A DNA stretch of 64,000 nucleotides from Candidatus Nitrosoglobus terrae. GTDB lineage: Bacteria; Pseudomonadota; Gammaproteobacteria; Nitrosococcales; Nitrosococcaceae. Both the position numbers and the translations under genes were made by a program. The notes beneath the pieces are model-generated. The model saw nothing but the letters and a program-made list of their open reading frames with translations, made no database searches and was not told the DNA's origin. Positions 1 to 64,000 of this stretch are shown here, piece by piece. Position 1 is the first letter of the stretch; every line of letters starts with the position of its first letter. The DNA is taken from contig NZ_AP014836.1 of assembly GCF_002356115.1 (NCBI RefSeq), positions 248,001 to 312,000 of the forward strand, given 5' to 3'.

Positions 1-2
1 TC

Positions 3-668
3 GTTTTACCGCTACTGTTAGTGCTTGGGTTGCCAAATTGTATTTGTGCTACATTGCTACGCGTAAGCCGATCGCAAAGTGTTGCTTTATTAGCTGTTGG
101 TTTTTTCGCATCTCTTTTTGTAATAGGTACTCACCTATTTATAGATGATGTAACTCTTTGGTGGAAGCAGTGGCTAGAGCAGCATGTTACTCTAGTGCCA
201 GGGGCTACAGTTCAAGAATTTATAGATGAAGGATCTCTAGCTTTTATGAACGGGATAGTGTCCCTATTCTTCAGCGCAAGCTTGATGTTTACATTGCTCT
301 TAGCAAGAAAATGGCAGTCATTTTTACATCATTCAACAGAGTTTCAAGCCGAATTTCGTGCTTTGAGATTACCACGATCCCTGGCCTTGTTGGTAATAGG
401 CTTAGCTATTATGGTAACCCTGAAAGTTATTCCAGGCGCTGGTAGTCTTTGGGTTGATTTATTAATAGTGGCGATAATGATGTATTTATTTCAAGGAATA
501 GCTGTTTTATACGCGTTGGTTACTGGAAAAGGATTGTCGGCATGGTGGTTAACTCCCCTTTATATCGGGTTGTTATTTCTCCCCTCTCTAATCATTGGGG
601 GATTAGCGTTAGCGGGAATGGCAGATAGTTTAGTAAGCTTTAAAAGCTCTAACTCTTCTCGATCCTAA
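3..668 (+). CDS. Integral membrane protein, 5' end cut by window edge (DUF2232-like)
   Basis: The reading frame is open to the left edge, so the GTG at 21 is probably internal and the gene starts outside the window. About 215 visible residues contain five or so hydrophobic helices (near residues 22-40, 74-96, 118-140, 145-168 and 175-200) and an amphipathic loop around 98-115. The pattern resembles the C-terminal half of DUF2232 membrane proteins, which are usually near 290 residues, but no diagnostic motif is visible. argJ follows 39 bases later on the same strand. The function is unknown. Confidence 0.6.
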   Translation, partial: VLPLLLVLGLPNCICATLLRVSRSQSVALLAVGFFASLFVIGTHLFIDDVTLWWKQWLEQHVTLVPGATVQEFIDEGSLAFMNGIVSLFFSASLMFTLLLARKWQSFLHHSTEFQAEFRALRLPRSLALLVIGLAIMVTLKVIPGAGSLWVDLLIVAIMMYLFQGIAVLYALVTGKGLSAWWLTPLYIGLLFLPSLIIGGLALAGMADSLVSFKSSNSSRS

Positions 669-707
669 TTGCCAACAATTTAGGTTCTCTCCTGATTAAA
701 AAGCTCT

Positions 708-1925
708 ATGACAACTGATCTTAAGCCTTTACCAAAGTTATTACCTGTAAAAGGGATTAACATAGGCACTGTCGCGGCAGGTATTCGTTACCGAAATCGT
801 CCTGATTTAGTAGTGATTGAAGCAGCTAAAGGGAGTAACTGTGCGGCTGTTTTTACCCGTAATGCTTTTTGTGCGGCGCCTATTGTAGTGGCTCGTCGTC
901 ATTTATCCGAAGGTTCTCCTTATTTGCTATTAATTAATGCAGGTAATGCCAATGCGGGTACTGGGGATCAAGGACTAATGGATGCTCAGGCATGCTGTAC
1001 TACGTTAGCCGATCTGAGTGGCGTAGATTCTAACGCAGTGCTTCCTTTCTCTACCGGAGTTATTGGCGAGCGATTACCGGTATCAATTATTCAGGCTGCT
1101 CTACCGCTAGCATGGGAAGCTCGCTCATCTACTGGATGGCTTACTGCAGCTCAAGCTATTATGACGACCGATACGGTACTTAAAGGACTCTCTAGAGAGC
1201 TTATCTTTCAAGGTCGTCTAGTAACAATTACTGGAATTGCTAAAGGATCGGGCATGATTTGGCCAGATATGGCAACAATGCTTGCTTTTCTGGCTACAGA
1301 TGCCCAGATACCTAAAGCGCTATTACAGCGCTGCCTCACCAAAGCAGTGGAAGAAAGCTTTAATTGTATTACGGTTGACGGTGATACCTCAACTAATGAT
1401 GCTTGCGTGCTGCTGGCTACTGGGAAAAGTGGCATCTCTATTGAAAATACTGATAGTGTAGATTTCATAACTTTTCAGCAGACTGTCACTGAAATTTGCC
1501 AATATTTAGCGCAAGCCATTATTCGAGATGGGGAAGGAGCAACCAAGTTTATTACGGTTAGAGTGACGGGCGGCGCAAATATCCAAGAATGCAAGCAGGT
1601 AGCTTATAATATTGCCCATTCTCCTTTAGTGAAAACTGCATTTTTTGCCAGCGATCCTAATTGGGGTCGGATTTTAGCAGCTGTAGGCCGGAGTAATATC
1701 TTGGGTCTCACTTTAGATCGTATTTCTCTTTATTTAAGTGAGGTTTGTGTCGTTTCTAATGGGGTTATTCATCCAGATTACTCCGAAGATCGTGGCCATG
1801 CGGTAATGCAGCGAGGGGAAATTACCGTAGAAGTAAACCTAGGCCGTGGTGAGGCGGAGATTCAAATTTGGACCTGTGATTTTTCTTATGATTACGTGAA
1901 AATTAATGCGGAATATCGCAGCTAA
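708..1925 (+). CDS. argJ: Bifunctional glutamate N-acetyltransferase / amino-acid acetyltransferase ArgJ
   Basis: ArgJ moves the acetyl group from N-acetylornithine to glutamate, and in bifunctional forms also from acetyl-CoA, in cyclic arginine biosynthesis in the cytosol. The 405-residue length is normal. The self-cleavage region [14 protein letters not shown] is present near residues 179-192. ArgJ-type enzymes cut themselves before the threonine of the ATML stretch, and this threonine then becomes the nucleophile. The C-terminal half keeps the [15 protein letters not shown] motif. The ATG at 708 follows the membrane protein closely. The family assignment is secure; mono- versus bifunctionality cannot be read from sequence alone. 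Confidence 0.96.
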
Positions 1926-1981
1926 TTATCTAATTTTAGGATCTAAATTAGTGATGAGCTTTGATTTTAATAGAGCGTAGT

Positions 1982-3166
1982 ATGGCTAGCGGCAAACGAA
2001 AGCAAATTGAGGCTAAGAGCCTCTATTATATTACGCATAAGGACAATATCCCTTCTATACTCCGTTATGGAGTGCTTTCACACGCTAAGATCGAAGAGAG
2101 AGGAATCAAACACCAGTCTATTTACGATACTGAGATCGTCAGTAATAGACGAGGCAAAGAAACACCTGATGGCCGAAGTTTATGGGGGTTTGCGAACGTC
2201 TATTTCCAGCCTCGCAATCCCATGATGTATCGAGTAATCCATGAGAGAGGGCGAGATCACTTAGCTGTGGTAGCGCTAAAAAAAGATATACTTGACTGTG
2301 CTGGATTGTTCATTACGGACGGGAATGCAGCGAACGATGCGACAACTTTCTACGATGGGCAGCGGGGTGTCGAGGTTCTCGTGGAAACTTGGGGTATCAT
2401 TACAGGTGAGTGGTGGAATTCCACCGATGGCTCAAAGCGGAAGATCATGGCGGAATGTCTAGTTCCAGATACTATCCCACCTGAATATATCCATTCTGTC
2501 TACGTTGCGAATCATAAGATCGCTGACGAGTTACGTGAAAAAACTATTGGCCTAACTATACTGATTGTTCCTGAACCTAACTTATTTTTCTGCCCTACTA
2601 GTCATTATAAGATGACTGAAAAGCTTTCTTTGGTAGCAGGAGATATGTTTTTTTCTACTGCGCAAACACTAACTATAAGTGTTAATACGGTAGGTGTGAT
2701 GGGCAAAGGGTTAGCCTCTAGAACTAAATACCAGTTCCCGGATGTTTATGTTGTCTATCAGGATACATGTCGGCAAAAATTGCTTCGCATGGGGAAACCA
2801 TACCTATATAAACGTGAGGCTTCGTTTGACGAAGAGCTTATGGATGAGCCTAGCCTGATCTCTACCCCCAATAACGTTAAGTGGTTTTTACTCTTTGCTA
2901 CAAAAAATCATTGGCGTCGAAATTCTGATCTTCTGGGAATTATACAAGGCCTTGAATGGATACAGGAAAATGCTAATTCTTTGGGTATTCAGTCACTAGC
3001 AATACCAGCGCTTGGATGTGGCCTTGGTAACCTTAATTGGAAAGATGTTGGCCCCATTATGTGTCAACATCTACACAAACTAAACATGCGAATAATAATC
3101 TACTTACCGCGGGAAGGCACTATCCCAGAGGAGTATCTTAAGCCGGATTATCTATTGGCAAAATGA
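1982..3166 (+). CDS. DarT-DarG-like fusion: DNA ADP-ribosyltransferase plus macrodomain hydrolase in one chain
   Basis: Numbered from the possible TTG start at 1961; the ATG at 1982 is residue 8 and is the better start. Residues about 18-205 look like DarT: YYITHKDNIPSILRYGVLS at 22-40 and a KIMAECLVP segment whose E165 fits the catalytic glutamate. Residues about 220-385 look like a DarG macrodomain: NTVGVMGKGLA at 242-252, FATKNHWR with the candidate catalytic K315, and ALGCGLGNLNW at 350-360. DarT puts ADP-ribose on thymidine in single-stranded DNA and DarG removes it. The two are normally separate neighbouring genes, and fusion in one polypeptide is unusual. The C-terminal immunity domain found in many DarG proteins is absent. 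The 3' end overlaps the convergent Rieske gene by 29 bases. Confidence 0.85.
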   Translation: MASGKRKQIEAKSLYYITHKDNIPSILRYGVLSHAKIEERGIKHQSIYDTEIVSNRRGKETPDGRSLWGFANVYFQPRNPMMYRVIHERGRDHLAVVALKKDILDCAGLFITDGNAANDATTFYDGQRGVEVLVETWGIITGEWWNSTDGSKRKIMAECLVPDTIPPEYIHSVYVANHKIADELREKTIGLTILIVPEPNLFFCPTSHYKMTEKLSLVAGDMFFSTAQTLTISVNTVGVMGKGLASRTKYQFPDVYVVYQDTCRQKLLRMGKPYLYKREASFDEELMDEPSLISTPNNVKWFLLFATKNHWRRNSDLLGIIQGLEWIQENANSLGIQSLAIPALGCGLGNLNWKDVGPIMCQHLHKLNMRIIIYLPREGTIPEEYLKPDYLLAK

Positions 3167-3470
3167 TATCAATTTTATTATCGATTAACTTATATGATAT
3201 AGGTTTTAGATATTGTCCAATACAAGGACCGGCGATACAGAGGCCGTCTTCAAACCTGAATAAAGCCCCATGATTAGCACATTGAATATATTGGCCTGAC
3301 GTATCAAGGAACTGATCTACAACCCAGTTAAGGGTGATACCCATATGGGGACAATAATTTAGGTAAGCCCAGATTTGATCGTTTTGGCGAAGCATGAATA
3401 GATCTTGGCGATTTAAAGTAAACTCACGGGTGCCATGTTTGGGGAGATCATCTAAGTCGCATAAGAACAT
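3138..3470 (-). CDS. Small Rieske [2Fe-2S] ferredoxin
   Basis: This 110-residue soluble Rieske protein has both cluster-binding boxes: C40-x-H42 in NYCPHMGI and C64-x2-H67 in CANHGALF. Such stand-alone Rieske proteins carry electrons for oxygenases or reductases; no partner lies next to it. No signal peptide or membrane helix is seen, so it should be cytosolic. It starts 11 bases after the PfkB kinase gene and is probably the last gene of the adk operon. Its 3' end runs 29 bases into the convergent DarT-DarG-like gene. Confidence 0.85.
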   Translation of the reverse strand: MFLCDLDDLPKHGTREFTLNRQDLFMLRQNDQIWAYLNYCPHMGITLNWVVDQFLDTSGQYIQCANHGALFRFEDGLCIAGPCIGQYLKPISYKLIDNKIDIILPIDNPA

Positions 3471-3481
3471 AAAGATTATCT

Positions 3482-4348
3482 TTAGCTTATTAAACCTTCA
3501 AATCCGTACTGACCACATTTACGTCCGGCGAGCTGGCAAGCAAAGGTAAGAGATTTGGCAAATGGGTAATGGTGGAGGTGAGCGTGGATAAATCCGGCAT
3601 TAAAAGTATCACCAGCCCCTAGTGTATCTATTACTTGCAAAGGGGAAAAGGCGGGGACATGATGGCTTTTTCCTTTCTGATCTAAGCCATAAGCCCCTTC
3701 TTCACCCCAGGGGCAGATTTTTTCAATATTGGGTAGGCTTGGATGTAGCTGCTGTAAGAACCCTTCCGCATTCGAGTAGCCCAGATGAGTTACATAATGG
3801 CGGGAGAAAAACAAAACCGCTGCCCCCTTAAAAAGATTTTCAATCCCCGACCTTAGCTTTTCAATTTCCACTGAGTAAGGTAAGGGGGGAAATCGTTCAT
3901 GAATAAAACTTAGCATAGAGGTCGTCTCGATAACATTACGGCCTTCAGCATGAATCCAGTCGAAAGTAGAAAGGTCGATTTTTTCAAAATCAGCTAGGCT
4001 AAACTCGGGTAGATCTCGATAATGGACGATGGTTCGAGTACCCGTATCGTGGCTTAAGAGAATGTAAGAGGTAGGAGATTCCCCGCTTACTCTATGACAA
4101 TAATCTATATTGATCCCCTGTTGTTGTAGCCCTAAAGCAATTTCATCCCCATCGGTATCGGTGGCTAAAGTGCCAGCAAAGACACAATCATGGCCAAGTT
4201 GCTGCAAGACCGTCAACGTATTAGCACAGTTGCCACCGATACAGCGCCGCTGAGATAAAGCTCTAACTTCATCATCTTCTACAGGATAACATTCAACGGT
4301 ATTAATAATATCGAGGGTTGCATTTCCAATACCCAATATTCTTGCCAT
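3482..4348 (-). CDS. PfkB-family sugar/nucleoside kinase
   Basis: A 288-residue PfkB-fold kinase. The N-terminal signature GGNCANTLTVLQQLG and the C-terminal DTLGAGDTFNAGFIHA motif, whose aspartate is the catalytic base, are both present. The family phosphorylates ribose, fructose, nucleosides and similar sugars; the sequence resembles the ketohexokinase-like group, but the substrate cannot be fixed. It lies 9 bases after adk and 11 bases before the Rieske gene, so the three are probably co-transcribed. Confidence 0.85.
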   Translation of the reverse strand: MARILGIGNATLDIINTVECYPVEDDEVRALSQRRCIGGNCANTLTVLQQLGHDCVFAGTLATDTDGDEIALGLQQQGINIDYCHRVSGESPTSYILLSHDTGTRTIVHYRDLPEFSLADFEKIDLSTFDWIHAEGRNVIETTSMLSFIHERFPPLPYSVEIEKLRSGIENLFKGAAVLFFSRHYVTHLGYSNAEGFLQQLHPSLPNIEKICPWGEEGAYGLDQKGKSHHVPAFSPLQVIDTLGAGDTFNAGFIHAHLHHYPFAKSLTFACQLAGRKCGQYGFEGLIS

Positions 4349-4357
4349 AGAGAATGA

Positions 4358-5014
4358 CTATAAAGTAACTTCTAGGATCTGGCTGAGGTTATTAGCTATA
4401 TCTACTACGTTATCGGTGCCATTGACCTTATATAGCTTGCCCTGAGCAGCATAATAATCAATAAGAGGCGCTGTTTGGGTTTCATAAGTTTGTAGGCGGT
4501 TGTGGATGGTTTGCTCATTATCATCTGATCGCTGGATGAGTTGATGGCTACCACATTGATCGCAACGCGATGAATCTTTAGGGGGTGAAAAATAAAGATT
4601 ATAGATGGTACCGCAAGCTTGACAGGTACGACGTCCTGTCAGTCGCTTCATTAGCACTTCAAAATCTACATCCAGCAGAATGACGGCTTGTAGCGGCTGA
4701 TTCTGAGAGCTAAGCATTGTATCGAGAGATCTAGCTTGAGTTAGGTTTCGAGGAAATCCATCAAGAATGTAACCTTGGGTCGCATCGGCTTGAACGAGTC
4801 GCTCACCTACAATGCGAGTTACGATATCATCGGAGACTAATTCTCCCGCTTCCATGGCGGCTTTAGCTTGTTTTCCTAGCGGGCTACCTGCGGCAACAGC
4901 GTCACGTAATAAGTCTCCAGTGGAGATTTGAGGAATATTATATTTTTGGGATAGTAATTTACCTTGAGTTCCTTTTCCAGATCCTGGGGCGCCAAGTAAC
5001 GCTATTCTCATCAT
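4358..5014 (-). CDS. adk: Adenylate kinase
   Basis: Adk interconverts ATP plus AMP and two ADP in the cytosol. The 218-residue protein has the P-loop GAPGSGKGTQ at residues 8-17, the AMP-binding stretch ISTGDLLRD, the DGFPRN motif, and a long LID domain carrying four cysteines (CQACG and CDQCGS). That makes it the zinc-binding long form, as in many Gram-positives and some gammaproteobacteria, unlike E. coli Adk. It heads the operon and is divergent from pfp across a 270-base gap. Confidence 0.97.
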   Translation of the reverse strand: MMRIALLGAPGSGKGTQGKLLSQKYNIPQISTGDLLRDAVAAGSPLGKQAKAAMEAGELVSDDIVTRIVGERLVQADATQGYILDGFPRNLTQARSLDTMLSSQNQPLQAVILLDVDFEVLMKRLTGRRTCQACGTIYNLYFSPPKDSSRCDQCGSHQLIQRSDDNEQTIHNRLQTYETQTAPLIDYYAAQGKLYKVNGTDNVVDIANNLSQILEVTL

Positions 5015-5284
5015 GAATTTTCCTTAAAAAATAACTAATATTGAACTATATCAAATATTAAAGTGTTTTTTCCTAATTTTATAGGATTGCTACGCTCGAA
5101 ATAAGTATGAAAGGCTACAGTGCTATCTGAGTAGCTTATAGAAGTGTTAATTTTTATTATTAAAAACGTAATATTTGGATTAGGAAATTAGTTCAATTGT
5201 AATAGAGCTATTTTTAGTATCTAGATCTAATTAGCTCATCCTAATTTTAGAGATATTCTTGTTAGCTTGATTAAGGAGAACAAT

Positions 5285-6553
5285 ATGGTTAAAAAAAATG
5301 CATTTTACGCTCAGTCAGGGGGTGTTTCCGCCGTTATTAATGCTTCTGCTTGCGGGCTTATTGAGACTGCTCGGCAATACTCGTCTAGCATCGGTAAGGT
5401 TTATGCGGGGCGTAATGGCATTATTGGTGCTTTAATGGAAAATCTGATTGATACTAGCCAAGAAAGCGATGACGCTATTAGGGCTTTACGGCACACTCCA
5501 GGGGGAGCATTCGGATCTTGCCGCTATAAACTCAAGAGACTTGAAGGGAACAAAGACGAATATGAGCGTTTAATTAGAGTGTTTAAAGCCCATGATATAG
5601 GGTATTTTTTTTATAATGGGGGCGGTGACTCCCAAGATACTGCTTATAAGGTATCTCAAATTGGAGATCGGCTAGGATACCCTGTGGTTTGTATTGGCAT
5701 TCCTAAAACCATAGATAATGATTTGGCGGTGACGGATAACAGTCCAGGATTTGGATCGGTTGCAAAATATGTGGCCGTCTCAGTGCGAGAGGCTGCTTTA
5801 GATGTGCTCTCTATGGCCTTAACTTCAACAAAAGTTTTCATTTTAGAGGTTATGGGTCGCCATGCAGGTTGGATTGCTGCTGCAAGCGGTTTAGCTGCAA
5901 TGCAAGCGGGGGATGCGCCTCATATTATCTTGTTTCCTGAAATTCCTTTTAATGAAGATCAATTTCTCCGTAAAGTGAATAGCAGCGTTAAGGATTATGG
6001 GTATTGCGTGATTGTGGCCTCAGAAGGCGTACGTAATGAGGTAGGCCAGTTTTTATCTGCTATGAGCGCTCAGCAAGATGCCTTTGGTCATGCCCAGCTT
6101 GGCGGCTTAGCGCCTTTTTTAGCTCAGATAGTAAAGGAGAAGCTAGGTTATAAATACCATTGGGCGGTATCAGATTATCTACAGCGATCGGCTCGGCATA
6201 TTGCCTCCCAAGTAGATGTTGAACAAGCCTATCAAGTTGGTAAAGCTGCTGTGGAGTTGGCGGTTAAGGGTGAGAATGCGGTGATGCCTATCATTATACG
6301 TACATCCCAGGATCCCTATCGCTGGGAGATTGGATCAACTGCGCTGAAAAATGTAGCTAATGTGGAAAAGAAATTGCCTCAAAATTTTATTACCCAAGAA
6401 GGCTTTGGGATTACGCAAGCAGCTCATTCTTATTTAGCGCCCTTAATTGATGGGGAAGACTACCCTCCTTATAAGCATGGATTACCTGTCTATGTACAAC
6501 TTAAAAATATTCCAGTTGAGAAGAAGCTTAAGGAAACATTTATCTTAACTTAA
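5285..6553 (+). CDS. pfp: Pyrophosphate-dependent 6-phosphofructokinase
   Basis: The enzyme interconverts fructose 6-phosphate and fructose 1,6-bisphosphate using PPi. The ATG at 5285 is chosen over the upstream TTG (5267) because AAGGAG sits just before it. Counted from that ATG, GGGDS (112-116) has Asp where ATP enzymes have Gly, and PKTIDND (140-146) has Lys141; both are marks of the PPi-dependent type. EVMGRHAGWIAA is the substrate-binding motif. The length (422 residues) suits the group found in methylotrophs and ammonia oxidisers, where the enzyme lets glycolytic flux run reversibly with little energy cost. It is a single gene followed by a strong hairpin. Confidence 0.95.
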   Translation: MVKKNAFYAQSGGVSAVINASACGLIETARQYSSSIGKVYAGRNGIIGALMENLIDTSQESDDAIRALRHTPGGAFGSCRYKLKRLEGNKDEYERLIRVFKAHDIGYFFYNGGGDSQDTAYKVSQIGDRLGYPVVCIGIPKTIDNDLAVTDNSPGFGSVAKYVAVSVREAALDVLSMALTSTKVFILEVMGRHAGWIAAASGLAAMQAGDAPHIILFPEIPFNEDQFLRKVNSSVKDYGYCVIVASEGVRNEVGQFLSAMSAQQDAFGHAQLGGLAPFLAQIVKEKLGYKYHWAVSDYLQRSARHIASQVDVEQAYQVGKAAVELAVKGENAVMPIIIRTSQDPYRWEIGSTALKNVANVEKKLPQNFITQEGFGITQAAHSYLAPLIDGEDYPPYKHGLPVYVQLKNIPVEKKLKETFILT

Positions 6554-6583
6554 GCTAGAGTAATTAGAAGTAGCGCGAATAAA

Positions 6584-6636
6584 TTAGGCTACCGTAGGAT
6601 GCTTTAGCCCATAGCTTCAGGGTAGCCTAAATATGA
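6584..6636 (+). terminator. Hairpin downstream of pfp
   Basis: A 10-base-pair perfect stem (TTAGGCTACC / GGTAGCCTAA at 6584-6593 and 6621-6630) with a 27-base loop lies 30 bases after the pfp stop. The convergent sppA gene ends just beyond, so the hairpin may serve both directions. No long T-run follows. Confidence 0.5.
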
Positions 6637-6695
6637 AAGTTTACAGTATTAAGTAAGCGTCGAAGAAGAAGCTAGGATTCCTAATGTTATTAACA

Positions 6696-7670
6696 TTATC
6701 TAATCTGACTAGAGATAAAGCTGGATAACGCACTGCTTAATGTGGCTCCAAGCTGATTGGCAAACCGTTCTAACAATCTAGGCTTAGAAGTGTAGTCAAC
6801 GATTTTTTCTGTCTTTAAGATCTCGTGGGCCACATAGTCGCTACTTCCTAAACCGTCTATTAGCCCGAGGGTAAGAGCTTCTTCTCCTGTCCATACTAGG
6901 CCGCTGAAAAGAGAGGGATCATCTTTAAGTCGATCTCCTCGGCCTTCTTTTACTTTCTGAATGAATTGCTCATGGATATTAGTTAACATTTTCTGGATAT
7001 GCTGGCGGTCAGATTCTGCTGTTGGTGAGAATGGGTCAAGAAAACCTTTGTGATCTCCTGCCGTGAATAAACGCCGCTCTATCCCTAATTTTTCCATAGC
7101 CTCGACAAATCCGAAGCTGTTAAGCAATACGCCAATAGAGCCTACGAGGCTTGCTTTATCCGCATAAATTTTATCTGCTGCCACTGCAATATAGTATCCG
7201 CCAGAGGCACAGATGTCGGTGATAACCGCATAGATGGGGATTTTGGAGTGCTTTTGATGTAGACGGTGAATTTCATCGTTAATATAGCCTGCTTGAACTG
7301 GGCTGCCACCAGGGCTGTTAATACGCAGGATAACTCCAGTAGTGTGCTCATTTTCAAAGGCCGCTTGTAGCCCTTTTTTAATATTCTCTGCGCTAGCAGG
7401 TAGGTCAGCAGTAATTACCCCATCTATATCTATCAATGCAGTATGAGGTGTTGAGATTCCTGGGGCGCTAGCTCTATCAAGAGAATATAACCATAAGACC
7501 GTGATCAGGTAAGCGAAAAATAATATTTTAAAAAAAATGCTCCAACGACGCGCTCGCTGTTGTTCTTTGAGGGCACTGAAAGCTAGGCGTTGTAAAGTCT
7601 CTTGTTCCCAAGATAACTGTTCTTTTGCTTTTTTTGGGGAGAGCGGGATAGAAGGATTTTGTTCAGACAT
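6696..7670 (-). CDS. sppA: Signal peptide peptidase SppA-type S49 serine protease
   Basis: The protein has a cytosolic N-terminus, one membrane anchor (IFFKILFFAYLITVLWLYSL, about residues 44-63), then a periplasmic S49 protease domain. The ICASGGYYIAVAADKIYAD motif carries the nucleophile serine. The length of about 324 residues is that of the short, homo-octameric SppA type (SohB/SppA36K-like), not the 618-residue E. coli SppA. The ATG at 7670 is preferred over 7685 because GGAGG lies 5 bases upstream. It follows rluC closely, and the two are probably one operon. It degrades leftover signal peptides and membrane fragments. Confidence 0.9.
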   Translation of the reverse strand: MSEQNPSIPLSPKKAKEQLSWEQETLQRLAFSALKEQQRARRWSIFFKILFFAYLITVLWLYSLDRASAPGISTPHTALIDIDGVITADLPASAENIKKGLQAAFENEHTTGVILRINSPGGSPVQAGYINDEIHRLHQKHSKIPIYAVITDICASGGYYIAVAADKIYADKASLVGSIGVLLNSFGFVEAMEKLGIERRLFTAGDHKGFLDPFSPTAESDRQHIQKMLTNIHEQFIQKVKEGRGDRLKDDPSLFSGLVWTGEEALTLGLIDGLGSSDYVAHEILKTEKIVDYTSKPRLLERFANQLGATLSSALSSFISSQIR

Positions 7671-7695
7671 GAAGCCTCCATACATAGGGATCTGG

Positions 7696-8673
7696 TTAAG
7701 TTTTGCTCTTAGTAGAACGTTGAATAGGATATATTTTTAGGATAGTCTCTAATTCTGTAGGCAACGGCGCTGTTATTTCTATTGGCTTTACCTCTTTAGG
7801 GAAGGTGAAGGCCAATTGATGGGCGTGAAGAAATAACCGGTGTAGTCCTAGGCTTCGTAATTTCTTATTAAAATCAGGATCGCCATATTTTTTATCACCG
7901 CCTACTGGGTGGCCGAGATAAGCAGCATGTACCCGAATTTGATGGGTACGACCGGTTTCAAGAGTAACTGCCATCAGAGTCGCTTCGCTATAAAATTGCT
8001 TTGAGCGAAAATAACTGGAAGCAGATTTTCCTGCGGCACTTACTTTAACGGTTCGTTCACCGGATTGGGGCACATTTTTTAATAAAGGTAAGTCTACTTT
8101 TTGAGTATTTCTTTGCCAATGCCCTTTTACAAAGGCAAGGTAGTGCTTATGAATAAGCTGGTTTTTTTGCATCGCCTGTAGTGTCAGTAAAATATTTCTA
8201 TTTTTTGCAATCATAAGGCAACCTGAAGTTTCTCGATCTAAACGATGTACTAGCTCTAGAAAAGCGGCTGTTGGGCGTAAGATCCGCAGCGCTTCAATAA
8301 TTCCATAATCTATGCCACTACCACTATGAACTGGGATACCTGCCGGCTTATTAATAACGAGTAGCTTATCATTCTCATACAGTAAGCTGGCTTCAATTTG
8401 GCTGAGAAGATCTTGTCTTATTGGTTTTTTGGTAGAAGGATTGGGTATTCGTAGGGGTGGAATCCTAACCTGATCCCCTTGTTGTAAGCGGTAGCTACTG
8501 GTGATACGGGATTTATTAACTCGAACTTCCCCTTTACGTAAGCAGCGATAGATTCGGCTTTTTGGAACCCCTTTAAGGTGAGAGAGTAAAAAATTATCGA
8601 TCCGTTGACCTGTTTGTTCTGGTTGTATTTCTAAGATACGAACTAGAGTAGGGGATTTTTCCTCGGTGCTCAT
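7696..8673 (-). CDS. rluC: 23S rRNA pseudouridine synthase RluC
   Basis: An N-terminal S4 RNA-binding domain (about residues 17-75, RIDNFLLSHLKGVPKSRIYRCLRKG) precedes a RluA-type catalytic domain with HRLDRETSGC, whose aspartate is catalytic. Further motifs are GRTHQIRVH and GDKKYG. The S4-plus-RluA layout and the 325-residue length fit RluC, which modifies U955, U2504 and U2580 of E. coli 23S rRNA; RluD has the same layout and cannot be fully excluded. It is in line with sppA. In many gammaproteobacteria rluC lies beside rne, as here, where rne is divergent upstream. Confidence 0.9.
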   Translation of the reverse strand: MSTEEKSPTLVRILEIQPEQTGQRIDNFLLSHLKGVPKSRIYRCLRKGEVRVNKSRITSSYRLQQGDQVRIPPLRIPNPSTKKPIRQDLLSQIEASLLYENDKLLVINKPAGIPVHSGSGIDYGIIEALRILRPTAAFLELVHRLDRETSGCLMIAKNRNILLTLQAMQKNQLIHKHYLAFVKGHWQRNTQKVDLPLLKNVPQSGERTVKVSAAGKSASSYFRSKQFYSEATLMAVTLETGRTHQIRVHAAYLGHPVGGDKKYGDPDFNKKLRSLGLHRLFLHAHQLAFTFPKEVKPIEITAPLPTELETILKIYPIQRSTKSKT

Positions 8674-9459
8674 GAATCTAATTATTATGTTAAATAGCGA
8701 GCTTGTTTGATGCTAGAGAGAGAGCCTGATATATTGCAGGAAGTGAATCTATTATTCCAGTATTGTAAGCTGGTTTCGTGGACACTAACTTAGGGGTACT
8801 GTTTTTAGAAAAATATGCCTGAAGCATAGAACAAGGGTAGACATTACTTGTCTATAATTAAGAGGTTATTTCCATAGTGGTACAATTGGCTGAGGTAAAA
8901 TTAAATCTTTGAGCTTAATAACACTGGGTAGACTTCAGATAATTAACTTGTTTAATAGAACATACTAAGAAATTTTTAAAGATTGTGACGATAAATAAGG
9001 TTTTGTGAAGAGTAACGAGTAACCCTGAGGTTTTATGATTATAAAGAATTTTAGCAATTTTGGTTACAATAGAGTTTAAAAATAATAGATCAATTGCGTG
9101 AGTGACAAAGGCTATCGCCTGTTGTATATGAAATATCGTGCCCAAGCATTTATCAACTTCAGTGATATAAAAAACTCTCTGGAGCGCCTTTAGCTGTATG
9201 GCTATTTTTCTTCAGCTGAAGGAGGTTTATGCGGGTGAGAAGTGTTTATGTATTTTATTGACAGGCTATCCTGCGCTTTTTCTTTATTCTATTGTTGAGG
9301 TTTTCACGTTTGAAATCATATACCTCATCCTAAACGGTTTATACATATATTCTCGTTATTCTCGCAAATACTTACAGTTTATAGCCATTACCGCTAGAGA
9401 TTTGGTATATGTAGCTAGCTGTAGGTGTGGACATGTGTAGGAATTAAGGAACGAGATTC
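8674..9459. other. Long intergenic region with rluC and rne promoters and the rne leader
   Basis: This 786-base AT-rich gap separates divergent rluC and rne. Two open frames (8915-9145 minus, 9198-9440 plus) have no convincing ribosome site, no family resemblance and untypical composition, so they are not called. In enterobacteria the rne leader is a long structured RNA through which RNase E controls its own message; a comparable leader here is plausible but no conserved hairpin could be recognised. The rne ribosome site is GGAAC just before the ATG. Confidence 0.4.
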
Positions 9460-11694
9460 ATGAAAAGAATGCTTATTAATGCAACTCATCCGGAAGAGTT
9501 AAGAGTGGCCATGGTTGATGGTCAGCGTTTGCAAGATCTAGATATTGAGAATCCGGCACGAGAACAGAAAAAAGCCAACATTTATAAAGGAAAAATTACA
9601 CGGATTGAACCAAGCTTAGAGGCTGCTTTTATTGATTATGGCGCTGATCGTCAAGGGTTTTTACCCTTAAAAGACATAGCTGGTAGCTATTTTCAGCCTT
9701 ATCAGAGAGGGCCTGATGATCAACGGCCTAAAATTCAAGAAGTACTTAAAGAAGGCCAAGAGCTGGTAGTTCAAGTAGAGAAAGAAGAACGAGGAAATAA
9801 GGGAGCAGCCCTTTCTACCTTTATTAGCTTAGCTGGCCGATATTTGGTATTAATGCCTAATAACCCTAGAGCAGGTGGGGTTTCACGCCGCATTGAAGGG
9901 GAGGAGCGAACTGCGCTTGTAGAGGCAATACGTGCTTTAGAAGTACCAGAGGGGATGGGATTAATTGCTCGAACCGCTGCAGTCAGCAAAAATACAGAAG
10001 AGCTGCAGTGGGATTTTAATTACTTACTCCATCTTTGGCAGGCCATTAGATTGGCTGCTGAATCACGTTCTGGCGCTTTCCTGATTTATCAGGAAAGTGA
10101 CGTTATTATTCGAGCACTACGGGATTATCTGCGTTTAGATGTGGGTGAAATTCTTATTGATACCCCCGATACATATCAGCGGGCATATGATTTTATGTGC
10201 CAAGTGATGCCTCATGAGCTGCACAAGCTTAAACTCTATCAAGATAAAGTTTCTCTTTTTACCCGATTTCAAATTGAGAGAAAAATTGAGACGGCATTTC
10301 AGCATGAGGTGAAATTGCCTTCTGGCGGAGCAATTGTCATTGATTATACGGAAGCTTTAACCACGATTGATATTAATTCGGCGCGGGCAAATAAGGGTGA
10401 GGATATTGAAGAGACCGCGCTGTCAACTAATCTTGAGGCTGCTGAGGAGATAGCGCGTCAGCTAAGACTACGTGATTTGGGGGGATTAATAGCTATTGAT
10501 TTTATTGATATGTCGCCATTACGTAATCAGCGAGCAGTAGAGAGCCGGTTGCGTGAGTGTTTGCGCGAAGATCGAGCACGGGTACAAGTGGGTCGCATTT
10601 CTCGTTTTGGTATTTTGGAGATGTCACGGCAGCGGTTACGGCCCTCCTTAGGGGATGCCCATCAAGTGGTGTGCCCGCGTTGTGTTGGCCGAGGCTATGT
10701 CCGAGGAGTGGAGTCTTTAGGACTATCGGTTTTACGGCTTATTGAAGAAGGCGCAGCGAAGGAAAAGATCGCCCAAGTGGTGGTTCAGCTTCCTGTCTCA
10801 GTAGCCTCCTTTTTACTCAATGAGAAGCGGGCCAGCTTAGCGACTCTTGAAAAGCGATATGGCACCCAGCTATCCTTGATCCCTAATGCTCAACTGGAAA
10901 CCCCCGCTTTTGAAATTGAATATATTAAAAATAAAGAAGAAGATGAGTCAGCTAATCCCCCTGAGATACGAAGCTACCAAGCGGCTCATGAGGCTATCCC
11001 TAGAAATGTAGCTTCTAATATTGCTGTGGATAAATCCCGAGTTAAGGCGGAGATATCTAGGGCAGCAAAATATCCAGAGCCAAAGAATCAAGCAGGTTTT
11101 CTGACCCGTTTTTGGGAAGTACTCATGGATAAAGAAGATCAAACCGGGAAGGGATTAGATAAAAAAATAGAATCAGTTAACGAAGAGGTAAATAGCTCTA
11201 CTCAAGGGGGGATACGTCGGGATAGATCCCAGTCTCAAAATCGGGGGCGATATAACTCCAGTCGCCAGCAAAACTTCAGAAAAACTGAGAATCATGATGA
11301 TCTTTCCGCAGAAATAAAAGTAGAGCCTACTAAAGCGATAGTAGAAACTTTAGAGAGTCAAGATAGGCCAGTAACCGTTGAAGGTACTGCTGTAATACCA
11401 TTAAGGACTATCCGTAGTCGGCGTGGTGGCCGTCGTCGCCGTTCCAATGGAGCGAACAATAGATATAGAGTCAGTAATAATGGCCGAAACGAGCTTTCGG
11501 AGCAATCAGAGGGAAGTAAAGTTACTGAGGGCGACATTGAATCTTCATTAACAGTGACTAGGAATTCCCCAGAATCATCTACAGAAATAAATGGATCCAA
11601 TGGAAAAATCTCGCTACCCATAGAGGAAAGGGAATTAGTCTCTAAAGAGACTGCTCCTGTTAGCTCAGCTATGATTGCTCCTACGAATGAGTAA
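9460..11694 (+). CDS. rne: Ribonuclease E
   Basis: The essential single-strand endonuclease of mRNA decay and of rRNA and tRNA processing. The N-terminal catalytic half is complete: an S1 domain (about residues 38-120), the DNase-I-like part with [13 protein letters not shown] and LIAIDFIDM (metal-binding aspartates), and the zinc link CPRCVGRG that joins dimers. After about residue 500 the protein is low-complexity, rich in basic and acidic stretches ([12 protein letters not shown] near 650), with no clear homology. At 744 residues it is much shorter than E. coli RNase E (1061), so the degradosome scaffold is reduced. A hairpin terminator follows. Confidence 0.95.
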
Positions 11695-11770
11695 GCTATA
11701 AGCGTGGTAGGCAGTAAAATTTCTTATTTAAAAGGCCGTTAAATATTTTATAGCGGGTAACCGTCTCTCT

Positions 11771-11806
11771 TTGAGGAGGCTTATTTTGATAGCCTCCTCA
11801 ATAAAA
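11771..11806 (+). terminator. Rho-independent-type hairpin after rne
   Basis: An 11-base-pair perfect stem (TTGAGGAGGCT / AGCCTCCTCAA, 11771-11781 and 11791-11801) with a 9-base loop is followed by TAAAATTTA. It sits 77 bases after the rne stop and before the convergent kdsB end, so it may stop both transcripts. Confidence 0.7.
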
Positions 11807-11836
11807 TTTACCTTATTCTTCTAAGCTATCGTCTTC

Positions 11837-12613
11837 CTAAGCTTTTCTGTTTTGCACCAAGATATTTCTAACCCGCTCTAAATCAGTCGGAGTATCAATC
11901 CCTGGGATAGGAATCTCCTGAGCAATAGCCACATGAATATACCCCCCATGATACAGAATCCGTAGCTGTTCTAACTGTTCAGTTTGTTCTAGTTTACAAA
12001 TAGAAAGGGTGGAGTAGTGGCGTAAAAACTGGGCACGATAGGCATAAAGGCCAATATGACGATAGCAAGGCCATAGTATAGATTTAGTAGGGCTATCATT
12101 TTCAGAGGTAAAATTCTCCCTATCCCAAGGAATGGGGGCCCGGCTAAAGTAGAGGGCATAACCTGCAGCATTACAGACCACTTTAACGATATTCGGATTA
12201 AATAATTCTTCTTGATTAGAGATAGGGACTCTTAGAGTGGCAGCATCCGCTTTAGGATGGGCTGCTAAATCGGCAGCTACCTGAGCAATAAGCTGAGCAG
12301 GTAATAATGGCTCATCCCCCTGAACATTAACGATAATAGTTTGATCCGGATAACCTCGTTGAGATATCACTTCAGCGATTCGATCTGTTCCTGATGTATG
12401 CTCAATGGAGGTCATACAGGCTTCAATGCCAAAATTTTTAGCAGCGGCTTGTATACGACTATCATCCGTTGCCACTAAAATCTCTTCAGCGCCGCTTACT
12501 TGAGCTTTTGCTATCACGTGGGCTAACATGGGTTTACCTGCTAGATCTAATAGAGGCTTCCCCGGCAGACGGCTAGAGTTATAGCGGGCGGGAATAATCA
12601 CTTTATAAGCCAT
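11837..12613 (-). CDS. kdsB: 3-deoxy-manno-octulosonate cytidylyltransferase
   Basis: KdsB activates Kdo to CMP-Kdo for lipopolysaccharide assembly. The protein starts MAYKVIIPARYNSSRLPGKPL, the classic KdsB signature that binds CTP; the ATG at 12613 is chosen because homologues begin right before this motif, although an in-frame ATG exists at 12631. VNVQGDEPLL is the second nucleotidyltransferase motif, with metal-binding aspartate. The length (258 residues) is normal. It stands alone, convergent with rne; the LPS-core genes at 31-34 kb belong to the same pathway. Confidence 0.95.
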   Translation of the reverse strand: MAYKVIIPARYNSSRLPGKPLLDLAGKPMLAHVIAKAQVSGAEEILVATDDSRIQAAAKNFGIEACMTSIEHTSGTDRIAEVISQRGYPDQTIIVNVQGDEPLLPAQLIAQVAADLAAHPKADAATLRVPISNQEELFNPNIVKVVCNAAGYALYFSRAPIPWDRENFTSENDSPTKSILWPCYRHIGLYAYRAQFLRHYSTLSICKLEQTEQLEQLRILYHGGYIHVAIAQEIPIPGIDTPTDLERVRNILVQNRKA

Positions 12614-12934
12614 TAGGCAATTGCGCTCCATTTCCTCGCGGGAGGTCGGCTTAGATAACCAGAATATTCAGATAATATAAGCTAATTGATATTGAGTCAT
12701 TTTTTGTTAATGATTAAAGAATGTTAAGAGTTTTTACAAATTTTATGAGGTTTGTTTTTAGCTGAAACCCTGTGGTCATTGGTTTTGGACGGATAGGTTT
12801 GCTGAGTGAAATCGAGGATATCAAAATGTCTATTTTTTACATTTGTATTGCCTATGAAAATGGTATTAATAAGCCCATGCCCTCATCCTTGAGCGGCCAG
12901 ATGTTAAAACCTTTTACACCTTAAAGTGAATACT
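12614..12934. other. Intergenic region, no gene seen
   Basis: About 320 AT-rich bases between divergent kdsB and the secreted-protein pseudogene. It should hold both promoters. A GG...GC pair at about 12859-12871 has spacing 9 rather than the 10 required for a sigma-54 promoter, so it is not called. Confidence 0.4.
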
Positions 12935-13751
12935 ATGAAAAAAGAAAAATTGTTGACAATAGCGATATGGACAGTTAGTGCGTTCTTTATGTCTAATACT
13001 GTAAACGCTACGCTGATAACAGGTATTAGCTCAGCCTACGGCCTGCAAGCTCACTTCAGTGCAGCAGGAAATACTATTGGCATTAATATAGATCCAGAAC
13101 CCATAGCTTCAGGAAGTAGCCCAAATCCTTATATCGTCAATAAACAATTACTCAATGTCCAAGCGGACATTCCTCAGGTGCTCTCATTAGATACAGGTAC
13201 TCTAGCCAGTAAGTGCAATATTTAATATTGCTGGGCAAACGTATTCGGCTCAAGCTACTTCAATGGTCTCCGGCTTTAATTTTAAAATGCTGGGGCAATC
13301 ATTAGCAGATGTACTTGATTTCAGTACTATGACTTTGAATGCATCCGCTATTAATATCAATGGCCATCTAGCACTTAACGGAAACACGGCTATAGAGAAT
13401 GTGAATGTACTGGGTCATGCACTCATCAATTCCATGGCTCCTATAGCGCCCAATACAATAATAGATCTAAGTACCTTCGGTATCACAAACGCTAGTTTAA
13501 TCCTTAATGAACAATTTCAAACTGCAGACAGCATTACTGTCAATGCACTGGATTTAAAGCTCAATGGATCAAGTATTATGGGGCTTCCAACGTTGATTAG
13601 CGGCGACCTTATTCTAGGACACAGTATGGCTCAGCTTGTTAACAGTCTGGCCTCTACTACTATCGATAACCCTTCAGTACTCTTACTATTCTCTACGGGT
13701 CTCATTATTCTCGGTATCGTTACCAATAGCAATAGACGAAACCAAAAATAG
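12935..13751 (+). pseudogene. Frameshifted secreted protein with C-terminal membrane tail (choice-of-anchor P-like)
   Basis: Two adjacent frames make one protein. The first (to 13225) has a signal peptide (MKKEKLLTIAIWTVSAFFMSNTVNA) and an Ala/Gly-rich start, ITGISSAYGLQAHFSAAGN. The second is open from 13206, continues the same style (AIFNIAGQTYSAQATSMVSG) and ends with a hydrophobic segment and basic tail (PSVLLLFSTGLIILGIVTNSNRRNQK) like an exosortase-type sorting signal without the PEP triplet. One base gained or lost near 13203-13220 explains the break, and no homopolymer is there. The layout recalls choice-of-anchor P family surface proteins. It is either a pseudogene or an assembly error. 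Confidence 0.6.
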
Positions 13752-13814
13752 GATTTTTTACTAGGATAAAAATCTTCCCACACTACTATCTGTAGTAACC
13801 AAGCATAAACAAAC

Positions 13815-13848
13815 GCTCAATAATAGAGGATTATTGAGCATTTATTTT
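13815..13848 (+). terminator. Hairpin terminator after the secreted-protein pseudogene
   Basis: A perfect 10-base-pair stem (GCTCAATAAT / ATTATTGAGC) with a 5-base loop, followed by ATTTATTTT. It lies 64 bases after the stop codon. Confidence 0.75.
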
Positions 13849-14151
13849 AGAATGCTCTAGTAGGCCATAAATTGAACAATAAGCGTGCTTTCATGACTGT
13901 AAAGAAAGGCCCAGGCTTTGTAAGCTAAATTTTATGTAAATATTTATTTAAGGGTACGCTTAATGTAAAGCTATTGCACTTGCAGTAGCATCTATCTTAA
14001 TTCTTAAACCCAAAGCTGCTGTATTAAAATACTGCTGGAGTATGAGTGTAACGCTCCATTTTTTACTTACGCTGAGTTTGGTGCCTTAAATCTAAACATG
14101 ACCTTTTAATCGCTAAAATTTGCTGTGCTTCACAAAAAAGCATTACCTTAA

Positions 14152-14170
14152 TATGTTATGATATAACATA
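14152..14170 (+). promoter_or_regulatory. Zur-type operator upstream of the zinc receptor
   Basis: A 19-base palindrome with 8-base arms. The core TGTTATGATATAACA (14154-14168) differs by one base from the E. coli Zur consensus TGTTATANTATAACA. It lies 33 bases upstream of the ATG at 14203, where a repressor would block transcription. The match is seen directly; Zur control is inferred and is supported by the ZnuD-like identity of the gene. Confidence 0.75.
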
Positions 14171-14202
14171 TACTATAAAAATAAGGGAAAGCTATACGAG
14201 TC

Positions 14203-16262
14203 ATGCATAACGTACTTATTTTTTTTTTGCGCTTGCTACCAGCATTATTTTTCTGCCGGCGTACGCAGAACAGCAGCCAGCGAAGGAATTAGAACCCGTA
14301 ACAGTAACGGCTCCTATACAAGAAGAAAGTTTAAAAATTAGAGTGCCAACGACTGTACTAAAAGGTGATGATTTGCGCCTGAAGATAGGAGATACCATCG
14401 GTAAGACTTTAGAGCAGGAGCTAGGTGTTGCTAATCAATCTTTTGGTCCTGGTGTGGGTAGACCCATGATCCGAGGCCAGAGCGGGCCGCGGGTGAGGGT
14501 GCTAGATGATGATATTGGTAGTAACGATGCCTCTTCGATCAGCCCTGATCATGCTGTAAGTACTGAGCCTTTATTGGCTGATCGGATCGAAGTATTACGA
14601 GGGCCAGAAGCTACTTTACTTTATGGTAGCGGTGCCATGGGTGGCGCAGTGAACGTTATCAGTAACCGTATTCCAGAGGATATGCTGAAACACCGATTGG
14701 GAGGGGCTATAGAGCAGCGCTATGATAGTACCACTAATGAGACTGCAACCGTGGCGAAAATAGAGGGTGGGCAGGGGCCAATAGCGATTCACTTGGATGG
14801 ATTTTATCGAGATCATGGCAATATGGTGATTGGAGGCCAAGCGATTGATGAGGCTGCTGCTCGTTTTAGCGATCCTACACTGCCGGCACAGTTAGAAAAT
14901 TCTAAAGGCGTACTGCCTAATTCGCGAGGAACCGCTATCAGCGGATCGGCTGGATTTTCTTGGATAGGCGATATAGGTTTTGCTGGGGCTTCTGTGAATC
15001 ATTTGTTTAATGATTACGGTATTCCGATCAATGGCACAGGTGATGATATTACCCGTATTCATTTACAGCAAAATAGATATGATTTTAAAAGTAAGCTAGA
15101 CAATCCTGTTAGCTTTGCCCAATCTCTAGTCATGCGTTTAGGTTATACCGATTACCAGCATGCCGAAATTACTAATAACATTGTCAGCGATTTTTTTGCT
15201 AATAAAACTTATGAAGGTCGGGTAGAGCTGACCCATCAGCCTATTGGACTGCTGCATGGAGTAGTGGGTTTTCACGGTATTGCCAGTGATTTTAGCGCTA
15301 TTGATAAATCAGATGGCGATATTCTTATTCCCCATTCTCAAATTAACAACTTTGGCTTATTTGTGGTAGAGAATTTTGATCTAGGAGCGCTGAGCTATCA
15401 GCTAGGTCTGCGAGTGGAAAATGATAGGATTGCCCCTGATGCTAAAGGCTCATCTAGCTTTAATTATACGCCAGTGAGTTTTTCGGCCTCTGGGCTATGG
15501 GAAATTAATGATCAGCACAACTTGAGTTTAGCATTCACGCGTTCACAACGATCACCTCAAGTACAAGAATTATTATTTAATGGCTTTCATGATGCTACCC
15601 GTAGTTTTGAGTTAGGGAATCCTAACCTTACGACTGAGACCTTTCACAATTTAGATCTGGGCTATCATTTTCAATCGGATTGGATGCAAGCTGAGATTGA
15701 TCTCTTTCAGAATTGGGCTAGTGATTATATTACCCAGCAGCGTAATGGCCAGTTTGTAACTGAAGAAGGAGATCCCTGTCCTATGGACACCCTTTGTCCT
15801 CCCGTGGTGGTTACTAGCCAAGCCAATGCCGTATTTAAAGGCTTTGAAGGTAAGCTGATTTTCCCAGTGATGGAAAATCATCAGGGGGCAATTAAGCTGA
15901 CTTTATTTAGCGACTATACCCGAGGCCAATTTACCCATGGTGCTGATATACCCCGAATGCCGCCGCTGCGTTATGGATTACAATTAGATTATGCTAAGGC
16001 TAAATTTTCTAGTAATGTGCGATTAACTCGTGCCGAAACGCAGAAACATGCCGGCCAGTTTGAAGCGCCAACCCCCGGTTATATACTGTTAAATCTTGGC
16101 GCGCAGTATCAAGTGAAAGCTGGCCAGGATATCCAGCTATTAGCGTTCGCTAGAGGAACCAACCTGCTTAATCAAAATATCCGTAATTCTACTTCCTATC
16201 TACGTAACTTTGCACCCGAAGCAGGACGAGGAGCAGAAATTGGGATTCGTGTCAATTATTAG
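14203..16262 (+). CDS. znuD: ZnuD-like TonB-dependent zinc receptor, frame broken in the signal peptide at a T10 run
   Basis: An outer-membrane TonB-dependent receptor. A plug domain (VRGPEATLLYGSGAMGGAVNVISNRIPE-like region, about 14,590-14,690) is followed by a 22-strand-type barrel ending in a terminal aromatic residue. The plug segment RVRVLDDDIGSNDASSISPDHAVSTEPL is typical of ZnuD zinc receptors. A TonB-box-like PVTVTAP follows the signal peptide. The ATG at 14203 encodes MHNVLIF, then a run of ten T (14219-14228) shifts the frame; the body frame has no ATG, GTG or TTG before GTG 14343. With 8 or 11 T the product would be MHNVLIFFFALATSIIFLPAYA plus the mature protein, a textbook signal peptide. 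As written the gene is off. A Zur-type operator lies upstream. Confidence 0.85.
14219..14228 (+). repeat. Homopolymeric T10 tract inside the zinc receptor signal peptide
   Basis: Ten consecutive T lie 16 bases after the ATG. The start codon and the receptor body are in different frames with T10 and in the same frame with T8 or T11. Such tracts vary by slipped-strand mispairing; they are also a common site of sequencing error. Confidence 0.85.
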
Positions 16263-16533
16263 TGCTCGTGCTTGTTAACGAGATTTTCTTATCACCAGTT
16301 GATCTTGGCCTATTATTTTTTGGTAATAGATTTTTTTTATGCCTAATATAAAATTGTCAAGATTATTGACAATATTTAATAGCTTCTTGGCCGATTGTAG
16401 CTGGAGGTAGGGAGGTTTACTATGAAGTGTAAAGAATATGGATATGATTATCTTTGTTTTTTGTTAATTTTTTTTACAGCAACTGCTTGGTATAGAATCA
16501 TAATATATTGATTTTTATAAAATAAAATATAAG
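16263..16533. other. Intergenic region, no gene seen
   Basis: AT-rich bases after the zinc receptor. A small inverted repeat (ATTGTCAAGATTATTGACAAT at 16352-16372 is the visible palindrome, 9-base arms) could be an operator or weak terminator. Nothing coding was recognised. Confidence 0.35.
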
Positions 16534-16547
16534 GGCATAAAAATTGC
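16534..16547 (+). promoter_or_regulatory. Sigma-54-type -24/-12 promoter of the PEP-CTERM gene
   Basis: GGCATAAAAATTGC carries the invariant GG and GC at the required spacing of 10 bases and matches the TGGCAC-N5-TTGC consensus at eight positions. The expected start of transcription is near 16559, about 36 bases before the ATG. A second PEP-CTERM gene at 60 kb has the same element. Confidence 0.7.
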
Positions 16548-16594
16548 ATATCTATCTGTATTAGATAAGTAAAATTATAAATAGGAGTATACAG

Positions 16595-17494
16595 ATGCGT
16601 TTAGCAATGATGTACGCTGTGATGCCCTTAGCCGTAGTTTCTATCGGTACTGCTCAGGCAACACCAGCAAATTTACTAGTAAATGGTGATTTTTCGCAAG
16701 TCACTCAGAATATTACCGGCTCTGCTCAATATGGTACTCAGACCAATGCTTATGGAGATTTCATTAAGGGATGGCAGGGGGGCTGGGGAGATGGCATCTG
16801 GTATCCAAATGCCGCTCAAGCTACAAGTGAAACTCCGGCGGGTCGAGTAGGTTTAGATCCACTGTCTGCAGTTACGGCGCCGCCAAATACAGATAGTGGC
16901 GCTTTTGTGGGTCTTAGCGGCGGTTCTTCAGTATATACCGACACCCTAATGGGTGGAGCGACTATTTACCAGCACTTTACGAATTTAACCCCTGGTGCCA
17001 CTTATCAAGTAAGTTTTGACTGGGGGCTTACGCAGACTCAGAAGAGCAGCGCACCTACTCAGAGTAGTACACCTACTCAGAGTAGTATACCCGCTCAGAG
17101 TAGTACACCCACTCAGAGTAGTACACCCACTCAGAGTAGTACACCCACTCAGAGTAGCGGATCATCAGCTGATGCCTCAAGTTTTCTGAAAGTCTCGTTA
17201 GGTAAGAACACTCAAAATACTCAAACGCTAACGACTTCTAATGGAGAGTTTACCGGTTGGCAGCATACGACAGTCCAGATTACAGCTGGATCAAACCAAG
17301 CCTATCTGAATTTACAAGCCATGAGTGATACCTATAAAGCGCACCCAATGGCTGTATTGGCAAACGTATCAATGAGTCGGCTTACCTCGATTCCAGAGCC
17401 TTCTGCGTTTGCGCTTTTTGGGGTTGGTTTAATTGGATTAATGATTCCAAGCTTTTTTATGCCTAGCCGATGCAGGGTAGGCAATGAGATGTGA
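16595..17494 (+). CDS. PEP-CTERM surface protein with six-residue repeats
   Basis: A 299-residue exported protein. It has a signal peptide (MRLAMMYAVMPLAVVSIGTAQA), a jelly-roll-like domain beginning NLLVNGDFS and containing the FTNLTPGATYQVSFDWG strand typical of extracellular carbohydrate-binding folds, then a Thr/Gln/Ser-rich repeat block (about residues 153-188) and a second beta-rich part. The C-terminus IPEPSAFALFGVGLIGLMIP plus basic residues is a PEP-CTERM signal, cut by an exosortase. No exosortase gene is in the window. AGGAG precedes the ATG, and a sigma-54-type promoter lies upstream, as expected for PrsK/PrsR-controlled PEP-CTERM genes. Its ligand is unknown. Confidence 0.9.
   Translation: MRLAMMYAVMPLAVVSIGTAQATPANLLVNGDFSQVTQNITGSAQYGTQTNAYGDFIKGWQGGWGDGIWYPNAAQATSETPAGRVGLDPLSAVTAPPNTDSGAFVGLSGGSSVYTDTLMGGATIYQHFTNLTPGATYQVSFDWGLTQTQKSSAPTQSSTPTQSSIPAQSSTPTQSSTPTQSSTPTQSSGSSADASSFLKVSLGKNTQNTQTLTTSNGEFTGWQHTTVQITAGSNQAYLNLQAMSDTYKAHPMAVLANVSMSRLTSIPEPSAFALFGVGLIGLMIPSFFMPSRCRVGNEM
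17051..17158 (+). repeat. Six tandem copies of an 18-base repeat in the PEP-CTERM gene
   Basis: The unit ACTCAGAGTAGTACACCC encodes TQSSTP. Six in-frame copies span 108 bases with few differences; the three 3' copies are nearly identical, showing recent expansion. Copy-number change keeps the frame and would lengthen or shorten a flexible Ser/Thr linker that may be glycosylated. Confidence 0.9.
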
Positions 17495-17535
17495 ATATAT
17501 TTTGAGTCGCTGTAACAGCATAGCGCAGCGGGAAT

Positions 17536-17572
17536 AAGGCACGAGATCTAGAATGTTGACTCGTGCCTTTTA
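17536..17572. terminator. Bidirectional terminator between PEP-CTERM gene and nitrilase gene
   Basis: A 10-base-pair stem (AAGGCACGAG / CTCGTGCCTT) with a 14-base loop is followed by TTTATG. It lies 42 bases past the PEP-CTERM stop and 40 bases from the end of the convergent nitrilase gene. Confidence 0.7.
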
Positions 17573-17610
17573 TGCTTGGATTATTTAAAATTTAACAATT
17601 TACCCATAAT

Positions 17611-19290
17611 TTAGCGTTTCTCAACTAAAGGCCCATAGGTTTTAGGAATACGATTAGCGAACATATGTACATTACTCATTAGGTTTTTTTGCCTTGTAGC
17701 CGCCAGCTCAACCACATCAAACACTACCTTATGCATTTCGGTAAAGAACTCAGTAACAGCTTCAACATCCCATGTTGGGAATTGTGAAGGGGGAACTACC
17801 AGACTTCCAGCGCTATAAGGGGCATCAATACGATTAGCAAGAATGAGTGCACATCGGTTATCTACCGCTAGCGTTAGGGCAAGATATCGGCGCTCATTGC
17901 GATTTTGTAATCGTGCCGGCCATAAGATGACATCAGCGCCATTGACCCCTAAGCAGCGGGCGGCTTCTGAGAACATAGAATCATATCCCATGATTATCCC
18001 AATTCGACCAAATGGAGTATTAGCCACGGGATATTCACTACCAGCTGTGGCCCATTTTCGCTCATCGGCGAATAGATGCACCTTGCGATAGGATAGGATG
18101 GTTTTACCCTCGGGGCCAATTAAAAAGGAAGTTGGATAGAGCTTTCCATCTATCTTTTCCACATTGGGCACCAATACGGCACACTTATTTTCTTTGCATA
18201 GGATAGAAAATGTCCTGACTAACTCAGCATTGAGATCCGCAAGCCTTTGAGCTTCTGCAGCATCAATACGCCAATTAGGTGAGGCAACATATTCAGGTAA
18301 TACGATGAGCCGAATTCCAAATTGGGCGGCGTACATGGTTTGGGTTGCCACCTGATCTAAGGTAGTTGGCTGTGTTTCGCAGACATGGCTTTGTACGGCG
18401 GCCATATTAAACACGGCCTTACTGGGAATGATGGCTTCTTCATTAATGTTAGCGACTGCCGTTTCCTTATAGGGCTTAGTTAAGACGGTATAAGTATCGG
18501 GGCGGCGATCGGCAAATCTATCCGCCCCAAGACCTAAGTGTTTATTATCCGCTAGCGTAGGATCAATCTCGCTCACTGCTAACCCATGAGTATCCCATGG
18601 AATCTGAGCATGTAAATTTCCCTTAGGGTCAATGATCATGCTACCCCCAGGGTAGTGGATAGAGCGTTCTTGGCCAGATTTTGAGGCTGCACAAATCCAG
18701 ACACCGTTCTCATAAGCCCGCGCGGGTCGCCATGTCTCAGCTTGGTCAATGAGGAAGAAATTTGCCATATCAACAATAACCTGTGCTCCATTAAGGGCTG
18801 TACAACGGGGGATTTCCGGTATGCGGCCATCAAAACAGATCATCATGCCTAATTTACCCAGTTCCGTGGCCACTACTGGAAATCCCCGTTCCCCAAAGGT
18901 AAACCAATTCTGATCATGCGTAGTTAAAAATTGCTTATGGTAGTGAAGGATTAAATCCCCTTTTTTGTCTAATAATATGCCCGTATTGAATATTTTTTGC
19001 CGCTCAGGATCCCATTCAATCATGCCACTGGCGATAAACATATCGTTATCCCGCGCCATTTTGGCTAATCCTTTAACGAATCGGCTATCCATCTGCCCGG
19101 CAACCTTGCGAGCGTGCTCTGGAGAATTATAGAGATAACCCGCATTCATGCATTCGGGAAATACCAACAACTTTACTCCTTGCATAGTGGCTTGCTTAAC
19201 GTAATAATTACAGATCTCTAAATTAGCTTCTTCATCACCTAGCTTTGCAAGGGTTTGAACCACCCCAGCGCGGTATTCATACGATTTCAT
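17611..19290 (-). CDS. Tandem two-domain nitrilase-family protein, second domain lacking its cysteine
   Basis: Two carbon-nitrogen hydrolase domains lie in one 559-residue chain. Domain 1 (about 5-275) has the full Glu-Lys-Cys triad: E46 (FPEC), K119 (YHKQ), C152 (ICFDG). Domain 2 (about 292-545) keeps E333 (LPEY) and K403 (YRKV), but the nucleophile position is G435 in IIMGYDSMF, so it should be inactive. The family hydrolyses nitriles, amides or N-carbamoyl compounds; the substrate is not evident. No signal peptide is seen. It stands alone. The dead second domain may regulate or stabilise the first. Confidence 0.88.
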   Translation of the reverse strand: MKSYEYRAGVVQTLAKLGDEEANLEICNYYVKQATMQGVKLLVFPECMNAGYLYNSPEHARKVAGQMDSRFVKGLAKMARDNDMFIASGMIEWDPERQKIFNTGILLDKKGDLILHYHKQFLTTHDQNWFTFGERGFPVVATELGKLGMMICFDGRIPEIPRCTALNGAQVIVDMANFFLIDQAETWRPARAYENGVWICAASKSGQERSIHYPGGSMIIDPKGNLHAQIPWDTHGLAVSEIDPTLADNKHLGLGADRFADRRPDTYTVLTKPYKETAVANINEEAIIPSKAVFNMAAVQSHVCETQPTTLDQVATQTMYAAQFGIRLIVLPEYVASPNWRIDAAEAQRLADLNAELVRTFSILCKENKCAVLVPNVEKIDGKLYPTSFLIGPEGKTILSYRKVHLFADERKWATAGSEYPVANTPFGRIGIIMGYDSMFSEAARCLGVNGADVILWPARLQNRNERRYLALTLAVDNRCALILANRIDAPYSAGSLVVPPSQFPTWDVEAVTEFFTEMHKVVFDVVELAATRQKNLMSNVHMFANRIPKTYGPLVEKR

Positions 19291-19591
19291 AGCGGTTCCT
19301 CATCTAGTTTTTAGGAATTGAGTTTACAGAAACCCTGATAGAGTTTAAGGGATTAATCTGTTTAAAAATAAACTAGATAATCCATAAATTTAGTTTAGAT
19401 GAGGAGAAAGCCATTAGAAAGATTAAAAGAAGTAAATTATGGTTATCTATGAACTAGAAGCAGGCGCTTAAAGCGATGGTATTATTTGATGATAAAAAAT
19501 CTAAATATGGAGTACTGAGCTATGATAGTAACTTGCTATGTTTGCGTAATAGCTCTGTTTGTACAGCAATTATGGAAAGCGGGGGAAAATA
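19291..19591. other. Intergenic region, no gene seen
   Basis: About 300 AT-rich bases separate the divergent nitrilase gene from the decayed defence-type array. No terminator, repeat or coding sequence was recognised. Confidence 0.35.
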
Positions 19592-19918
19592 ATGCCTGGA
19601 TTAACACTGCGTGATGGGCTCCGGGGTAAATGCCTCAAAGGGACAGCTATTGAACTTTCCAATGATTCAAGCACGGGGGCAACACAGATCCTAGCTGAGA
19701 AATTCTTTCAGATTACCTATCCTATCCACAATCTACTGAAGGGTATCGAAGCCATTGGGCCCAACCGAGGCGGGCCAGTAGCTGTAATTGGCGAACGTGG
19801 TTTGGGTAAGTCCCACTTGAGCCGCACTCTACCTCTATCACGCTGTCAATGATGCCGCATCTGTTCGCTGCTGGAAGTGCTGTCGCCGTTTGTTGAAATT
19901 TCAAAAAATTGAGACTGA
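19592..19918 (+). pseudogene. N-terminal fragment of a DUF499-like antiphage-associated ATPase
   Basis: From the ATG at 19592 the frame reads LTLRDGLRGKCLKGTAIE, then ITYPIHNLLKGIEAIGPNRGG and the Walker A GERGLGKSH. This is the start of large DUF499-type ATPases. The frame ends at 19852, but another frame continues the family sequence (AALYLYHAVNDAASVRCW, about 19823-19877), so one indel occurred near 19820. Everything after about residue 105 is missing, whereas family members have roughly a thousand residues. It is a dead remnant of an ATPase that accompanies DUF1156 methyltransferases in antiphage-type operons. Confidence 0.7.
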
Positions 19919-19921
19919 GTA

Positions 19922-20674
19922 ATGAATAAAATTCCCACCCGCTTAAATAAAGAACCTTTAATCGAAGCAATATGGCAAGCGCAATTTGAATCCAAGGAAG
20001 GTTTACGTGTTATTGATCTGCTACCCGGTATCTTGTACACAGCCTTTAAGACTGAGCACCAGGATTTGCAGTTACATCGGCTACCGACAGCAGATATTCC
20101 AGCACCAGTTGCACAAATTGATCCTAATCTACGCTTTTCTGCCAAGTACCGTATGGAAGAGCCAGATAGCCCATTCTTGTTTCAAGTAGGTGATCGCGTT
20201 GTTACCGTAAATTGTAGGAAGCCTTATGCCGGCTGGGCTGCCTTCAAGAAGAAAATACAGAAGCTTGTGGAGGTAATCGAACGCAGTGGTTTAGTGCCAT
20301 TACCTATACGCCATTCGTTGCGCTATATTGATTTATTAAGCCTTGATCCAGCAGCCCCAAATCTCGATGCATTACAGGTCAATTTCAAGATTGGGCAGTG
20401 GTGTCTGAATAACCATCCAATACAAATGCGTGTTGAGATTCCTGATGGTGATTGCAATCACATTATACAAATTGCCACACCTGTAGAAGCCAGTTTACCT
20501 GAAGGCAAATTTCAAGGCTCTGTAATCGATTTGGAAACTTTTTCCAACACACCGCTTCGTGGTTGGTCGGACATATGCAGCCAAATAGATCAGATACATG
20601 ACCGTTCAAAGGTAGTATTTTACCAACAACTGCTAACACCAGAAGCTATCCATCTCATGGAACCGGAGTACTGA
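19922..20674 (+). CDS. TIGR04255-like protein
   Basis: A 250-residue intact cytosolic protein opening PTRLNKEPLIEAIWQAQFE. The central RHSLRYIDLLSL and overall layout resemble the TIGR04255 family of unknown function, which occurs sporadically near toxin and defence genes. No catalytic motif, membrane segment or signal peptide is seen. The start at 19922 follows the decayed ATPase by 4 bases, and its stop is one base before the next start, so three intact genes form a tight operon. It looks undamaged although both flanks are decayed. Confidence 0.65.
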   Translation: MNKIPTRLNKEPLIEAIWQAQFESKEGLRVIDLLPGILYTAFKTEHQDLQLHRLPTADIPAPVAQIDPNLRFSAKYRMEEPDSPFLFQVGDRVVTVNCRKPYAGWAAFKKKIQKLVEVIERSGLVPLPIRHSLRYIDLLSLDPAAPNLDALQVNFKIGQWCLNNHPIQMRVEIPDGDCNHIIQIATPVEASLPEGKFQGSVIDLETFSNTPLRGWSDICSQIDQIHDRSKVVFYQQLLTPEAIHLMEPEY

Positions 20675-20675
20675 T

Positions 20676-20966
20676 ATGCTAGCAACCACGATAGATACAC
20701 CGAACATCCCACCGCTGCAGTATCCGGTTGTTCAACAAATTCAAGCAACAGCTGAGTCGCCAATACCAACCTACATAGAACGGCCAAACAAAGGGTTTCA
20801 TTACATATCGAGCAACTCCAGCACTGTCACTACACGTATAACTAATCTTCTCAAAATTGAGCAATTGGGCTGGAGCGAGCTAGAAGCTCTGGAAACCTAT
20901 CTGCGCTTACGCAACTTTGCAGATGATTGGGATGCCCCCGGTATGGAGGCATACGATGACTTGTAA
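20676..20966 (+). CDS. Small protein, possible antitoxin partner of the PemK-like gene
   Basis: A 96-residue protein with a Pro-rich N-terminus and a C-terminal helical, acidic part (LEALETYLRLRNFADDWDAPGMEAYDDL). I do not recognise a family. It starts one base after the TIGR04255-like gene and overlaps the PemK-like gene by 11 bases. An acidic small protein immediately upstream of a PemK/MazF-like toxin is the usual antitoxin position, so that role is inferred from placement only. No DNA-binding motif is obvious. Confidence 0.55.
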   Translation: MLATTIDTPNIPPLQYPVVQQIQATAESPIPTYIERPNKGFHYISSNSSTVTTRITNLLKIEQLGWSELEALETYLRLRNFADDWDAPGMEAYDDL

Positions 20967-21303
20967 GCGCGGCGATGTAATTTTGGTGAGGTTTCCACAC
21001 TCTGATTTAAAAACCTATAAAAAACGGCCAGCTTTGGTCGTGCAAGCAGATGGGTTAGCTACTGACTTACCACAAAAAATTATTGCTTTGATCACCTCTA
21101 ACATAAAGCGTGTAGGCGCTACTCGTGTGCATTTCCAGCAACAAAGCCAAGAAGTCCAAACCATGGGCTTGTGCAAGTATTCCGTTGTTGTGACCGACAA
21201 TCTTGCCACCGTTCTGGATCGTGAAATTGATAAAATCATCGGTTATTGCCCTGTCATGCCTGTGGTGGATGAAGCGTTGAAACAAACGCTAGGGTTGATG
21301 TAA
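20956..21303 (+). CDS. PemK/MazF-like toxin family protein
   Basis: From ATG 20956 the protein is MTCKRGDVILVRFPHSDLK, then KKRPALVVQ, the N-terminal signature of the PemK/MazF ribonuclease fold; LVPF-type strands and a C-terminal IDKIIGYCPVM match. The length is about 115 residues. This start is preferred over 20917 because GGAGG lies 9 bases upstream and the resulting overlap with the previous gene is 11 bases. MazF-type toxins cut mRNA or tRNA. The stop overlaps the ATG of the decayed methyltransferase in TAATG, so all were once translationally coupled. Confidence 0.8.
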   Translation: MTCKRGDVILVRFPHSDLKTYKKRPALVVQADGLATDLPQKIIALITSNIKRVGATRVHFQQQSQEVQTMGLCKYSVVVTDNLATVLDREIDKIIGYCPVMPVVDEALKQTLGLM

Positions 21304-21850
21304 TGTCCACCGAAAAACAACTGCTCGCTCAGAAAGTCGCCACGGTCGTCGACATAGGCAAGGCTGTTGCGCTAGAAACGATGGACTTTAACGACCCTAA
21401 CTGCCCCAAGACCTGTTTGGAGGTGGATTTCCTCATCCTGCCAGTCAATCAGATGGCGATCATCGAGAGCAACGCAGGCAAGCCGATCTACCAGATGTCG
21501 AAATGATGGGCATGGAGACATTCCATCGTGTTCTGCTCGATCCTGATCACAGCGGCCACCAAAGCTCCAGACAATCCGTCTCACGCGGCTAAACTAGTGT
21601 AGGGCAACTACTAAACCACCACGCGGCGCGTTCAAACACCTGAAGATAGCCAGTATCTTCATGGGTGGGACACCACGCTGGTGGAAGGCTCGTGCCTCGG
21701 TATGTAGATGGTCGGCAACGACCTCAACCCGGCGGCGTAGTTTGTGGTCAAGCAGGAACTGGCTAAGGTCGATTTGGAAGATGTGGTCGCGGCTACGCGT
21801 TGGGATCAGCTCGCGCTGAGAAGATTTGCTTCGGGTGCTATGGTCAGCGT
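21303..21850 (+). pseudogene. Decayed N-terminus of a DUF1156-like DNA methyltransferase
   Basis: The intact start runs LEVDFLILPVNQMAIIESNAGKPIYQMSK, then meets a stop where family members have tryptophan (KWWARRRSS-type segment). Further on AATKAPDNPSHAAKLV is followed by another TAG in a Trp position, the SAM-binding IFMGG(G)T segment is frame-shifted near 21665, and GM*MVGNDLNPAA*FVVKQELAKVDLEDV shows two more stops. At least three of the stops fit TGG-to-TAG/TGA transitions. The family resemblance is to antiphage-associated DUF1156 adenine methyltransferases, normally near 900 residues; the rest of the gene is gone. Confidence 0.75.
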
Positions 21851-22262
21851 GATACGGCGCAAGTCTATGGGCATGGTGCAGCTGATTGCAGTCAAGCAGG
21901 ATGGGACACGGGCACCGACGATTGAGCAGCAATGTGAGTGGTATCTATGAGCAACAGTGACATCACCGAGCTTTACACCAGAGCGACGGTTAGAGCTATT
22001 TACCCACCCAGACTGTGGAACCCACCTTACAGAGGGAGCTGAAACACAAAGGCGCAGCGAATGGCGATGGCAGCTATTCATCGGAGTTGATTGGGTATGT
22101 AGAGATATCAGCTAAATATCCTTGAAAGCTCTGATAGATGTTGAATATGGAAATTATCACCCACCGTGGCTACTTGTCTGCTCTCACTTAAGCCATCGAG
22201 GCTTATTTCGATTATTTGACAGCCAATAGTAGTGTAAATCTAGTATCTACTTAAGGGCTAAG
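21851..22262. other. Degraded coding debris next to tRNA-Ser
   Basis: GC-richer sequence with short open stretches (for example frames covering 21744-21950 and 21957-22055) but no complete gene. A stretch ending at 21950 (VIRRKSMGMVQLIAVKQDG) looks like a joined fragment of another gene that I cannot name. From about 22080 to the tRNA nothing is seen. Confidence 0.4.
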
Positions 22263-22354
22263 TGGCGGAGAGGGCGGGATTCGAACCCGCGTGGACTGCA
22301 ATAGCCCCAACCGATTTCGAGTCGGTGCCGTTGTGGCCGCTTCGGTACCTCTCC
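22263..22354 (-). tRNA. serU: tRNA-Ser (anticodon CGA)
   Basis: A class II tRNA with a long variable arm: the acceptor GGAGAGG pairs with CCTCTCC-type 3' end, the anticodon loop CTCGAAA is closed by ACCGA/TCGGT, and the T-loop is GTTCGAATCCC. The CCA end is encoded (22263-22265). It reads UCG. The decayed defence-type array abuts its 3' end, the usual integration side for mobile islands. Confidence 0.97.
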
Positions 22355-22362
22355 TAGAAAAA

Positions 22363-22389
22363 TAGGGTCAGAAATATTTTCTGGCCCTA
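22363..22389 (-). terminator. Terminator of dsbA
   Basis: A 12-base-pair stem with one G-U wobble (TAGGGCCAGAAA / TTTCTGACCCTA read on the minus strand) and a 3-base loop, followed by TTTTT. It lies between the dsbA stop and tRNA-Ser. Confidence 0.75.
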
Positions 22390-22450
22390 GATATATTACA
22401 TGGAAAGCTATGTGAACTCTCCGGAAATCACTAAGCTAAGCTTAGGCTTT

Positions 22451-23089
22451 CTATTTTTTTGAGGTTTGGGCTACTAAATAATCAACGACCTCAAGCATAC
22501 GTTGAAAGCTGCCTGCTAAATCAGCATCAGTGCGATATTTGCCATTCACGATCATGGCGGGAACCCCAGTAATACCAGAGGATCGGGTTGTCGCTACGGC
22601 CTGTTGAGCCTTACCTTGCACTGCAAAAGAATCAAACGTGGATAAGAACTCCTCTTTTGCAATGCCTTGAGTGGCAAAAAAATCAGCCAACGCTGCTTTA
22701 GTGTTAAGGTTAAGTTTTTTAAGATGTATGGCATCAAATAGAGGTCGATGAATTTTATCTGCTACTCCCAATGCTTGAGCTGTGTAAAAAGCTTGGGCAC
22801 CGGGCAGCCAAGAATCACGAAATACTGCTGGGATTCGTATAAAAGTGATTTGATTCGATTTATTTTTTATCCACTTTTCTAGTAAAGGCTCAAAATGGTA
22901 GCAGTGAGGACACCCATACCAAAACATCTCAATAACTTCGGCTTGATTAGTCTTTGGAGCGGGGAGCGGTGGATCAATGAGCTTGTAATGTACTCCCTCG
23001 GTAAAAGCAGGTGGCCCTGCTGTTACTGGCAGCGAGAGAGTAAGCAGCAAAGAAAATAAAAGCAGTGGCCATGAAGTAGATCGCAGCAT
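22451..23089 (-). CDS. dsbA: Thiol:disulfide interchange protein DsbA-like
   Basis: A periplasmic thioredoxin-fold oxidase that forms disulfides in exported proteins. It has a signal peptide (LLFSLLLTLSLPVTAG), the active site C60-P-H-C63 in FWYGCPHCYHF, an inserted helical domain, and the cis-proline loop GITGVPAMIVNG. At 212 residues it is a normal DsbA. It follows the diheme cytochrome c4 gene by 46 bases in the same direction, an arrangement common in gammaproteobacteria, where DsbA supports c-type cytochrome maturation. A terminator follows. Confidence 0.93.
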   Translation of the reverse strand: MLRSTSWPLLLFSLLLTLSLPVTAGPPAFTEGVHYKLIDPPLPAPKTNQAEVIEMFWYGCPHCYHFEPLLEKWIKNKSNQITFIRIPAVFRDSWLPGAQAFYTAQALGVADKIHRPLFDAIHLKKLNLNTKAALADFFATQGIAKEEFLSTFDSFAVQGKAQQAVATTRSSGITGVPAMIVNGKYRTDADLAGSFQRMLEVVDYLVAQTSKK

Positions 23090-23135
23090 GTTTTATGCCT
23101 CTAGCAGTAGAATAGAAAGCTAAATTAAATGGATG

Positions 23136-23759
23136 TCAATGCGCTATCTGTAAGCCTGAGAGATAGTGAGAAATTGCTGTAATGTCCTTATCACTCATTT
23201 TTCTAGTGACTCCCTGCATCATCATATTAGGATCATTAGCTCGTTCGTTATTGCGGTAGGCTTGTAGCTGGCTTGTCATATATTCGGCATTTTGACCAGA
23301 TAGGCGAGGCCAAGCTGCTGCCGGATTACCACTGCCGGATGGGCCATGACAAGACATACAAGCGGGTGTACCGCTTTCCTTATCACCTTGTTGGAACAGT
23401 TTTTTTCCTAGTTCAACGTATTCTTCGGGTGTTTTTCCAGTGTTCATTTTTTGGCTTGCGTAGTAGACAGCAATGTTATTGATATCTTGGTCGCTAAGCC
23501 CTACTGCCATAGGAGACATAATGGGGCTGTTACGGGCTCCAGATCTAAAATCCTGTAGCTGCTTTTTTAAATAGGTTGCATTTTGACCAGCGAGGTTAGG
23601 CCATTCTGGGTTAGGGCTATTGCCATTAGGGCCATGGCAGTTTTGGCAAGGAACGGTTATAGCTTCACCTGCTTTTGCATTGCCCTCTACGAGAGCAGCA
23701 TTAGAAGCGGTGGTAAATAAGACACAAGCAGTAATCGTGGCGAAATGTTTTAGCATCAT
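23136..23759 (-). CDS. Diheme cytochrome c4
   Basis: A 207-residue periplasmic cytochrome with a signal peptide (to about residue 21) and two similar heme domains: C38-QN-C41-H42 and C134-MS-C137-H138. Methionine ligands are available in SPMAVGLSD and in the second-domain equivalent near QGVTRKMSD. Cytochrome c4 passes electrons from the bc1 complex to terminal oxidases. It is first in the c4-dsbA pair and divergent from engB. Confidence 0.93.
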   Translation of the reverse strand: MMLKHFATITACVLFTTASNAALVEGNAKAGEAITVPCQNCHGPNGNSPNPEWPNLAGQNATYLKKQLQDFRSGARNSPIMSPMAVGLSDQDINNIAVYYASQKMNTGKTPEEYVELGKKLFQQGDKESGTPACMSCHGPSGSGNPAAAWPRLSGQNAEYMTSQLQAYRNNERANDPNMMMQGVTRKMSDKDITAISHYLSGLQIAH

Positions 23760-23925
23760 TAAAACCCTCAGTATCTAGAAGTATTTTTATGAAAAACGCC
23801 TATGCTAAGGCATCCCAAGGTTTGTATGCATGCTACACTGCTTGGGAGTATTTTTCTAGCCTGCTATGGGGTCTAAAAATAGTTTCTGTATCAATATTAC
23901 GAAGCAAGGACGGTTTAAGAATGAG

Positions 23926-24528
23926 ATGGTAAATTCTTTTTATCATAAAGCCTCTTATCAAGGCAGTGCTTATACTTTATCCCAGCTACCTCCAGATAAG
24001 GGGATAGAAGTTGCTTTCGCCGGTCGCTCTAACGTAGGCAAATCAAGTGCTATTAATGCGATTACTAACATTAAGGGGCTAGCTCGAATTAGTAAAACGC
24101 CGGGGCGCACCCAGATGATTAATTTTTTCCAACTGGATGCCAGCCGTTATCTAGTGGATTTGCCAGGCTATGGGTATGCCAAGGTACCGGAATCAGTAAA
24201 ACAGCAGTGGCGGTTGCTCTTAAGCAGCTATTTAGAACAGCGTTATTCTTTACGTGGTATTGTGCTGGTGATGGATATCCGTCATTTATTACAACCCTTT
24301 GATGTTCAAATGTTAGAATGGTGTCAAAGTAGAGGTTTACCGGTCAGGGTGTTGTTAACTAAGAGTGATAAACTAAAACAAGGGGCCGCAAAACAGGCTT
24401 GCCAAAAAGTAACTACGTACCTGCAAGAGTTTTTTCCTTTTGCTCAGACGCAGTTATTCTCTGCCCATACTCGGGTGGGTATTGAGGAAATTCAAGCTCA
24501 GTTGGATATCTGGTTCAATCTTACGTAG
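23926..24528 (+). CDS. engB: Ribosome biogenesis GTPase EngB/YsxC
   Basis: A small GTPase needed for 50S subunit assembly. G1 is GRSNVGKSS, the G2 Thr lies in ISKTPGRTQ, G3 is DLPGYG and G4 is TKSD. The ATG at 23926 (MVNSFYHKASYQGSAYTLSQLPPDKGIEVAFAG) matches the usual beginning of the family; an upstream in-frame start at 23866 would add 20 unrelated residues. The length is 200. It is next to polA, as in E. coli. Confidence 0.93.
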   Translation: MVNSFYHKASYQGSAYTLSQLPPDKGIEVAFAGRSNVGKSSAINAITNIKGLARISKTPGRTQMINFFQLDASRYLVDLPGYGYAKVPESVKQQWRLLLSSYLEQRYSLRGIVLVMDIRHLLQPFDVQMLEWCQSRGLPVRVLLTKSDKLKQGAAKQACQKVTTYLQEFFPFAQTQLFSAHTRVGIEEIQAQLDIWFNLT

Positions 24529-24541
24529 CTAAAAGTGCCCA

Positions 24542-24577
24542 TAAAAAAAGCCTCGGTTTAAGGGGAAAAACCGAGGC
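24542..24577 (-). terminator. Terminator hairpin between polA and engB
   Basis: A perfect 10-base-pair stem (GCCTCGGTTT / AAACCGAGGC) with an 8-base loop. Read on the minus strand it is followed by seven T, so it best terminates transcription coming from polA, 200 bases away; it also lies just after engB. Confidence 0.65.
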
Positions 24578-24583
24578 AACAAT

Positions 24584-24610
24584 TAGTCCAGATTAGGGGA
24601 ACCTGGACTA
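24584..24610 (+). other. Second stem-loop with an AGGGGA loop
   Basis: An 8-base-pair perfect stem (TAGTCCAG / CTGGACTA) with an 11-base loop containing AGGGGA. The preceding hairpin also exposes AGGGGA. The pair could be part of a small RNA or a protein-binding leader; nothing further supports that. Confidence 0.45.
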
Positions 24611-24778
24611 TAAATTCGTTTTACTCAAAAAGAAGGCGAGAACATAAAATTAGACTACGATAAATTCCCTTAGTTTCAGCTTTATATCAATACCTATTGA
24701 TTCATATTATATGAATCTTATTAAAAATATAGCCTAATTTTAGTATTAAAACAATATTTTCTTATTATTTCTCTACCC

Positions 24779-27478
24779 TCAATGGGTCTGATCCCAATTA
24801 GTACCACTACCCATAGTAACAATTAAAGGTACCTTTAATTGAGCGGCCTCCATCATGCTTTTTTGGATAGCTGCGGCAGCAGCCTCTAATTCATGCTCAG
24901 CAACCTCTAATACCAGTTCATCATGAACCTGCATAATCATGCGAGCACTGGTTTTTTTCTGCTGTAACCAGTTATCAACCTGAATCATGGCTCGTTTAAT
25001 AATATCTGCGGCGCTGCCTTGCATGGGTGCATTAATAGCAATACGTTCTGCTTGGCTACGGACTTGAGGCTGTCGGGAATTAATATCAGGTAGATAGAGA
25101 CGTCGGCCAAATAGGGTTTCTACGTAGCCTGCTTGGCGTGCTTGTTGGCGTGTATCGTCCATATAAGCTTTAACACCAGGGTAACGGTGAAAGTAACGTT
25201 CAATATAATGCTGGGCATCAGGGCGGCTGATACCCAGTTGTCGAGCGAGACCATGGGCAGACATGCCATAAATAAGGCCAAAGTTAATGGCTTTAGCGCT
25301 ACGTCGCTGATCTGATGTGACCTTTGCTAGTGAAGTATTGAAAATTTCGGCGGCGGTGCGTTGATGAATATCTTCTCCAGCACTGAAAGCAGCGAGCAGC
25401 CCTTTGTCATCGGAAAGGTGGGCCATAATGCGTAATTCTATCTGGGAGTAATCAGCTGCGAGCAGACAATAGCCTGGTGGAGCAATAAAGGCTTGACGAA
25501 TTCGCCGGCCTTCAGCGCTACGAATGGGGATGTTTTGCAGATTAGGGTTTGAAGAGGAAAGCCGTCCAGTGGTAGTCATGGTTTGATGGTAAAAAGTATG
25601 GATTTTTCCTGTGCGCGGGTTGACTTGTAAGGGTAAGCGATCAGTATAAGTGGATTTAAGCTTGCTTAAGGTACGATGTTTAAGAATTAATCGTGGCAGT
25701 GGATAGTTGAGGGCTAATTCTTGTAATACAGTTTCTGCTGTTGAGGGTTGGCCGGTGGAGGTTTTGCGAGTGATTGGTAATTTTAGTTTCTCGTAGAGAA
25801 GCGTTTGAATTTGCTTAGGGGAGGCAAGATTAAAGGTTTCTCCAGCAATATCAAAGGCTGCTTGCTCAAGCGCCTTAAGTTGTGTTGCTAGCTCATCGCT
25901 CTGGATTTTTAACTGGACGGTATCTACCTGAACGCCATGGCGCTCCATGCGTGATAGTACCGGAATCAGGGGAATTTCTATTTCTTGATAGAGGCGACAA
26001 AGGCGATCATGTTGTTGTAAACGGGGCCAGAGGCAATGGTGAAGCTGGAGGTTGATATCGACTGCTTCCGCTGCATAGGGTGCTGCCTTTTCAATAGCTA
26101 CCTGATTGAAGGGTACTTTTGAAGTACTTTTACTGGCATTATCTTCATAGCGGGCAGGAGTATGTTGAAGGTACTTAAGTGCTAGGGAATCCCTGTCATG
26201 ATGAGCAGCTGTGCTATCAAGGATATAGGATTCCAGCATCGAATCATGGCAAATACCCGTTAAATCGATGCCGTAATTGGCAAGTACATTACAATCAAAT
26301 TTGAGGTTTTGCCCTATTTTTCTCAAACGGGCATTTTGTAATAGGGGTTTAATTCGGGTCAAAACTTGTGTGCGAGATAGCTGAGGGGGAACGTCTGCGT
26401 AATCATGGCCTATAGGGATATAGGCAGCCTCATTAGGCTTAATAGCAAAAGAGAGACCTACAATCTCAGCTTCTATGTAATCTGGGCAATTAGTTTCTAA
26501 GTTAAAGGCAAATAATTCGCTAGCTTCTAGATGTTTTATCCAGCGCTCAAGGGCTTCAAAGGACAGTATAGTTTCATAAGTAGATGAGGAGGGTGTGGAT
26601 GCTATAGGTGTTAAGTCATGGGCTGGAAGCTCATGTAACCATGTTTTGAATTCCAGCAGACCATACAGCCTATGTAAAGCAGGTATATCCAATGGCTGGC
26701 GTTGTAGATCTTTAGGGTTTAGATCTAGCGGTATATTTCGACGAATAGTGGCTAATTGCTTAGTTAAAGGAAATTGATCTTGATGGAAGCGTAGATTCTC
26801 TCCTATTCGGCCTTTAATTTCATGGGCGTGGGCGATTATTTGATCTAGCGTTTGGTATTGCTGGAGTAATTTAACGGCTGTTTTGGGGCCTATCCCCAGT
26901 ACTCCCGGAATATTATCCACCGTATCGCCCACTAGGGCTAAATAATCCACGATTTGCTCAGGAGAAACGCCAAATTTAGCTTTTACTCCTGCTGAATTTA
27001 ACTTTGCTTGATTCATGGTATTAATCAAGCTGACTTGATTATTGACTAACTGGGCCAAATCTTTATCACTACTGGAGATGATCGTTGTTATGCCTTGAGC
27101 AGTCGCTTGTTGGGCTAAAGTGCCAATCACATCATCGGCTTCAACCCCTTCAATGCAAATAAGCGGTAGGCCAAGAGCGCGGATAAGATCGTGTAAAGGT
27201 TGAATTTGGCAAGCCAGATCATCGGGTATTGAAGGGCGATGGGCTTTATATGGGCTAAATAATTCATGACGGAATGTTTTCCCTTTAGCGTCAAAAATTA
27301 CGCCAATATATTGGGGTTGGTGCTCATCGAGTAGTTTGCGCAGCATATTAATCACCCCGTAGATGGCCCCCGTAGGCTGTCCAGTAGCAGTGGTTAAGGG
27401 AGGTAGAGCGTGAAAGGCGCGGAAGAGATAAGAAGAGCCATCAACTAGGGTAAGTATTGAGTTTTTTGCTATATTCAC
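24779..27478 (-). CDS. polA: DNA polymerase I, proofreading site altered
   Basis: PolA removes RNA primers and fills gaps in replication and repair. The 899 residues carry a 5'-3' nuclease domain (about 1-290), a 3'-5' exonuclease-like domain (about 305-490) and the polymerase domain with DYSQIELRIMAH, RRSAKAINFGLIYG and the VHDELVLE motif. In the exonuclease domain the metal ligand equal to E. coli D355 is N326 (FAFNLET) and that equal to D501 is A472 (YAAEA), while E328, D395 and Y468 are kept. Proofreading is therefore probably lost. The gene stands alone, convergent with engB. Confidence 0.95.
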   Translation of the reverse strand: MNIAKNSILTLVDGSSYLFRAFHALPPLTTATGQPTGAIYGVINMLRKLLDEHQPQYIGVIFDAKGKTFRHELFSPYKAHRPSIPDDLACQIQPLHDLIRALGLPLICIEGVEADDVIGTLAQQATAQGITTIISSSDKDLAQLVNNQVSLINTMNQAKLNSAGVKAKFGVSPEQIVDYLALVGDTVDNIPGVLGIGPKTAVKLLQQYQTLDQIIAHAHEIKGRIGENLRFHQDQFPLTKQLATIRRNIPLDLNPKDLQRQPLDIPALHRLYGLLEFKTWLHELPAHDLTPIASTPSSSTYETILSFEALERWIKHLEASELFAFNLETNCPDYIEAEIVGLSFAIKPNEAAYIPIGHDYADVPPQLSRTQVLTRIKPLLQNARLRKIGQNLKFDCNVLANYGIDLTGICHDSMLESYILDSTAAHHDRDSLALKYLQHTPARYEDNASKSTSKVPFNQVAIEKAAPYAAEAVDINLQLHHCLWPRLQQHDRLCRLYQEIEIPLIPVLSRMERHGVQVDTVQLKIQSDELATQLKALEQAAFDIAGETFNLASPKQIQTLLYEKLKLPITRKTSTGQPSTAETVLQELALNYPLPRLILKHRTLSKLKSTYTDRLPLQVNPRTGKIHTFYHQTMTTTGRLSSSNPNLQNIPIRSAEGRRIRQAFIAPPGYCLLAADYSQIELRIMAHLSDDKGLLAAFSAGEDIHQRTAAEIFNTSLAKVTSDQRRSAKAINFGLIYGMSAHGLARQLGISRPDAQHYIERYFHRYPGVKAYMDDTRQQARQAGYVETLFGRRLYLPDINSRQPQVRSQAERIAINAPMQGSAADIIKRAMIQVDNWLQQKKTSARMIMQVHDELVLEVAEHELEAAAAAIQKSMMEAAQLKVPLIVTMGSGTNWDQTH

Positions 27479-27626
27479 ATTTAGATACGCGTATTTGAGT
27501 AATAATTATCAAACCAATATTAATAAAGATATTCTCTGGGTTAGATTTTTAAGCATTTGAAATAGTGCACAGATCTTATTGAGTCTATGGGCTACACTAT
27601 AATAAAAACCCTTTTGGAGAACAGCT

Positions 27627-27986
27627 ATGACTATATTTCGTGATCTGCGCTCCCTTTATCTCTGCTGTGGATTATTGTTTCTGCTATCTAAGCCCATTTT
27701 TGCAGCAGATCCTGAAGATCGTATTCCTGATCCCGCTCCTCCTCCTTTGTCTGAAGAGCCTGATACCCTTGGGCCAGAAATTAGGATTATTCAAGAAGGA
27801 AAGGTCAGGATTGAAGAATATCGTCTTAATGGAAAGCTCTATAAAATCAAGGTGACTCCTGAAGTTGGCCCTGATTATTACCTTGTAGATATTAATGGAA
27901 GTGGCAGCTTTGATAGGCGTTTTGATGGACCGGGGATCGTTGATACAGATGCGCTATTTCCCAGCTGGGTCTTATTTCGTTTTTAA
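27627..27986 (+). CDS. DUF2782 exported protein
   Basis: A 119-residue protein with a signal peptide (to about residue 26, PIFAADPED), a Pro-rich spacer and a small beta domain, VRIEEYRLNGKLYKIKVTP...YYLVDINGSGSFDRR. This is the DUF2782 pattern, common beside polA in gammaproteobacteria and of unknown function. It is probably periplasmic. It is divergent from polA with GGAGAAC as ribosome site and ends before the convergent speA. Confidence 0.8.
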   Translation: MTIFRDLRSLYLCCGLLFLLSKPIFAADPEDRIPDPAPPPLSEEPDTLGPEIRIIQEGKVRIEEYRLNGKLYKIKVTPEVGPDYYLVDINGSGSFDRRFDGPGIVDTDALFPSWVLFRF

Positions 27987-28032
27987 AATCTACTCAGGGT
28001 ATAAAATAAAAACCCTATTACTAGAGACAATT

Positions 28033-29958
28033 CTAATCTTCTAGATAAGTATAGCCATTCAATCCTGCTTCAAGTTCCTGAAGATAAAGTTGGTGGTGGT
28101 TATCGCTCAGGGTTGTTTGGTTTAGCTTAGTCAGTAGGCTGTTCCTTATCTCATCAGCTTCAAAGCGCACTTGGCGCAAGACCGATGCTACGGTATCCCC
28201 TTTAAGGGCATGAAGTAGGCGAAAGCCTTTTTGTGTATCAGCCTCTATATGAACCGAATCTGGGGTACCAAATAAGTTATGAATATCTCCAAGAATTTCT
28301 TGGTAAGCGCCCACTAGGAAAAACCCCAGTAAATAAGGTTTATCAGAAGTAAGGGAGTGGAGCGGCAAGTGAGTTTCAATACCTTCTCCATTTACATACA
28401 AATCAACGCGCCCATCAGAATCACAGGTGAGATCTTCTATCCATGCTTGCTCGGTTGGAATCTGTTCTAATCGATGCAAAGGCACGATAGGGAAGATCTG
28501 ATTAATGGCCCAAGAGTCGGGTAAAGATTGAAATAAGGAGAAATTACAAAATACCTTTGTGGTAAGCTTACCTTCTAATTCATCCAGAATCTCCCGATGG
28601 GCTCGGATTTTGGGGTCTAAATGAGTATGGACTTGGCGACACAGGGCAAAATAGAGCTGTTCGGCTTGCGCCCGTTGCTGCAAGCTAATCATTCCATAGC
28701 TAAACATTTTTAAGGCATCAGCGATGCTTTGGCTAGCATTATAATAGGATTCAATGGCTGATCGGCGGGTAATATTTTGATAACTATGCCATAGTTGTTG
28801 AATAATAAGAGGGTCGTCAGGAGCTGGAGTAGAAGGTGTTTTTATACCGGGAGCAGATTCGGTATCAATCACGTTGCTAATAAGGACTGCATGATGAGCG
28901 GTCATCATTCGTCCTGCTTCGGTAATAATCTCAGGGTGAGGTAGTTGATGTGATTCGCAGATTTCCCATAGCGCTTGTACTACTTTATGGGCGTATTCCA
29001 GCAGAGTGTAATTAGTAGAGCAAAAGCTGCGGGTATGGGTGCCATCATAATTAACCCCTAATCCCCCGCCTATATCAACGCTGCTTAAGGGGACTCCAAG
29101 TTTATGTAGCGCCGCATAATAGCGGCCTGCTTCCTGAATACCTTGCTGAATATCGCTAATATGGGGAAGCTGCGATCCCATGTGAAAATGGAGTAGAGTG
29201 AGGCAATCTAGCATTCCAGCTTCACGTAGTTGATGAACTACAGTTAGTACCTGATCAGAGGATAAGCCGAATTTTCCTTTCTCACCGCCCGTATTTTGCC
29301 ATTTACCTTTTCCAATAGAGGCTAGACGAACCCGTACTCCTAGTAGTGGTCTGACCCCTAACGATTGCGCTTCATTAATAACGTGATGCAGCTCTGAAGG
29401 TTTTTCTATGATTAAGTAGATGCGTAAGCCAAGCTGACGAGCTATTAAAGCGAGGCGAATATATTCACGATCTTTATAGCCATTGCAAATCACTAGAGAT
29501 CCGGCTTGGGATAGGGCGATTACCGCTAGTAGCTCAGGTTTACTTCCAGCTTCTAACCCTATGCGTTGAGGGTCTGAGGCTAAAATCTCTTTAATGACTT
29601 GTCGTTGCTGATTTACTTTAATCGGGTAGACGGGGGTAAAGCTACCTTGATAGTGAGTAGCCGCCATGGCCTGAGTAAAAGCAGCGCGTAAACTCTTAGC
29701 CCGATGATGTAGTATTCCCGAAAAACGTACTAAAACGGGCAAAGAAAGCCCCGCTTCTGGTAGTGCTTGACTGACGTGATACAGATCAATGGCGGTTTGA
29801 CTTTCTGGTCCTTCAGGGCGAGCAATTAAATGACCTTGATCATTGATATCGAAGTATCCTTCGCTCCATTGGGCGGTATTATATAGCTCTTGAGAATGCT
29901 GGATGGTCCAAGCCATCGGTGTAGTCGTATGGATGTTTTTAGAATGGAGTTTGGTCAT
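28033..29958 (-). CDS. speA: Biosynthetic arginine decarboxylase
   Basis: A PLP-dependent alanine-racemase-fold decarboxylase that turns arginine into agmatine, the first step of putrescine synthesis. PIKVNQQRQV carries the PLP lysine, VDIGGGLGVNYDG binds phosphate, and the second-barrel CDSDGRVD carries the substrate-binding catalytic cysteine. The length (641) fits the biosynthetic SpeA type. It is divergent from speE, so the two polyamine genes share a 78-base promoter region. Confidence 0.96.
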   Translation of the reverse strand: MTKLHSKNIHTTTPMAWTIQHSQELYNTAQWSEGYFDINDQGHLIARPEGPESQTAIDLYHVSQALPEAGLSLPVLVRFSGILHHRAKSLRAAFTQAMAATHYQGSFTPVYPIKVNQQRQVIKEILASDPQRIGLEAGSKPELLAVIALSQAGSLVICNGYKDREYIRLALIARQLGLRIYLIIEKPSELHHVINEAQSLGVRPLLGVRVRLASIGKGKWQNTGGEKGKFGLSSDQVLTVVHQLREAGMLDCLTLLHFHMGSQLPHISDIQQGIQEAGRYYAALHKLGVPLSSVDIGGGLGVNYDGTHTRSFCSTNYTLLEYAHKVVQALWEICESHQLPHPEIITEAGRMMTAHHAVLISNVIDTESAPGIKTPSTPAPDDPLIIQQLWHSYQNITRRSAIESYYNASQSIADALKMFSYGMISLQQRAQAEQLYFALCRQVHTHLDPKIRAHREILDELEGKLTTKVFCNFSLFQSLPDSWAINQIFPIVPLHRLEQIPTEQAWIEDLTCDSDGRVDLYVNGEGIETHLPLHSLTSDKPYLLGFFLVGAYQEILGDIHNLFGTPDSVHIEADTQKGFRLLHALKGDTVASVLRQVRFEADEIRNSLLTKLNQTTLSDNHHQLYLQELEAGLNGYTYLED

Positions 29959-30036
29959 TGACTTGTCAGGGTAATGTAGGGTAGCTATTATTTTCTGATT
30001 TTAGTTATTTAATACAACTATATTTGAGAGGTCATC

Positions 30037-30885
30037 ATGGGGTTAGCGCCAAAGAGTTGGTTTACTGAAGTGCAGGCAGAGGAGGGCTTGGCTTTTTCTC
30101 TTGCAATTCAGGAAAAGCTTCACGCAGAGACAACTCCTTATCAGCATATTGAAATTTATCAGACGAAGACTTTTGGTCGGTTAATGGTCATTGATGGTTG
30201 TATTATGCTTTCAGAGCGAGATAATTTTCTTTATCATGAAATGATGTCTCACATCGCCTTATTTACTCACCCTCATCCTGAGCGTGTACTCATTATTGGA
30301 GGAGGAGATTGCGGTACTTTGCGAGAAGTCCTTAAGCATAACACGGTTAGAGAAGTTCAGCAGGTGGAAATTGATGAGCGAGTGACTCGATTGGCAGAAA
30401 AATATTTCCCCCAGTTATGTGAAAATAACCATGATTCACGTGCTCGTTTTCATTTTGATGATGGTATTCATTTTGTAGCTGAAGCGCCAGCAAATAGCGT
30501 TGATATTATTATTATTGATAGTACAGATCCCGTAGGTCCTGCAGAGGGCTTATTTCAAGCATCATTTTATACGAATTGTCGCCGATTATTAGGGGAATCA
30601 GGTATTCTTGTTCAGCAAAGCGAATCTCCATTACTTCATTTTCATTTACTTAAAAAAATCCATACTGAGATGAAAAATGGAGGATTCCCAGAAATTCGGA
30701 CACTGACCTATCCCCAATGTGTCTACCCTTCTGGTTGGTGGAGCGCGACTTTGGCTGGGCGTTCTTTGTCTCAGTTTCGAGAGCAAGATGCAGCTGCTAA
30801 AACTTTTCCTACCATTTATTATAATGCGGATATACATCGCTCCTCTCTAGCTATCCCAGAGTTTTTACGCCAGCTTGAGAGGTAA
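30037..30885 (+). CDS. speE: Polyamine aminopropyltransferase (spermidine synthase)
   Basis: SpeE adds an aminopropyl group from decarboxylated SAM to putrescine. The 282-residue protein has the Rossmann core: VLIIGGGDCGTLREVLKH, VEIDERVTRLAEKYFP and IIIDSTDPVGPAEGLF, the last holding the catalytic aspartate. The ribosome site GAGAGG precedes the ATG. It lies back to back with speA. Its own SAM decarboxylase (speD) is not in the window. Confidence 0.96.
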   Translation: MGLAPKSWFTEVQAEEGLAFSLAIQEKLHAETTPYQHIEIYQTKTFGRLMVIDGCIMLSERDNFLYHEMMSHIALFTHPHPERVLIIGGGDCGTLREVLKHNTVREVQQVEIDERVTRLAEKYFPQLCENNHDSRARFHFDDGIHFVAEAPANSVDIIIIDSTDPVGPAEGLFQASFYTNCRRLLGESGILVQQSESPLLHFHLLKKIHTEMKNGGFPEIRTLTYPQCVYPSGWWSATLAGRSLSQFREQDAAAKTFPTIYYNADIHRSSLAIPEFLRQLER

Positions 30886-30933
30886 GCTGACATAAGCACT
30901 CGGTATCCATCTTAGATAGCGCTTGTCTGCGTA

Positions 30934-32064
30934 ATGAGAATAGCTCAACGACCATTGACAGTATTACAAGTGCTGCCCGCGTTAGAATCTGGCGGAGTAG
31001 AGCGCGGGACTTTGGAAGTCGCGGCAGAATTAGTGAAACAAGGGCATCGCTCTATGGTGATCTCTGGGGGTGGGCGTTTGGTGGAAGATCTCAGGCAGCA
31101 AGGAAGTGAACATCAGCAATGGTCTATTGGGGTTAAATCTCCTTGGACTTTAGCTCTAGTTCTAAAGTTACGACGCTTACTTCTTCAGCAGCAAGTAGAT
31201 ATTCTTCATGTTCGATCACGACTACCCGCTTGGATAGCATGGTTAGCTTGGCGAAGTATATCTGAGAGAGCTAGACCTCATTTCGTAACGACTGTACATG
31301 GCCTCTATTCAGTGAATCGCTATAGTCAAATCATGACTCAAGGAGAGCGGATTATTGCCGTCTCTGAGACGGTGCGCCGTTATGTGCTTAAATATTACCC
31401 TCAGGTATCTGCTAAGAAGATAGCGGTTATCCCTCGCGGGGTGAGTCCAGAAATTTATTCCTATGGTTATCGACCTGATAGACATTGGCTGACGGACTGG
31501 AATACTACCTATCCGCAGCTTCAAGGGAAAATAATCTTGACTTTACCCGGCCGCTTAACCCGTCTTAAAGGGCATGGGGACTTTATTGTACTAATTGAGC
31601 GGTTAATCATGGAAGGGTATGAGGTACATGGCCTGATTGTAGGCGAAGAAGATCCTAAACGTCGACGCTATATTGATGAGATAAAACGGGAAGTTATCCA
31701 CAAGACATTACAGGAAGTAGTCACCTTTATCGGACATCGTAGTGATATGCGGGAAATATATGCGATGTCTGATTTAGTGATGTCGCTTTCAAAAAAACCT
31801 GAATCTTTTGGCCGCACGGTACTTGAAGCATTAAGCTTAGGTGTTCCTGTGATAGGGTATGATCATGGAGGAGTGGGGGAGATTTTAGCGAATTTATTTC
31901 CACAGGGGCGAGTTCCTTTAGGAGATCAACGAGCTTTATCCAATCGCGTGATTGAATTTATTAAGGAAAAACCGATAGTACCGAAAAAGCAGTACTACAC
32001 GCTGGAATGTATGTTAGAGAAAACGCTGCAATGTTATAGCGAGCTGCGTTATTCCCCCTCGTAA
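30934..32064 (+). CDS. Glycosyltransferase family 4 (LPS core type)
   Basis: A cytosolic GT-B glycosyltransferase of 376 residues. The N-terminal ESGGVERGTLEVAAELVKQGH is typical of lipopolysaccharide-core GT4 enzymes, and the C-terminal donor site contains KPESFGRTVLEALSLGVPVIGYDHGG with the E-x7-E motif. It opens a run of three LPS genes read in the same direction. The sugar is unknown; a role in the outer core is likely from the neighbours. Confidence 0.88.
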   Translation: MRIAQRPLTVLQVLPALESGGVERGTLEVAAELVKQGHRSMVISGGGRLVEDLRQQGSEHQQWSIGVKSPWTLALVLKLRRLLLQQQVDILHVRSRLPAWIAWLAWRSISERARPHFVTTVHGLYSVNRYSQIMTQGERIIAVSETVRRYVLKYYPQVSAKKIAVIPRGVSPEIYSYGYRPDRHWLTDWNTTYPQLQGKIILTLPGRLTRLKGHGDFIVLIERLIMEGYEVHGLIVGEEDPKRRRYIDEIKREVIHKTLQEVVTFIGHRSDMREIYAMSDLVMSLSKKPESFGRTVLEALSLGVPVIGYDHGGVGEILANLFPQGRVPLGDQRALSNRVIEFIKEKPIVPKKQYYTLECMLEKTLQCYSELRYSPS

Positions 32065-32090
32065 ATTTACTTTATTATGAGTAGAAGACT

Positions 32091-33107
32091 GTGGCTGTGA
32101 ATCCCTCACTCTCATCTTTGGGGGGTATTTTGATTATTCAGCCTTTACCGGGTATTGGTGATATGGTTTGGCATCTGCCAATTATTCATGCTATTGCGGC
32201 TCATTCCCCAGAAGGTTGTGTGACCGTGCTGACTAAACCGCGCAGCCAGGCCGATCGCTTACTAAAGGCAGATCCCGCTATAGGTCAGGTACTTTGGTTA
32301 GAGCGTAACCCCGGTCAGCATGATGGTTTATTGGGGATCATGCGCTTGGTAAAGCTTTTACGCCAGCAGCATTTTCGCCAAGTATGGGTACTACATGGAA
32401 GTTCACGCTATGGGTTTATCTGTTGGCTAGCAGGGATTCCTGAACGAGTGGGTTATGGGCGGGGGTTGCAGAAATATTTTTTAAACCACCCAATAAGGTT
32501 GCCGCCAAATGAAACCCATGGTCACCCGTTAGATCTCATGAATCGTTTATTAGCATTAAGTCCTATTTCTCCAGTGGAAAAAGAGCCGAAACTAGTCATT
32601 GATCCAGCAGCCCAGCGAGCCGTCATGACTCGTTACCAAAGATTGCCCCAACCATGGATTGCGATAGGCATTGGCAGTAGTGAGGTTTACAAGCAATGGG
32701 GCGAGCTGAATTTTATCCAATTGGCTCATTACTTACGTAAGGATGCAGGGACTATATTGATCATAGGCGGATCGGGAGAGCAGGCAATGGGGCAACGTAT
32801 CAGTACTGAGCTAAACAAAGCGGGGATAGTAACGGGAGAGGCGCTAGGGTTATCTTTAGAGCAGGTAGCGGCATTGCTTGCCCTATGTGCTGCTTATATA
32901 GGCAATGATACGGGGGTATTAAATATGGCAGCTGCCGTAGAGACCCCTGCTTGGGGGCTATTTGGAGCATCGCCTCCATTACGCCATTCTCAATATATTC
33001 ACTGTCTTATCCCGCCGTCAGGTAGTTCCAATATGGAAGGGATTACACCTGAGTATGTAATAACTGAATTACATAACAGCAAGATATGGCGTGGCTGTAT
33101 GATGTAA
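32091..33107 (+). CDS. Glycosyltransferase family 9 (heptosyltransferase-like)
   Basis: A 338-residue GT9 protein. It starts with the family signature IIQPLPGIGDMVWHLPIIHAI (about 14-34) and ends with the donor site, GNDTGVLNMAAAVETPAWGLFG. The family adds heptoses to the LPS inner core, as WaaC, WaaF and WaaQ do; the exact step is not evident. The start is GTG at 32091. It follows the GT4 gene by 26 bases. Confidence 0.88.
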   Translation: MAVNPSLSSLGGILIIQPLPGIGDMVWHLPIIHAIAAHSPEGCVTVLTKPRSQADRLLKADPAIGQVLWLERNPGQHDGLLGIMRLVKLLRQQHFRQVWVLHGSSRYGFICWLAGIPERVGYGRGLQKYFLNHPIRLPPNETHGHPLDLMNRLLALSPISPVEKEPKLVIDPAAQRAVMTRYQRLPQPWIAIGIGSSEVYKQWGELNFIQLAHYLRKDAGTILIIGGSGEQAMGQRISTELNKAGIVTGEALGLSLEQVAALLALCAAYIGNDTGVLNMAAAVETPAWGLFGASPPLRHSQYIHCLIPPSGSSNMEGITPEYVITELHNSKIWRGCMM

Positions 33108-33187
33108 TACGTTATGAGCTGTTTTTTCTCTAAAAATTTATCAATGACTAGTTGTGCAATTAGCGCTATTAATTATAAGGGTACTAA

Positions 33188-34444
33188 ATGGCAATCTCTA
33201 ATCTAAGGATATGGTTAACCGCTAATTATGGGTGGTTGTTAATTTTTGCGTTTATATTGCTCTTGCCGACCAATGCGGCATCAATGGTGCCGATGACAGC
33301 AATGGCGATTATTGGCTTGTATCAGTTAGTACAAAAGCCGCAGGAAGTGTGGGATGACCCAATTCAGCGCCTATTTGTGCTGTTATTTCTCTGTATTTGG
33401 CTACCCATGATCTTGTCTTTAATTGGGGCCGTCTATTTTCCCCGTAGCTTATATACTGTTTTTTCTTTTTTGTTATATTTTCCTGCCGCTATTTTTATAA
33501 TCAGGGAAGGACGAAAAAAATATGTTCAGAACAAACTACTAGTGGCCACTACTATCATCGTGGCTATTTGGTGCATAGATGCAATAATTCAGCTGTTTTT
33601 CAGCTATGATTTGTTAGGCTATCCGTTGATTGAAGGGCATATTACTGGCCTTTTTTATTCTAAATTTCGCCTTGGGCATGTGCTAGCGGTGTTATCTCCC
33701 CTGTTTTTTGAAGGACTACGGCGCTATGTTATCCATTATGGCTGGATTTGGCTGTTAGTAGTTTTGCTGGTATTTGCGGTACTGTTTACCGGTCGTAGGA
33801 TAGCCTGGATGATGTTTGCTATTGCAGCCGTTACCTATGCTATTTATTTGTATAAAATGGGATTTTGGCAGTATTGGAAGAAATCGATTCTAGTTGTAGG
33901 GATAAGTATGATCCTGCTTATTCCTACAACGTTATCCTATGCGCCTTTTTTACATCGGGTAGAGCAAGCGTTAGGGTTATTTTCTGGTAATTATCAGATA
34001 GCTAACACAGCGACCTCTTATCGGTTAGCTCTATGGGAAACCGCATTAGCTATAACAACAGATCATTGGTTAAATGGTGTGGGCGTGCGGGGTTTTCGTT
34101 ATATATGCCAAGATTATGCTGTTCAGGAAGAGAGTACTGCAGATTTTGAGCCTAACAACGGGTGCTCAACCCATCCTCATTTGATGTTGCTGGAGATAGG
34201 GGCAGAGACAGGTCTTCTAGGCATAATGGGCTATATTTTATTTGGATGGTTTTTCTGGTGCTATATTCGTAGACTGTTAGCTGAAAAAATCTATTATGCA
34301 GTACCCTACAGCCTTTGTGTATTAGTGGCTGTGTTCCCATTTAATGCTCACTTAGCTTTTTATGGTAGCTATTGGTCTTCTATTTCTTGGTGGTTAATTG
34401 CTTTAACTTTGGCCATAGGCGATAAGTATTCACCCAGTAGATGA
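33188..34444 (+). CDS. O-antigen ligase family membrane protein
   Basis: A polytopic inner-membrane protein (418 residues, about 11-12 helices) with the Wzy_C core. The large periplasmic loop near residues 280-330 contains the arginine and histidine residues (YRLALWETALAI...NGVGVRGFR...CSTHPHLMLLEIGAETGLLG) typical of WaaL ligases. It joins O-antigen or other glycans to lipid A-core; a Wzy polymerase role is possible since the two look alike. It is third in the LPS run. Confidence 0.85.
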   Translation: MAISNLRIWLTANYGWLLIFAFILLLPTNAASMVPMTAMAIIGLYQLVQKPQEVWDDPIQRLFVLLFLCIWLPMILSLIGAVYFPRSLYTVFSFLLYFPAAIFIIREGRKKYVQNKLLVATTIIVAIWCIDAIIQLFFSYDLLGYPLIEGHITGLFYSKFRLGHVLAVLSPLFFEGLRRYVIHYGWIWLLVVLLVFAVLFTGRRIAWMMFAIAAVTYAIYLYKMGFWQYWKKSILVVGISMILLIPTTLSYAPFLHRVEQALGLFSGNYQIANTATSYRLALWETALAITTDHWLNGVGVRGFRYICQDYAVQEESTADFEPNNGCSTHPHLMLLEIGAETGLLGIMGYILFGWFFWCYIRRLLAEKIYYAVPYSLCVLVAVFPFNAHLAFYGSYWSSISWWLIALTLAIGDKYSPSR

Positions 34445-34560
34445 GCTAATACGGGTAGGATACAGCTATGACTACAGTAAAGTAATAAAGCGAGCGCCCC
34501 ATAGCTAATGGTTCGAAAATCAAATAATTTAGATATCCAGTTATCGTATAAACGCTGCTT

Positions 34561-36468
34561 ATGGCGCTGAATATTGAAGTATTTAGTAATACCAAGGGAG
34601 GCCAGAGTTTATTTAAAGCCCTTGGCCATCCATTGATAGTCACTAAGGCTCATGCTCTTTTAGATCGGCTTGCGGATCGAGGCCCAGTAGCAATTTATGA
34701 TCCATTAAATCAGATCGAAAGTTTTGCAGCTTTATACAATTTATCCAGATTGAATGTGGTCGCTGTGTTTGTTCAGGAAGCTAATACCATTGGTGAGATT
34801 GTTTTAGGGCAAGAGGCTAAACCTGTTACTGAGCTTCAGAATTATAAGGTAGCCGCTGTATTTTTAGTTGCGTTTGATGCTGGACAATATCATCAGCAAA
34901 TTAAGCACTTGATTCCTGCCGGCGCTGAAGTATTTACTTTGGATGCCTTACGTCTACCTGATGACATGCTCACTAACCGTAGCCGTTATCTTGATCCCTT
35001 AAATTTTGCGACTAATTTTGCTTTATTCCGTGATATGGCAGGACAGCATACTCGGTTGGTAACGGCTAATTATTGGGCCGGTTATGGCGCTCGGGATAGC
35101 GCTTTATGGCTCTGTTTATATAATGAGGTGGGTGAAATCTTAGCTCAGTGGCAAATACCCTTATCACCTGCCGTTCACAGTATTGTTATTGATAGCCGCC
35201 AAATTAGGGAACGCTTTGGTCTAGATGATTTCGTAGGCACACTTTTTTTACATGGTCTTCGAATTGCTGGGCATGATGTAGTGAAATATGCGTTAGATAT
35301 ATATGGTGAGAATGAACAGGTACTCTCCTGTACCCATGATGCTAATGCTTGGCCCGCAGAGCTATATGCTGGACTCCCAGCCCCTGCTGTTGGTGAGAAA
35401 GTAATACTTTGGGTACAAAATAGCCATCCTTGTCCTATTCCTGCCGGTAAAATTGGGCTAAATCTTTTAGGATCGTCTCAAACTGCTTGGCTTAATCATG
35501 AGATTCCTCCTTTTGGAACCTATGCTTTGAATGTTGCTGAATTGATACCAGAGGCTATTTGGCCTCAGCAGTTAGAGGTACAAGCAGGAAAGTATTTTGT
35601 TCGTCCACGTTATGAAGTAATTACGGCTAATAACCACCAACGCATCGCTCATGCGAATGTAGAGCGGGTCGATCTTAAGCCCGATGTCCAAATTTCTAAA
35701 TTAAAAACTTGGCTCGGAAAAGGGTATTTATTGCCTGCGCCTGTTTTACCTCAAGGGCGTTGGCAAAGTCTGATTCTCCCTACCCCTATGGCCACCAGTC
35801 AGCAAGAATTGCCTGTTAAGCTCTTAATTTATGATGCCTCTGGCCAAGAGATAACGAGTCATACTTTCGGTATTATTGCTCGCAGCCATAGTGTGTGCCT
35901 AGATATTGATGCTGTGCTGGAGAGAAAAAAACTCCCAGGGGGTTATGGCCATATGGAGCTAATGTATGATTTTAAAGTTGCCACAGAGGTGGATGGCTGG
36001 CTTCATGGGCTATTTCGTTATCGAGATCGGGTAAATAACTATAGCGCAGAAACAAGTTTTGGTAGTCATATCTTTAATACGATACTTACCTATAAAGACG
36101 AACCCCAGTCCTACACAGGACGGCCACCGGGGCTTTCTACCCGACTATTCTTACGCCTTGGGTCGACATCAGTAGATACTTTCTGCCATCTTATTTACCC
36201 AGTTTCTTCTCCTTGGCATCCAAGATCGGATACTCAGCTTGTTCTCTGTAGTAGCAAAGGTGCCGAAGTAGCTCATCGACGCGTAGCCATCCCCTGTAGC
36301 GGCTCATTACTTTGGTATTATCAAGATCTATTCAATAAGTATGAGCGAGCGCGAGCCGGGCAAAACGCCTATATATTGATCCGAGATCTTAGTTGTCGTC
36401 TGTTTGGCTATCACGGGTTGATCTATGGGGATGAGACTTTTAGCTTAGATCATATGTTTGGATTTTAA
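34561..36468 (+). CDS. Large conserved-looking protein of unknown function
   Basis: A 635-residue protein I do not recognise. It has no signal peptide or membrane helix and looks beta-rich. A region of about 1-150 resembles a nucleotide- or sugar-binding fold (VAIYDPLNQIESFAALYN), while the rest has immunoglobulin-like strands (PPFGTYALNVAELIPEAIWP, PGGYGHMELMYDF). It follows the O-antigen ligase by 116 bases in the same direction, so a link to surface glycans is possible but only positional. The TGG-rich composition and codon use match the neighbours. Nothing suggests transfer. Confidence 0.7.
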   Translation: MALNIEVFSNTKGGQSLFKALGHPLIVTKAHALLDRLADRGPVAIYDPLNQIESFAALYNLSRLNVVAVFVQEANTIGEIVLGQEAKPVTELQNYKVAAVFLVAFDAGQYHQQIKHLIPAGAEVFTLDALRLPDDMLTNRSRYLDPLNFATNFALFRDMAGQHTRLVTANYWAGYGARDSALWLCLYNEVGEILAQWQIPLSPAVHSIVIDSRQIRERFGLDDFVGTLFLHGLRIAGHDVVKYALDIYGENEQVLSCTHDANAWPAELYAGLPAPAVGEKVILWVQNSHPCPIPAGKIGLNLLGSSQTAWLNHEIPPFGTYALNVAELIPEAIWPQQLEVQAGKYFVRPRYEVITANNHQRIAHANVERVDLKPDVQISKLKTWLGKGYLLPAPVLPQGRWQSLILPTPMATSQQELPVKLLIYDASGQEITSHTFGIIARSHSVCLDIDAVLERKKLPGGYGHMELMYDFKVATEVDGWLHGLFRYRDRVNNYSAETSFGSHIFNTILTYKDEPQSYTGRPPGLSTRLFLRLGSTSVDTFCHLIYPVSSPWHPRSDTQLVLCSSKGAEVAHRRVAIPCSGSLLWYYQDLFNKYERARAGQNAYILIRDLSCRLFGYHGLIYGDETFSLDHMFGF

Positions 36469-36615
36469 GTGAGCATTTTACTAACTATGAGCTGAAATAA
36501 GTTAAGTTAACAAGTAAATAGGCTATACGGTTAGCTGTCTTTTAAGATCTAAAATCCATTATAAAAGCCAGTGGTATAATAATTTTTACCAAAACTTCGC
36601 CCAAAGCCGCTTTCT

Positions 36616-36777
36616 TTAGGTAGGGGATGTAGGGCGGTTTTGTTGTTCAATGTCGCGCTTAATCAAATCCTTGATGTACTCGGCAAGCGGAATGCCTTTT
36701 TTCTTGGCTTCCCGTTCTGCTGCATCTTTCAGCCATTGTGGGATGACCATTTGATACCTGACTTGTGGCATAAATAA
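36616..36777 (-). CDS. Small ribbon-helix-helix-like protein beside TnpB
   Basis: From the ATG at 36777 (MPQVRYQMVIPQWLKDAAEREAKKKGIPLAEYIKDLI) this 53-residue protein has the short strand followed by two helices of the MetJ/Arc/CopG fold. An in-frame GTG/ATG further upstream gives a longer version, but this start leaves the palindrome at 36790-36805 in the promoter. It is divergent from the TnpB remnant. It probably represses its own promoter and that of TnpB, but DNA binding is inferred. Confidence 0.55.
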   Translation of the reverse strand, partial: LFMPQVRYQMVIPQWLKDAAEREAKKKGIPLAEYIKDLIKRDIEQQNRPTSPT

Positions 36778-36789
36778 CCTTATTGTAAC

Positions 36790-36805
36790 ACACAATATAT
36801 TGTGT
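36790..36805. promoter_or_regulatory. 16-base palindrome between the RHH-like gene and TnpB
   Basis: ACACAATATATTGTGT is a perfect inverted repeat of two 8-base arms exactly between the divergent starts (36777 and 36819). Its position fits an operator of the RHH-like protein. Confidence 0.6.
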
Positions 36806-36818
36806 AATATTATCAATT

Positions 36819-37913
36819 ATGAGTACAACAATCAAAACTCTAAAGGTTAGAGTTAAGGATAAGCATAAACCAGTCCTTGAGCGTATGGTGTTTGAAGCCA
36901 ATCAAGTTTGGAACGCAGCTAACGAAATCACAGCGGAATATTCTTATATGCCTATTCCTGGGGTAGGCTATATCCGTAACAACTTCACGGCCTACGACCT
37001 GCAAAAGCTATTAAAGGGCATTAAGTCAGAACAAGGATTTATTGTTCACTCTACCACTGTTCAGGAAGTAATTGCGGTTCACGCCAAATCCAGAAAGCAG
37101 TTTAAAACTGATAAATTGCGCTGGAGAGTATCTGATGGCTCGCGTCGCTCTCTAGGATGGGTGCCCTTTAAAAAAGGTGCAGCCGAATGGGAAAGCGGGC
37201 AAGTTTATTTTGCTGGTCACTATTTCAAGGTCTGGGATAGCTATGGTCTATCTCAATACGATCTCCGCTCCGGTTCTTTCTCACAAGATACTAGAGGGCG
37301 CTGATATTTCAATATTGTCGTTAGCGTCCCCGTGGAGAAAACAACGGCGACTAAAGCAATGGGTATCGACCTAGGCTTAAAGGATGTAGCCACTTGCAGT
37401 AAGGGTTTAAAACTGGAAGCGCATTGTTTCTACCGTAATGAGGAAGGACAGCTGGCAAAAGCACAACGCGCTAACAATAAGAATCGGGTGAAAGCTATTC
37501 ACGCCAAGATTAAAAATAGGCGTTTAGACACCATACATAAATTCACCACCCAAATAGCTAAAAATAACGCATTAATAGTCGTTGGTTGTTGGTAATGTCA
37601 GCAGTTCTGCTCTTGCTAAAACCAAAATGGTAAAGTCTGTTTTGGATGCAGGCTGGTTCATGCTGAAAACTCAGCTTGATTATAAATCGAAAGCGATGCA
37701 AGCTGAGTTCTTGGAAGTCAACGAAGCCTACACTACCCAGTCCTGTTCGTGCTGTGGCTGTATCAGCGACAGCAGTCCGAGAGGACAGGACTTGGAATAA
37801 GAGAATGGTCATGCGCTAAGTGTGGAGCGCATCACAAGAGAGACATGAATGCAGCCATGAATATTCTTGCGTTGGGGCATCAGCGTCTCGCAGAAGGAAT
37901 CTCCGTCCTTTAG
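36819..37913 (+). pseudogene. tnpB: Frameshifted TnpB (IS1341-type) with altered RuvC-II residue
   Basis: Four consecutive fragments in changing frames make one TnpB: to 37304, from 37332, from 37582 and from 37794 to the stop at 37911. The RuvC-I motif GIDLGLKD, zinc ribbon CSCCG...CAKCG and RuvC-III HKRDMNAAMNIL are present. Where the canonical glutamate of RuvC-II stands the sequence reads IVVGNVSSS, as in a known TnpB subgroup that uses a relocated glutamate (EVNE at about 37725). No TnpA partner is present. A right-end hairpin (37901-37920) follows. The element is inactive as written. Confidence 0.85.
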
Positions 37914-37930
37914 GGCGGGGAGGATGTCAA
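37896..37930 (+). mobile_element. Right end of the IS1341/IS605-type element
   Basis: The stem CTCCGTCC / GGGCGGGG with loop TTTA, followed by AGGATGTCAA, is the usual right-end structure of IS200/IS605 elements and also the 3' end of the omega RNA that guides TnpB. The left end is not clearly resolved. Confidence 0.65.
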
Positions 37931-38012
37931 TCATTGCTTGAGCTTAAAGTGATGCTATACACTCGTGTTAATTAAGTGTGATACCAAGAATAAACATATG
38001 GAGGTAAATGTA

Positions 38013-38525
38013 ATGAGAAAATTACCAATTCTAGTATTGAGCATATTATCGGCCTTTGCGCTAGCAGCTGAGGATAGCGCCCATCATGGCCATCATGATA
38101 TAGAAGATCATCATCACCATGGTATGGAGGATATGCATGAACACGCACATTCTTCAACAGCAGGAAAGCCCGGCAATCCTGATAAAGTGAGCCAAACTAT
38201 TGAAATTACTATGAATGATCAGATGCGATTTATCCCGGATCAAATCAGCGTTAAATCTGGTGAGATCGTTAAATTCAGCATGAAAAATGCGGGAAAAATT
38301 CCTCATGAGATGGTGATTGGTACTATGGATGAACTAAAGGAGCATGCAGAGATGATGCACCGAATGCCTGATATGAAGCATGATGAGCCCAATGCGATTT
38401 CATTGGCTGGAGGAGAAAGTGGTTCATTGGTGTGGCAGTTTGGTAAACCGGGTACTGTTGATTTTGCTTGCCTTATTCCTGGGCATATGGAAGCAGGTAT
38501 GGTAGGTAAAATTGAAGTGAAATAA
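38013..38525 (+). CDS. Exported cupredoxin with His-rich N-terminus
   Basis: From the ATG at 38013, with GAGG 9 bases upstream, the protein has a signal peptide (MRKLPILVLSILSAFALA), a metal-sequestering stretch rich in His, Asp and Glu (HHGHHDIEDHHHHGMEDMHEHAH) and a plastocyanin-like domain. The copper ligands are visible: His in IPHEMV and Cys, His and Met in ACLIPGHMEAGM. It may store copper or carry electrons in the periplasm. A copper P-type ATPase lies 3 kb downstream. Confidence 0.88.
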   Translation: MRKLPILVLSILSAFALAAEDSAHHGHHDIEDHHHHGMEDMHEHAHSSTAGKPGNPDKVSQTIEITMNDQMRFIPDQISVKSGEIVKFSMKNAGKIPHEMVIGTMDELKEHAEMMHRMPDMKHDEPNAISLAGGESGSLVWQFGKPGTVDFACLIPGHMEAGMVGKIEVK

Positions 38526-38572
38526 CCTCGTTGAGCTAGGATGTGATCTCTCATTATAAGATATTAAGATAA

Positions 38573-39556
38573 GTGATGAGGCAGCAATTAATTCCTTTAG
38601 CGGCTGATGAGAAGGGGAAACTAAAAGTTTCTGAAGACTCTAGGTTAGCGCTTAGGCATCAACAGTATCTTGAAGCGGCTACTGCTGAGAATACCCGACG
38701 TGCCTATCAATCCGCTATTCGTCATTTTGAACAATGGGGAGGATATCTGCCGGCTTCAGCAAATATGGTACAGGCTTATCTATTGGCCCATGCCCAGACT
38801 CTTAATCCTCGGACATTGTCATTACGTTTAACAGCATTACGCCACTGGCACCAGCTCCAAGGATTTCCTGATCCTACCGCGTCGCCTCAGATACGAAAAA
38901 CCCTTCAGGGAATTATCCGGGTACATGGAAGGCCAAAGCGTCAAGCCAAGGTCTTTCAATTAGAGCACTTAGAGATGATGATTAATCAATTATCAGAATC
39001 GTCTACTTTGAAGGATTTGCGGGATAAGGCTTTGCTCCTCATAGGTTTTTTTGGCGCTTTTCGGCGTAATGAGTTGGTAGCCATAAAAGTAGAGGAAATA
39101 CATTGGGAGCCTGAGGGGATGGTTATTGTGCTCCCTCGATCAAAAACGGATCCAAATGGTGAAGGGAAATTTAAGGCTTTACCTGTAGGAGAGGGCGTAT
39201 TGTGCCCGATAACCGCACTTAAGCAGTGGTTACAAGCAGCAAAGATTAATTCTGGCTCGATATTTCGCCGAATAAACCGATGGGAAGCCCTTCTTGATAC
39301 TCCCTTGCACCCCGCCAGTGTCACTTTTATTCTAAAGCGAGTGGCTGAGCAAGTAGGGTTTGGATTTGTACCCGAACTTAGCAGCCATAGCCTACGTCGT
39401 AGCTTAGCCACTTCTGCTTATCGCGCGGGGGCTTCCTTCGAATCTATTAAGCGCCAAGGAGGATGGTCTCATGATAGAACGGTGTGGAGCTATATTGAGG
39501 CCGCTCAGTATTTTGAGGACAATGCGGCCAGTGCCCTACTAACTAAGTCTCGATGA
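38573..39556 (+). CDS. Tyrosine recombinase
   Basis: A 327-residue phage-integrase-family protein. The N-terminal SAM-like core-binding domain (about 28-115) is followed by a catalytic domain with R164 in GAFRRNEL, H272-x-x-R275 in SHSLRRSL and Y307 in WSYIEAA. All main catalytic residues except an unidentified lysine are visible, so it may be active. It is not XerC or XerD by length and motif. No att site or associated phage gene could be identified. Confidence 0.88.
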   Translation: MMRQQLIPLAADEKGKLKVSEDSRLALRHQQYLEAATAENTRRAYQSAIRHFEQWGGYLPASANMVQAYLLAHAQTLNPRTLSLRLTALRHWHQLQGFPDPTASPQIRKTLQGIIRVHGRPKRQAKVFQLEHLEMMINQLSESSTLKDLRDKALLLIGFFGAFRRNELVAIKVEEIHWEPEGMVIVLPRSKTDPNGEGKFKALPVGEGVLCPITALKQWLQAAKINSGSIFRRINRWEALLDTPLHPASVTFILKRVAEQVGFGFVPELSSHSLRRSLATSAYRAGASFESIKRQGGWSHDRTVWSYIEAAQYFEDNAASALLTKSR

Positions 39557-39736
39557 ATCAACACGGTTTAGTAACCTAAGATTAACAATAGCCGATTTTA
39601 ATAAGTTCTGTATTATCTATTTTCTATACCTAGCTCAAAGCCTATTCTCTGTCTATATTAAGGATAAGGCTTGTGTCTATCAGGCGCTTTGTAAGCCTAA
39701 ACTACCGCTAGAATCACTCCTAAAGGAGGACCGGAA

Positions 39737-41221
39737 ATGTATGATGATTTTGATCCAGAAGGGAAACGGTTGCCTATAAAAATAGATGGATCCTCTAATG
39801 GGGAATTTACTCCTCGGCAAATTACAGAGACTGAAAGACAGATTAACTTAGAAGCAAGTAAAAAAGCTTCAGATCTATCAAAATATCTAAATCAGACGAG
39901 ACGGGAGTTTTTAAAGTCGGCCTGCGGGGCTGCGGCAACCTTACTTGTGATGAATAATATCTATACTCGTTTAGGGGTAACAGGCGGATTCTTCAATATT
40001 GCCCAAGCAGCAGAGGTTGAGCCGGAATTGGCAGAAAAAGCGGTAGTGGGAGCGGATTTAATCGTTGATATGCAAACTCACTGTGTACAACCTTATGGTA
40101 GCTGGGTGGCTGGTAAAGATGGAGAGCTTTGGGTTGAAAACCTCACTAAAGTGTTTGAACAAGCCCCTAAATGCTCGGGGGAATCAGCAAATAAGGATCG
40201 GTTTGATTGCTACTCCGCCCAGCAGCTAATTAAAGAAGTTTTTCTCGATAGTAACACTGATATTGCAGTGGTCTCTGCCCTATGGGGTGCTAAAGGGCAT
40301 AATCCAACGCCTACTTCTTATGCCGCAGAAGTAAGAAATCTGGTTGAAGTTCTCGGTGATCGTAATCGAGCGCTCATTCATGGTGGCGTTCTTCCAAATG
40401 AGGAAGGCGCGATTGATTTTATGGATGAGCAAGTAGAAAAATATCAGATTGATGCTTGGAAACTCTATCCGCAATGGGGGCCTCAAGGCGTTGGTTTTTT
40501 TCTTGATGATCCAAAGTTTGGAATCCCGGTAATTGAAAAGGCGCGTAAATTAGGGAAAAAAGTTATTTGTATTCACAAAGGCTTACCGTTACCTGGGCTT
40601 GAATATAAATATTCCTCTCCTGAGGATATGGGGAGGATCGCAAAAATGTTCCCCGATGTAACTTTTATTGTTTTTCATTCTGGTTTTGAGAATGAAATAG
40701 TAGAAGGGCCTTATAACCCAAATAATCCAAAAGGGGTAGATCGGTTAATAAAATCCCATCAAGAAAATGGGTTTAAGGCGAATCAGGGAAATCTCTATGC
40801 TGAACTGGGAAGTGTATGGCGTCAAAAGATGCGCTATCCCGATCAGGCAGCACATTTGATGGGTAAATTACTTAAATATTTTGGGGAGGAGCGGATTTGT
40901 TGGGGTACTGATAGTCTTTGGTATGGTAGTCCGCAGGATCAAATTCAAGCGTTTTCTAGTTTTGAGATCTCAGAAAAATTCCAAGAAGCCTACAGATATC
41001 CCGCGCTAAGCAAAGAGGCAAAAGCAAAAATCTTCGCGGGTAACGCGATACGTATCCATGATATTAAGCTTAATCGGCTGAGGCACCTTCAGCATGATAA
41101 AATCAAAAAATTTCGAGAAACCTACGCTTTATCACCTAACCCTAGTTTTGAAACATTTGGCCCTAAAACTGCTGCCCAATATGAGTCTCTATGGAAACAT
41201 CGAGGAGGATATCCAATTTAG
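39737..41221 (+). CDS. Tat-exported amidohydrolase-family protein
   Basis: A 494-residue protein with a twin-arginine signal (TRREFLKSACGAAAT at 54-68) preceded by an unusually long acidic N-tail of about 53 residues. The mature part is an amidohydrolase-like TIM barrel with VDMQTHCVQP at strand 1, HKGLPLPG, FHSGFE and WGTDSLWY, the positions of metal and catalytic residues in the ACMSD-type branch. The substrate is unknown. AGGAGG precedes the ATG. The Tat signal suggests folding with a metal before export. Confidence 0.8.
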   Translation: MYDDFDPEGKRLPIKIDGSSNGEFTPRQITETERQINLEASKKASDLSKYLNQTRREFLKSACGAAATLLVMNNIYTRLGVTGGFFNIAQAAEVEPELAEKAVVGADLIVDMQTHCVQPYGSWVAGKDGELWVENLTKVFEQAPKCSGESANKDRFDCYSAQQLIKEVFLDSNTDIAVVSALWGAKGHNPTPTSYAAEVRNLVEVLGDRNRALIHGGVLPNEEGAIDFMDEQVEKYQIDAWKLYPQWGPQGVGFFLDDPKFGIPVIEKARKLGKKVICIHKGLPLPGLEYKYSSPEDMGRIAKMFPDVTFIVFHSGFENEIVEGPYNPNNPKGVDRLIKSHQENGFKANQGNLYAELGSVWRQKMRYPDQAAHLMGKLLKYFGEERICWGTDSLWYGSPQDQIQAFSSFEISEKFQEAYRYPALSKEAKAKIFAGNAIRIHDIKLNRLRHLQHDKIKKFRETYALSPNPSFETFGPKTAAQYESLWKHRGGYPI

Positions 41222-41608
41222 AATGCCAAATATCTTAATAGGTAAGGTAGTGACTATTCTGTAGTCTATTGTTTTATTAACATCAGTTAAAGGGTAAGCA
41301 AGCTGCTATATCAATGTTGTTAATGAATATTACTAACAGTTATTTTACGCTTTAAAGGTGAAATTTTATTTCACAGGCTATACTTTAAGGGTTGAGATAA
41401 AATTAGCGAAAATATATAAGTTTTTTAATATAATACAATCTTTATTTAATTTTATTCTTGTACTTACTTATAGAAGTATTTTTAATATTGTATTTTAGCC
41501 TTTTGGGTGAGTTACTGATTTCTTAATAATAAGAATTAATGTCGTAGAGATTATTTATGGTAAAGAGCAATCATTGCACGGGGCATAAAAATAAACTGGA
41601 GAAAGATC
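41222..41608. other. AT-rich intergenic region, no gene seen
   Basis: About 390 bases of very AT-rich sequence before the copper ATPase. It should hold its promoter. No CueR-type or CopY-type palindrome could be recognised. Confidence 0.4.
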
Positions 41609-44125
41609 ATGGCTAATATATATGGGCAGTTGCAAGCTTGTCATTTAGGATCAGGAACAGCCAATCCCAGTGTCTATATTTGCCCTATGCACCCTGATGT
41701 TCAGCAGGAAGGCTCGGGGAATTGCCCAAAATGTGGTATGAATTTGGAGCAGAAAATCGATACAAGCGCGAGAGAAAAAACTCAATATACTTGCCCAATG
41801 CATCCTGGGGTGATGAAAGATAAACCGGGAGATTGTCCTATCTGCGGTATGGCGCTGGAGCCGCGTACAGTTGTTACTTTAGAGGAAGAAAAAAACCCAG
41901 AGCTAGTAGATATGCTGAAGCGTTTTTGGATAAGCGTTGCTTTAGTTATACCTCTAGTGCTTATTGCAATGAGAGATATGTTCTTTTGGGAATTTCCAGA
42001 GAATATAGCCTCACCGCAAATGCTTAATTTTGTTGAGTTTGGACTAGCTACGCCTATTGTGCTTTGGGGCGGCCGGCCTTTTTTGATTCGGGGTTGGCGT
42101 TCTGTGATTAGCGATGAAATTGGTGTACTTGCATTATTACGACGCTTTATTTCTTGGGCTAGTATATTATTTATTACCCCACTTATTATCATTTTCGTGG
42201 GAGATGTGATTCCTGGCTCCTTTTCAAAACACTTAATCTCCAACTCTTATCTTGTAACCATTGAATTATGGTTAGGTAGTATTTTTATACTCTGGAGCAG
42301 TTGGCCTTATCTGGTTCATAGTTGGCGACCTGTTTTTAACTTAAATCTCAATATGTTTACCCTAATTAGCTTAGGGGTAGTTTTTGCCTATGCTTATAGT
42401 ATCGTAGCCACTTTGTTTCCAAATTTATTTCCGCCTTCATTTCGGCAAGAAAGTGGGGAAGTGGATGTATATTTTGAGGCAGCCGGGGTCATTATTACCT
42501 TAGTGTTATTGGGGCAGGTGTTAGAGATCAAAGCGCGTGCTCAAACTCGAAGTGCGATTAAATCTTTACTAGGGTTAGCCCCTAGAACTGCCCGCCGAGT
42601 CCGGGCTAGGGGTATTGAGGAGGATATTCCTTTACATTTCATCCGCCCTGGCGATCGTCTTCGCGTTCGGCCAGGAGAAAAAATCCCTGTAGACGGGATT
42701 GTTATAGAAGGAGTAAGTTCAGTAGATGAGTCCATGATCACGGGTGAGTCTATCCCAGTGCAGAAAACCGTAGATGATCAGGTGATTGGAGCGACTATTA
42801 ATAATACGGGTGGGCTAGAAATTAAAGTTACCCGAGTGGGTGCTGAAACTGTATTGGCGCAAATTGTACGCATGGTGAGCGAAGCTCAACATAGCCGAGC
42901 ACCTATCCAAAGACTTGCCGATCAGGTAGCTGCCTATCTGGTTCCGGCTGTGGTGTTGATTGCTATCATTACTTTTATTATTTGGGCTATGTTTGGCCCA
43001 GAGCCAAGAATGGTTCATGCCTTAATCAACTGCGTTGCTGTTCTTATTATTGCTTGCCCTTGTGCGCTAGGATTAGCAACGCCTATGTCTATTATGGTCG
43101 CTACTGGAAAAGGAGCTAACGCAGGGGTATTGTTCAAGAACGCAGAGGTTATTGAGGTGATGCGTAAAATTGATACTTTAGTAATCGATAAAACCGGCAC
43201 TTTAACTGAAGGTAAGCCTGTAGTCAGCCAAATTATTGTAATTAACGGATTTAATGGAAATGATATACTACGTCTAGGCGGTAGCCTTGAGTTAGTGAGT
43301 GAACATCCGCTAGCTGCGGCTGTTGTGAGTAAGGCTAAGGAGAAAAAAATTAAATTAACACCTGTTCGTGATTTTCAATCTTTAACGGGTAAAGGCGTGA
43401 TTGGTCAAGTTAAGGGTCGGCAGGTAGCTATTGGAAATGAGAAATTATTGGAAGAGCTGGGTTTAAGTCCAGGCCCTTTATCTCATCATGCTGAAGCTTT
43501 GCGGGTTGAAGGTCAGACAGCTATGTTTGTAATTATTGATGGTAGGTTAGCGGGTATTATTGGTATTACTGATCCTATTAAAGCCACAACACCAAAAGCG
43601 ATTGCCATGCTACACCAAGAAGGTGTTCGAATAATAATGCTGACGGGTGATAATCAAGCAACTGCAGAATCAGTTGCGAGGGAATTGGGAATTACACAAG
43701 TTGAGGCTGGAGTTTTGCCTGAGAGGAAAGTCGAGGTTATTAAGCAGCTACAAAAAGAAGGCCATTTGGTGGCCATGGCTGGGGATGGGATTAATGATGC
43801 TCCAGCGCTTGCTCAAGCTCAGGTTGGCATTGCCATGGGTAATGGGACTGATATTGCTATTGAAAGTGCCAGCATCACCTTAGTAAGGGGGGATCTTAGC
43901 GGGATTGTTCGAGCACGGCGTCTAAGCCATAGTACCATGCAAAATATCAAACAAAATCTATTTTTCGCCTTTATCTATAATCTTTTGGGGATTCCGGTAG
44001 CTGCAGGATTACTATATCCATTCTTTGGAATATTATTATCACCTATGGTTGCAGCAGCTGCCATGAGCTTTAGCTCAATTTCAATAATTATTAACGCCTT
44101 GCGCTTACGCCTTATTCGGCTGTAG
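41609..44125 (+). CDS. copA: Copper-translocating P-type ATPase with two N-terminal CPMHP domains and extra membrane segments
   Basis: An 838-residue PIB-type copper exporter. Two N-terminal metal-binding modules have CPMHP...CPKCGM and CPMHP...CPICGM (about 25-44 and 62-81). The transport motif [11 protein letters not shown], phosphorylation site DKTGT, HP locus [10 protein letters not shown] and [11 protein letters not shown] are all present. In the membrane part a stretch of about 76 residues is extra: [21 protein letters not shown] (144-164) is repeated as [19 protein letters not shown] (222-240), so the protein has additional helices relative to normal CopA. The extra piece is in frame with no stop. 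Confidence 0.92.
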
Positions 44126-44184
44126 ATGCTGAGATAATCTAGGTTATTGCTGATATCTAAATTCTAAATTTGAGAAAAAAATAT

Positions 44185-45513
44185 TTATGTTACCTTGCTA
44201 GGTAAAGGTAAGGATATCTGTACTCTTAGGCCGCCTTCCGGCTTATCATCTAATAATAATTCACCTTCGTAAACCTCTACCATATCGCTGACTATATCTA
44301 GACCTAATCCTTGGCCAGGTACCCGCTGATCTAGACGCTGACCTCGTACTAGCATGGCTTGTCGGTGATCCGGTGCGATTCCTGGACCATCATCCGTCAC
44401 AATAATAATTAATGCTGTTGTTTGACGTTGTAGGGATAGAACAACTGTTTTATGGGCCCATTTACAGGCGTTATCTAGTAGATTGCCAAGAATCTCTAGC
44501 ATATCTTCCCGATCAAAGGGGGCTATCGACGGTAAATCACCTTCAACCTTTAAATTTAGATCGCGATTATGAGCTTGCTGTAATGTACGTAGTAATAGAG
44601 GTATATCCTCAGCAGGAGCAAAGCAACTTGTAGCTGTTGCTCCAATAGCAGCGATGCGAGCACGTCCCAGTGCCCGTTTAATGCTATTTTCCATCTGCAA
44701 GAGTTGATCATTAATATTATGGGCTAGTTCTGGAGAAATTGAAAATAACTGCATACGGCATTGATTTTTTATGACTGCCAGCGGAGTTTTGAGTCCATGG
44801 CCGAGATCCCCGACCGCATGCCGAGAGCGGCGCAATTGTCGCTCAGTATAATCTTGTAGCCGATTGACTTCATCAACTAGAGGCTTAAGCTCGCGAGCTA
44901 CATTGGTATCCAGCATAGTACGTTGGCCATCACGGAGTTGTTTTAGTTGCTGGCGTACCTGATGAAGCGGGCGAAGCCCCCGCCGAATTAGCCATTGCTG
45001 TATCGCTGCCAGTATTGCGAGTACTAGAATCCAAATTAATAGGCCGCCTGTTTTAGCATGAGTAAAATTATTAAGCTGTGGTGCGTAATTTAAAGCAACA
45101 ATTATTATTACGGGTTGATCAGCTATTTGATAATGCGCTCGGTAGCGGAGTAACTTTTGTCCTTGAGGTCCATCAATTAGATGAGAATTAAGTCCTTCTT
45201 GTGTAGGTGCTTGCAGCTGAAAATCCCATAAGGATCGGGAACGTAAATGAGCATTGGGGAGGATGATTAAAAAATAGCGACCAGATAAGGGTCGTCGATA
45301 AACTGGGTCAAGTGCCCGTTTACTCAAGCGTATTCCATTTGTACTATGATTTAATGCGGCTAAAATACTAATTGTTTCATCATGTAGGCTGACAGCTAAT
45401 GTAACCCGCTGGCGTTGATCTAGCCACCAAATGGCTATCTGCCCTATTAATAAACCAGGTAGCAGCAGGCTAATAAATAAGCTAATACCTAGCTGACGCC
45501 CGATAGATCTCAT
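44185..45513 (-). CDS. Sensor histidine kinase
   Basis: A 442-residue membrane kinase. It has an N-terminal helix (about 10-32), a periplasmic sensor to about 155, a second helix (about 158-175), HAMP, a DHp domain with the phospho-accepting His in [14 protein letters not shown], and HATPase motifs [18 protein letters not shown] and GQGLGLDIV. The layout matches the PhoQ/QseC/PmrB-like group. The start overlaps the stop of the response regulator gene (ATGA), so they are translationally coupled. The signal is unknown; PepSY proteins in the operon may sense metals or envelope state. Confidence 0.92.
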
Positions 45514-46169
45514 CCTAGGAAGAGATAGCCTTGACCTCGACGAGTTTCGATAACTTGTTCTCCTAGTTTGCGGCGTATACGGCTAATATGTACTTCAAGT
45601 ACATTACTGTCTCGCTCACTTTCACCGTCATAGAGGTGTTCACTTAGCTGCATACGGCTCAGTAGTTTACCTGGATTGAGCATAAAACAGCGTAGTAAGC
45701 GAAATTCGCCACGGGTAAGTTCGTATTCTTGATTATTTCGCCAGATGCTTTGGCGATTTTCATCTAGGGCTAAATTTCCAACTTCTAGCCGTGGTGTGTT
45801 AACCGCACCGTGGCTGCGTCGTAATACTGCTTGTACTCGTAATAGTAGCTCATCTGGATGGAATGGTTTGCATAGATAATCGTCAGCGCCAGCGCGTAAA
45901 CCTTCTAGTCGCTCTGCCCAGCTATCTCGGGCTGTAAGAATTAATACGGGTAGTGTGCACCCTTCAGCACGCCATTGCTGTAGTACTTGGAGACCGCTTA
46001 ATCCTGGTAGACCTAAGTCAAGGATCGCCAGATCATAGGGGTTGTCATGAACAGCTGGTAGTGCATCCCGGCCATCAACTAGCCAATCGACTGCATAACC
46101 ATAGTTTTTAAATAAGGGCAGTAGCTGATCGGCGAGGGCTATACTATCTTCTATGAGTAATAAGCGCAT
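45510..46169 (-). CDS. OmpR/PhoB-family response regulator
   Basis: A 219-residue regulator: a receiver domain with the phospho-accepting aspartate in [13 protein letters not shown] and K in DYLCKPF, and a C-terminal winged helix ending in the recognition segment [21 protein letters not shown]. It is closest in style to QseB/PmrA. It starts on the stop of the PepSY gene (TAATG) and overlaps the kinase by four bases. Confidence 0.94.
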
Positions 46170-46489
46170 TAGTCATCCAATTCATCTTTAATCAGCTCAC
46201 TATTACCGGCATTAATCTTAAGCTCCCGTACTATGCCAGAAGAAGTGAGTAGTTCTAACTTGTAGACATAGATACCTTTTTTTCGCTCTAGTTCCGACTC
46301 TAGTAGCAATGCTCCTGGATAGCGATTAAGCGCAAATGTCAATATATGCTCAAATGGGAGCACTGTGCCTGCTTGTCGCAAATGTAATGCTTCTTCATGG
46401 CTTAATTCCGCTTTTAAAATCCATGATGCTAATAAAAGGAAGGCGGCTAAAGCCGCCCTCCATGAGGGATTAACTGTCTTGTTTATCAC
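46169..46489 (-). CDS. PepSY-domain exported protein 2
   Basis: A 106-residue protein with an N-terminal hydrophobic segment ([12 protein letters not shown]) and a PepSY repeat (about 55-95, [29 protein letters not shown]). PepSY proteins bind or inhibit in the periplasm. The GTG start at 46489 overlaps the previous PepSY gene by 20 bases, and its stop overlaps the regulator start, so it is in the middle of the operon. Its role as an accessory to the two-component system is inferred from this. Confidence 0.82.
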
Positions 46490-46781
46490 TGATGATTTGG
46501 CCGGTGACTGCGTCTATCTTAACTTCCCATTTTATGCCTTTAGTATCCTTTAGTTTTATTTTGTAATAGTTATTATTAGCTTTATTTTTCCGTTTAACTT
46601 CTTCTACATCAGCACCCGGATGCTTAGCGAGGGTGGCTACGTTATCAAAGAGTTTATTAAGGGATTGAATTTCATTTGACTTTGTAGTTTGAGTTGAGCT
46701 AGTTGCATCATTAGCATTGACTACTCCTACCCCAATTAATCCTAAAATACTCATAGTTAAGAGGAATTTTTTTACCTTCAT
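46470..46781 (-). CDS. PepSY-domain exported protein 1
   Basis: A 103-residue protein with a signal peptide (MKVKKFLLTMSILGLIGVGVVNA) and one PepSY unit (NNYYKIKLKDTKGIKWEVKIDAVTGQI). It heads the PepSY-regulator-kinase operon. The ribosome site AAGGAG lies seven bases upstream. Its N-terminus is duplicated in the next upstream gene. Confidence 0.85.
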   Translation of the reverse strand: MKVKKFLLTMSILGLIGVGVVNANDATSSTQTTKSNEIQSLNKLFDNVATLAKHPGADVEEVKRKNKANNNYYKIKLKDTKGIKWEVKIDAVTGQIISDKQDS

Positions 46782-46834
46782 GAATAACTCCTTAGTGTTG
46801 GTTGTTTGATATTAAGTCGTTATTTTATTGTTTA

Positions 46835-46855
46835 TCTCTTAATTATTTATGAATA
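46835..46855. repeat. Duplicated upstream block, copy 1
   Basis: A 21-base segment beginning TCTCTTAATTATTTATG lies 54 bases upstream of PepSY protein 1. An identical copy is at 47213-47233, 101 bases upstream of the truncated paralogue. It may be a shared regulator-binding site or a relic of the duplication. Confidence 0.75.
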
Positions 46856-46896
46856 TCCCCGTCATGATAAATGGGGCAGTTAGCTGAGTGTAAGGA

Positions 46897-47112
46897 TTAT
46901 TTCATTACTTGTAGATATCTTGAAAGGTAAAAATGTACTGTTTCTTTTACAATAACGGCAGAATTTTTAGTATGGGTAGTTTCATCTAGTTTATTTTTAT
47001 TTTCTTTTTTCAGTTTTGTAGTTTGATCTGAGATAGCATCATTGGCATGGATTGTTCCTGTGCTCATTAATCCTAAAATACCCATAATTAGTATCCATTT
47101 TTTTACGTTCAT
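46897..47112 (-). CDS. Truncated paralogue of PepSY protein 1
   Basis: A 71-residue protein. Its signal peptide and start (MNVKKWILIMGILGLMSTGTIHANDAISDQTTK) match PepSY protein 1, but the C-terminal PepSY unit is absent and replaced by unrelated sequence. AAGGAGC is the ribosome site. The upstream region is also duplicated, so it is probably the product of a local tandem duplication followed by decay. It may still be exported; no function is proposed. Confidence 0.55.
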   Translation of the reverse strand: MNVKKWILIMGILGLMSTGTIHANDAISDQTTKLKKENKNKLDETTHTKNSAVIVKETVHFYLSRYLQVMK

Positions 47113-47212
47113 TAGCAGCTCCTTAAATTAATAAAATTATTAACAATTATCATTTATATTATAATTTACCAAATATCATTCTTTAACCTAGATGAGTCAT
47201 CTCTAATACTTG

Positions 47213-47233
47213 TCTCTTAATTATTTATGAATA
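47213..47233. repeat. Duplicated upstream block, copy 2
   Basis: Identical to the block at 46835-46855. Weaker similarity continues for about 25 bases beyond it (both copies share GGGCAGTT). Confidence 0.75.
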
Positions 47234-47285
47234 CCCTCGTAGTGGTGTGGTAGGGCAGTTGTCTAAACCGAATGCTAAAAGTGGT

Positions 47286-48083
47286 TTAAAAGGTAAAGAC
47301 AAACCGCATAGCTGAGTAGCCAAAATTATGATTCATGGTCCGTTGCACACCTGCTCCAAGCTGTAAAGTGATGTGTTCTGTTAATCCTAAATGTACTTGA
47401 GGTACAATTAAAATATTATCAGGAAGATTGGGTCTATATACCCAATTAGTTTCTATTCCAAGAACTACGCGATGCGATAGGTTATAAAAAATGGCACTAT
47501 TGAATATCCCTTTAAAACGACTCTTTGAATCGTTAAATGCAGTGCGGCGTACACCTGCCATATTAAACGTGCTCCAGCGCTTATTAAAGCGATATCCAAC
47601 TAAATATAGAGCGGTATTTGAATAGCCTGCTCCTCTATTAAATATTTGATCAGTATAATATTCTCCTGTAAATTGCCATCCATGAATAAAGTGTTGACCA
47701 TAGCCAAATGTTCCCTGTAGCGAAGGCTTATAATCCGCAATGATTGGAGTAGCCTGAGATGAATCAGTAGTGGAAACAAGAGTATCTACTTCAAGTTCTA
47801 CCGCATACCCATCCCAAAAAGAGTACTCAATTTCAGGATTAGGCTCTATTTCACCACGTTGAGCGCTGTACTCGAGTAGGGTATTTATTTCAAGCTCCCC
47901 TCTGGGAGCTCCAAGTGAGCGAACTAAATCGTATACCATGGGTTCGGGGATATGAGGTGGAATGTCCGCTGATGAGTAACTGATATTGGGGAGCAACGAT
48001 AAAAAACCGGCAATAATAATAACACATTTAAAAATTTTAGCAACTTTATATTTTTTATTAGATACAGGCTTTATCGGCAGCAC
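47286..48083 (-). CDS. Outer-membrane beta-barrel-like protein
   Basis: A 265-residue exported protein: a signal peptide (about 14-37), then alternating short beta strands (FGYGQHFIHGWQFTGEYYTDQ, NTALYLVGYRFNKRWSTF, VVLGIETNWVY) and a C-terminal aromatic ending (MRFVFTF) of the kind needed for barrel assembly. It resembles the MetA-pathway-like transporter barrels. A specific role cannot be set. Confidence 0.7.
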   Translation of the reverse strand: MLPIKPVSNKKYKVAKIFKCVIIIAGFLSLLPNISYSSADIPPHIPEPMVYDLVRSLGAPRGELEINTLLEYSAQRGEIEPNPEIEYSFWDGYAVELEVDTLVSTTDSSQATPIIADYKPSLQGTFGYGQHFIHGWQFTGEYYTDQIFNRGAGYSNTALYLVGYRFNKRWSTFNMAGVRRTAFNDSKSRFKGIFNSAIFYNLSHRVVLGIETNWVYRPNLPDNILIVPQVHLGLTEHITLQLGAGVQRTMNHNFGYSAMRFVFTF

Positions 48084-48274
48084 TACGCAATTCTCCAGCC
48101 TTGGTAATCATATTAATTAAAAACCAATTGCAGCCTGTATTAGCGTATTAGTTTAAGCTGAAGATAAGATGAATATTTGCTGAATATTAGATGAATATCA
48201 AAGGCACGCCCTAGGCTTTTTTAGAATTATAAAAATAGCCTGTTATCAAATAAATCATGATAGCTAATTGTTGA

Positions 48275-48742
48275 TTAATCAGCTGGTTTTTGGGGGGTAT
48301 ATGGACAAATTCCTACCTGCTTACCGGTATAATCAATATCTATTGTGATTGCGCGACCTGTGGTGTTAAATGTAGTGTGGGTTGTTCCGGTGAAATCAGC
48401 TCCTCCAGTAAGATGGAACACGCCGCGGCTGGTGGCAGCCTCAGGCTTGGTGCAGGCTATATCGAAGGTTACGACTTTGCCCTCCTTTTGGTAATGCTCA
48501 ATCTTGCAACTATTACGAGATTCAGCTTTAGCGAACGCTTGTGGATCAAAGTTTCCGGGTTGCATGCAGATCTTCTTCTGCAAGGTACGAGCAGGGAGGG
48601 CTGATGCTCCAGCTATGGTCTGTTTTATATGGATAGTCAAATCCATTAAATTCCCATTACTAGATATTGCCCAGGTCGGGAGCATTGTCGTCGCTAAGAT
48701 ACCTAACATCCCTAATGTGGCAGTGATTGCCTTCATATTCAT
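48275..48742 (-). CDS. DUF3617-like exported protein
   Basis: A 155-residue protein with a signal peptide (to about residue 25). It has the spaced cysteines and central pattern of DUF3617: ICMQPGNFDPQAFAKAESRNSCKIEHYQKEG, then FDIACTKPEAATSRGVFHLTGG. Four or more cysteines probably form periplasmic disulfides. The family's function is not known. Confidence 0.72.
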   Translation of the reverse strand: MNMKAITATLGMLGILATTMLPTWAISSNGNLMDLTIHIKQTIAGASALPARTLQKKICMQPGNFDPQAFAKAESRNSCKIEHYQKEGKVVTFDIACTKPEAATSRGVFHLTGGADFTGTTHTTFNTTGRAITIDIDYTGKQVGICPYTPQKPAD

Positions 48743-48838
48743 TAAAAATTTACCTTAGCTTATATTTTTTGGGTAGATTGAGTATCTGCGAAAGCGCTAG
48801 ATGTAGGATAAAACACGCTATTATTTCTTATATTACGT

Positions 48839-49552
48839 TTACCACGGAATTTCTTTACCGTCATAGTTATAAAATTTCCCACTATCAGCAAGTGTTAATC
48901 CCTCGATTACCTGACGCATTCCGGTTACGCTTTGTTGAACTGTAATGAGGGCATTAGGGCCGCCCATATCAGTTTGCACCCAGCCTGGGTGGAGAACTGC
49001 TGTAGTAATTTTTCGTGACATTAGATCAATAGATAGATTTTTTACTATCATATTTAGTGCTGTCTTACTTGATCGATAAAGATAAGAACCGCCACTGGTA
49101 TTATCTGCAATACTGCCCATTTTACTGGTAATATTAATCACTTTCTTTTGCTGGCTATTAGCCACTTGATTAATAAATGCTTCGGTTATTTTAAGCGGTG
49201 CCATACTGTTAACCATAAAGGCTTTTATCCATGCTTCATAATCAATAGTGCCAAAACCAATATTTCCAGTATCTGAGTAGATACCTGCATTGTTCAATAG
49301 CAAATCAATTTTTTGATTAGCAAGCTTTATAGCTAATTTTTCAATCTGATCAAATTTAGTAATATCTAATGCGTATATATTAAATAAGCCGGTATGCTGT
49401 GATGCTAATTTATTAAGTGTCTCAGCTTTATCTGGATGACGACAGCAAGCAAGTACTTGCCAGCCTGTTTCAGCATACTGTTTTGCAAATTCTAAACCAA
49501 TCCCTCGATTAGCGCCGGTAATGAGTAAAGTTGGCATGTATAGATACCTCAT
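48839..49552 (-). CDS. Short-chain dehydrogenase/reductase
   Basis: A 237-residue NAD(P)-binding Rossmann protein with GANRGIGLEFA at the N-terminus, NNAGIY, and the catalytic YRSSKTALN (Tyr and Lys). The family includes C-factor-like oxidoreductases. The substrate is unknown. It stands between DUF3617 and the coiled-coil gene without a clear operon partner. Confidence 0.88.
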   Translation of the reverse strand: MRYLYMPTLLITGANRGIGLEFAKQYAETGWQVLACCRHPDKAETLNKLASQHTGLFNIYALDITKFDQIEKLAIKLANQKIDLLLNNAGIYSDTGNIGFGTIDYEAWIKAFMVNSMAPLKITEAFINQVANSQQKKVINITSKMGSIADNTSGGSYLYRSSKTALNMIVKNLSIDLMSRKITTAVLHPGWVQTDMGGPNALITVQQSVTGMRQVIEGLTLADSGKFYNYDGKEIPW

Positions 49553-49603
49553 GGATTAAGGTTAAGATCCTAATTCAATTAAGAGTAATTACCTCTTTAT
49601 ATA

Positions 49604-50653
49604 TTAACGTTGATACTGCTTATACTGTTCTTCAAGATAAACCTTTTCTTGGATTAGCATTTGATTTTCAGCTTGTAACTGCACGTTATGATCTTTAATT
49701 TTTTCTAGCATCGTATTTAGAGTTTTAAGCCTATCTTGAGCTATGGCTAAAGCTCTTTCCTGTTTAATCAGATCTTGCTCTCGTTCTCGTAATACGATAG
49801 TAGCTTGCTGGTGAGCTTGGGTTAATATTTCGTATCGACCTTCTCCTATGTTTAATTGTTGGTAGAGTTGCTTAATTTGTTGATTTAAATTCTTGATTTC
49901 TTCAGCCAGCGCTGTTTTTTCAGTATTTTGCTGTTCGTATTGGCTTTGCCATTGAATAGCTGCTTTTTCTAATTGAATATTAGCTGCTTGCAATATTTGA
50001 TTTTCTTCTTGCATTTTTTTCAAGCTATACGCTTTATAGCTTAATTGTTGCTCAAAATCGGAGCGTTCTTGGCTTCGTTGTTGGCGTACTGATTCTTGAT
50101 AGTGTTCCAGATTTTTCTGAGTCTGAGAAAGATGATGTTTAAGATCTTGCACTCTATGGCTTTGTGCTTCTAAGCGCTGAGTAAGCACTTCTGTTTGTAG
50201 CAATAATTTCCCTTGAATCTGCTGAGATTCTTCCCAAGTTTTTTTTAATGCAGTGTAATCTGCTTCTAATTGACCATTAATCTGTTGTTGCTGCGCTGAA
50301 ATTATTTCTATTTCTCGTTGGCGCTCTTCAGCGGCTTTCTGGGCTTGATAAGCCGTGTTTACCTTTTGATAGTTTTCCTCTTGAGCCGATTCAATAAGGG
50401 TTTGCGCTTGCTGTTGCATTCCCTCGTAGAGTCCTTTAACGACGGCTATTAACCCTTGGGGTAAACCTGTTTCGGCCTCCGAAATCGTTTCTTCTTGCTG
50501 CATTTTCCACTGCTTAAGTAGTGGAGCAAGGGTACTTTTACTACCAGTACCCAGAATATTTCGCACCTTATCAATGGTAGGAATTTGCCCAACTTCAGCC
50601 AGCTGTGCAGCCGCTTTAGCGACTTGGTGGTAAGTTACACCATTGCGTGCCAT
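49604..50653 (-). CDS. KfrA-like DNA-binding coiled-coil protein
   Basis: A 349-residue protein: the N-terminal 55 residues (GVTYHQVAKAAAQLAEVGQIPTIDKVRNILG) match KfrA-type DNA-binding domains with a helix-turn-helix, and the rest is one long coiled coil very rich in Gln and Glu. KfrA proteins are known from plasmids, where they aid segregation and self-regulation; chromosomal versions are common. It is flanked by chromosomal genes, so it is not clearly mobile. Confidence 0.82.
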   Translation of the reverse strand: MARNGVTYHQVAKAAAQLAEVGQIPTIDKVRNILGTGSKSTLAPLLKQWKMQQEETISEAETGLPQGLIAVVKGLYEGMQQQAQTLIESAQEENYQKVNTAYQAQKAAEERQREIEIISAQQQQINGQLEADYTALKKTWEESQQIQGKLLLQTEVLTQRLEAQSHRVQDLKHHLSQTQKNLEHYQESVRQQRSQERSDFEQQLSYKAYSLKKMQEENQILQAANIQLEKAAIQWQSQYEQQNTEKTALAEEIKNLNQQIKQLYQQLNIGEGRYEILTQAHQQATIVLREREQDLIKQERALAIAQDRLKTLNTMLEKIKDHNVQLQAENQMLIQEKVYLEEQYKQYQR

Positions 50654-50746
50654 GGGTTTTTCATAAGGGGTATAGATATTATATGCTGAGTAGACGCTCT
50701 TTAAATTATCTCTATTGTTACCATCAAGCTGCCTCGAATTAAAAGC

Positions 50747-51316
50747 CTAAGATTTTTCTTCTTCTACCTGTTCTGTATCAGGTATGGAGGTATCAGCGTT
50801 ACAACGAGGGGGAGGCAGGGTATAGGTACTGGTAACATCAATCAGCCCTAAATGCTTAATAGTGCGTCGGCCAAGCAACATAGGGTAGAGGAGTTTACTG
50901 CGATCGTTTAAACTAAACTGCTCTTCATAAGTTTCACCCCCTAAGCATAACTTTATAAGCACTATAGGGCGGCGACGACTAATACCATTTGAGCTTCTGA
51001 CTTCTTCAAAACGGTAGACGGGCAGTTTGAAGATTTTGCCAGCTTCTTCTTTTTTGTTGTTTTGATCTTGAATCTCTACTTTGAAGCGCACCCATTGGGT
51101 ACCTTTTCGTTGAAAATATTTAATATCAGTTGCGTGTAAAGATGAAGTGAGTGCACCCGTATCCATCTTGGCTTTTATAACGGCATCCCAGTCTACAATT
51201 TGAGCAAGCTCAATCCAGCCAAGTATAGTTTTATTCTTTTCTTGGGCTAGCCCATTGATACTGAATAAAGTCAGGGAAAGAGCGAATACGGTCCAGATAA
51301 GTTGACGAAAATTCAC
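50747..51316 (-). CDS. Retropepsin-like aspartic protease (ATP-dependent zinc protease-like)
   Basis: The GTG start at 51316 is chosen because AGGAGG lies 5 bases upstream and it gives a good signal peptide (VNFRQLIWTVFALSLTLFSINGLAQ). The mature domain has the aspartic protease signature AKMDTGALTSSLHA with D-T-G, VYRFEEVRSSNG and MLLGRRTIKHLGLIDV. It belongs to the single-domain family annotated as RimK-linked or ATP-dependent zinc protease (DUF785), though the DTG argues for a pepsin-like mechanism. It should be periplasmic. Confidence 0.85.
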   Translation of the reverse strand: MNFRQLIWTVFALSLTLFSINGLAQEKNKTILGWIELAQIVDWDAVIKAKMDTGALTSSLHATDIKYFQRKGTQWVRFKVEIQDQNNKKEEAGKIFKLPVYRFEEVRSSNGISRRRPIVLIKLCLGGETYEEQFSLNDRSKLLYPMLLGRRTIKHLGLIDVTSTYTLPPPRCNADTSIPDTEQVEEEKS

Positions 51317-51444
51317 CAATGCCTCCTGATGTTTTACTGTATTTAAATGACAATAAAGGATAACAAGGATACTATTAGCCCTCAAATTTAACTGCTGAGA
51401 ATCCAGATTTAAGGGTTTTTATTTAAACCCATACTCAAGATAAA

Positions 51445-53607
51445 TTAAATAATTTGGAGCTTAGCATAGGTTAAAGATAGCCATTTAGGGCCTATTTGAT
51501 TAAAATTTACTTGTATTTTTATCGCATCTCCCTCTCCTTCAAGGTCTAATATTGTTCCCTCGCCAAATTTATGATGCCTAACTCGTTGGCCAAATTGGAA
51601 ATCAGTGTTATTAGCAACAAGATTCCATTCAGGTTTATGCGTGATAGGGCTATTAATGGGGGTATATGTTTGTGGTCTAAGTTCACAGATTAGTTTGGCT
51701 GGAATCTCACGGATAAATCGAGAGGGTTTAGGGCAGCTGTTTGATCCATAAAGTCGACGCTGATCGGCGTGTATGAGATACAGATGATTACGGGCACGGG
51801 TCATACCGACGTAACAGAGGCGGCGTTCTTCCTCAAGTCCTGTGGGTTCATCAAGAGATTTAGGGCTTGGAAATAAGCCTTCTTCCATGCCGGTTATAAA
51901 TACTAATGGAAACTCTAGCCCCTTTGCTGCATGCAAAGTCATGAGCTGTACGCAATCCTCCCAGCCCTCTGATGAGGTATTATCGTCCGACTCCAATGTA
52001 GTATGGGCTAGGAATGCAGATAATAGATTAAGGTGAGGTTCTTCAGGTTTAAATTGAGCTGCTGCGTTCATAAGCTCCTTTAGGTTCTCAAGACGGGATT
52101 GGCCCCGTTCGCTGGAATCTTTTTGATAGTGGCTCAGTAAGCCACTGCGATTAAGTGTAAGCTCAATTTTCTGAGGAAGAGAGAACTCCTCGATGGCTAT
52201 CGTAATGTTCTCGATCAGCTGTTGAAATTCATAAAGGGCATGCATAGCCCGTTGGGGAAGGTATCGTGTGATAATAAGCTGAGTTGTCGCTTGCCATAAA
52301 GAAATTTGCGCCTGCTGGGCTTTTTCTCTAATTTGGGCTAAGGTTCGATCCCCAATTCCGCGAGGAGGCGTATTTACGATGCGGGCGAAAGCGGGATCAT
52401 TATCTCGATGGATCATTAAGCGTAGATAAGCAAAGGTATCTTTAATTTCAGCCCGCTCAAAAAATCTCAGCCCTCCATGGATTCGATAAGGGATACGGGC
52501 TTGGAGAAGCATTTCTTCAAGTACACGAGATTGGGCGTTTGATCGATAGAGTACAGCAATATCAGCTCGTGCTCTACCTTGCGCTTGCCAAGCTAGGCTA
52601 CGCTCAACGATAAAGCGAGCTTCATCCCGTTCATCAAAGGCGCGATAAATTTGGATAAGCTCACCACCTTGATCTTGAGTCCAGAGATTTTTCCCTAGCC
52701 TTTCCGCGTTATGCGCAATAACCGCATTGGCTGCTGCAAGGATAATCTGAGTTGAGCGATAATTTTGCTCTAAGCGGGTGATGCCTATGGTCGGAAAATC
52801 CTGCGTCAGTTGTTGAATGTTTTCAACCCTAGCGCCACGCCAGCCATAGATAGCTTGATCATCATCACCGACAATAAAAAGCGCGCCTTTATCTCCTGCA
52901 AGCAACTGTAGCCAAGCATATTGAATGGCATTCGTATCTTGAAATTCATCTATCAAAATATGGGTAAAGCGATTTTGATAGTGGGACAACAGGGGGGCGT
53001 GGTTTCGCCATAGCTCATAAGCGCGTAATAAAAGCTCGGCAAAATCTACCAAGCCATTGCGATTACAGTAATCTTGATAGTTATGATAGATCCGGATCAT
53101 TTGCCAAGTGTTAGCGTTATCCCCATCTTCAATATGTTGAGGCCGTAGCCCTTTGTCTTTATGACTGTTGATAAACCACTGAATTTTACGAGGTGACCAT
53201 CGATCTTCATCTAAATTGAGATTTTGTAACACTTGACGAATCAAGCGATATTGATCTTCAGAATCCAAAACTTGGAAGGCTTGAGGCAATTGGGCTTCTT
53301 GCCAGTGGATTCGTAGCAGGCGGTGGGTAAGCCCATGAAAAGTACCTACCCACATAGCATTTATAGGAGTTGCTAGTAGATTTTCGATTCTCTCTTTCAT
53401 TTCTCCAGCGCCTTTATTAGTAAAGGTCACTGCTAGCAGGTTAGAAGGAGAGATCCCTTGGCTTTGAATAAGCCAAGCAATTCGATGAGTCAATACCCGG
53501 GTTTTACCGCTGCCGGCACCGGCAAGCACTAAATGGTGCCCTAATGGGGCAGCGACTGCCTTACGCTGGGCTTGATTCAGCGGGGCAAGTAGAGAAGAAA
53601 TATCCAT
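51445..53607 (-). CDS. uvrD: DNA helicase II UvrD
   Basis: A 720-residue superfamily 1 helicase acting in mismatch and nucleotide-excision repair. Motifs: Walker A GAGSGKTRVL (about 31-40), ILIDEFQDTNAIQY, VGDDDQAIYGWRGA, QNYRS, LMTLHAAKGLEFPLVFITG and VGMTRARNHLYL. The C-terminal tail includes the FGQRVRHHKFGEGTIL motif that binds RNA polymerase in UvrD/PcrA. This is the last gene before hemL, both on the minus strand. Confidence 0.95.
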   Translation of the reverse strand: MDISSLLAPLNQAQRKAVAAPLGHHLVLAGAGSGKTRVLTHRIAWLIQSQGISPSNLLAVTFTNKGAGEMKERIENLLATPINAMWVGTFHGLTHRLLRIHWQEAQLPQAFQVLDSEDQYRLIRQVLQNLNLDEDRWSPRKIQWFINSHKDKGLRPQHIEDGDNANTWQMIRIYHNYQDYCNRNGLVDFAELLLRAYELWRNHAPLLSHYQNRFTHILIDEFQDTNAIQYAWLQLLAGDKGALFIVGDDDQAIYGWRGARVENIQQLTQDFPTIGITRLEQNYRSTQIILAAANAVIAHNAERLGKNLWTQDQGGELIQIYRAFDERDEARFIVERSLAWQAQGRARADIAVLYRSNAQSRVLEEMLLQARIPYRIHGGLRFFERAEIKDTFAYLRLMIHRDNDPAFARIVNTPPRGIGDRTLAQIREKAQQAQISLWQATTQLIITRYLPQRAMHALYEFQQLIENITIAIEEFSLPQKIELTLNRSGLLSHYQKDSSERGQSRLENLKELMNAAAQFKPEEPHLNLLSAFLAHTTLESDDNTSSEGWEDCVQLMTLHAAKGLEFPLVFITGMEEGLFPSPKSLDEPTGLEEERRLCYVGMTRARNHLYLIHADQRRLYGSNSCPKPSRFIREIPAKLICELRPQTYTPINSPITHKPEWNLVANNTDFQFGQRVRHHKFGEGTILDLEGEGDAIKIQVNFNQIGPKWLSLTYAKLQII

Positions 53608-53664
53608 TGATATAGTATTAATACGGGTTAATAAGATTGAGCTGGCCTAATGATTCCGATTTGA

Positions 53665-54945
53665 TCATAGCTCAGCCAATACCCGTTTTGCCGCTTGTAG
53701 GGTTGCTTCTATATGCTGATCTTCATGGGCGCTGGAAACAAAACCTGCTTCAAAGGCTGAGGGGGCTAGATAAATCCCTTGTTTTAGCATTTCATGGAAA
53801 AAGCGCCTAAAGCGATCTAGGTGGCAAGTTGTCGCTTGATGATAGTGAGTAATTTCTTTCTCTTCAGTAAAGAACAGGCCAAACATTCCCCCAATCTGGT
53901 TTGCCGCCATGGGGATTCCGGTTGTTTGTGCTAGAGCAAGTAAGCCATTGACCAATTTTTGAGTTTGCTTTTCTAGGCGCTGATGAAATCCGGGGGCTTG
54001 AATGAGCTTAAGAGTCGCCAGTCCAGCGGCCATAGCGACGGGATTACCAGAAAGGGTACCCGCTTGATACACAGGGCCTAGAGGGGCAATCATCTCCATA
54101 ATTTCCCGACGACCTCCAAAAGCGGCTACGGGCAACCCTCCGCCCACGATCTTACCTAACGTGGTGAGATCCGGCTTAATGCCATACAATGCCTGCGCTC
54201 CTCCTAAAGCCACTCGAAAGCCCGTCATGACCTCATCAAAAATCAGTACGCTTTCATATTGATCGCAAATATTACGCAATCCTTGTAAAAAACCAGGCAC
54301 CGGAAGAATACAGTTCATATTCCCCGCTACAGGTTCAACAATAATGGCAGCAATTTCTTGACCAAAGTGGGTAAACGCTTCTTCAACGGCCCCTAAATTA
54401 TTGTAGCTGACCACCAAGGTTTGCTCTGCTAAGGCTAGAGGGATGCCCCCTGAAGTAGGGACTCCTAGCGTTAAAGCCCCCGATCCAGCCTTCACCAACA
54501 AAGAATCCCCATGGCCATGATAACAGCCTTCAAATTTCAAAATCTTATCTCGACCGGTAAACCCCCGAGCTAGCCGAATAGCGCTCATGGTAGCTTCGGT
54601 GCCAGAGCTGACCATCCGCACCAGATTCATGCTGGGCACTAAACGGCAGAGGGTTTCCGCCATTTCTACCTCAATGGCGGTGGGTGCCCCAAAACCTAGC
54701 CCTTGGGCGGCTTTTTCTTGTACTGCGGCTACCACGTCAGGATGGGCGTGACCCACGATCATCGGCCCCCAAGAACCCACATAATCAATATAAGCATTAC
54801 CTTCAGTATCATATAAATAAGGCCCTTTCCCGTGGGAGAAAAATACCGGCTCACCTCCCACCCCTTTAAAGGCCCGTACGGGAGAATTCACTCCACCGGG
54901 AATATGGACTTGTGCGCGTTGAAATAAGGTATGTGAATGAGCCAT
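53665..54945 (-). CDS. hemL: Glutamate-1-semialdehyde 2,1-aminomutase
   Basis: HemL turns glutamate 1-semialdehyde into 5-aminolevulinate, the precursor of heme and other tetrapyrroles. The 426-residue PLP protein has the family start [36 protein letters not shown] and [18 protein letters not shown] with the PLP lysine. The length is normal. It is divergent from the DUF29 gene. Confidence 0.97.
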
Positions 54946-55117
54946 ATTAAAACCTCAATGATTTAGGTGGTATTAAGTGAAGCAAGCAGTAAGCTTAACT
55001 TGTTGTATCATTATTTTAACCAAAATACCCTAGGAGGCTAGTTTCTTTAGCAGTTTATGAGTGACATCAATAGATAATAGGGTTTAATGGATAACTATAT
55101 CATCGAGGAAATAGGCC

Positions 55118-55558
55118 ATGAGTACCTATAAAGCTGATTTTTATGCGTGGACGCAAGAGACAGCAGCCCTTCTTAAGCAGGGTCGATTTAGTGAGGTAGA
55201 TATGGAGGCATTGATTGAAGAGGTGGAGGATATGGGAGCAAGCAAGGAGCGCGAGCTTGAAAGTCGTCTGATGGCATTACTGATTCACCTACTTAAATGG
55301 CAGTATCAGCCGACTCATCAAGGCTTTAGCTGGCGACAAACCATTGAGAACCAGCGCGGAAGAATAAAGCGTAGACTTAATAAAACCCCTAGTCTTAAAC
55401 CGAAGTTAATTGAGATCATGGAAGAGGCTTATTTGGATGCAATTGGGGAGGCGGCGCTTGAAACCGGCCTTGCTAAGAAGACTTTTCCCGCTAACTTTGA
55501 GCAAACCGGCTGGAGTATAGCGCAGGTGCTGAATGAGGCGTTTTATCCAGAATCATGA
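55118..55558 (+). CDS. DUF29 family protein, copy 1
   Basis: A 146-residue DUF29 protein, opening ADFYAWTQETAALLKQG with the central LLIHLLKWQYQP motif. The family is common in bacteria with many repeats and mobile regions, and its function is unknown. Its stop overlaps the hsdS start (ATGA), so they are co-translated. A second copy at 61.4 kb shares the start MSTY.TDFYAWTQETAA.L and the same central motif, at clearly lower overall identity. Confidence 0.88.
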   Translation: MSTYKADFYAWTQETAALLKQGRFSEVDMEALIEEVEDMGASKERELESRLMALLIHLLKWQYQPTHQGFSWRQTIENQRGRIKRRLNKTPSLKPKLIEIMEEAYLDAIGEAALETGLAKKTFPANFEQTGWSIAQVLNEAFYPES

Positions 55559-56799
55559 CTAATCCGCACAACCCAAAGAGGGCCTTAACACCCCGCCTAC
55601 GTTTTCCAGAGTTTCGGGAGGCGGGGGCGTGGGAAATAAAACCGCTAAATCAAGTATCACCATCTATCTTTGATGGAACTCATCAAACCCCGAAATATAC
55701 GGAAAGGGGAGTCCCGTTTTTTAGTGTGGAAAACATCGTTAGCGGAAACAAGAACAAGTTTATTTCGGAGCAGGACCATATTGCTGCGACCCGAAAAAAT
55801 AAACCGAAATTAGGAGATATCCTTATCACCCGTATTGGAATAATTGGATATTCGACTATTGTTGACTGGGATTATGAATTTAGTATTTACGTAACCTTAG
55901 CAGTAATTAAAAAATCACTAATTGCCGATTCATACTTTCTACATTGTTATTTCCAGTCAGAGCGATATCAAAAAGAAATTCTTAGCAAGTCTCTATTGAA
56001 TGCGGCTCCATGTAAAATCAATATGGATGAGCTTCGTAAAACTGAGGTATTGTTTCCAAAACTTCCAGAGCAACAAAAAATTGCCGCCTGCCTTTCCTCT
56101 CTCGACGAACTCATCACGGCAGAAACCCAAAAACTAGAAGCCCTCAAAATTCATAAAAAAGGCTTAATGCAACAACTGTTCCCCCGTGAAGGGGAAACTG
56201 TGCCCCGCCTACGCTTTCCTGAATTTCGGGAGGCGGGGGAGTGGGAAGAAAAGCAGCTAGGGCAGTTTGGTGATGTATTGATGTGCAAAAGGATTTTTGC
56301 ACACGAAACAAGTGATGCTGGCGGTGTTCCATTTTTCAAAATCGGTACGTTAGACGGCAAACCAGATGCTTTTATAAGTAAAGAGCTTTTTGAGATCTAT
56401 AAGGCCAAGTACAACTTTCCTCGAACAGGCGAGGTATTGATTACATGCAGTGGAACGGTTGGTAAATGTCTTCCATACGATGGGAAAGATGCATACTACC
56501 AAGATTCAAACATTGTTTGGATTGACAACCCAACGCTTAAGGTGAGTAATGAATTTTTGTATGCCATTCTCTTAAGTGTTGATTGGGGAAGTTTGAACTC
56601 CACAACGATTACACGAATATATGGGGCAGATTTACGAGGATTGCTTATTAAATTCCCCTCTGAAAAGAAAGAACAACACCGCATTGCCGCCTGCCTCTCT
56701 TCCCTCGATGATCTCATCACCGCCCAACGCCAAAAAATCGACACCCTTAAACGCCATAAAAAAGGCTTGATGCAGCAGTTGTTTCCTAAGCCTGAATAA
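55555..56799 (+). CDS. hsdS: Orphan type I restriction-modification specificity subunit HsdS
   Basis: HsdS supplies target recognition for type I R-M complexes. The 414-residue protein has two halves, each opening PRLRFPEFREAG.WE (about 14-27 and about 215-228) and each closing with EQQKIAACLSSLDELITA...HKKGLMQQLFP. These repeats bound the two target-recognition domains. No hsdM or hsdR lies near: the left neighbour is DUF29, itself overlapped by 4 bases. A third isolated copy of the opening repeat is at 59.6 kb. It is possibly a decoy or a spare recognition subunit for an hsdM elsewhere. Confidence 0.9.
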   Translation: MTNPHNPKRALTPRLRFPEFREAGAWEIKPLNQVSPSIFDGTHQTPKYTERGVPFFSVENIVSGNKNKFISEQDHIAATRKNKPKLGDILITRIGIIGYSTIVDWDYEFSIYVTLAVIKKSLIADSYFLHCYFQSERYQKEILSKSLLNAAPCKINMDELRKTEVLFPKLPEQQKIAACLSSLDELITAETQKLEALKIHKKGLMQQLFPREGETVPRLRFPEFREAGEWEEKQLGQFGDVLMCKRIFAHETSDAGGVPFFKIGTLDGKPDAFISKELFEIYKAKYNFPRTGEVLITCSGTVGKCLPYDGKDAYYQDSNIVWIDNPTLKVSNEFLYAILLSVDWGSLNSTTITRIYGADLRGLLIKFPSEKKEQHRIAACLSSLDDLITAQRQKIDTLKRHKKGLMQQLFPKPE

Positions 56800-57278
56800 T
56801 TAACAAGGTACTAGGAGCTTTTTTGTTGAAAGCTTAACCCGTTCATATCCTAAGCGGTGGTTTATTTCTGTGCGTTAGACTCTTACGGTCACGCGCTGAT
56901 TCCGCTGGTAAGTCGGGGGCTAAAGTTGATTGTCCGGGGGTAAATTAAAGTTCTCTTATATACAGATACAGGATCAGGACTTAAAAACAGTTAAAATTAC
57001 AATAACTTACAAAGATAAAGGTTATCTTATAAGATACTATTCCAGTAATATATATTCGTGCTGGAATTAGGATAATGACTGAAAAACACATTGAAGGAAT
57101 ACGGGGATGTTATGACCCCTAGCTAGAGTGCGAAGCGTGGCGGCGCACAGAGCGCGAGGGCAGCTTAAGGTGATTTGAGGCGGCTAGAATTCGCGGTATA
57201 ATCGAGTGCGCAGGTAGCTGATGTTAGCGCACCAACTACCCACTTGCCACAGACCTAATAGCCTTAAATATTGAGGCC
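56800..57278. other. Region upstream of TnpB, likely element left end
   Basis: Nothing coding is recognised in about 480 bases. A GC-richer part (56870-56940, 57110-57260) differs from the AT-rich middle and probably includes the left end of the TnpB element. The end itself could not be resolved. Confidence 0.4.
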
Positions 57279-58451
57279 ATGACTGAATCTAATTCTACTA
57301 AAATCCAACGAAGCTACAAGTTTCGCTGCTATCCCAATAGCATTCAACGCCAGCAATTATCCATTGAATTTGGTCATGCTCGTTGGGTATGGAATAGTTG
57401 TTTAGCTTGGCGTACGAATATCTATAAAGTCTATGGTGAGAAAGTCACAGCGATAGATTTTAGTCGTGAACTCACTTTTCTTAAGCAACTAGATACTTAT
57501 AGTTGGTTAAAAGAAGCAAGTGCTACAGTTCTTAACCAAAAACTCAGAGACCAAGATATAGCCTTTAGGAATTTCTTTGCTGGTCGTGCAAAGTATCCTA
57601 AGTTTAAAAAGAAGTTACATGCCCAAAGCATCCGCTATCAGCTAGACCAACGAATAATCACTAACCTGTATCGAGCTGGTGAATTTATCAAGCTTCCTAA
57701 ATTAGGCGTACTTAAACTTAAGTGGTCTCGTAAGCCCATAGATATTCCTAAAGTGGTTACAGTTATTAAAGACTGTACAGATCACTACTTTGTCTCCTTT
57801 ATGTGTGAAGAAAGTATTCAACCTCTACCGCGAAAGCCAAACGGTATTGGTATAGATTTAGGTGTTAGGGATGTTGTAGTTACTTCTGAGGGTTGGAAAT
57901 CAGGCAATCCAAAACATCTACGCTTACATGCTCGCACATTAAAGAAAGCTCAGAGACGATTTTCTAGGAAGATAAAGGGTAGTAAACGATGGCATAAACA
58001 ACGAGTTATCGTTGCTAACGTGCATGCCAAAGTAAGAAATACCCGCCAAGACTGGATACACAAGCTCAGCACTACCCTTATTTACCAAGCAGGTTTTATT
58101 GCTATGGAAGATTTAAACGTTAAGGGTATGATGGCTAATCGACGATTGTCTAAAGCTATTGGGGATGTAGGCATGCACGATCTTAACCGACAATTGGAAT
58201 ATAAGGCCAAGTGGGCTGGTACTGAGTTTGTGCAGGTAAACCGCTGGGCACCTACTAGTAAGACGTGTTCTGAGTGCAGCAGCGTACAAGAGACCATGCC
58301 GTTATCGGTGCGCAATTGGACATGTCCAGACTGTAATATATCTCATGATAGAGATGTTAATGCAGCTAAGAATATTTTAGCGTTAGCTACGGTTGGGAGA
58401 ATCGAAAGTTATGCGCGTGGAGGGGTACACAAACTGGAGGTAGTTGTATGA
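57279..58451 (+). CDS. tnpB: TnpB RNA-guided nuclease of an IS605/IS607-type element
   Basis: A complete 390-residue TnpB. The N-terminal KSYKFRCYPN-like start, the RuvC-I GIDLGVRD, RuvC-II IAMEDLNVKGM with its glutamate, a zinc ribbon (CSEC...CPDC) and RuvC-III HDRDVNAAKNIL are all intact. TnpB cuts DNA guided by an omega RNA from the element's 3' end. No TnpA transposase accompanies it, so movement would need one elsewhere. Sequence after the stop (58452-58515) has features of the right end and runs into the RepL-like remnant. Confidence 0.92.
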   Translation: MTESNSTKIQRSYKFRCYPNSIQRQQLSIEFGHARWVWNSCLAWRTNIYKVYGEKVTAIDFSRELTFLKQLDTYSWLKEASATVLNQKLRDQDIAFRNFFAGRAKYPKFKKKLHAQSIRYQLDQRIITNLYRAGEFIKLPKLGVLKLKWSRKPIDIPKVVTVIKDCTDHYFVSFMCEESIQPLPRKPNGIGIDLGVRDVVVTSEGWKSGNPKHLRLHARTLKKAQRRFSRKIKGSKRWHKQRVIVANVHAKVRNTRQDWIHKLSTTLIYQAGFIAMEDLNVKGMMANRRLSKAIGDVGMHDLNRQLEYKAKWAGTEFVQVNRWAPTSKTCSECSSVQETMPLSVRNWTCPDCNISHDRDVNAAKNILALATVGRIESYARGGVHKLEVVV

Positions 58452-58516
58452 CTGCTAAAAGACTCCTGCGAAACGCGAATTGTAGCCAATCGAATGAGGC
58501 TGCCGGGAACAGCCAA

Positions 58517-58992
58517 ATGAAATTTAGCCGCAAACTCCAAATACAAATAGATGCTAATACGGGGGAATTCTTGAAAAGGGTTTTGTGGCCTATATTGTTC
58601 CTAAGCGACAAAATGGATTTGAAAAGGAGTGGCTAGCGATGTCTCAAGAAGCACTTAAAGCCCTTGCAACCAGCGGGTTGAATGGGGAAGATTTTAGGGT
58701 GCTGATGGCCTTATTAGCGCGGCTTGATTTTGAAAACCTGCTCATCGTCAATCAAGCGGAAATCGCCCGTGAAATTAATATAAAGCGCCCTAATATAAAT
58801 AGAGCTATTAAGAATCTCATTGCTATCGATGCGCTTTTAGAAGGGCCTAAAGTGGGTACAAACCGCTCTTATCGGCTTAATCCTTACTTTGGCTGGAAGG
58901 GGAGCGCTAAAAATCACCGTAAAGCTTTAGATAAGAGGATGCAGGCGACAGGGCTAAAGGTATTTGAGGGGAATAAAGATCTTAAGTCTTGA
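58517..58992 (+). pseudogene. RepL-like plasmid replication initiator, frameshifted near its N-terminus
   Basis: The ATG at 58517 starts KFSRKLQIQIDANTGE; the frame then breaks near 58566, and the second frame reads ILEKGFVAYIVPKRQNGFEKEWLAMSQEALKALA with a winged helix (VNQAEIAREINIKRPNINRAIKNLI) and FGWKGSAKNHRK. This is the RepL family pattern. One missing A in GGGGGAATTC would restore the frame. A restart at ATG 58639 could still yield a wHTH domain. It indicates that a plasmid once integrated here. Confidence 0.75.
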
Positions 58993-59100
58993 GAGGTATA
59001 TTCGCTATATATTTTATTTACTATATATTTATGTATATATAAGAAAGGAAGAGGAGGGCGAGCGGTAAAACTGTATTTTACGTACAAAGGAGAGGGAAAG
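58993..59100. other. AT-rich spacer with short purine-rich runs
   Basis: A short spacer with TATATTTATGTATATA-type repeats. Nothing coding is recognised; the ribosome site GGAGAGG of the next small gene is at its end. Confidence 0.35.
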
Positions 59101-59238
59101 ATGAAAAAGCAGACTTTATATAGGTATCAACAAATACGGAATACGCTATTCGTACTTATCTCAAAACACGCTGAAACATTAGCGATGATTGTCCTTTATT
59201 TACTAGCGTTAGCCGTAACAATCCAGGCAGAAAGCTAA
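59101..59238 (+). CDS. Small single-span membrane protein (45 residues)
   Basis: An ATG with the good ribosome site GGAGAGG encodes 45 residues: a basic N-terminus (MKKQTLYRYQQ) and one hydrophobic helix (LAMIVLYLLALAVTIQA). No family is recognised. Placed between a plasmid initiator and an integrase remnant, it may be a small plasmid gene. Confidence 0.45.
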   Translation: MKKQTLYRYQQIRNTLFVLISKHAETLAMIVLYLLALAVTIQAES

Positions 59239-59311
59239 CTCACTGTACAAGCCATTAGTGGCCTGATTAAAACGAAATTAATTCGCATATGCTATTTAAT
59301 ACCATAGCCGA

Positions 59312-59554
59312 TTAACCGCCCACAGCCTACGGTATACAGTAGTAGGGCTGATGGGCGGCTCTAGTCTGCAAGCGGCGAGGCAACTTGCCCGCCATTCCAA
59401 AATGACTACCATTAAGATTTATACTCACAGCCTAGAAGCCTTTAATAACTCACGCCCTTTCATCATTAACAGCGTCATTTTTCGACATAGGAGATCAACG
59501 GGCATGGGTGAGGAGCGTAAAATAATGAACGCCATGGGCTTAAAAATAAATTAG
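59312..59554 (+). pseudogene. C-terminal remnant of a tyrosine recombinase
   Basis: The open stretch reads LTAHSLRYT, then LMGGSSLQAARQLARHSKMTTIKIYTHSLEAFNNS. This is the catalytic end of a phage/plasmid integrase with H-x-L-R and the tyrosine (IYTHSL). The N-terminal three quarters are absent. It marks the boundary of a past insertion. Confidence 0.75.
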
Positions 59555-59603
59555 CTGTGCTGTTACTTCATTTACTCAAAAAGAATGTATTAACATTTTG
59601 GTT

Positions 59604-59662
59604 ATGCTTGCCTGAATTTTAGGAAGCGGGGGTGTGGGAGATAAAAAAGCTGGGTTTGTTAG
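59604..59662 (+). repeat. Isolated third copy of the hsdS opening repeat
   Basis: The stretch CTGAATTTTAGGAAGCGGGG followed by GTGTGGGAGATAAAAAAGCTGG matches the two hsdS repeats at about 55,596 and 56,212 (the copies that encode PEFREAG.WE). It is not in an open frame. It is a fragment of another hsdS gene. Confidence 0.75.
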
Positions 59663-59768
59663 GTGCCTGACTTATAGGATTGTTAGGCTAGCTGTAGTGT
59701 AGCTGTAAGCCATAGGAGGGAGTGTAAAAATAATTGACAGAAGCGAGCATGAGGGTTAGAAGGCATAG

Positions 59769-59806
59769 AGAACAGCCTAGTAAAGCAAAGACTAGGCTGT
59801 TCTGTT
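59769..59806 (-). terminator. Hairpin after PEP-CTERM gene 2
   Basis: A perfect 13-base-pair stem (AGAACAGCCTAGT / ACTAGGCTGTTCT) with a 9-base loop, 29 bases past the stop of the minus-strand gene. No T-run follows on that strand, so its role as an intrinsic terminator is moderate. Confidence 0.55.
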
Positions 59807-59834
59807 CCATCAATAAGTTATCAGTTAAATAATA

Positions 59835-60602
59835 TTAAACAGCAAGATGGGGGTTCAGTGAGATCAGTTGACTACGATGTAGTCTAGGTATTAAGCCCAT
59901 CATCAGCAGCCCAAGGCCAAAAATACTTAACATACTAGGTTCGGGCGTTGGGTGAACGGATTCTATTAAATAGACCCCCCCCGTTGTATAGTTGGAGTTG
60001 GGAGTGTTCCCCGGACCTTGGGTATTCCACCCTAAAATGAATTCACCTGATGAGAACTTCGCATAAGGATTATTACCTATCTTAAGATAGGTCTTATTAT
60101 TTCCTTGAAGGGTAACCATTTGGAGATCACCACCATTTAATGTGGGATCAGAGTAAAAAGTACCATTGGAGCCGGAAATGTAATAACCAAATTGATCCGT
60201 CGGATCATTAGTAAAAGGTACTGGAACTCCATTATTTACAGAGAACTCATTACCGTTCTCAGTCAATGAGACCGCCGAATTTTCGCTTGTCGCATCGGCA
60301 CTAAATATTTGTAATGTAGTATTTATATTATTAGGGTCATAGATACCAAAGGAGTAACCATTATTACTTGTGGCTTGGAAGACGACTCTATTTTCGCTAC
60401 CCCCACTTGAGTCCATAACCCAGTGACTGCTTGGAAATACCTGATCGGTAGTGGTATTAATCGGCGTCGGCGGAGTTGTAGGCTTAGTAATGTTGTTTAG
60501 GTCATCCTGTAGGGCATCGTTCATCATAATGGTAGCCGTGGCAGGCATTGTAAAAAAGGTTGTGACTAATCCAGCAAGACCTAAATACGTATATTTATTC
60601 AT
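59835..60602 (-). CDS. PEP-CTERM surface protein 2
   Basis: A 255-residue exported protein. The signal peptide (MNKYTYLGLAGLVTTFFTMPATA) leads a beta-rich domain (residues about 50-215) without recognised motifs. The C-terminus TPEPSMLSIFGLGLLMMGLIPRLHR is a standard PEP-CTERM signal cut by an exosortase. Upstream at 60672-60685 (minus strand) is a sigma-54-type -24/-12 promoter, about 70 bases before the start. It lies within the plasmid-derived stretch, so it may have been acquired with it. Confidence 0.9.
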   Translation of the reverse strand: MNKYTYLGLAGLVTTFFTMPATATIMMNDALQDDLNNITKPTTPPTPINTTTDQVFPSSHWVMDSSGGSENRVVFQATSNNGYSFGIYDPNNINTTLQIFSADATSENSAVSLTENGNEFSVNNGVPVPFTNDPTDQFGYYISGSNGTFYSDPTLNGGDLQMVTLQGNNKTYLKIGNNPYAKFSSGEFILGWNTQGPGNTPNSNYTTGGVYLIESVHPTPEPSMLSIFGLGLLMMGLIPRLHRSQLISLNPHLAV

Positions 60603-60671
60603 AAATATTGCCTCTACTTTAGTTGTTATTGAGTAATTATACTTATAATAAATAAAGCAATTATAAGATTA

Positions 60672-60685
60672 GCAATAACCATGCC
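60672..60685 (-). promoter_or_regulatory. Sigma-54-type promoter of PEP-CTERM gene 2
   Basis: On the minus strand GGCATGGTTATTGC has the invariant GG and GC at spacing 10. It is the same architecture as at 16534-16547. Confidence 0.7.
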
Positions 60686-61134
60686 TAAAGGTTAATAATT
60701 GAATGTTTATAAGTAGATAGGATTTTTCTTGGGCATCTAGCGCTGTGGGGATTGTAAAAAATAATGACAGTAGCCATATAAAAATCCTGAGGGTATCAAG
60801 GCTTAAGGGTGTCTTTCTTAGGGGAGTTTAGTACTAATATTTCTATTAGTTTCAAATATTTATGAGTTGTGGAGCCATAACATATTTAATATCTATTTTC
60901 AAGATCCAAAAATGTTAAAAATATTGACAGATTAGATGTCATTTTATTTTACAGATTGTTTTAGCGGTGGATGATGAAGCAGGCTACTTAAGTTTTATGA
61001 CATTTCAATTCAGGAAGGCAATGTTATTCTAGATAGAGGCTTAGTTTTTATTGATAAGAGCTGTCCTGCTAATCTTTTTTAGCAAAGATCAAAAAACTAA
61101 TTAAGCTATATTAGAGCTGAAACGATGACCAGAA
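60686..61134. other. Intergenic region with TTGACAG-type repeats
   Basis: Nothing coding was recognised in about 450 bases. Segments near 60753-60779 and 60914-60940 resemble the segment at 59726-59752 (GTAAAAATAATTGACAGAAG-like). Confidence 0.35.
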
Positions 61135-61389
61135 AATGAATTATACAAATGGATGCTGATACGGGGAGAAATTCTGGAAGGGAGCTGTATGGTTTATAAG
61201 GAAAAGATTTTAGATTTGGCTATCAAGCAAATCAACAAGCATACAGACATCGAAGTCAGCTACTAGTAACAGAAACAGGGTCGTAAGGTATCAGGGTTCT
61301 TCTTTAGCTTTAAGCAAGAGGGGTCTGAAGCTGAAAAGAACCATTTTATACCTTTTCAGCAGCAATTCATCCCTCATACAACAGGATAA
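61135..61389 (+). pseudogene. Remnant joining a RepL-like start to a Rep_3-like C-terminus
   Basis: The stretch IQMDADTG (61144 onwards) matches the RepL-like start at 58.5 kb. After a frame break the other frame reads EILEGSCMVYKEKILDLAIKQINKHTDIEVSY, two stops (TAG TAA), then QKQGRKVSGFFFSFKQE. The latter part resembles the C-terminus of Rep_3 plasmid initiators (AIKEIN..TD..VSY, GRKV). It is a plasmid relic and cannot make a functional protein. Confidence 0.65.
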
Positions 61390-61393
61390 CTTT

Positions 61394-61822
61394 ATGAGCA
61401 CCTATGAGACAGATTTTTATGCTTGGACACAGGAGACGGCGGCAAAGCTACGACAAGGGAAACTGGCCGAGGTGGATTTAGAACAGATTGCTGAGGAACT
61501 GGAGGAAATGGGCAGAAGTGAGTTGAGGGAGCTGGATAGTCGGCTAGGTAAACTTTTGGCACACTTACTCAAATGGCAGTATCAGCCAACACACCGAGGC
61601 AAAAGCTGGCTGTTTACGATTACCGACCAGCGCGCTCGAATTCAAAAACTTATACGGAAAAATCTTGGACTGCAACCTAAGATAGCTGAGGCTTTGGCGG
61701 ATGCTTACCCCGATGCGGTCCGCTTGGCTGCTTTTGAGACAAATTCTGAGTTATCAGATTTTCCCTTAACATGCCCATGGACTTGGGGGCAGGTGATTGA
61801 TGAGGCTTTTTATCCTGAGTAA
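61394..61822 (+). CDS. DUF29 family protein, copy 2
   Basis: A 142-residue DUF29 protein, clearly paralogous to the copy at 55.1 kb over its N-terminal 50 residues (MSTYETDFYAWTQETAAKLRQGKLAEVDLE) and the LLKWQYQPTH motif. The family function is unknown. It closes the plasmid-derived region. Confidence 0.88.
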   Translation: MSTYETDFYAWTQETAAKLRQGKLAEVDLEQIAEELEEMGRSELRELDSRLGKLLAHLLKWQYQPTHRGKSWLFTITDQRARIQKLIRKNLGLQPKIAEALADAYPDAVRLAAFETNSELSDFPLTCPWTWGQVIDEAFYPE

Positions 61823-62057
61823 ATAAGGCTCCACTCTTAGTTTCCAAAACTCTAAATTTCGTGGGTCGCCATCGCCAGCAGGCTTGTGGAGGGTCAGGAG
61901 TAGAGTAGAGCAGGCATGGAGGATCTCTAGGATGTTCTAAGTAGGGATCTACTGGTGAACCCAGTCATCTCCGCCGCTTGCGTAAAGGTAATAAGCTGTA
62001 GGTTATTCGTATTGAGCGCATTTGTTGCGGCTGTAATTCTTGAAAACCGGTGGATCG
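61823..62057. other. Intergenic region, no gene seen
   Basis: GC-richer bases after DUF29 copy 2 without a recognisable gene. Confidence 0.35.
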
Positions 62058-62194
62058 TTATTGAAAGCTCAGTTCTGCAATTTCATCCGCCCAAGCCTTC
62101 TTTCCATCACCACGTAGGTATTCAATAGCTGCCTTTTTGGATGGAGAGATATAGTCAACCGTATTTTGCCCAAAAGTGCTATATTTCTATAGAA
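62058..62194 (-). pseudogene. C-terminal fragment of an unidentified small protein
   Basis: On the minus strand a 45-residue open stretch reads STFGQNTVDYISPSKKAAIEYLRGDGKKAWADEIAELSFQ and stops at 62058. No start or upstream part is present. It is perhaps a fragment of a small helical protein or antitoxin; no family is recognised. Confidence 0.35.
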
Positions 62195-62207
62195 GAAGTG
62201 AATAGAG

Positions 62208-63737
62208 TCAACCTCTACCATTATGTTTACTCAGTAAAGCTATAGCAGTATTTCTGATTTCATCAAGCAGCATAGAAAAATGCTGAATTTCGATTAAATG
62301 ATTCATAAACACCACACGTAAAGCGGCTACTCCATCTATATCCACCTTTGAAATAAAAAATTTCCCCTCTTCGCAGATGCGATTTCTGATGGCTACCTGA
62401 AATTCTGACAGTGTTAAATCTTTCGGTATGATGGCTGGACAGTAGCGGAAACAGAGGATGTTTAATTCAGGCTCATGAATTATTTCAAACTCTTTCTGCT
62501 CGCTCAGTATTTGAAAGGCCTCTCTGGCTAGGCTGCATAGATATTCTATTTTTTCAACAAATAATTTTTCGCCATATAGACTCCATGTAGTCCATAAATT
62601 CATAATTAACGGCCTTTTTGTACACTCGAAATTCTGCTTAGCGCTATCGAATTGAGTATAAATGCTCGGCTGTTTTTCAAATACATAACTTGCATCTTGG
62701 CTTTCAGTCTGCTGAAAAGCACTGAAGCTTTTATGTTTATCCTTATAAAAAAGGAGTGTACACACTGCTGGCATGAACATCGTTTTATGTGCATCCCAAC
62801 AGAAAGAATCACATTTTTCGATCCCTTTTAATTTATGACGAAGTAGACTGGAAACTAACAAGCCGCCACCATGCGCGGCATCGACGTGTAACCAGCAATC
62901 TCGTTCCTGTGCAATATCGGCCAGTTCGTCGAGTGGATCGAAGGCACCAACTGACGTTGTGCCTGACGACGCGACAATACAGAATACTTTGCATCCGCGC
63001 TGCTCAGCGTCATCAAGTATAGGGCGTACTTTGTCAATATGAATTCGATATTTTTTGTCAAGTGGCAAACGCACAACCTGCTGTTCACCAATGCCGAGTA
63101 TTCCCGCGGCTCGCAATACGCTGTAATGCACATCTTCACTAACTGCGAGTACGGGTCGAGTTTGCTGGCCGACTCCAGTTATGCCTGCACGCCAGAACTG
63201 TGGAAATTTATCATTGCGCGCAGCAAGAATTGCGGTCAGATTGGCTAAAGAGCCTCCAGAGGTGGTTATCATCGCAAATTTTTCTGGCGAGTACCCGATA
63301 AAACGATTTAACACATCAGCCATGATCTGTTCAGCGACATTAGGTAATTGTCCCGCTTCATAAAAGGATGATGGCTGGCTTACGATCGAGCTAACTAAAT
63401 CGATTACTCCAGCCAAGAAAGGGGCACCTGAAAATTGTCGCCCCATATAGCCAGGGGAATGTACCTGAATTCCAGTGCTTATATACAAATCAATAATTTT
63501 TGCTAGATTTTCTTCGATTGCTACCGGTGAAGTTTGCACAAGAGGGGCCATAAATAATTCCTTCGCCAACCGTAACAAATCGTTCGGATCGCGCAAAGAA
63601 AGCCCCCTGATGGATGAGTCTGAAAGGTAATGCTCCAATTTGGACACAGCAATTTCAACACCTTTTCGTAATGAGGCAGGGTCGAAAGCCGCCATCTGCA
63701 AGCCCTTTTTTACAGCAATTTTTTGGGTCATTTCCAT
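62208..63737 (-). CDS. PLP-dependent group II amino-acid decarboxylase
   Basis: A 509-residue pyridoxal-phosphate enzyme of the aromatic amino-acid / glutamate / diaminobutyrate decarboxylase group. HVDAAHGGGLLVS binds PLP, and SFCWDAHKTMF contains the PLP lysine. The substrate cannot be set. It follows the isochorismatase-like gene at the window edge by 43 bases in the same direction, so the two may be one operon. Confidence 0.9.
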   Translation of the reverse strand: MEMTQKIAVKKGLQMAAFDPASLRKGVEIAVSKLEHYLSDSSIRGLSLRDPNDLLRLAKELFMAPLVQTSPVAIEENLAKIIDLYISTGIQVHSPGYMGRQFSGAPFLAGVIDLVSSIVSQPSSFYEAGQLPNVAEQIMADVLNRFIGYSPEKFAMITTSGGSLANLTAILAARNDKFPQFWRAGITGVGQQTRPVLAVSEDVHYSVLRAAGILGIGEQQVVRLPLDKKYRIHIDKVRPILDDAEQRGCKVFCIVASSGTTSVGAFDPLDELADIAQERDCWLHVDAAHGGGLLVSSLLRHKLKGIEKCDSFCWDAHKTMFMPAVCTLLFYKDKHKSFSAFQQTESQDASYVFEKQPSIYTQFDSAKQNFECTKRPLIMNLWTTWSLYGEKLFVEKIEYLCSLAREAFQILSEQKEFEIIHEPELNILCFRYCPAIIPKDLTLSEFQVAIRNRICEEGKFFISKVDIDGVAALRVVFMNHLIEIQHFSMLLDEIRNTAIALLSKHNGRG

Positions 63738-63780
63738 TCTAGCCTAGGTTATTTATTCTGCGTTTTATCGAACAGAGATG

Positions 63781-64000
63781 TCACAAAATATCTTGAAGGG
63801 TCACTAAGGATACGCGCGTTGATAAGGCAAACAACGCAATATTATGTAATATTTCACTAACGGTACTGCAGCAATCAGTCAAAACCGATATTTCATATTT
63901 TTCTGCCGATTTAGAGATTGCAGTATGCGTCACGCAGTTCTGGGTCATCATGCCGCAGATAAACAGCTTCCTCACTTGGAACTTGCTTAATAAATCTGCA
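63781..64000 (-). CDS. Isochorismatase-family cysteine hydrolase, 5' end cut by window edge
   Basis: The frame is open to the right edge. It has LFICGMMTQNCVTHTAISKSAEKYEISVLTDCC, the C-terminal half of cysteine-hydrolase isochorismatase-like proteins, with the catalytic Cys in TQNC. At least half of the protein is outside. It lies just upstream of the PLP decarboxylase. Confidence 0.85.
   Translation of the reverse strand, partial: ADLLSKFQVRKLFICGMMTQNCVTHTAISKSAEKYEISVLTDCCSTVSEILHNIALFALSTRVSLVTLQDIL

Follow-up and report, generated by a model that had tools for sequence, protein, structure and literature searches.

In split toxin-antitoxin systems, control is usually put down to a difference in amount or lifetime between the toxin and its antitoxin. 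In Candidatus Nitrosoglobus terrae, a DarT-type toxin and a DarG-type macrodomain are encoded as one polypeptide, and in such a one-to-one covalent pair unequal amounts or lifetimes cannot be the mode of control. How, then, could the toxin be restrained? The gene was studied in a window of 64,000 nucleotides (the whole stretch of DNA analysed), in which the following features bear on the question:

708-1925, + strand: argJ-like gene, left flank; adjoins Rieske/PfkB genes without DarTG in four genomes of the family
1982-3166, + strand: fused DarT-macrodomain gene, 394 aa, ATG start; TTG at 1961 as alternative start
2024-2587, + strand: DarT (ADP-ribosyltransferase) domain, residues 15-202, from Pfam PF14487, alignments and fold
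2453-2455, + strand: codon of catalytic Glu158 (earlier E165), aligned with E160 of Thermus DarT
2630-3118, + strand: DarG-type macrodomain, residues 217-379, from PADLOC DarG, alignments with 5M31/5M3I and fold
2819-2878, + strand: macrodomain insertion of the fused family, residues 280-299, net charge -5
2903-2905, + strand: codon of catalytic Lys308 (earlier K315; K80 of DarG), from alignments
3138-3470, - strand: Rieske [2Fe-2S] protein gene, right flank (Pfam PF00355, 9.9e-12)

A scan of the window for open reading frames found the fused frame open throughout, from 1961 to 3166. The N-termini of the homologues agree more closely with the first ATG, at 1982, than with the TTG at 1961, and the ATG was taken as the start because the seven residues added by the TTG are without counterpart in homologues; a good Shine-Dalgarno sequence is absent at both. 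Residues are numbered from this ATG, and nothing is encoded after the macrodomain in the 394-residue chain. An assembly or sequencing artefact is ruled out by intact single-frame homologues in several phyla and by the PDB entry 7OMU. Rpn proteins provide a precedent for a free antitoxin produced from an internal start; such an origin was rejected here, as there is no good Shine-Dalgarno sequence and no conserved Met at the domain boundary.

Profile searches recovered both domains. The N-terminal half matched Pfam PF14487 over residues 15-202 (E 6.8e-46) and the PADLOC DarT model (1.4e-36), and the C-terminal half matched PADLOC DarG over residues 217-379 (1.8e-43) and Pfam PF01661 Macro (4.5e-5). 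On these profile scores, chance is excluded as the source of the matches. Scores against the NCBIfam models of split DarT (95.5 bits, equivalog cut-off 150) and split DarG (139 bits, cut-off 250) fell below threshold, as expected because the protein is divergent and shortened. The catalytic residues of DarT2 and their roles have been described (H-Y-E, R51, M78 and the base-contacting His119; PMC11543638), and in an alignment with them the triad is intact as H19, Y74 and E158, R56 stands for R51, and M81 stands for M78, the Met that contacts the oxocarbenium. Glu158 is invariant across the fused family, and Lys308 is a Lys in 22 of 22 fused proteins. The earlier note had read a DarT-like N-terminus with a candidate catalytic Glu and a macrodomain with a candidate Lys in one frame with no stop between, as well as the loss of the C-terminal part of DarG, and all of this has held up.

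The thymine-contacting His119 of DarT2 is replaced in the fused protein by Asn115. DarT of M. tuberculosis (7YK3) has the same Asn, in the sequence DGNAA at the base-contacting site, and prefers thymine in a TTTW motif (PMC12170906); since this thymine modifier carries Asn, Asn115 is compatible with DarTG2-like function, and thymine is most likely the modified base as a default guess. A guanine specificity read from Asn115 by analogy with N104 of DarT1 was dropped, given that the M. tuberculosis enzyme modifies thymine with the same residue.

The macrodomain half differs from split DarGs in two ways. The residues that follow the macrodomain number 191 (median) in split DarGs and 0-6 in the fused family, the DarT-binding C-terminal domain of about 190 residues being absent in 22 of 22 intact fused proteins; inspection of the flanking frames in the window and in loci L007-L013 found no such domain encoded next door. 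In addition, the segment 276-301 spans 26-27 aa in 22 of 22 fused proteins but never exceeds 14 in true split DarGs, the sole outlier (L101) being itself a stop-interrupted fused copy. This fused-specific insertion of 15 residues is mostly acidic (net charge -1 to -6, with -1 in two members) and is only moderately conserved in sequence.

An AlphaFold model of the whole chain, built with 14 fused homologues (mean pLDDT 83.6, pTM 0.81), has an ART fold at the N-terminus, where the earlier note had placed DarT (its residues 18-205, counted from the TTG), and a macro fold at the C-terminus. The insertion is its least confident part (pLDDT about 40) and is not placed against DarT. The best PDB match, 7OMU (E 1.9e-131, residues 12-392), was made public in 2021 under the title 'Thermosipho africanus DarTG in complex with ADP-ribose' and is 52% identical to the fused protein over the whole chain. 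The model superposes on it with TM scores of 0.86/0.90 (rmsd 2.9) and, in a second alignment, with Z 45.9 and rmsd 2.2 over 373 of 376 residues, and the predicted two-domain arrangement is thus common to both. In both 7OMU and 7OMV, the deposited chain carries Ala at the position aligned with Glu158. In view of the invariant Glu of the fused family, the Ala was most likely engineered to inactivate the enzyme, and its apparent presence in the crystallised fused homologue is a hint that expression of the wild-type chain may still be harmful.

Fused DarTG is therefore a known but little-described kind, and the novelty implied by the earlier note does not stand, the fused form being widespread and already solved. 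A 2020 review still presented DarG as part of a strictly two-component operon (PMC7050489), and no description of 7OMU or fused DarTG was found in the literature searched, outside which the 2021 Nature paper on DarT lay. Match lists from VIA-align were dominated by macrodomains, and the absence of any other family from them is uninformative.

Besides the gene itself, 21 intact fused homologues of about 390 aa each were found, spread over six further phyla and one IMG/VR contig. A search for related loci gave seven intact fused proteins with 49-58% identity, from Calditrichota, Cyanobacteriota, Planctomycetota, Chloroflexota, Latescibacterota and Poribacteria. A pattern scan of IMG/VR added two truncated copies and a single full-length one, the latter at 60% identity. 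Surveys covered 292 genomes of Cyanobacteriota, 301 of Chloroflexota, 398 of Pseudomonadota and 294 of Planctomycetota; besides the seeds, intact fused copies occurred in 5/291 and 8/300 genomes of the first two phyla, and fused copies in 0/397 and 0/293 of the last two. Among the five from Cyanobacteriota, L069 has no clear start codon before the DarT domain. No similar DNA was found in E. coli genomes. A tally of the two architectures sets the 22 intact fused proteins beside DarT and macrodomain as separate frames at 18 loci in Pseudomonadota, 18 in Cyanobacteriota, 9 in Chloroflexota and 14 in Planctomycetota, counted in the fetched survey loci; a few of these are imperfect pairs or fused copies that are broken.

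In a tree of DarT, all intact fused rows fall within one branch (support 99/96), whose remaining rows are one solo DarT, two fragments from contig ends and copies that are truncated or interrupted by stops. A macrodomain tree made by a quick method gave the same picture. The simplest reading of these trees is a single fusion event followed by spread between phyla. Both active sites are invariant across the lineage, in seven phyla including that of the window. Truncated or stop-interrupted copies were seen in Cyanobacteriota and Chloroflexota (L070, L084, L092, L101 and L104). Among other arrangements, a tandem pair of DarT-like frames precedes one DarG macrodomain protein in L044 (132-2592) and L043, and a split DarT on the minus strand of L071 has a 223-residue N-terminal extension in frame, which may include a non-coding upstream frame.

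The setting of the gene in its own genome is simple. Four genomes of the family have argJ followed directly by Rieske and PfkB genes with no DarTG gene, and in a fifth argJ adjoins PfkB, again without it. In the nearest comparison (L019) the flanking stop codons lie about 15 bp apart, and the roughly 1.2 kb that the window holds at this place are thus a clean insertion of one gene. The Rieske gene runs towards the DarTG gene, and the two share 29 bp at their 3' ends (3138-3166). At 0.429, the G+C content of the gene differs little from the window mean of 0.424, which argues against a recent foreign-looking piece. In the window, the gene has no operon or island partner and lies outside any defence island, alone amid housekeeping genes. 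Profile searches of the genome gave one DarT-family and one Macro-family match, both of them the fused gene; DarT must therefore be tolerated without a separate DarG.

Most fused homologues are likewise standalone chromosomal genes with varied neighbours. In one relative (G003), a split DarTG is present elsewhere. Three others (L022, L096 and L097) sit in restriction-modification loci. On the IMG/VR contig (L022, 1381-5763), the fused gene is followed by an N6/N4 (Type III-like) methylase, a ResIII helicase and a TnsA-like nuclease, and in two Chloroflexota loci (L096, 804-4170; L097, 2-3349) it is closely flanked by methylase genes of the MmeI type and the Eco57I type, as in a restriction-modification operon. 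The latter setting is reminiscent of EPEC DarTG2, which lies within a Type I system (PMC12255303). Two phage contigs break off inside a fused-type DarT (L023, 5275-5496; L024, 6001-6096) and carry Mu-like portal, terminase and lambda-type head decoration genes; phages may thus carry fused DarTG. In a Poribacteria locus (L013, 5247-5897, + strand), a second, solo DarT of 217 aa lies directly upstream of the fused gene, has Leu at the position of Asn115 and is preceded by an HNH/WYL-domain protein.

Taken together, the intact active sites, the 7OMU fold, the single lineage, the lone DarT, the restriction-modification loci and the phage contigs support, on balance, a single-chain DarTG2-type defence enzyme in which hydrolysis in cis would restrain DarT until phage replication. 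The N-terminal DarT would use NAD+ to transfer ADP-ribose to single-stranded DNA, where the modified base is most likely thymine, and the tethered macrodomain would strip it off by means of Lys308. In the uninfected cell, low expression and hydrolysis in cis would keep net modification near zero. A phage that exposes much single-stranded DNA, or alters the levels of NAD+ or ADP-ribose, could then allow transfer to outrun removal, and replication would be blocked. The defence role is inferred from relatives, as split DarTG2 is an active component of phage defence (PMC12255303, PMC11481870). The self-neutralised defence switch of the earlier note is accordingly plausible in view of the invariant sites, the lack of a second DarT or macrodomain in the genome and the restriction-modification setting of some homologues, although no activity or phage defence of any fused DarTG was found in the literature searched. 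Its suggestion of cleavage after phage attack gained no support, since no conserved, cleavable linker forms the junction and the domains pack as in 7OMU.

Hydrolysis alone may not suffice as control, because the DarG C-terminal domain by itself counteracts EPEC DarT in vivo (PMC7003065). Another means of restraint, possible if doubtful, is an autoinhibited switch, in which DarT is held off mainly by intramolecular contact until a phage signal releases it; the packing of the domains would provide this contact, or the acidic insertion as a substitute for the lost C-terminal domain, or both. The joint occurrence of the lost C-terminal domain and the insertion in every fused protein would fit such a switch, as would the domain arrangement shared with 7OMU; the poorly modelled position of the insertion, its moderate conservation and its charge of only -1 in two members argue against it. 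The DarG C-terminal domain mimics single-stranded DNA. It is conceivable, as a rather speculative form of built-in control, that the insertion and the fixed packing act as an intramolecular DNA mimic that is displaced by phage DNA or protein.

A housekeeping or stress cycle of DNA ADP-ribosylation, placing transient marks on replication or transcription intermediates with no part in defence, appears unlikely. It would suit the standalone chromosomal site with varied neighbours, of this gene and of most fused homologues, and has a proposed precedent in DarTG of M. tuberculosis (PMC12170906), but the distribution in the sampled genomes is patchy, and the empty site, the broken copies in several genomes and the restriction-modification neighbours fit a defence gene better. 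A degraded system with one half inactive, which the loss of the DarG C-terminal domain might suggest, is very improbable, as both active sites are intact and invariant at about 50% identity.

On the preferred reading of hydrolysis in cis, fused DarTG isolates a question, namely whether DNA de-ADP-ribosylation without toxin sequestration is enough to control DarT. The fused pair has persisted and spread in at least seven phyla, outside the explanation by amounts or lifetimes, and the coupling of C-terminal domain loss with a fixed insertion is a point worth following.

Among known systems, DarTG of Thermosipho africanus (7OMU) has the same fused architecture and the same Asn at the base-contacting position; it differs in its host and in the Ala, probably engineered, that the deposited chain has for Glu158. 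DarTG1 (DarT1-NADAR of E. coli C7, PDB 8BAQ) has a related ART fold and also an Asn at the base-contacting position, but it is guanine-specific, its antitoxin is a NADAR protein where the fused protein has a macrodomain, and its match is much weaker than that of 7OMU (Z 17.7, E 0.008). CapRel-type fused toxin-antitoxins likewise hold both activities in one chain, with a phage trigger that acts on the fused pair (PMC11481870), although their domains are unrelated. Split DarTG2 of Thermus, M. tuberculosis and EPEC, a type marked by the reversible ADP-ribosylation of thymidine in single-stranded DNA, shares the H-Y-E transferase and a DarG macrodomain with the catalytic Lys, whereas it is encoded by two genes and its DarG keeps the C-terminal domain that binds DarT but has no 280-299 insertion. 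The fused protein probably works like DarTG2 and yet is a distinct fused branch from which the C-terminal domain is absent.

Follow-up and report, generated by a model that had tools for sequence, protein, structure and literature searches.

A lone hsdS gene overlapped by a DUF29 gene is probably an additional specificity subunit gene for a distant type I restriction system

Phase-variable inverting hsdS loci carry more than one hsdS-like sequence with common ends, and their neighbouring hsdS genes have inverted repeats between them. Both additional hsdS genes and shuffling among them are already known, and the only unusual point of the locus described here is its DUF29 neighbour. For plasmids of Lactococcus lactis, the authors supposed that an extra (orphan) hsdS acts with the chromosomal HsdM and HsdR, and the role suggested for such genes was the addition of specificities and the formation of chimeric S subunits by recombination (extracts of PMC3138775). 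In a case of shuffling covered in a review, two hsdS genes are reported to have crossed over within a near-identical stretch of 130 nt (extracts of PMC3874165).

The sequence analysed here (the window, 64 kb; C1:248001-312000 in a genome of two contigs and 2.02 Mb) carries an hsdS gene directly behind a gene of the DUF29 family (Table 1). Searches of the genome found neither hsdM nor hsdR in the window, every match being located elsewhere; the preliminary description of this DNA was thus correct in stating that no hsdM or hsdR adjoins the gene. Like the plasmid genes of L. lactis (extracts of PMC3138775), this hsdS stands alone and has the usual constant and variable regions, the cell encodes hsdM and hsdR of its family at another site, and the same role may apply. 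Unlike these, it is chromosomal (C1) and gammaproteobacterial, and it lies behind DUF29 and not behind a replication gene. As in domain shuffling (extracts of PMC3874165), near-identical central and C-terminal constant stretches are combined with unrelated recognition domains and a repeated half-S layout, but the two hsdS genes concerned, that of the window and that of locus L030, are far apart, and recombination between them is a prediction. With inverting loci the window has in common that more than one hsdS-like sequence with common ends is present. In contrast to them, there are no inverted repeats (0 pairs of at least 20 nt in 55100-61900), and neither a second intact hsdS nor an intact recombinase gene was seen beside the first. 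The DUF29 protein is a full-length match to its family (PF01724) with a helical model, and nothing specific sets it apart.

Table 1 Features of the DUF29-hsdS region and related loci of the same genome. Coordinates refer to the window unless preceded by a contig name.
Feature	Location	Strand	Description
DUF29 gene	55118-55558	+	146 aa; PF01724 E 2e-49 (Pfam)
hsdS	55555-56799	+	414 aa; specificity subunit of a type I restriction system; PF01420 E 2.9e-37, two matched stretches
N-terminal constant block (PRLRFPEF...), repeat copy 1	55591-55647	+	85% over 54 bp to C1:1968796-1968849
First recognition domain, approximate, residues 33-150	55651-56004	+	13/113 aligned residues identical to partner hsdS
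Central constant region	56054-56259	+	89% over 194 bp to C1:1968208-1968401; 58/65 residues identical
Helix copy, inside central constant region	56067-56183	+	pairs with 56670-56786
Repeat copy 2, inside central constant region	56203-56259	+	86% to copy 1 (57 nt)
Second recognition domain, approximate, residues 240-360	56272-56634	+	29/119 aligned residues identical to partner hsdS
C-terminal constant region	56670-56786	+	97% over 117 bp to C1:1967648-1967764
Third repeat copy, decayed hsdS left-end scrap	59596-59665	+	in-frame TAG; reads LPEF*EAGVWEIKKLG
Second DUF29 gene of the window	61394-61822	+	no hsdS behind; PF01724 E 2.7e-48
L029			complete type I locus: hsdM, hsdS, hsdR, other genes interspersed
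L030	C1:1965393-1971868		complete type I locus, order hsdR-hsdS-hsdM; hsdR overlaps hsdS
Partner hsdS (L030)	C1:1967623-1968909		constant regions as in window HsdS
Partner hsdM (L030)	C1:1965393-1967000		named hsdM by NCBIfam TIGR00497
L031			complete type I locus, order hsdR-hsdS-hsdM
L033	C1:1470557-1474284 (1558-5285 of L033)		DUF29 between ZorA/ZorB/ZorE (Zorya II) and type III methylase gene
L034	contig C2, 6436 bases		plasmid-like; RepM replication gene with DUF29 gene beside it, helicase-like gene
L035	C1:620227-622142 (4228-6143 of L035)		four tandem DUF29 genes; two pilin-like genes (by eye) beside
L036	C1:1564489-1567076, 1570007-1571791 (4490-7077, 10008-11792 of L036)		decayed type I locus with fragments of HsdS and HsdR; DUF29 gene and HerA-type ATPase gene nearby
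L037			DUF29 gene beside DUF927-like fragment (by eye)
L009/L032			DUF29 gene broken by stop

The reading frames of the pair do overlap by four bases, as described previously (ATGA, 55555-55558), and the ATG of this junction is the sole ATG, GTG, or TTG start ahead of the conserved PRLRFPEF motif in hsdS (by eye). The DUF29 product matches PF01724 with 167.8 bits against a cut-off of 22.5 and covers profile positions 2-138 of 138. Joint translation of DUF29 and HsdS through the overlap is plausible, as is co-transcription of the two genes; a functional partnership is not supported. A promoter scan of the genome returned promoter-like sites no more commonly than in shuffled sequence. Upstream of the pair, hemL, a housekeeping gene, is encoded on the opposite strand. 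The side with hemL and the helicase gene is kept in 5/5 family members, and in these five the 1.5 kb beyond hemL, where DUF29 and hsdS are located here, encodes nothing that matches the window.

Two Methylase_S domains are found in the single HsdS chain. The protein matches full-length models for specificity subunits (PADLOC Specificity_I, E 3.6e-103) and structure 1yf2 (E 1.5e-12), its reading frame is intact through 414 codons, and all constant regions are kept. The duplicated opening repeats noted in the preliminary description are present, a 57-nt pair of direct repeats 612 bp apart, and are accompanied by a longer duplication, not mentioned there, of 117 nt (56067-56183 and 56670-56786, 76% identity) at a distance of 603 bp. 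HsdS is built of two half-subunits, and these spacings correspond to one of them; the repeats represent the two-fold repetition that is usual in HsdS. Each end of the protein holds one part of the repeated unit, PRLRFPEF alone at the N terminus and the helix alone at the C terminus. Type IC S subunits start and finish inside the distal conserved domain (extracts of PMC3874165), a description which the termini of the window HsdS fit as far as the layout of the constant regions goes.

The genome encodes HsdS at four places, a strong HsdM at three, and HsdR at three in addition to a decayed piece; three type I systems are complete (L029, L030, and L031). That the window HsdS, previously called an orphan, has no partner is not supported: the same constant regions are carried by the complete hsdR-hsdS-hsdM locus L030, which is located on the same contig at a distance of 1.66 Mb. 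The DNA of the window hsdS matches the L030 hsdS in its C-terminal, central, and N-terminal constant regions (Table 1) and has no further match in the genome. Identical runs of 80 (from position 56707), 35, 29, and 24 bp are shared. In the protein, 21/27, 58/65, and 40/48 aligned residues of the constant regions are identical, while the recognition domains are unrelated. No blastp match at E 1e-3 connects the window HsdS with those of L029 and L031. HsdM contacts the conserved regions of S (extracts of PMC3138775), and because these are common to both HsdS proteins, the HsdM of L030 would be the natural partner. We infer this pairing from the shared constant regions. The nearest HsdS in another genus (L167) also has the same constant regions, with 24/122 identities in domain 1 and 55/118 in domain 2, a comparison which suggests that recognition domains have moved independently in this lineage.

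The window thus contains an intact two-domain HsdS which has its constant regions in common with L030 and no comparable likeness to the other two systems. It is probably an extra specificity subunit that borrows HsdM and HsdR from L030 and is able to swap domains with it, DUF29 being unrelated. The steps which follow, all of them beyond the comparison of sequences, are what we infer. DUF29 and hsdS might be carried on one message, or hsdS might be transcribed from an unrecognised promoter, and HsdS would be translated either by reinitiation at ATGA once translation of DUF29 has ended or with the help of signals belonging to hsdS itself. Through the common constant regions, it would join two copies of the L030 HsdM (and HsdR) and would direct these subunits to a second bipartite recognition sequence. 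The long identical stretches could let both hsdS genes trade recognition domains by homologous recombination. DUF29 would be an unrelated, plasmid-associated gene that landed upstream and has at most a common transcript with hsdS.

As to its origin, the pair might be what is left of a type I operon that was once longer: DUF29 would have entered it between hsdR and hsdS, and hsdR and hsdM would have been lost later. Such a history is compatible with the function as an extra subunit. In L167 (387-2134), a small gene, which we take to be DinD-like (by eye), is placed in the same manner between the end of hsdR and hsdS, with a 4-bp overlap to the latter, and the gene order of L030 with its hsdR-hsdS overlap is also in line with it. 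However, no remnant of hsdR or hsdM was found around the pair, and the upstream neighbour hemL is on the other strand, so that we regard this origin as rather unlikely.

Downstream of hsdS, the window carries a TnpB gene (57279-58451) of the IS200/IS605 type, an RNA-guided nuclease family. It is followed by an ORF for a winged-helix, replication-protein-like product with weak MarR/HTH matches (58585-58992) and by a fragment resembling the tail of an integrase (59351-59554; by eye), and these two suggest an old mobile element in this part of the window. The third repeat copy, previously placed 3.4 kb away, does exist (59596-59652, start-to-start spacing of 3393). It shows 67% identity to the hsdS repeats over 57 nt (BLAST: 75% over 63 nt, E 2e-5 to 6e-5), with no exact in-register run of 10 bp, and, being a decayed scrap with an in-frame stop codon, is not a realistic exchange partner. 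An exchange of recognition domains through repeats, as had been proposed, is possible in principle, but its realistic partner is the distant hsdS with the 80-bp identical run.

Decayed and mobile pieces around hsdS (the TnpB gene, the integrase-like fragment, and the hsdS scrap at 59596) would also fit a gene that had no useful expression and were a silent store of recognition domains, or a decaying relic of an operon or plasmid. The decayed locus L036 shows that type I loci do decay in this genome, and the scan gave no clear promoter. An open reading frame intact over its full length, with all constant regions conserved and differing in few residues from those of the L030 HsdS, argues against it, and we consider a silent gene unlikely.

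DUF29 genes number 11 in the genome, one ahead of hsdS and another 6.3 kb further on in the window. Relatives are found on plasmids (83/72,556 records), and the five plasmid records that were read, from small plasmids, have either a lone small DUF29 gene or a DUF29 pair overlapping by 4 bp, with replication, toxin-antitoxin, and hypothetical genes as neighbours. No relative was detected in 50,697 phage records; viral contigs yielded none with a single-protein query and nine loci with an alignment query. Close co-directional neighbours at 80 loci, drawn from 84,980 species genomes, are varied and include GatB, VanZ-like, Uma2-like, and other proteins (by eye). In a Microcoleus assembly (L123, 4278-9497), DUF29 is flanked by a DNA methylase gene and a truncated HsdM, and HsdS follows at a greater distance. 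The AlphaFold2 model of the window protein consists of helices only (mean pLDDT 94.2), and the family profile has a match in 3FCN (E 1.3e-5, residues 3-67), a helical protein of solved structure. Foldseek returned no match of the model in the PDB at E 0.001 (best: NeC3PO, E 0.33), and the VIA-align rows, all with Z <8, carry little weight for helical bundles. R-x6-H is an RNase-type, HEPN-like motif; its two residues occur in 79/131 (R50) and 126/131 (H57) DUF29 sequences, so that the two are not kept together as a motif. A literature search found no paper naming DUF29 or PF01724. DUF29 is a multi-copy and often plasmid-carried gene and is probably a chance passenger ahead of hsdS.

The coupling of DUF29 and HsdS as a unit, proposed in the preliminary description, is not supported by the neighbourhoods of either gene. 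Only 1/11 DUF29 genes of this genome adjoins hsdS, and HsdS is the immediate neighbour in 0/137 DUF29 loci from other genomes, as judged with S, M, and R profiles which were built from few seeds and miss divergent HsdS. Flanks of 1.5 kb were used for L058-L077 and L213-L240; those of all other loci reached up to 5-6 kb. All loci L058-L166 were included in the type I profile scan, and 7/109 have type I genes within their flanks (L072, L086, L113, L123, L133, L157, and L158); an S match occurs in three of these (L086, L113, and L123) and is never immediately beside DUF29. In the neighbour table for L078-L166, 14/89 loci lost DUF29 to a longer overlapping ORF, and 90 DUF29 genes in 75 loci remain. 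For the 28 loci L213-L240, obtained from a scan of 48 loci of which 20 had been counted already, no match to the S, M, or R profile lies in the 1.5-kb flanks. Conversely, DUF29 is found within 1.5 kb of 0/47 HsdS loci from the family and class (L040-L057 and L167-L195, including a few pairs of matches in one gene), and among the 48 HsdS loci scanned, that of the window alone has DUF29. Rare DUF29-hsdS junctions may exist elsewhere, as recurrence was judged from the neighbourhoods of DUF29 and HsdS loci. By these counts, the adjacency is probably an accident more than a unit.

A looser association is seen at a larger scale. HsdM of the N6_Mtase type occurs in the flanks of 4/80 DUF29 genome loci, against about 1.2 expected (265 N6_Mtase matches in 194.6 Mb from 37 genomes; Poisson probability of at least 4 given 1.3: 0.04), a density that was estimated from 38/80 loci with every locus having type I genes included and is perhaps slightly high. 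Among 369 genomes of the class, the window HsdS has a match in 12/21 with DUF29 versus 75/348 without (Fisher p 0.0007; 0.0016 when the own genome is left out). A DUF29-like scrap of 71 bp (75%, E 5e-6) also lies downstream of the L030 hsdM. Of the two observations previously named as contrary to a coupling, an hsdMR with its own hsdS was found (L030), and DUF29 adjacency is absent from the DUF29 and HsdS loci scanned elsewhere, yet co-occurrence at the genome level is above chance. We read these observations as a tendency of both kinds of genes to gather in the same mobile stretches rich in defence genes, and in genomes that contain much mobile DNA; a loose functional link of DUF29 with type I genes would be a less likely reading.

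That DUF29 is an accessory of the window HsdS, which for example limits restriction or aids assembly, is very unlikely. The ATGA overlap and this mild enrichment, around type I genes as well as in genomes that have a related HsdS, would fit such a role, as would the DUF29 copies at L036 and L033, but adjacency does not recur in other DUF29 or HsdS loci. Moreover, the closest paralogous hsdS belongs to a complete operon that lacks an intact DUF29 gene. Overlaps of -1 or -4 also join DUF29 to other genes (e.g., at L105 and L093) and to another DUF29, and the start of the L167 hsdS is overlapped by a different small gene, so that the overlap is not specific to DUF29. Joint expression, as suggested earlier, is plausible from the junction, but a working partnership lacks support from recurrence. 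We also consider it highly improbable that DUF29 is a small helical accessory which travels with restriction systems and other genes for defence, acting on the specificity subunit or methylase, with the ATGA pair as the fixed form of such a partnership. In that case, DUF29 might, for example, stop an incoming HsdS from causing restriction of host DNA whose sites still lack methylation.

The genome encodes a subunit of ammonia/methane monooxygenase (PF02461, E 9.7e-118), from which the host appears to be an ammonia-oxidising gammaproteobacterium; its family, Nitrosococcaceae, comprises three genera among the genomes searched. For the interpretation of such loci, overlap is weak evidence of joint function when one of the genes is multi-copy and mobile, as is the case for DUF29. 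If the window HsdS does serve as an extra subunit for L030, this organism would obtain two recognition specificities while using a single set of subunits for restriction and methylation, and could gain further ones by recombination. This would be a known bacterial route to varied phage defence, here in a little-studied group.
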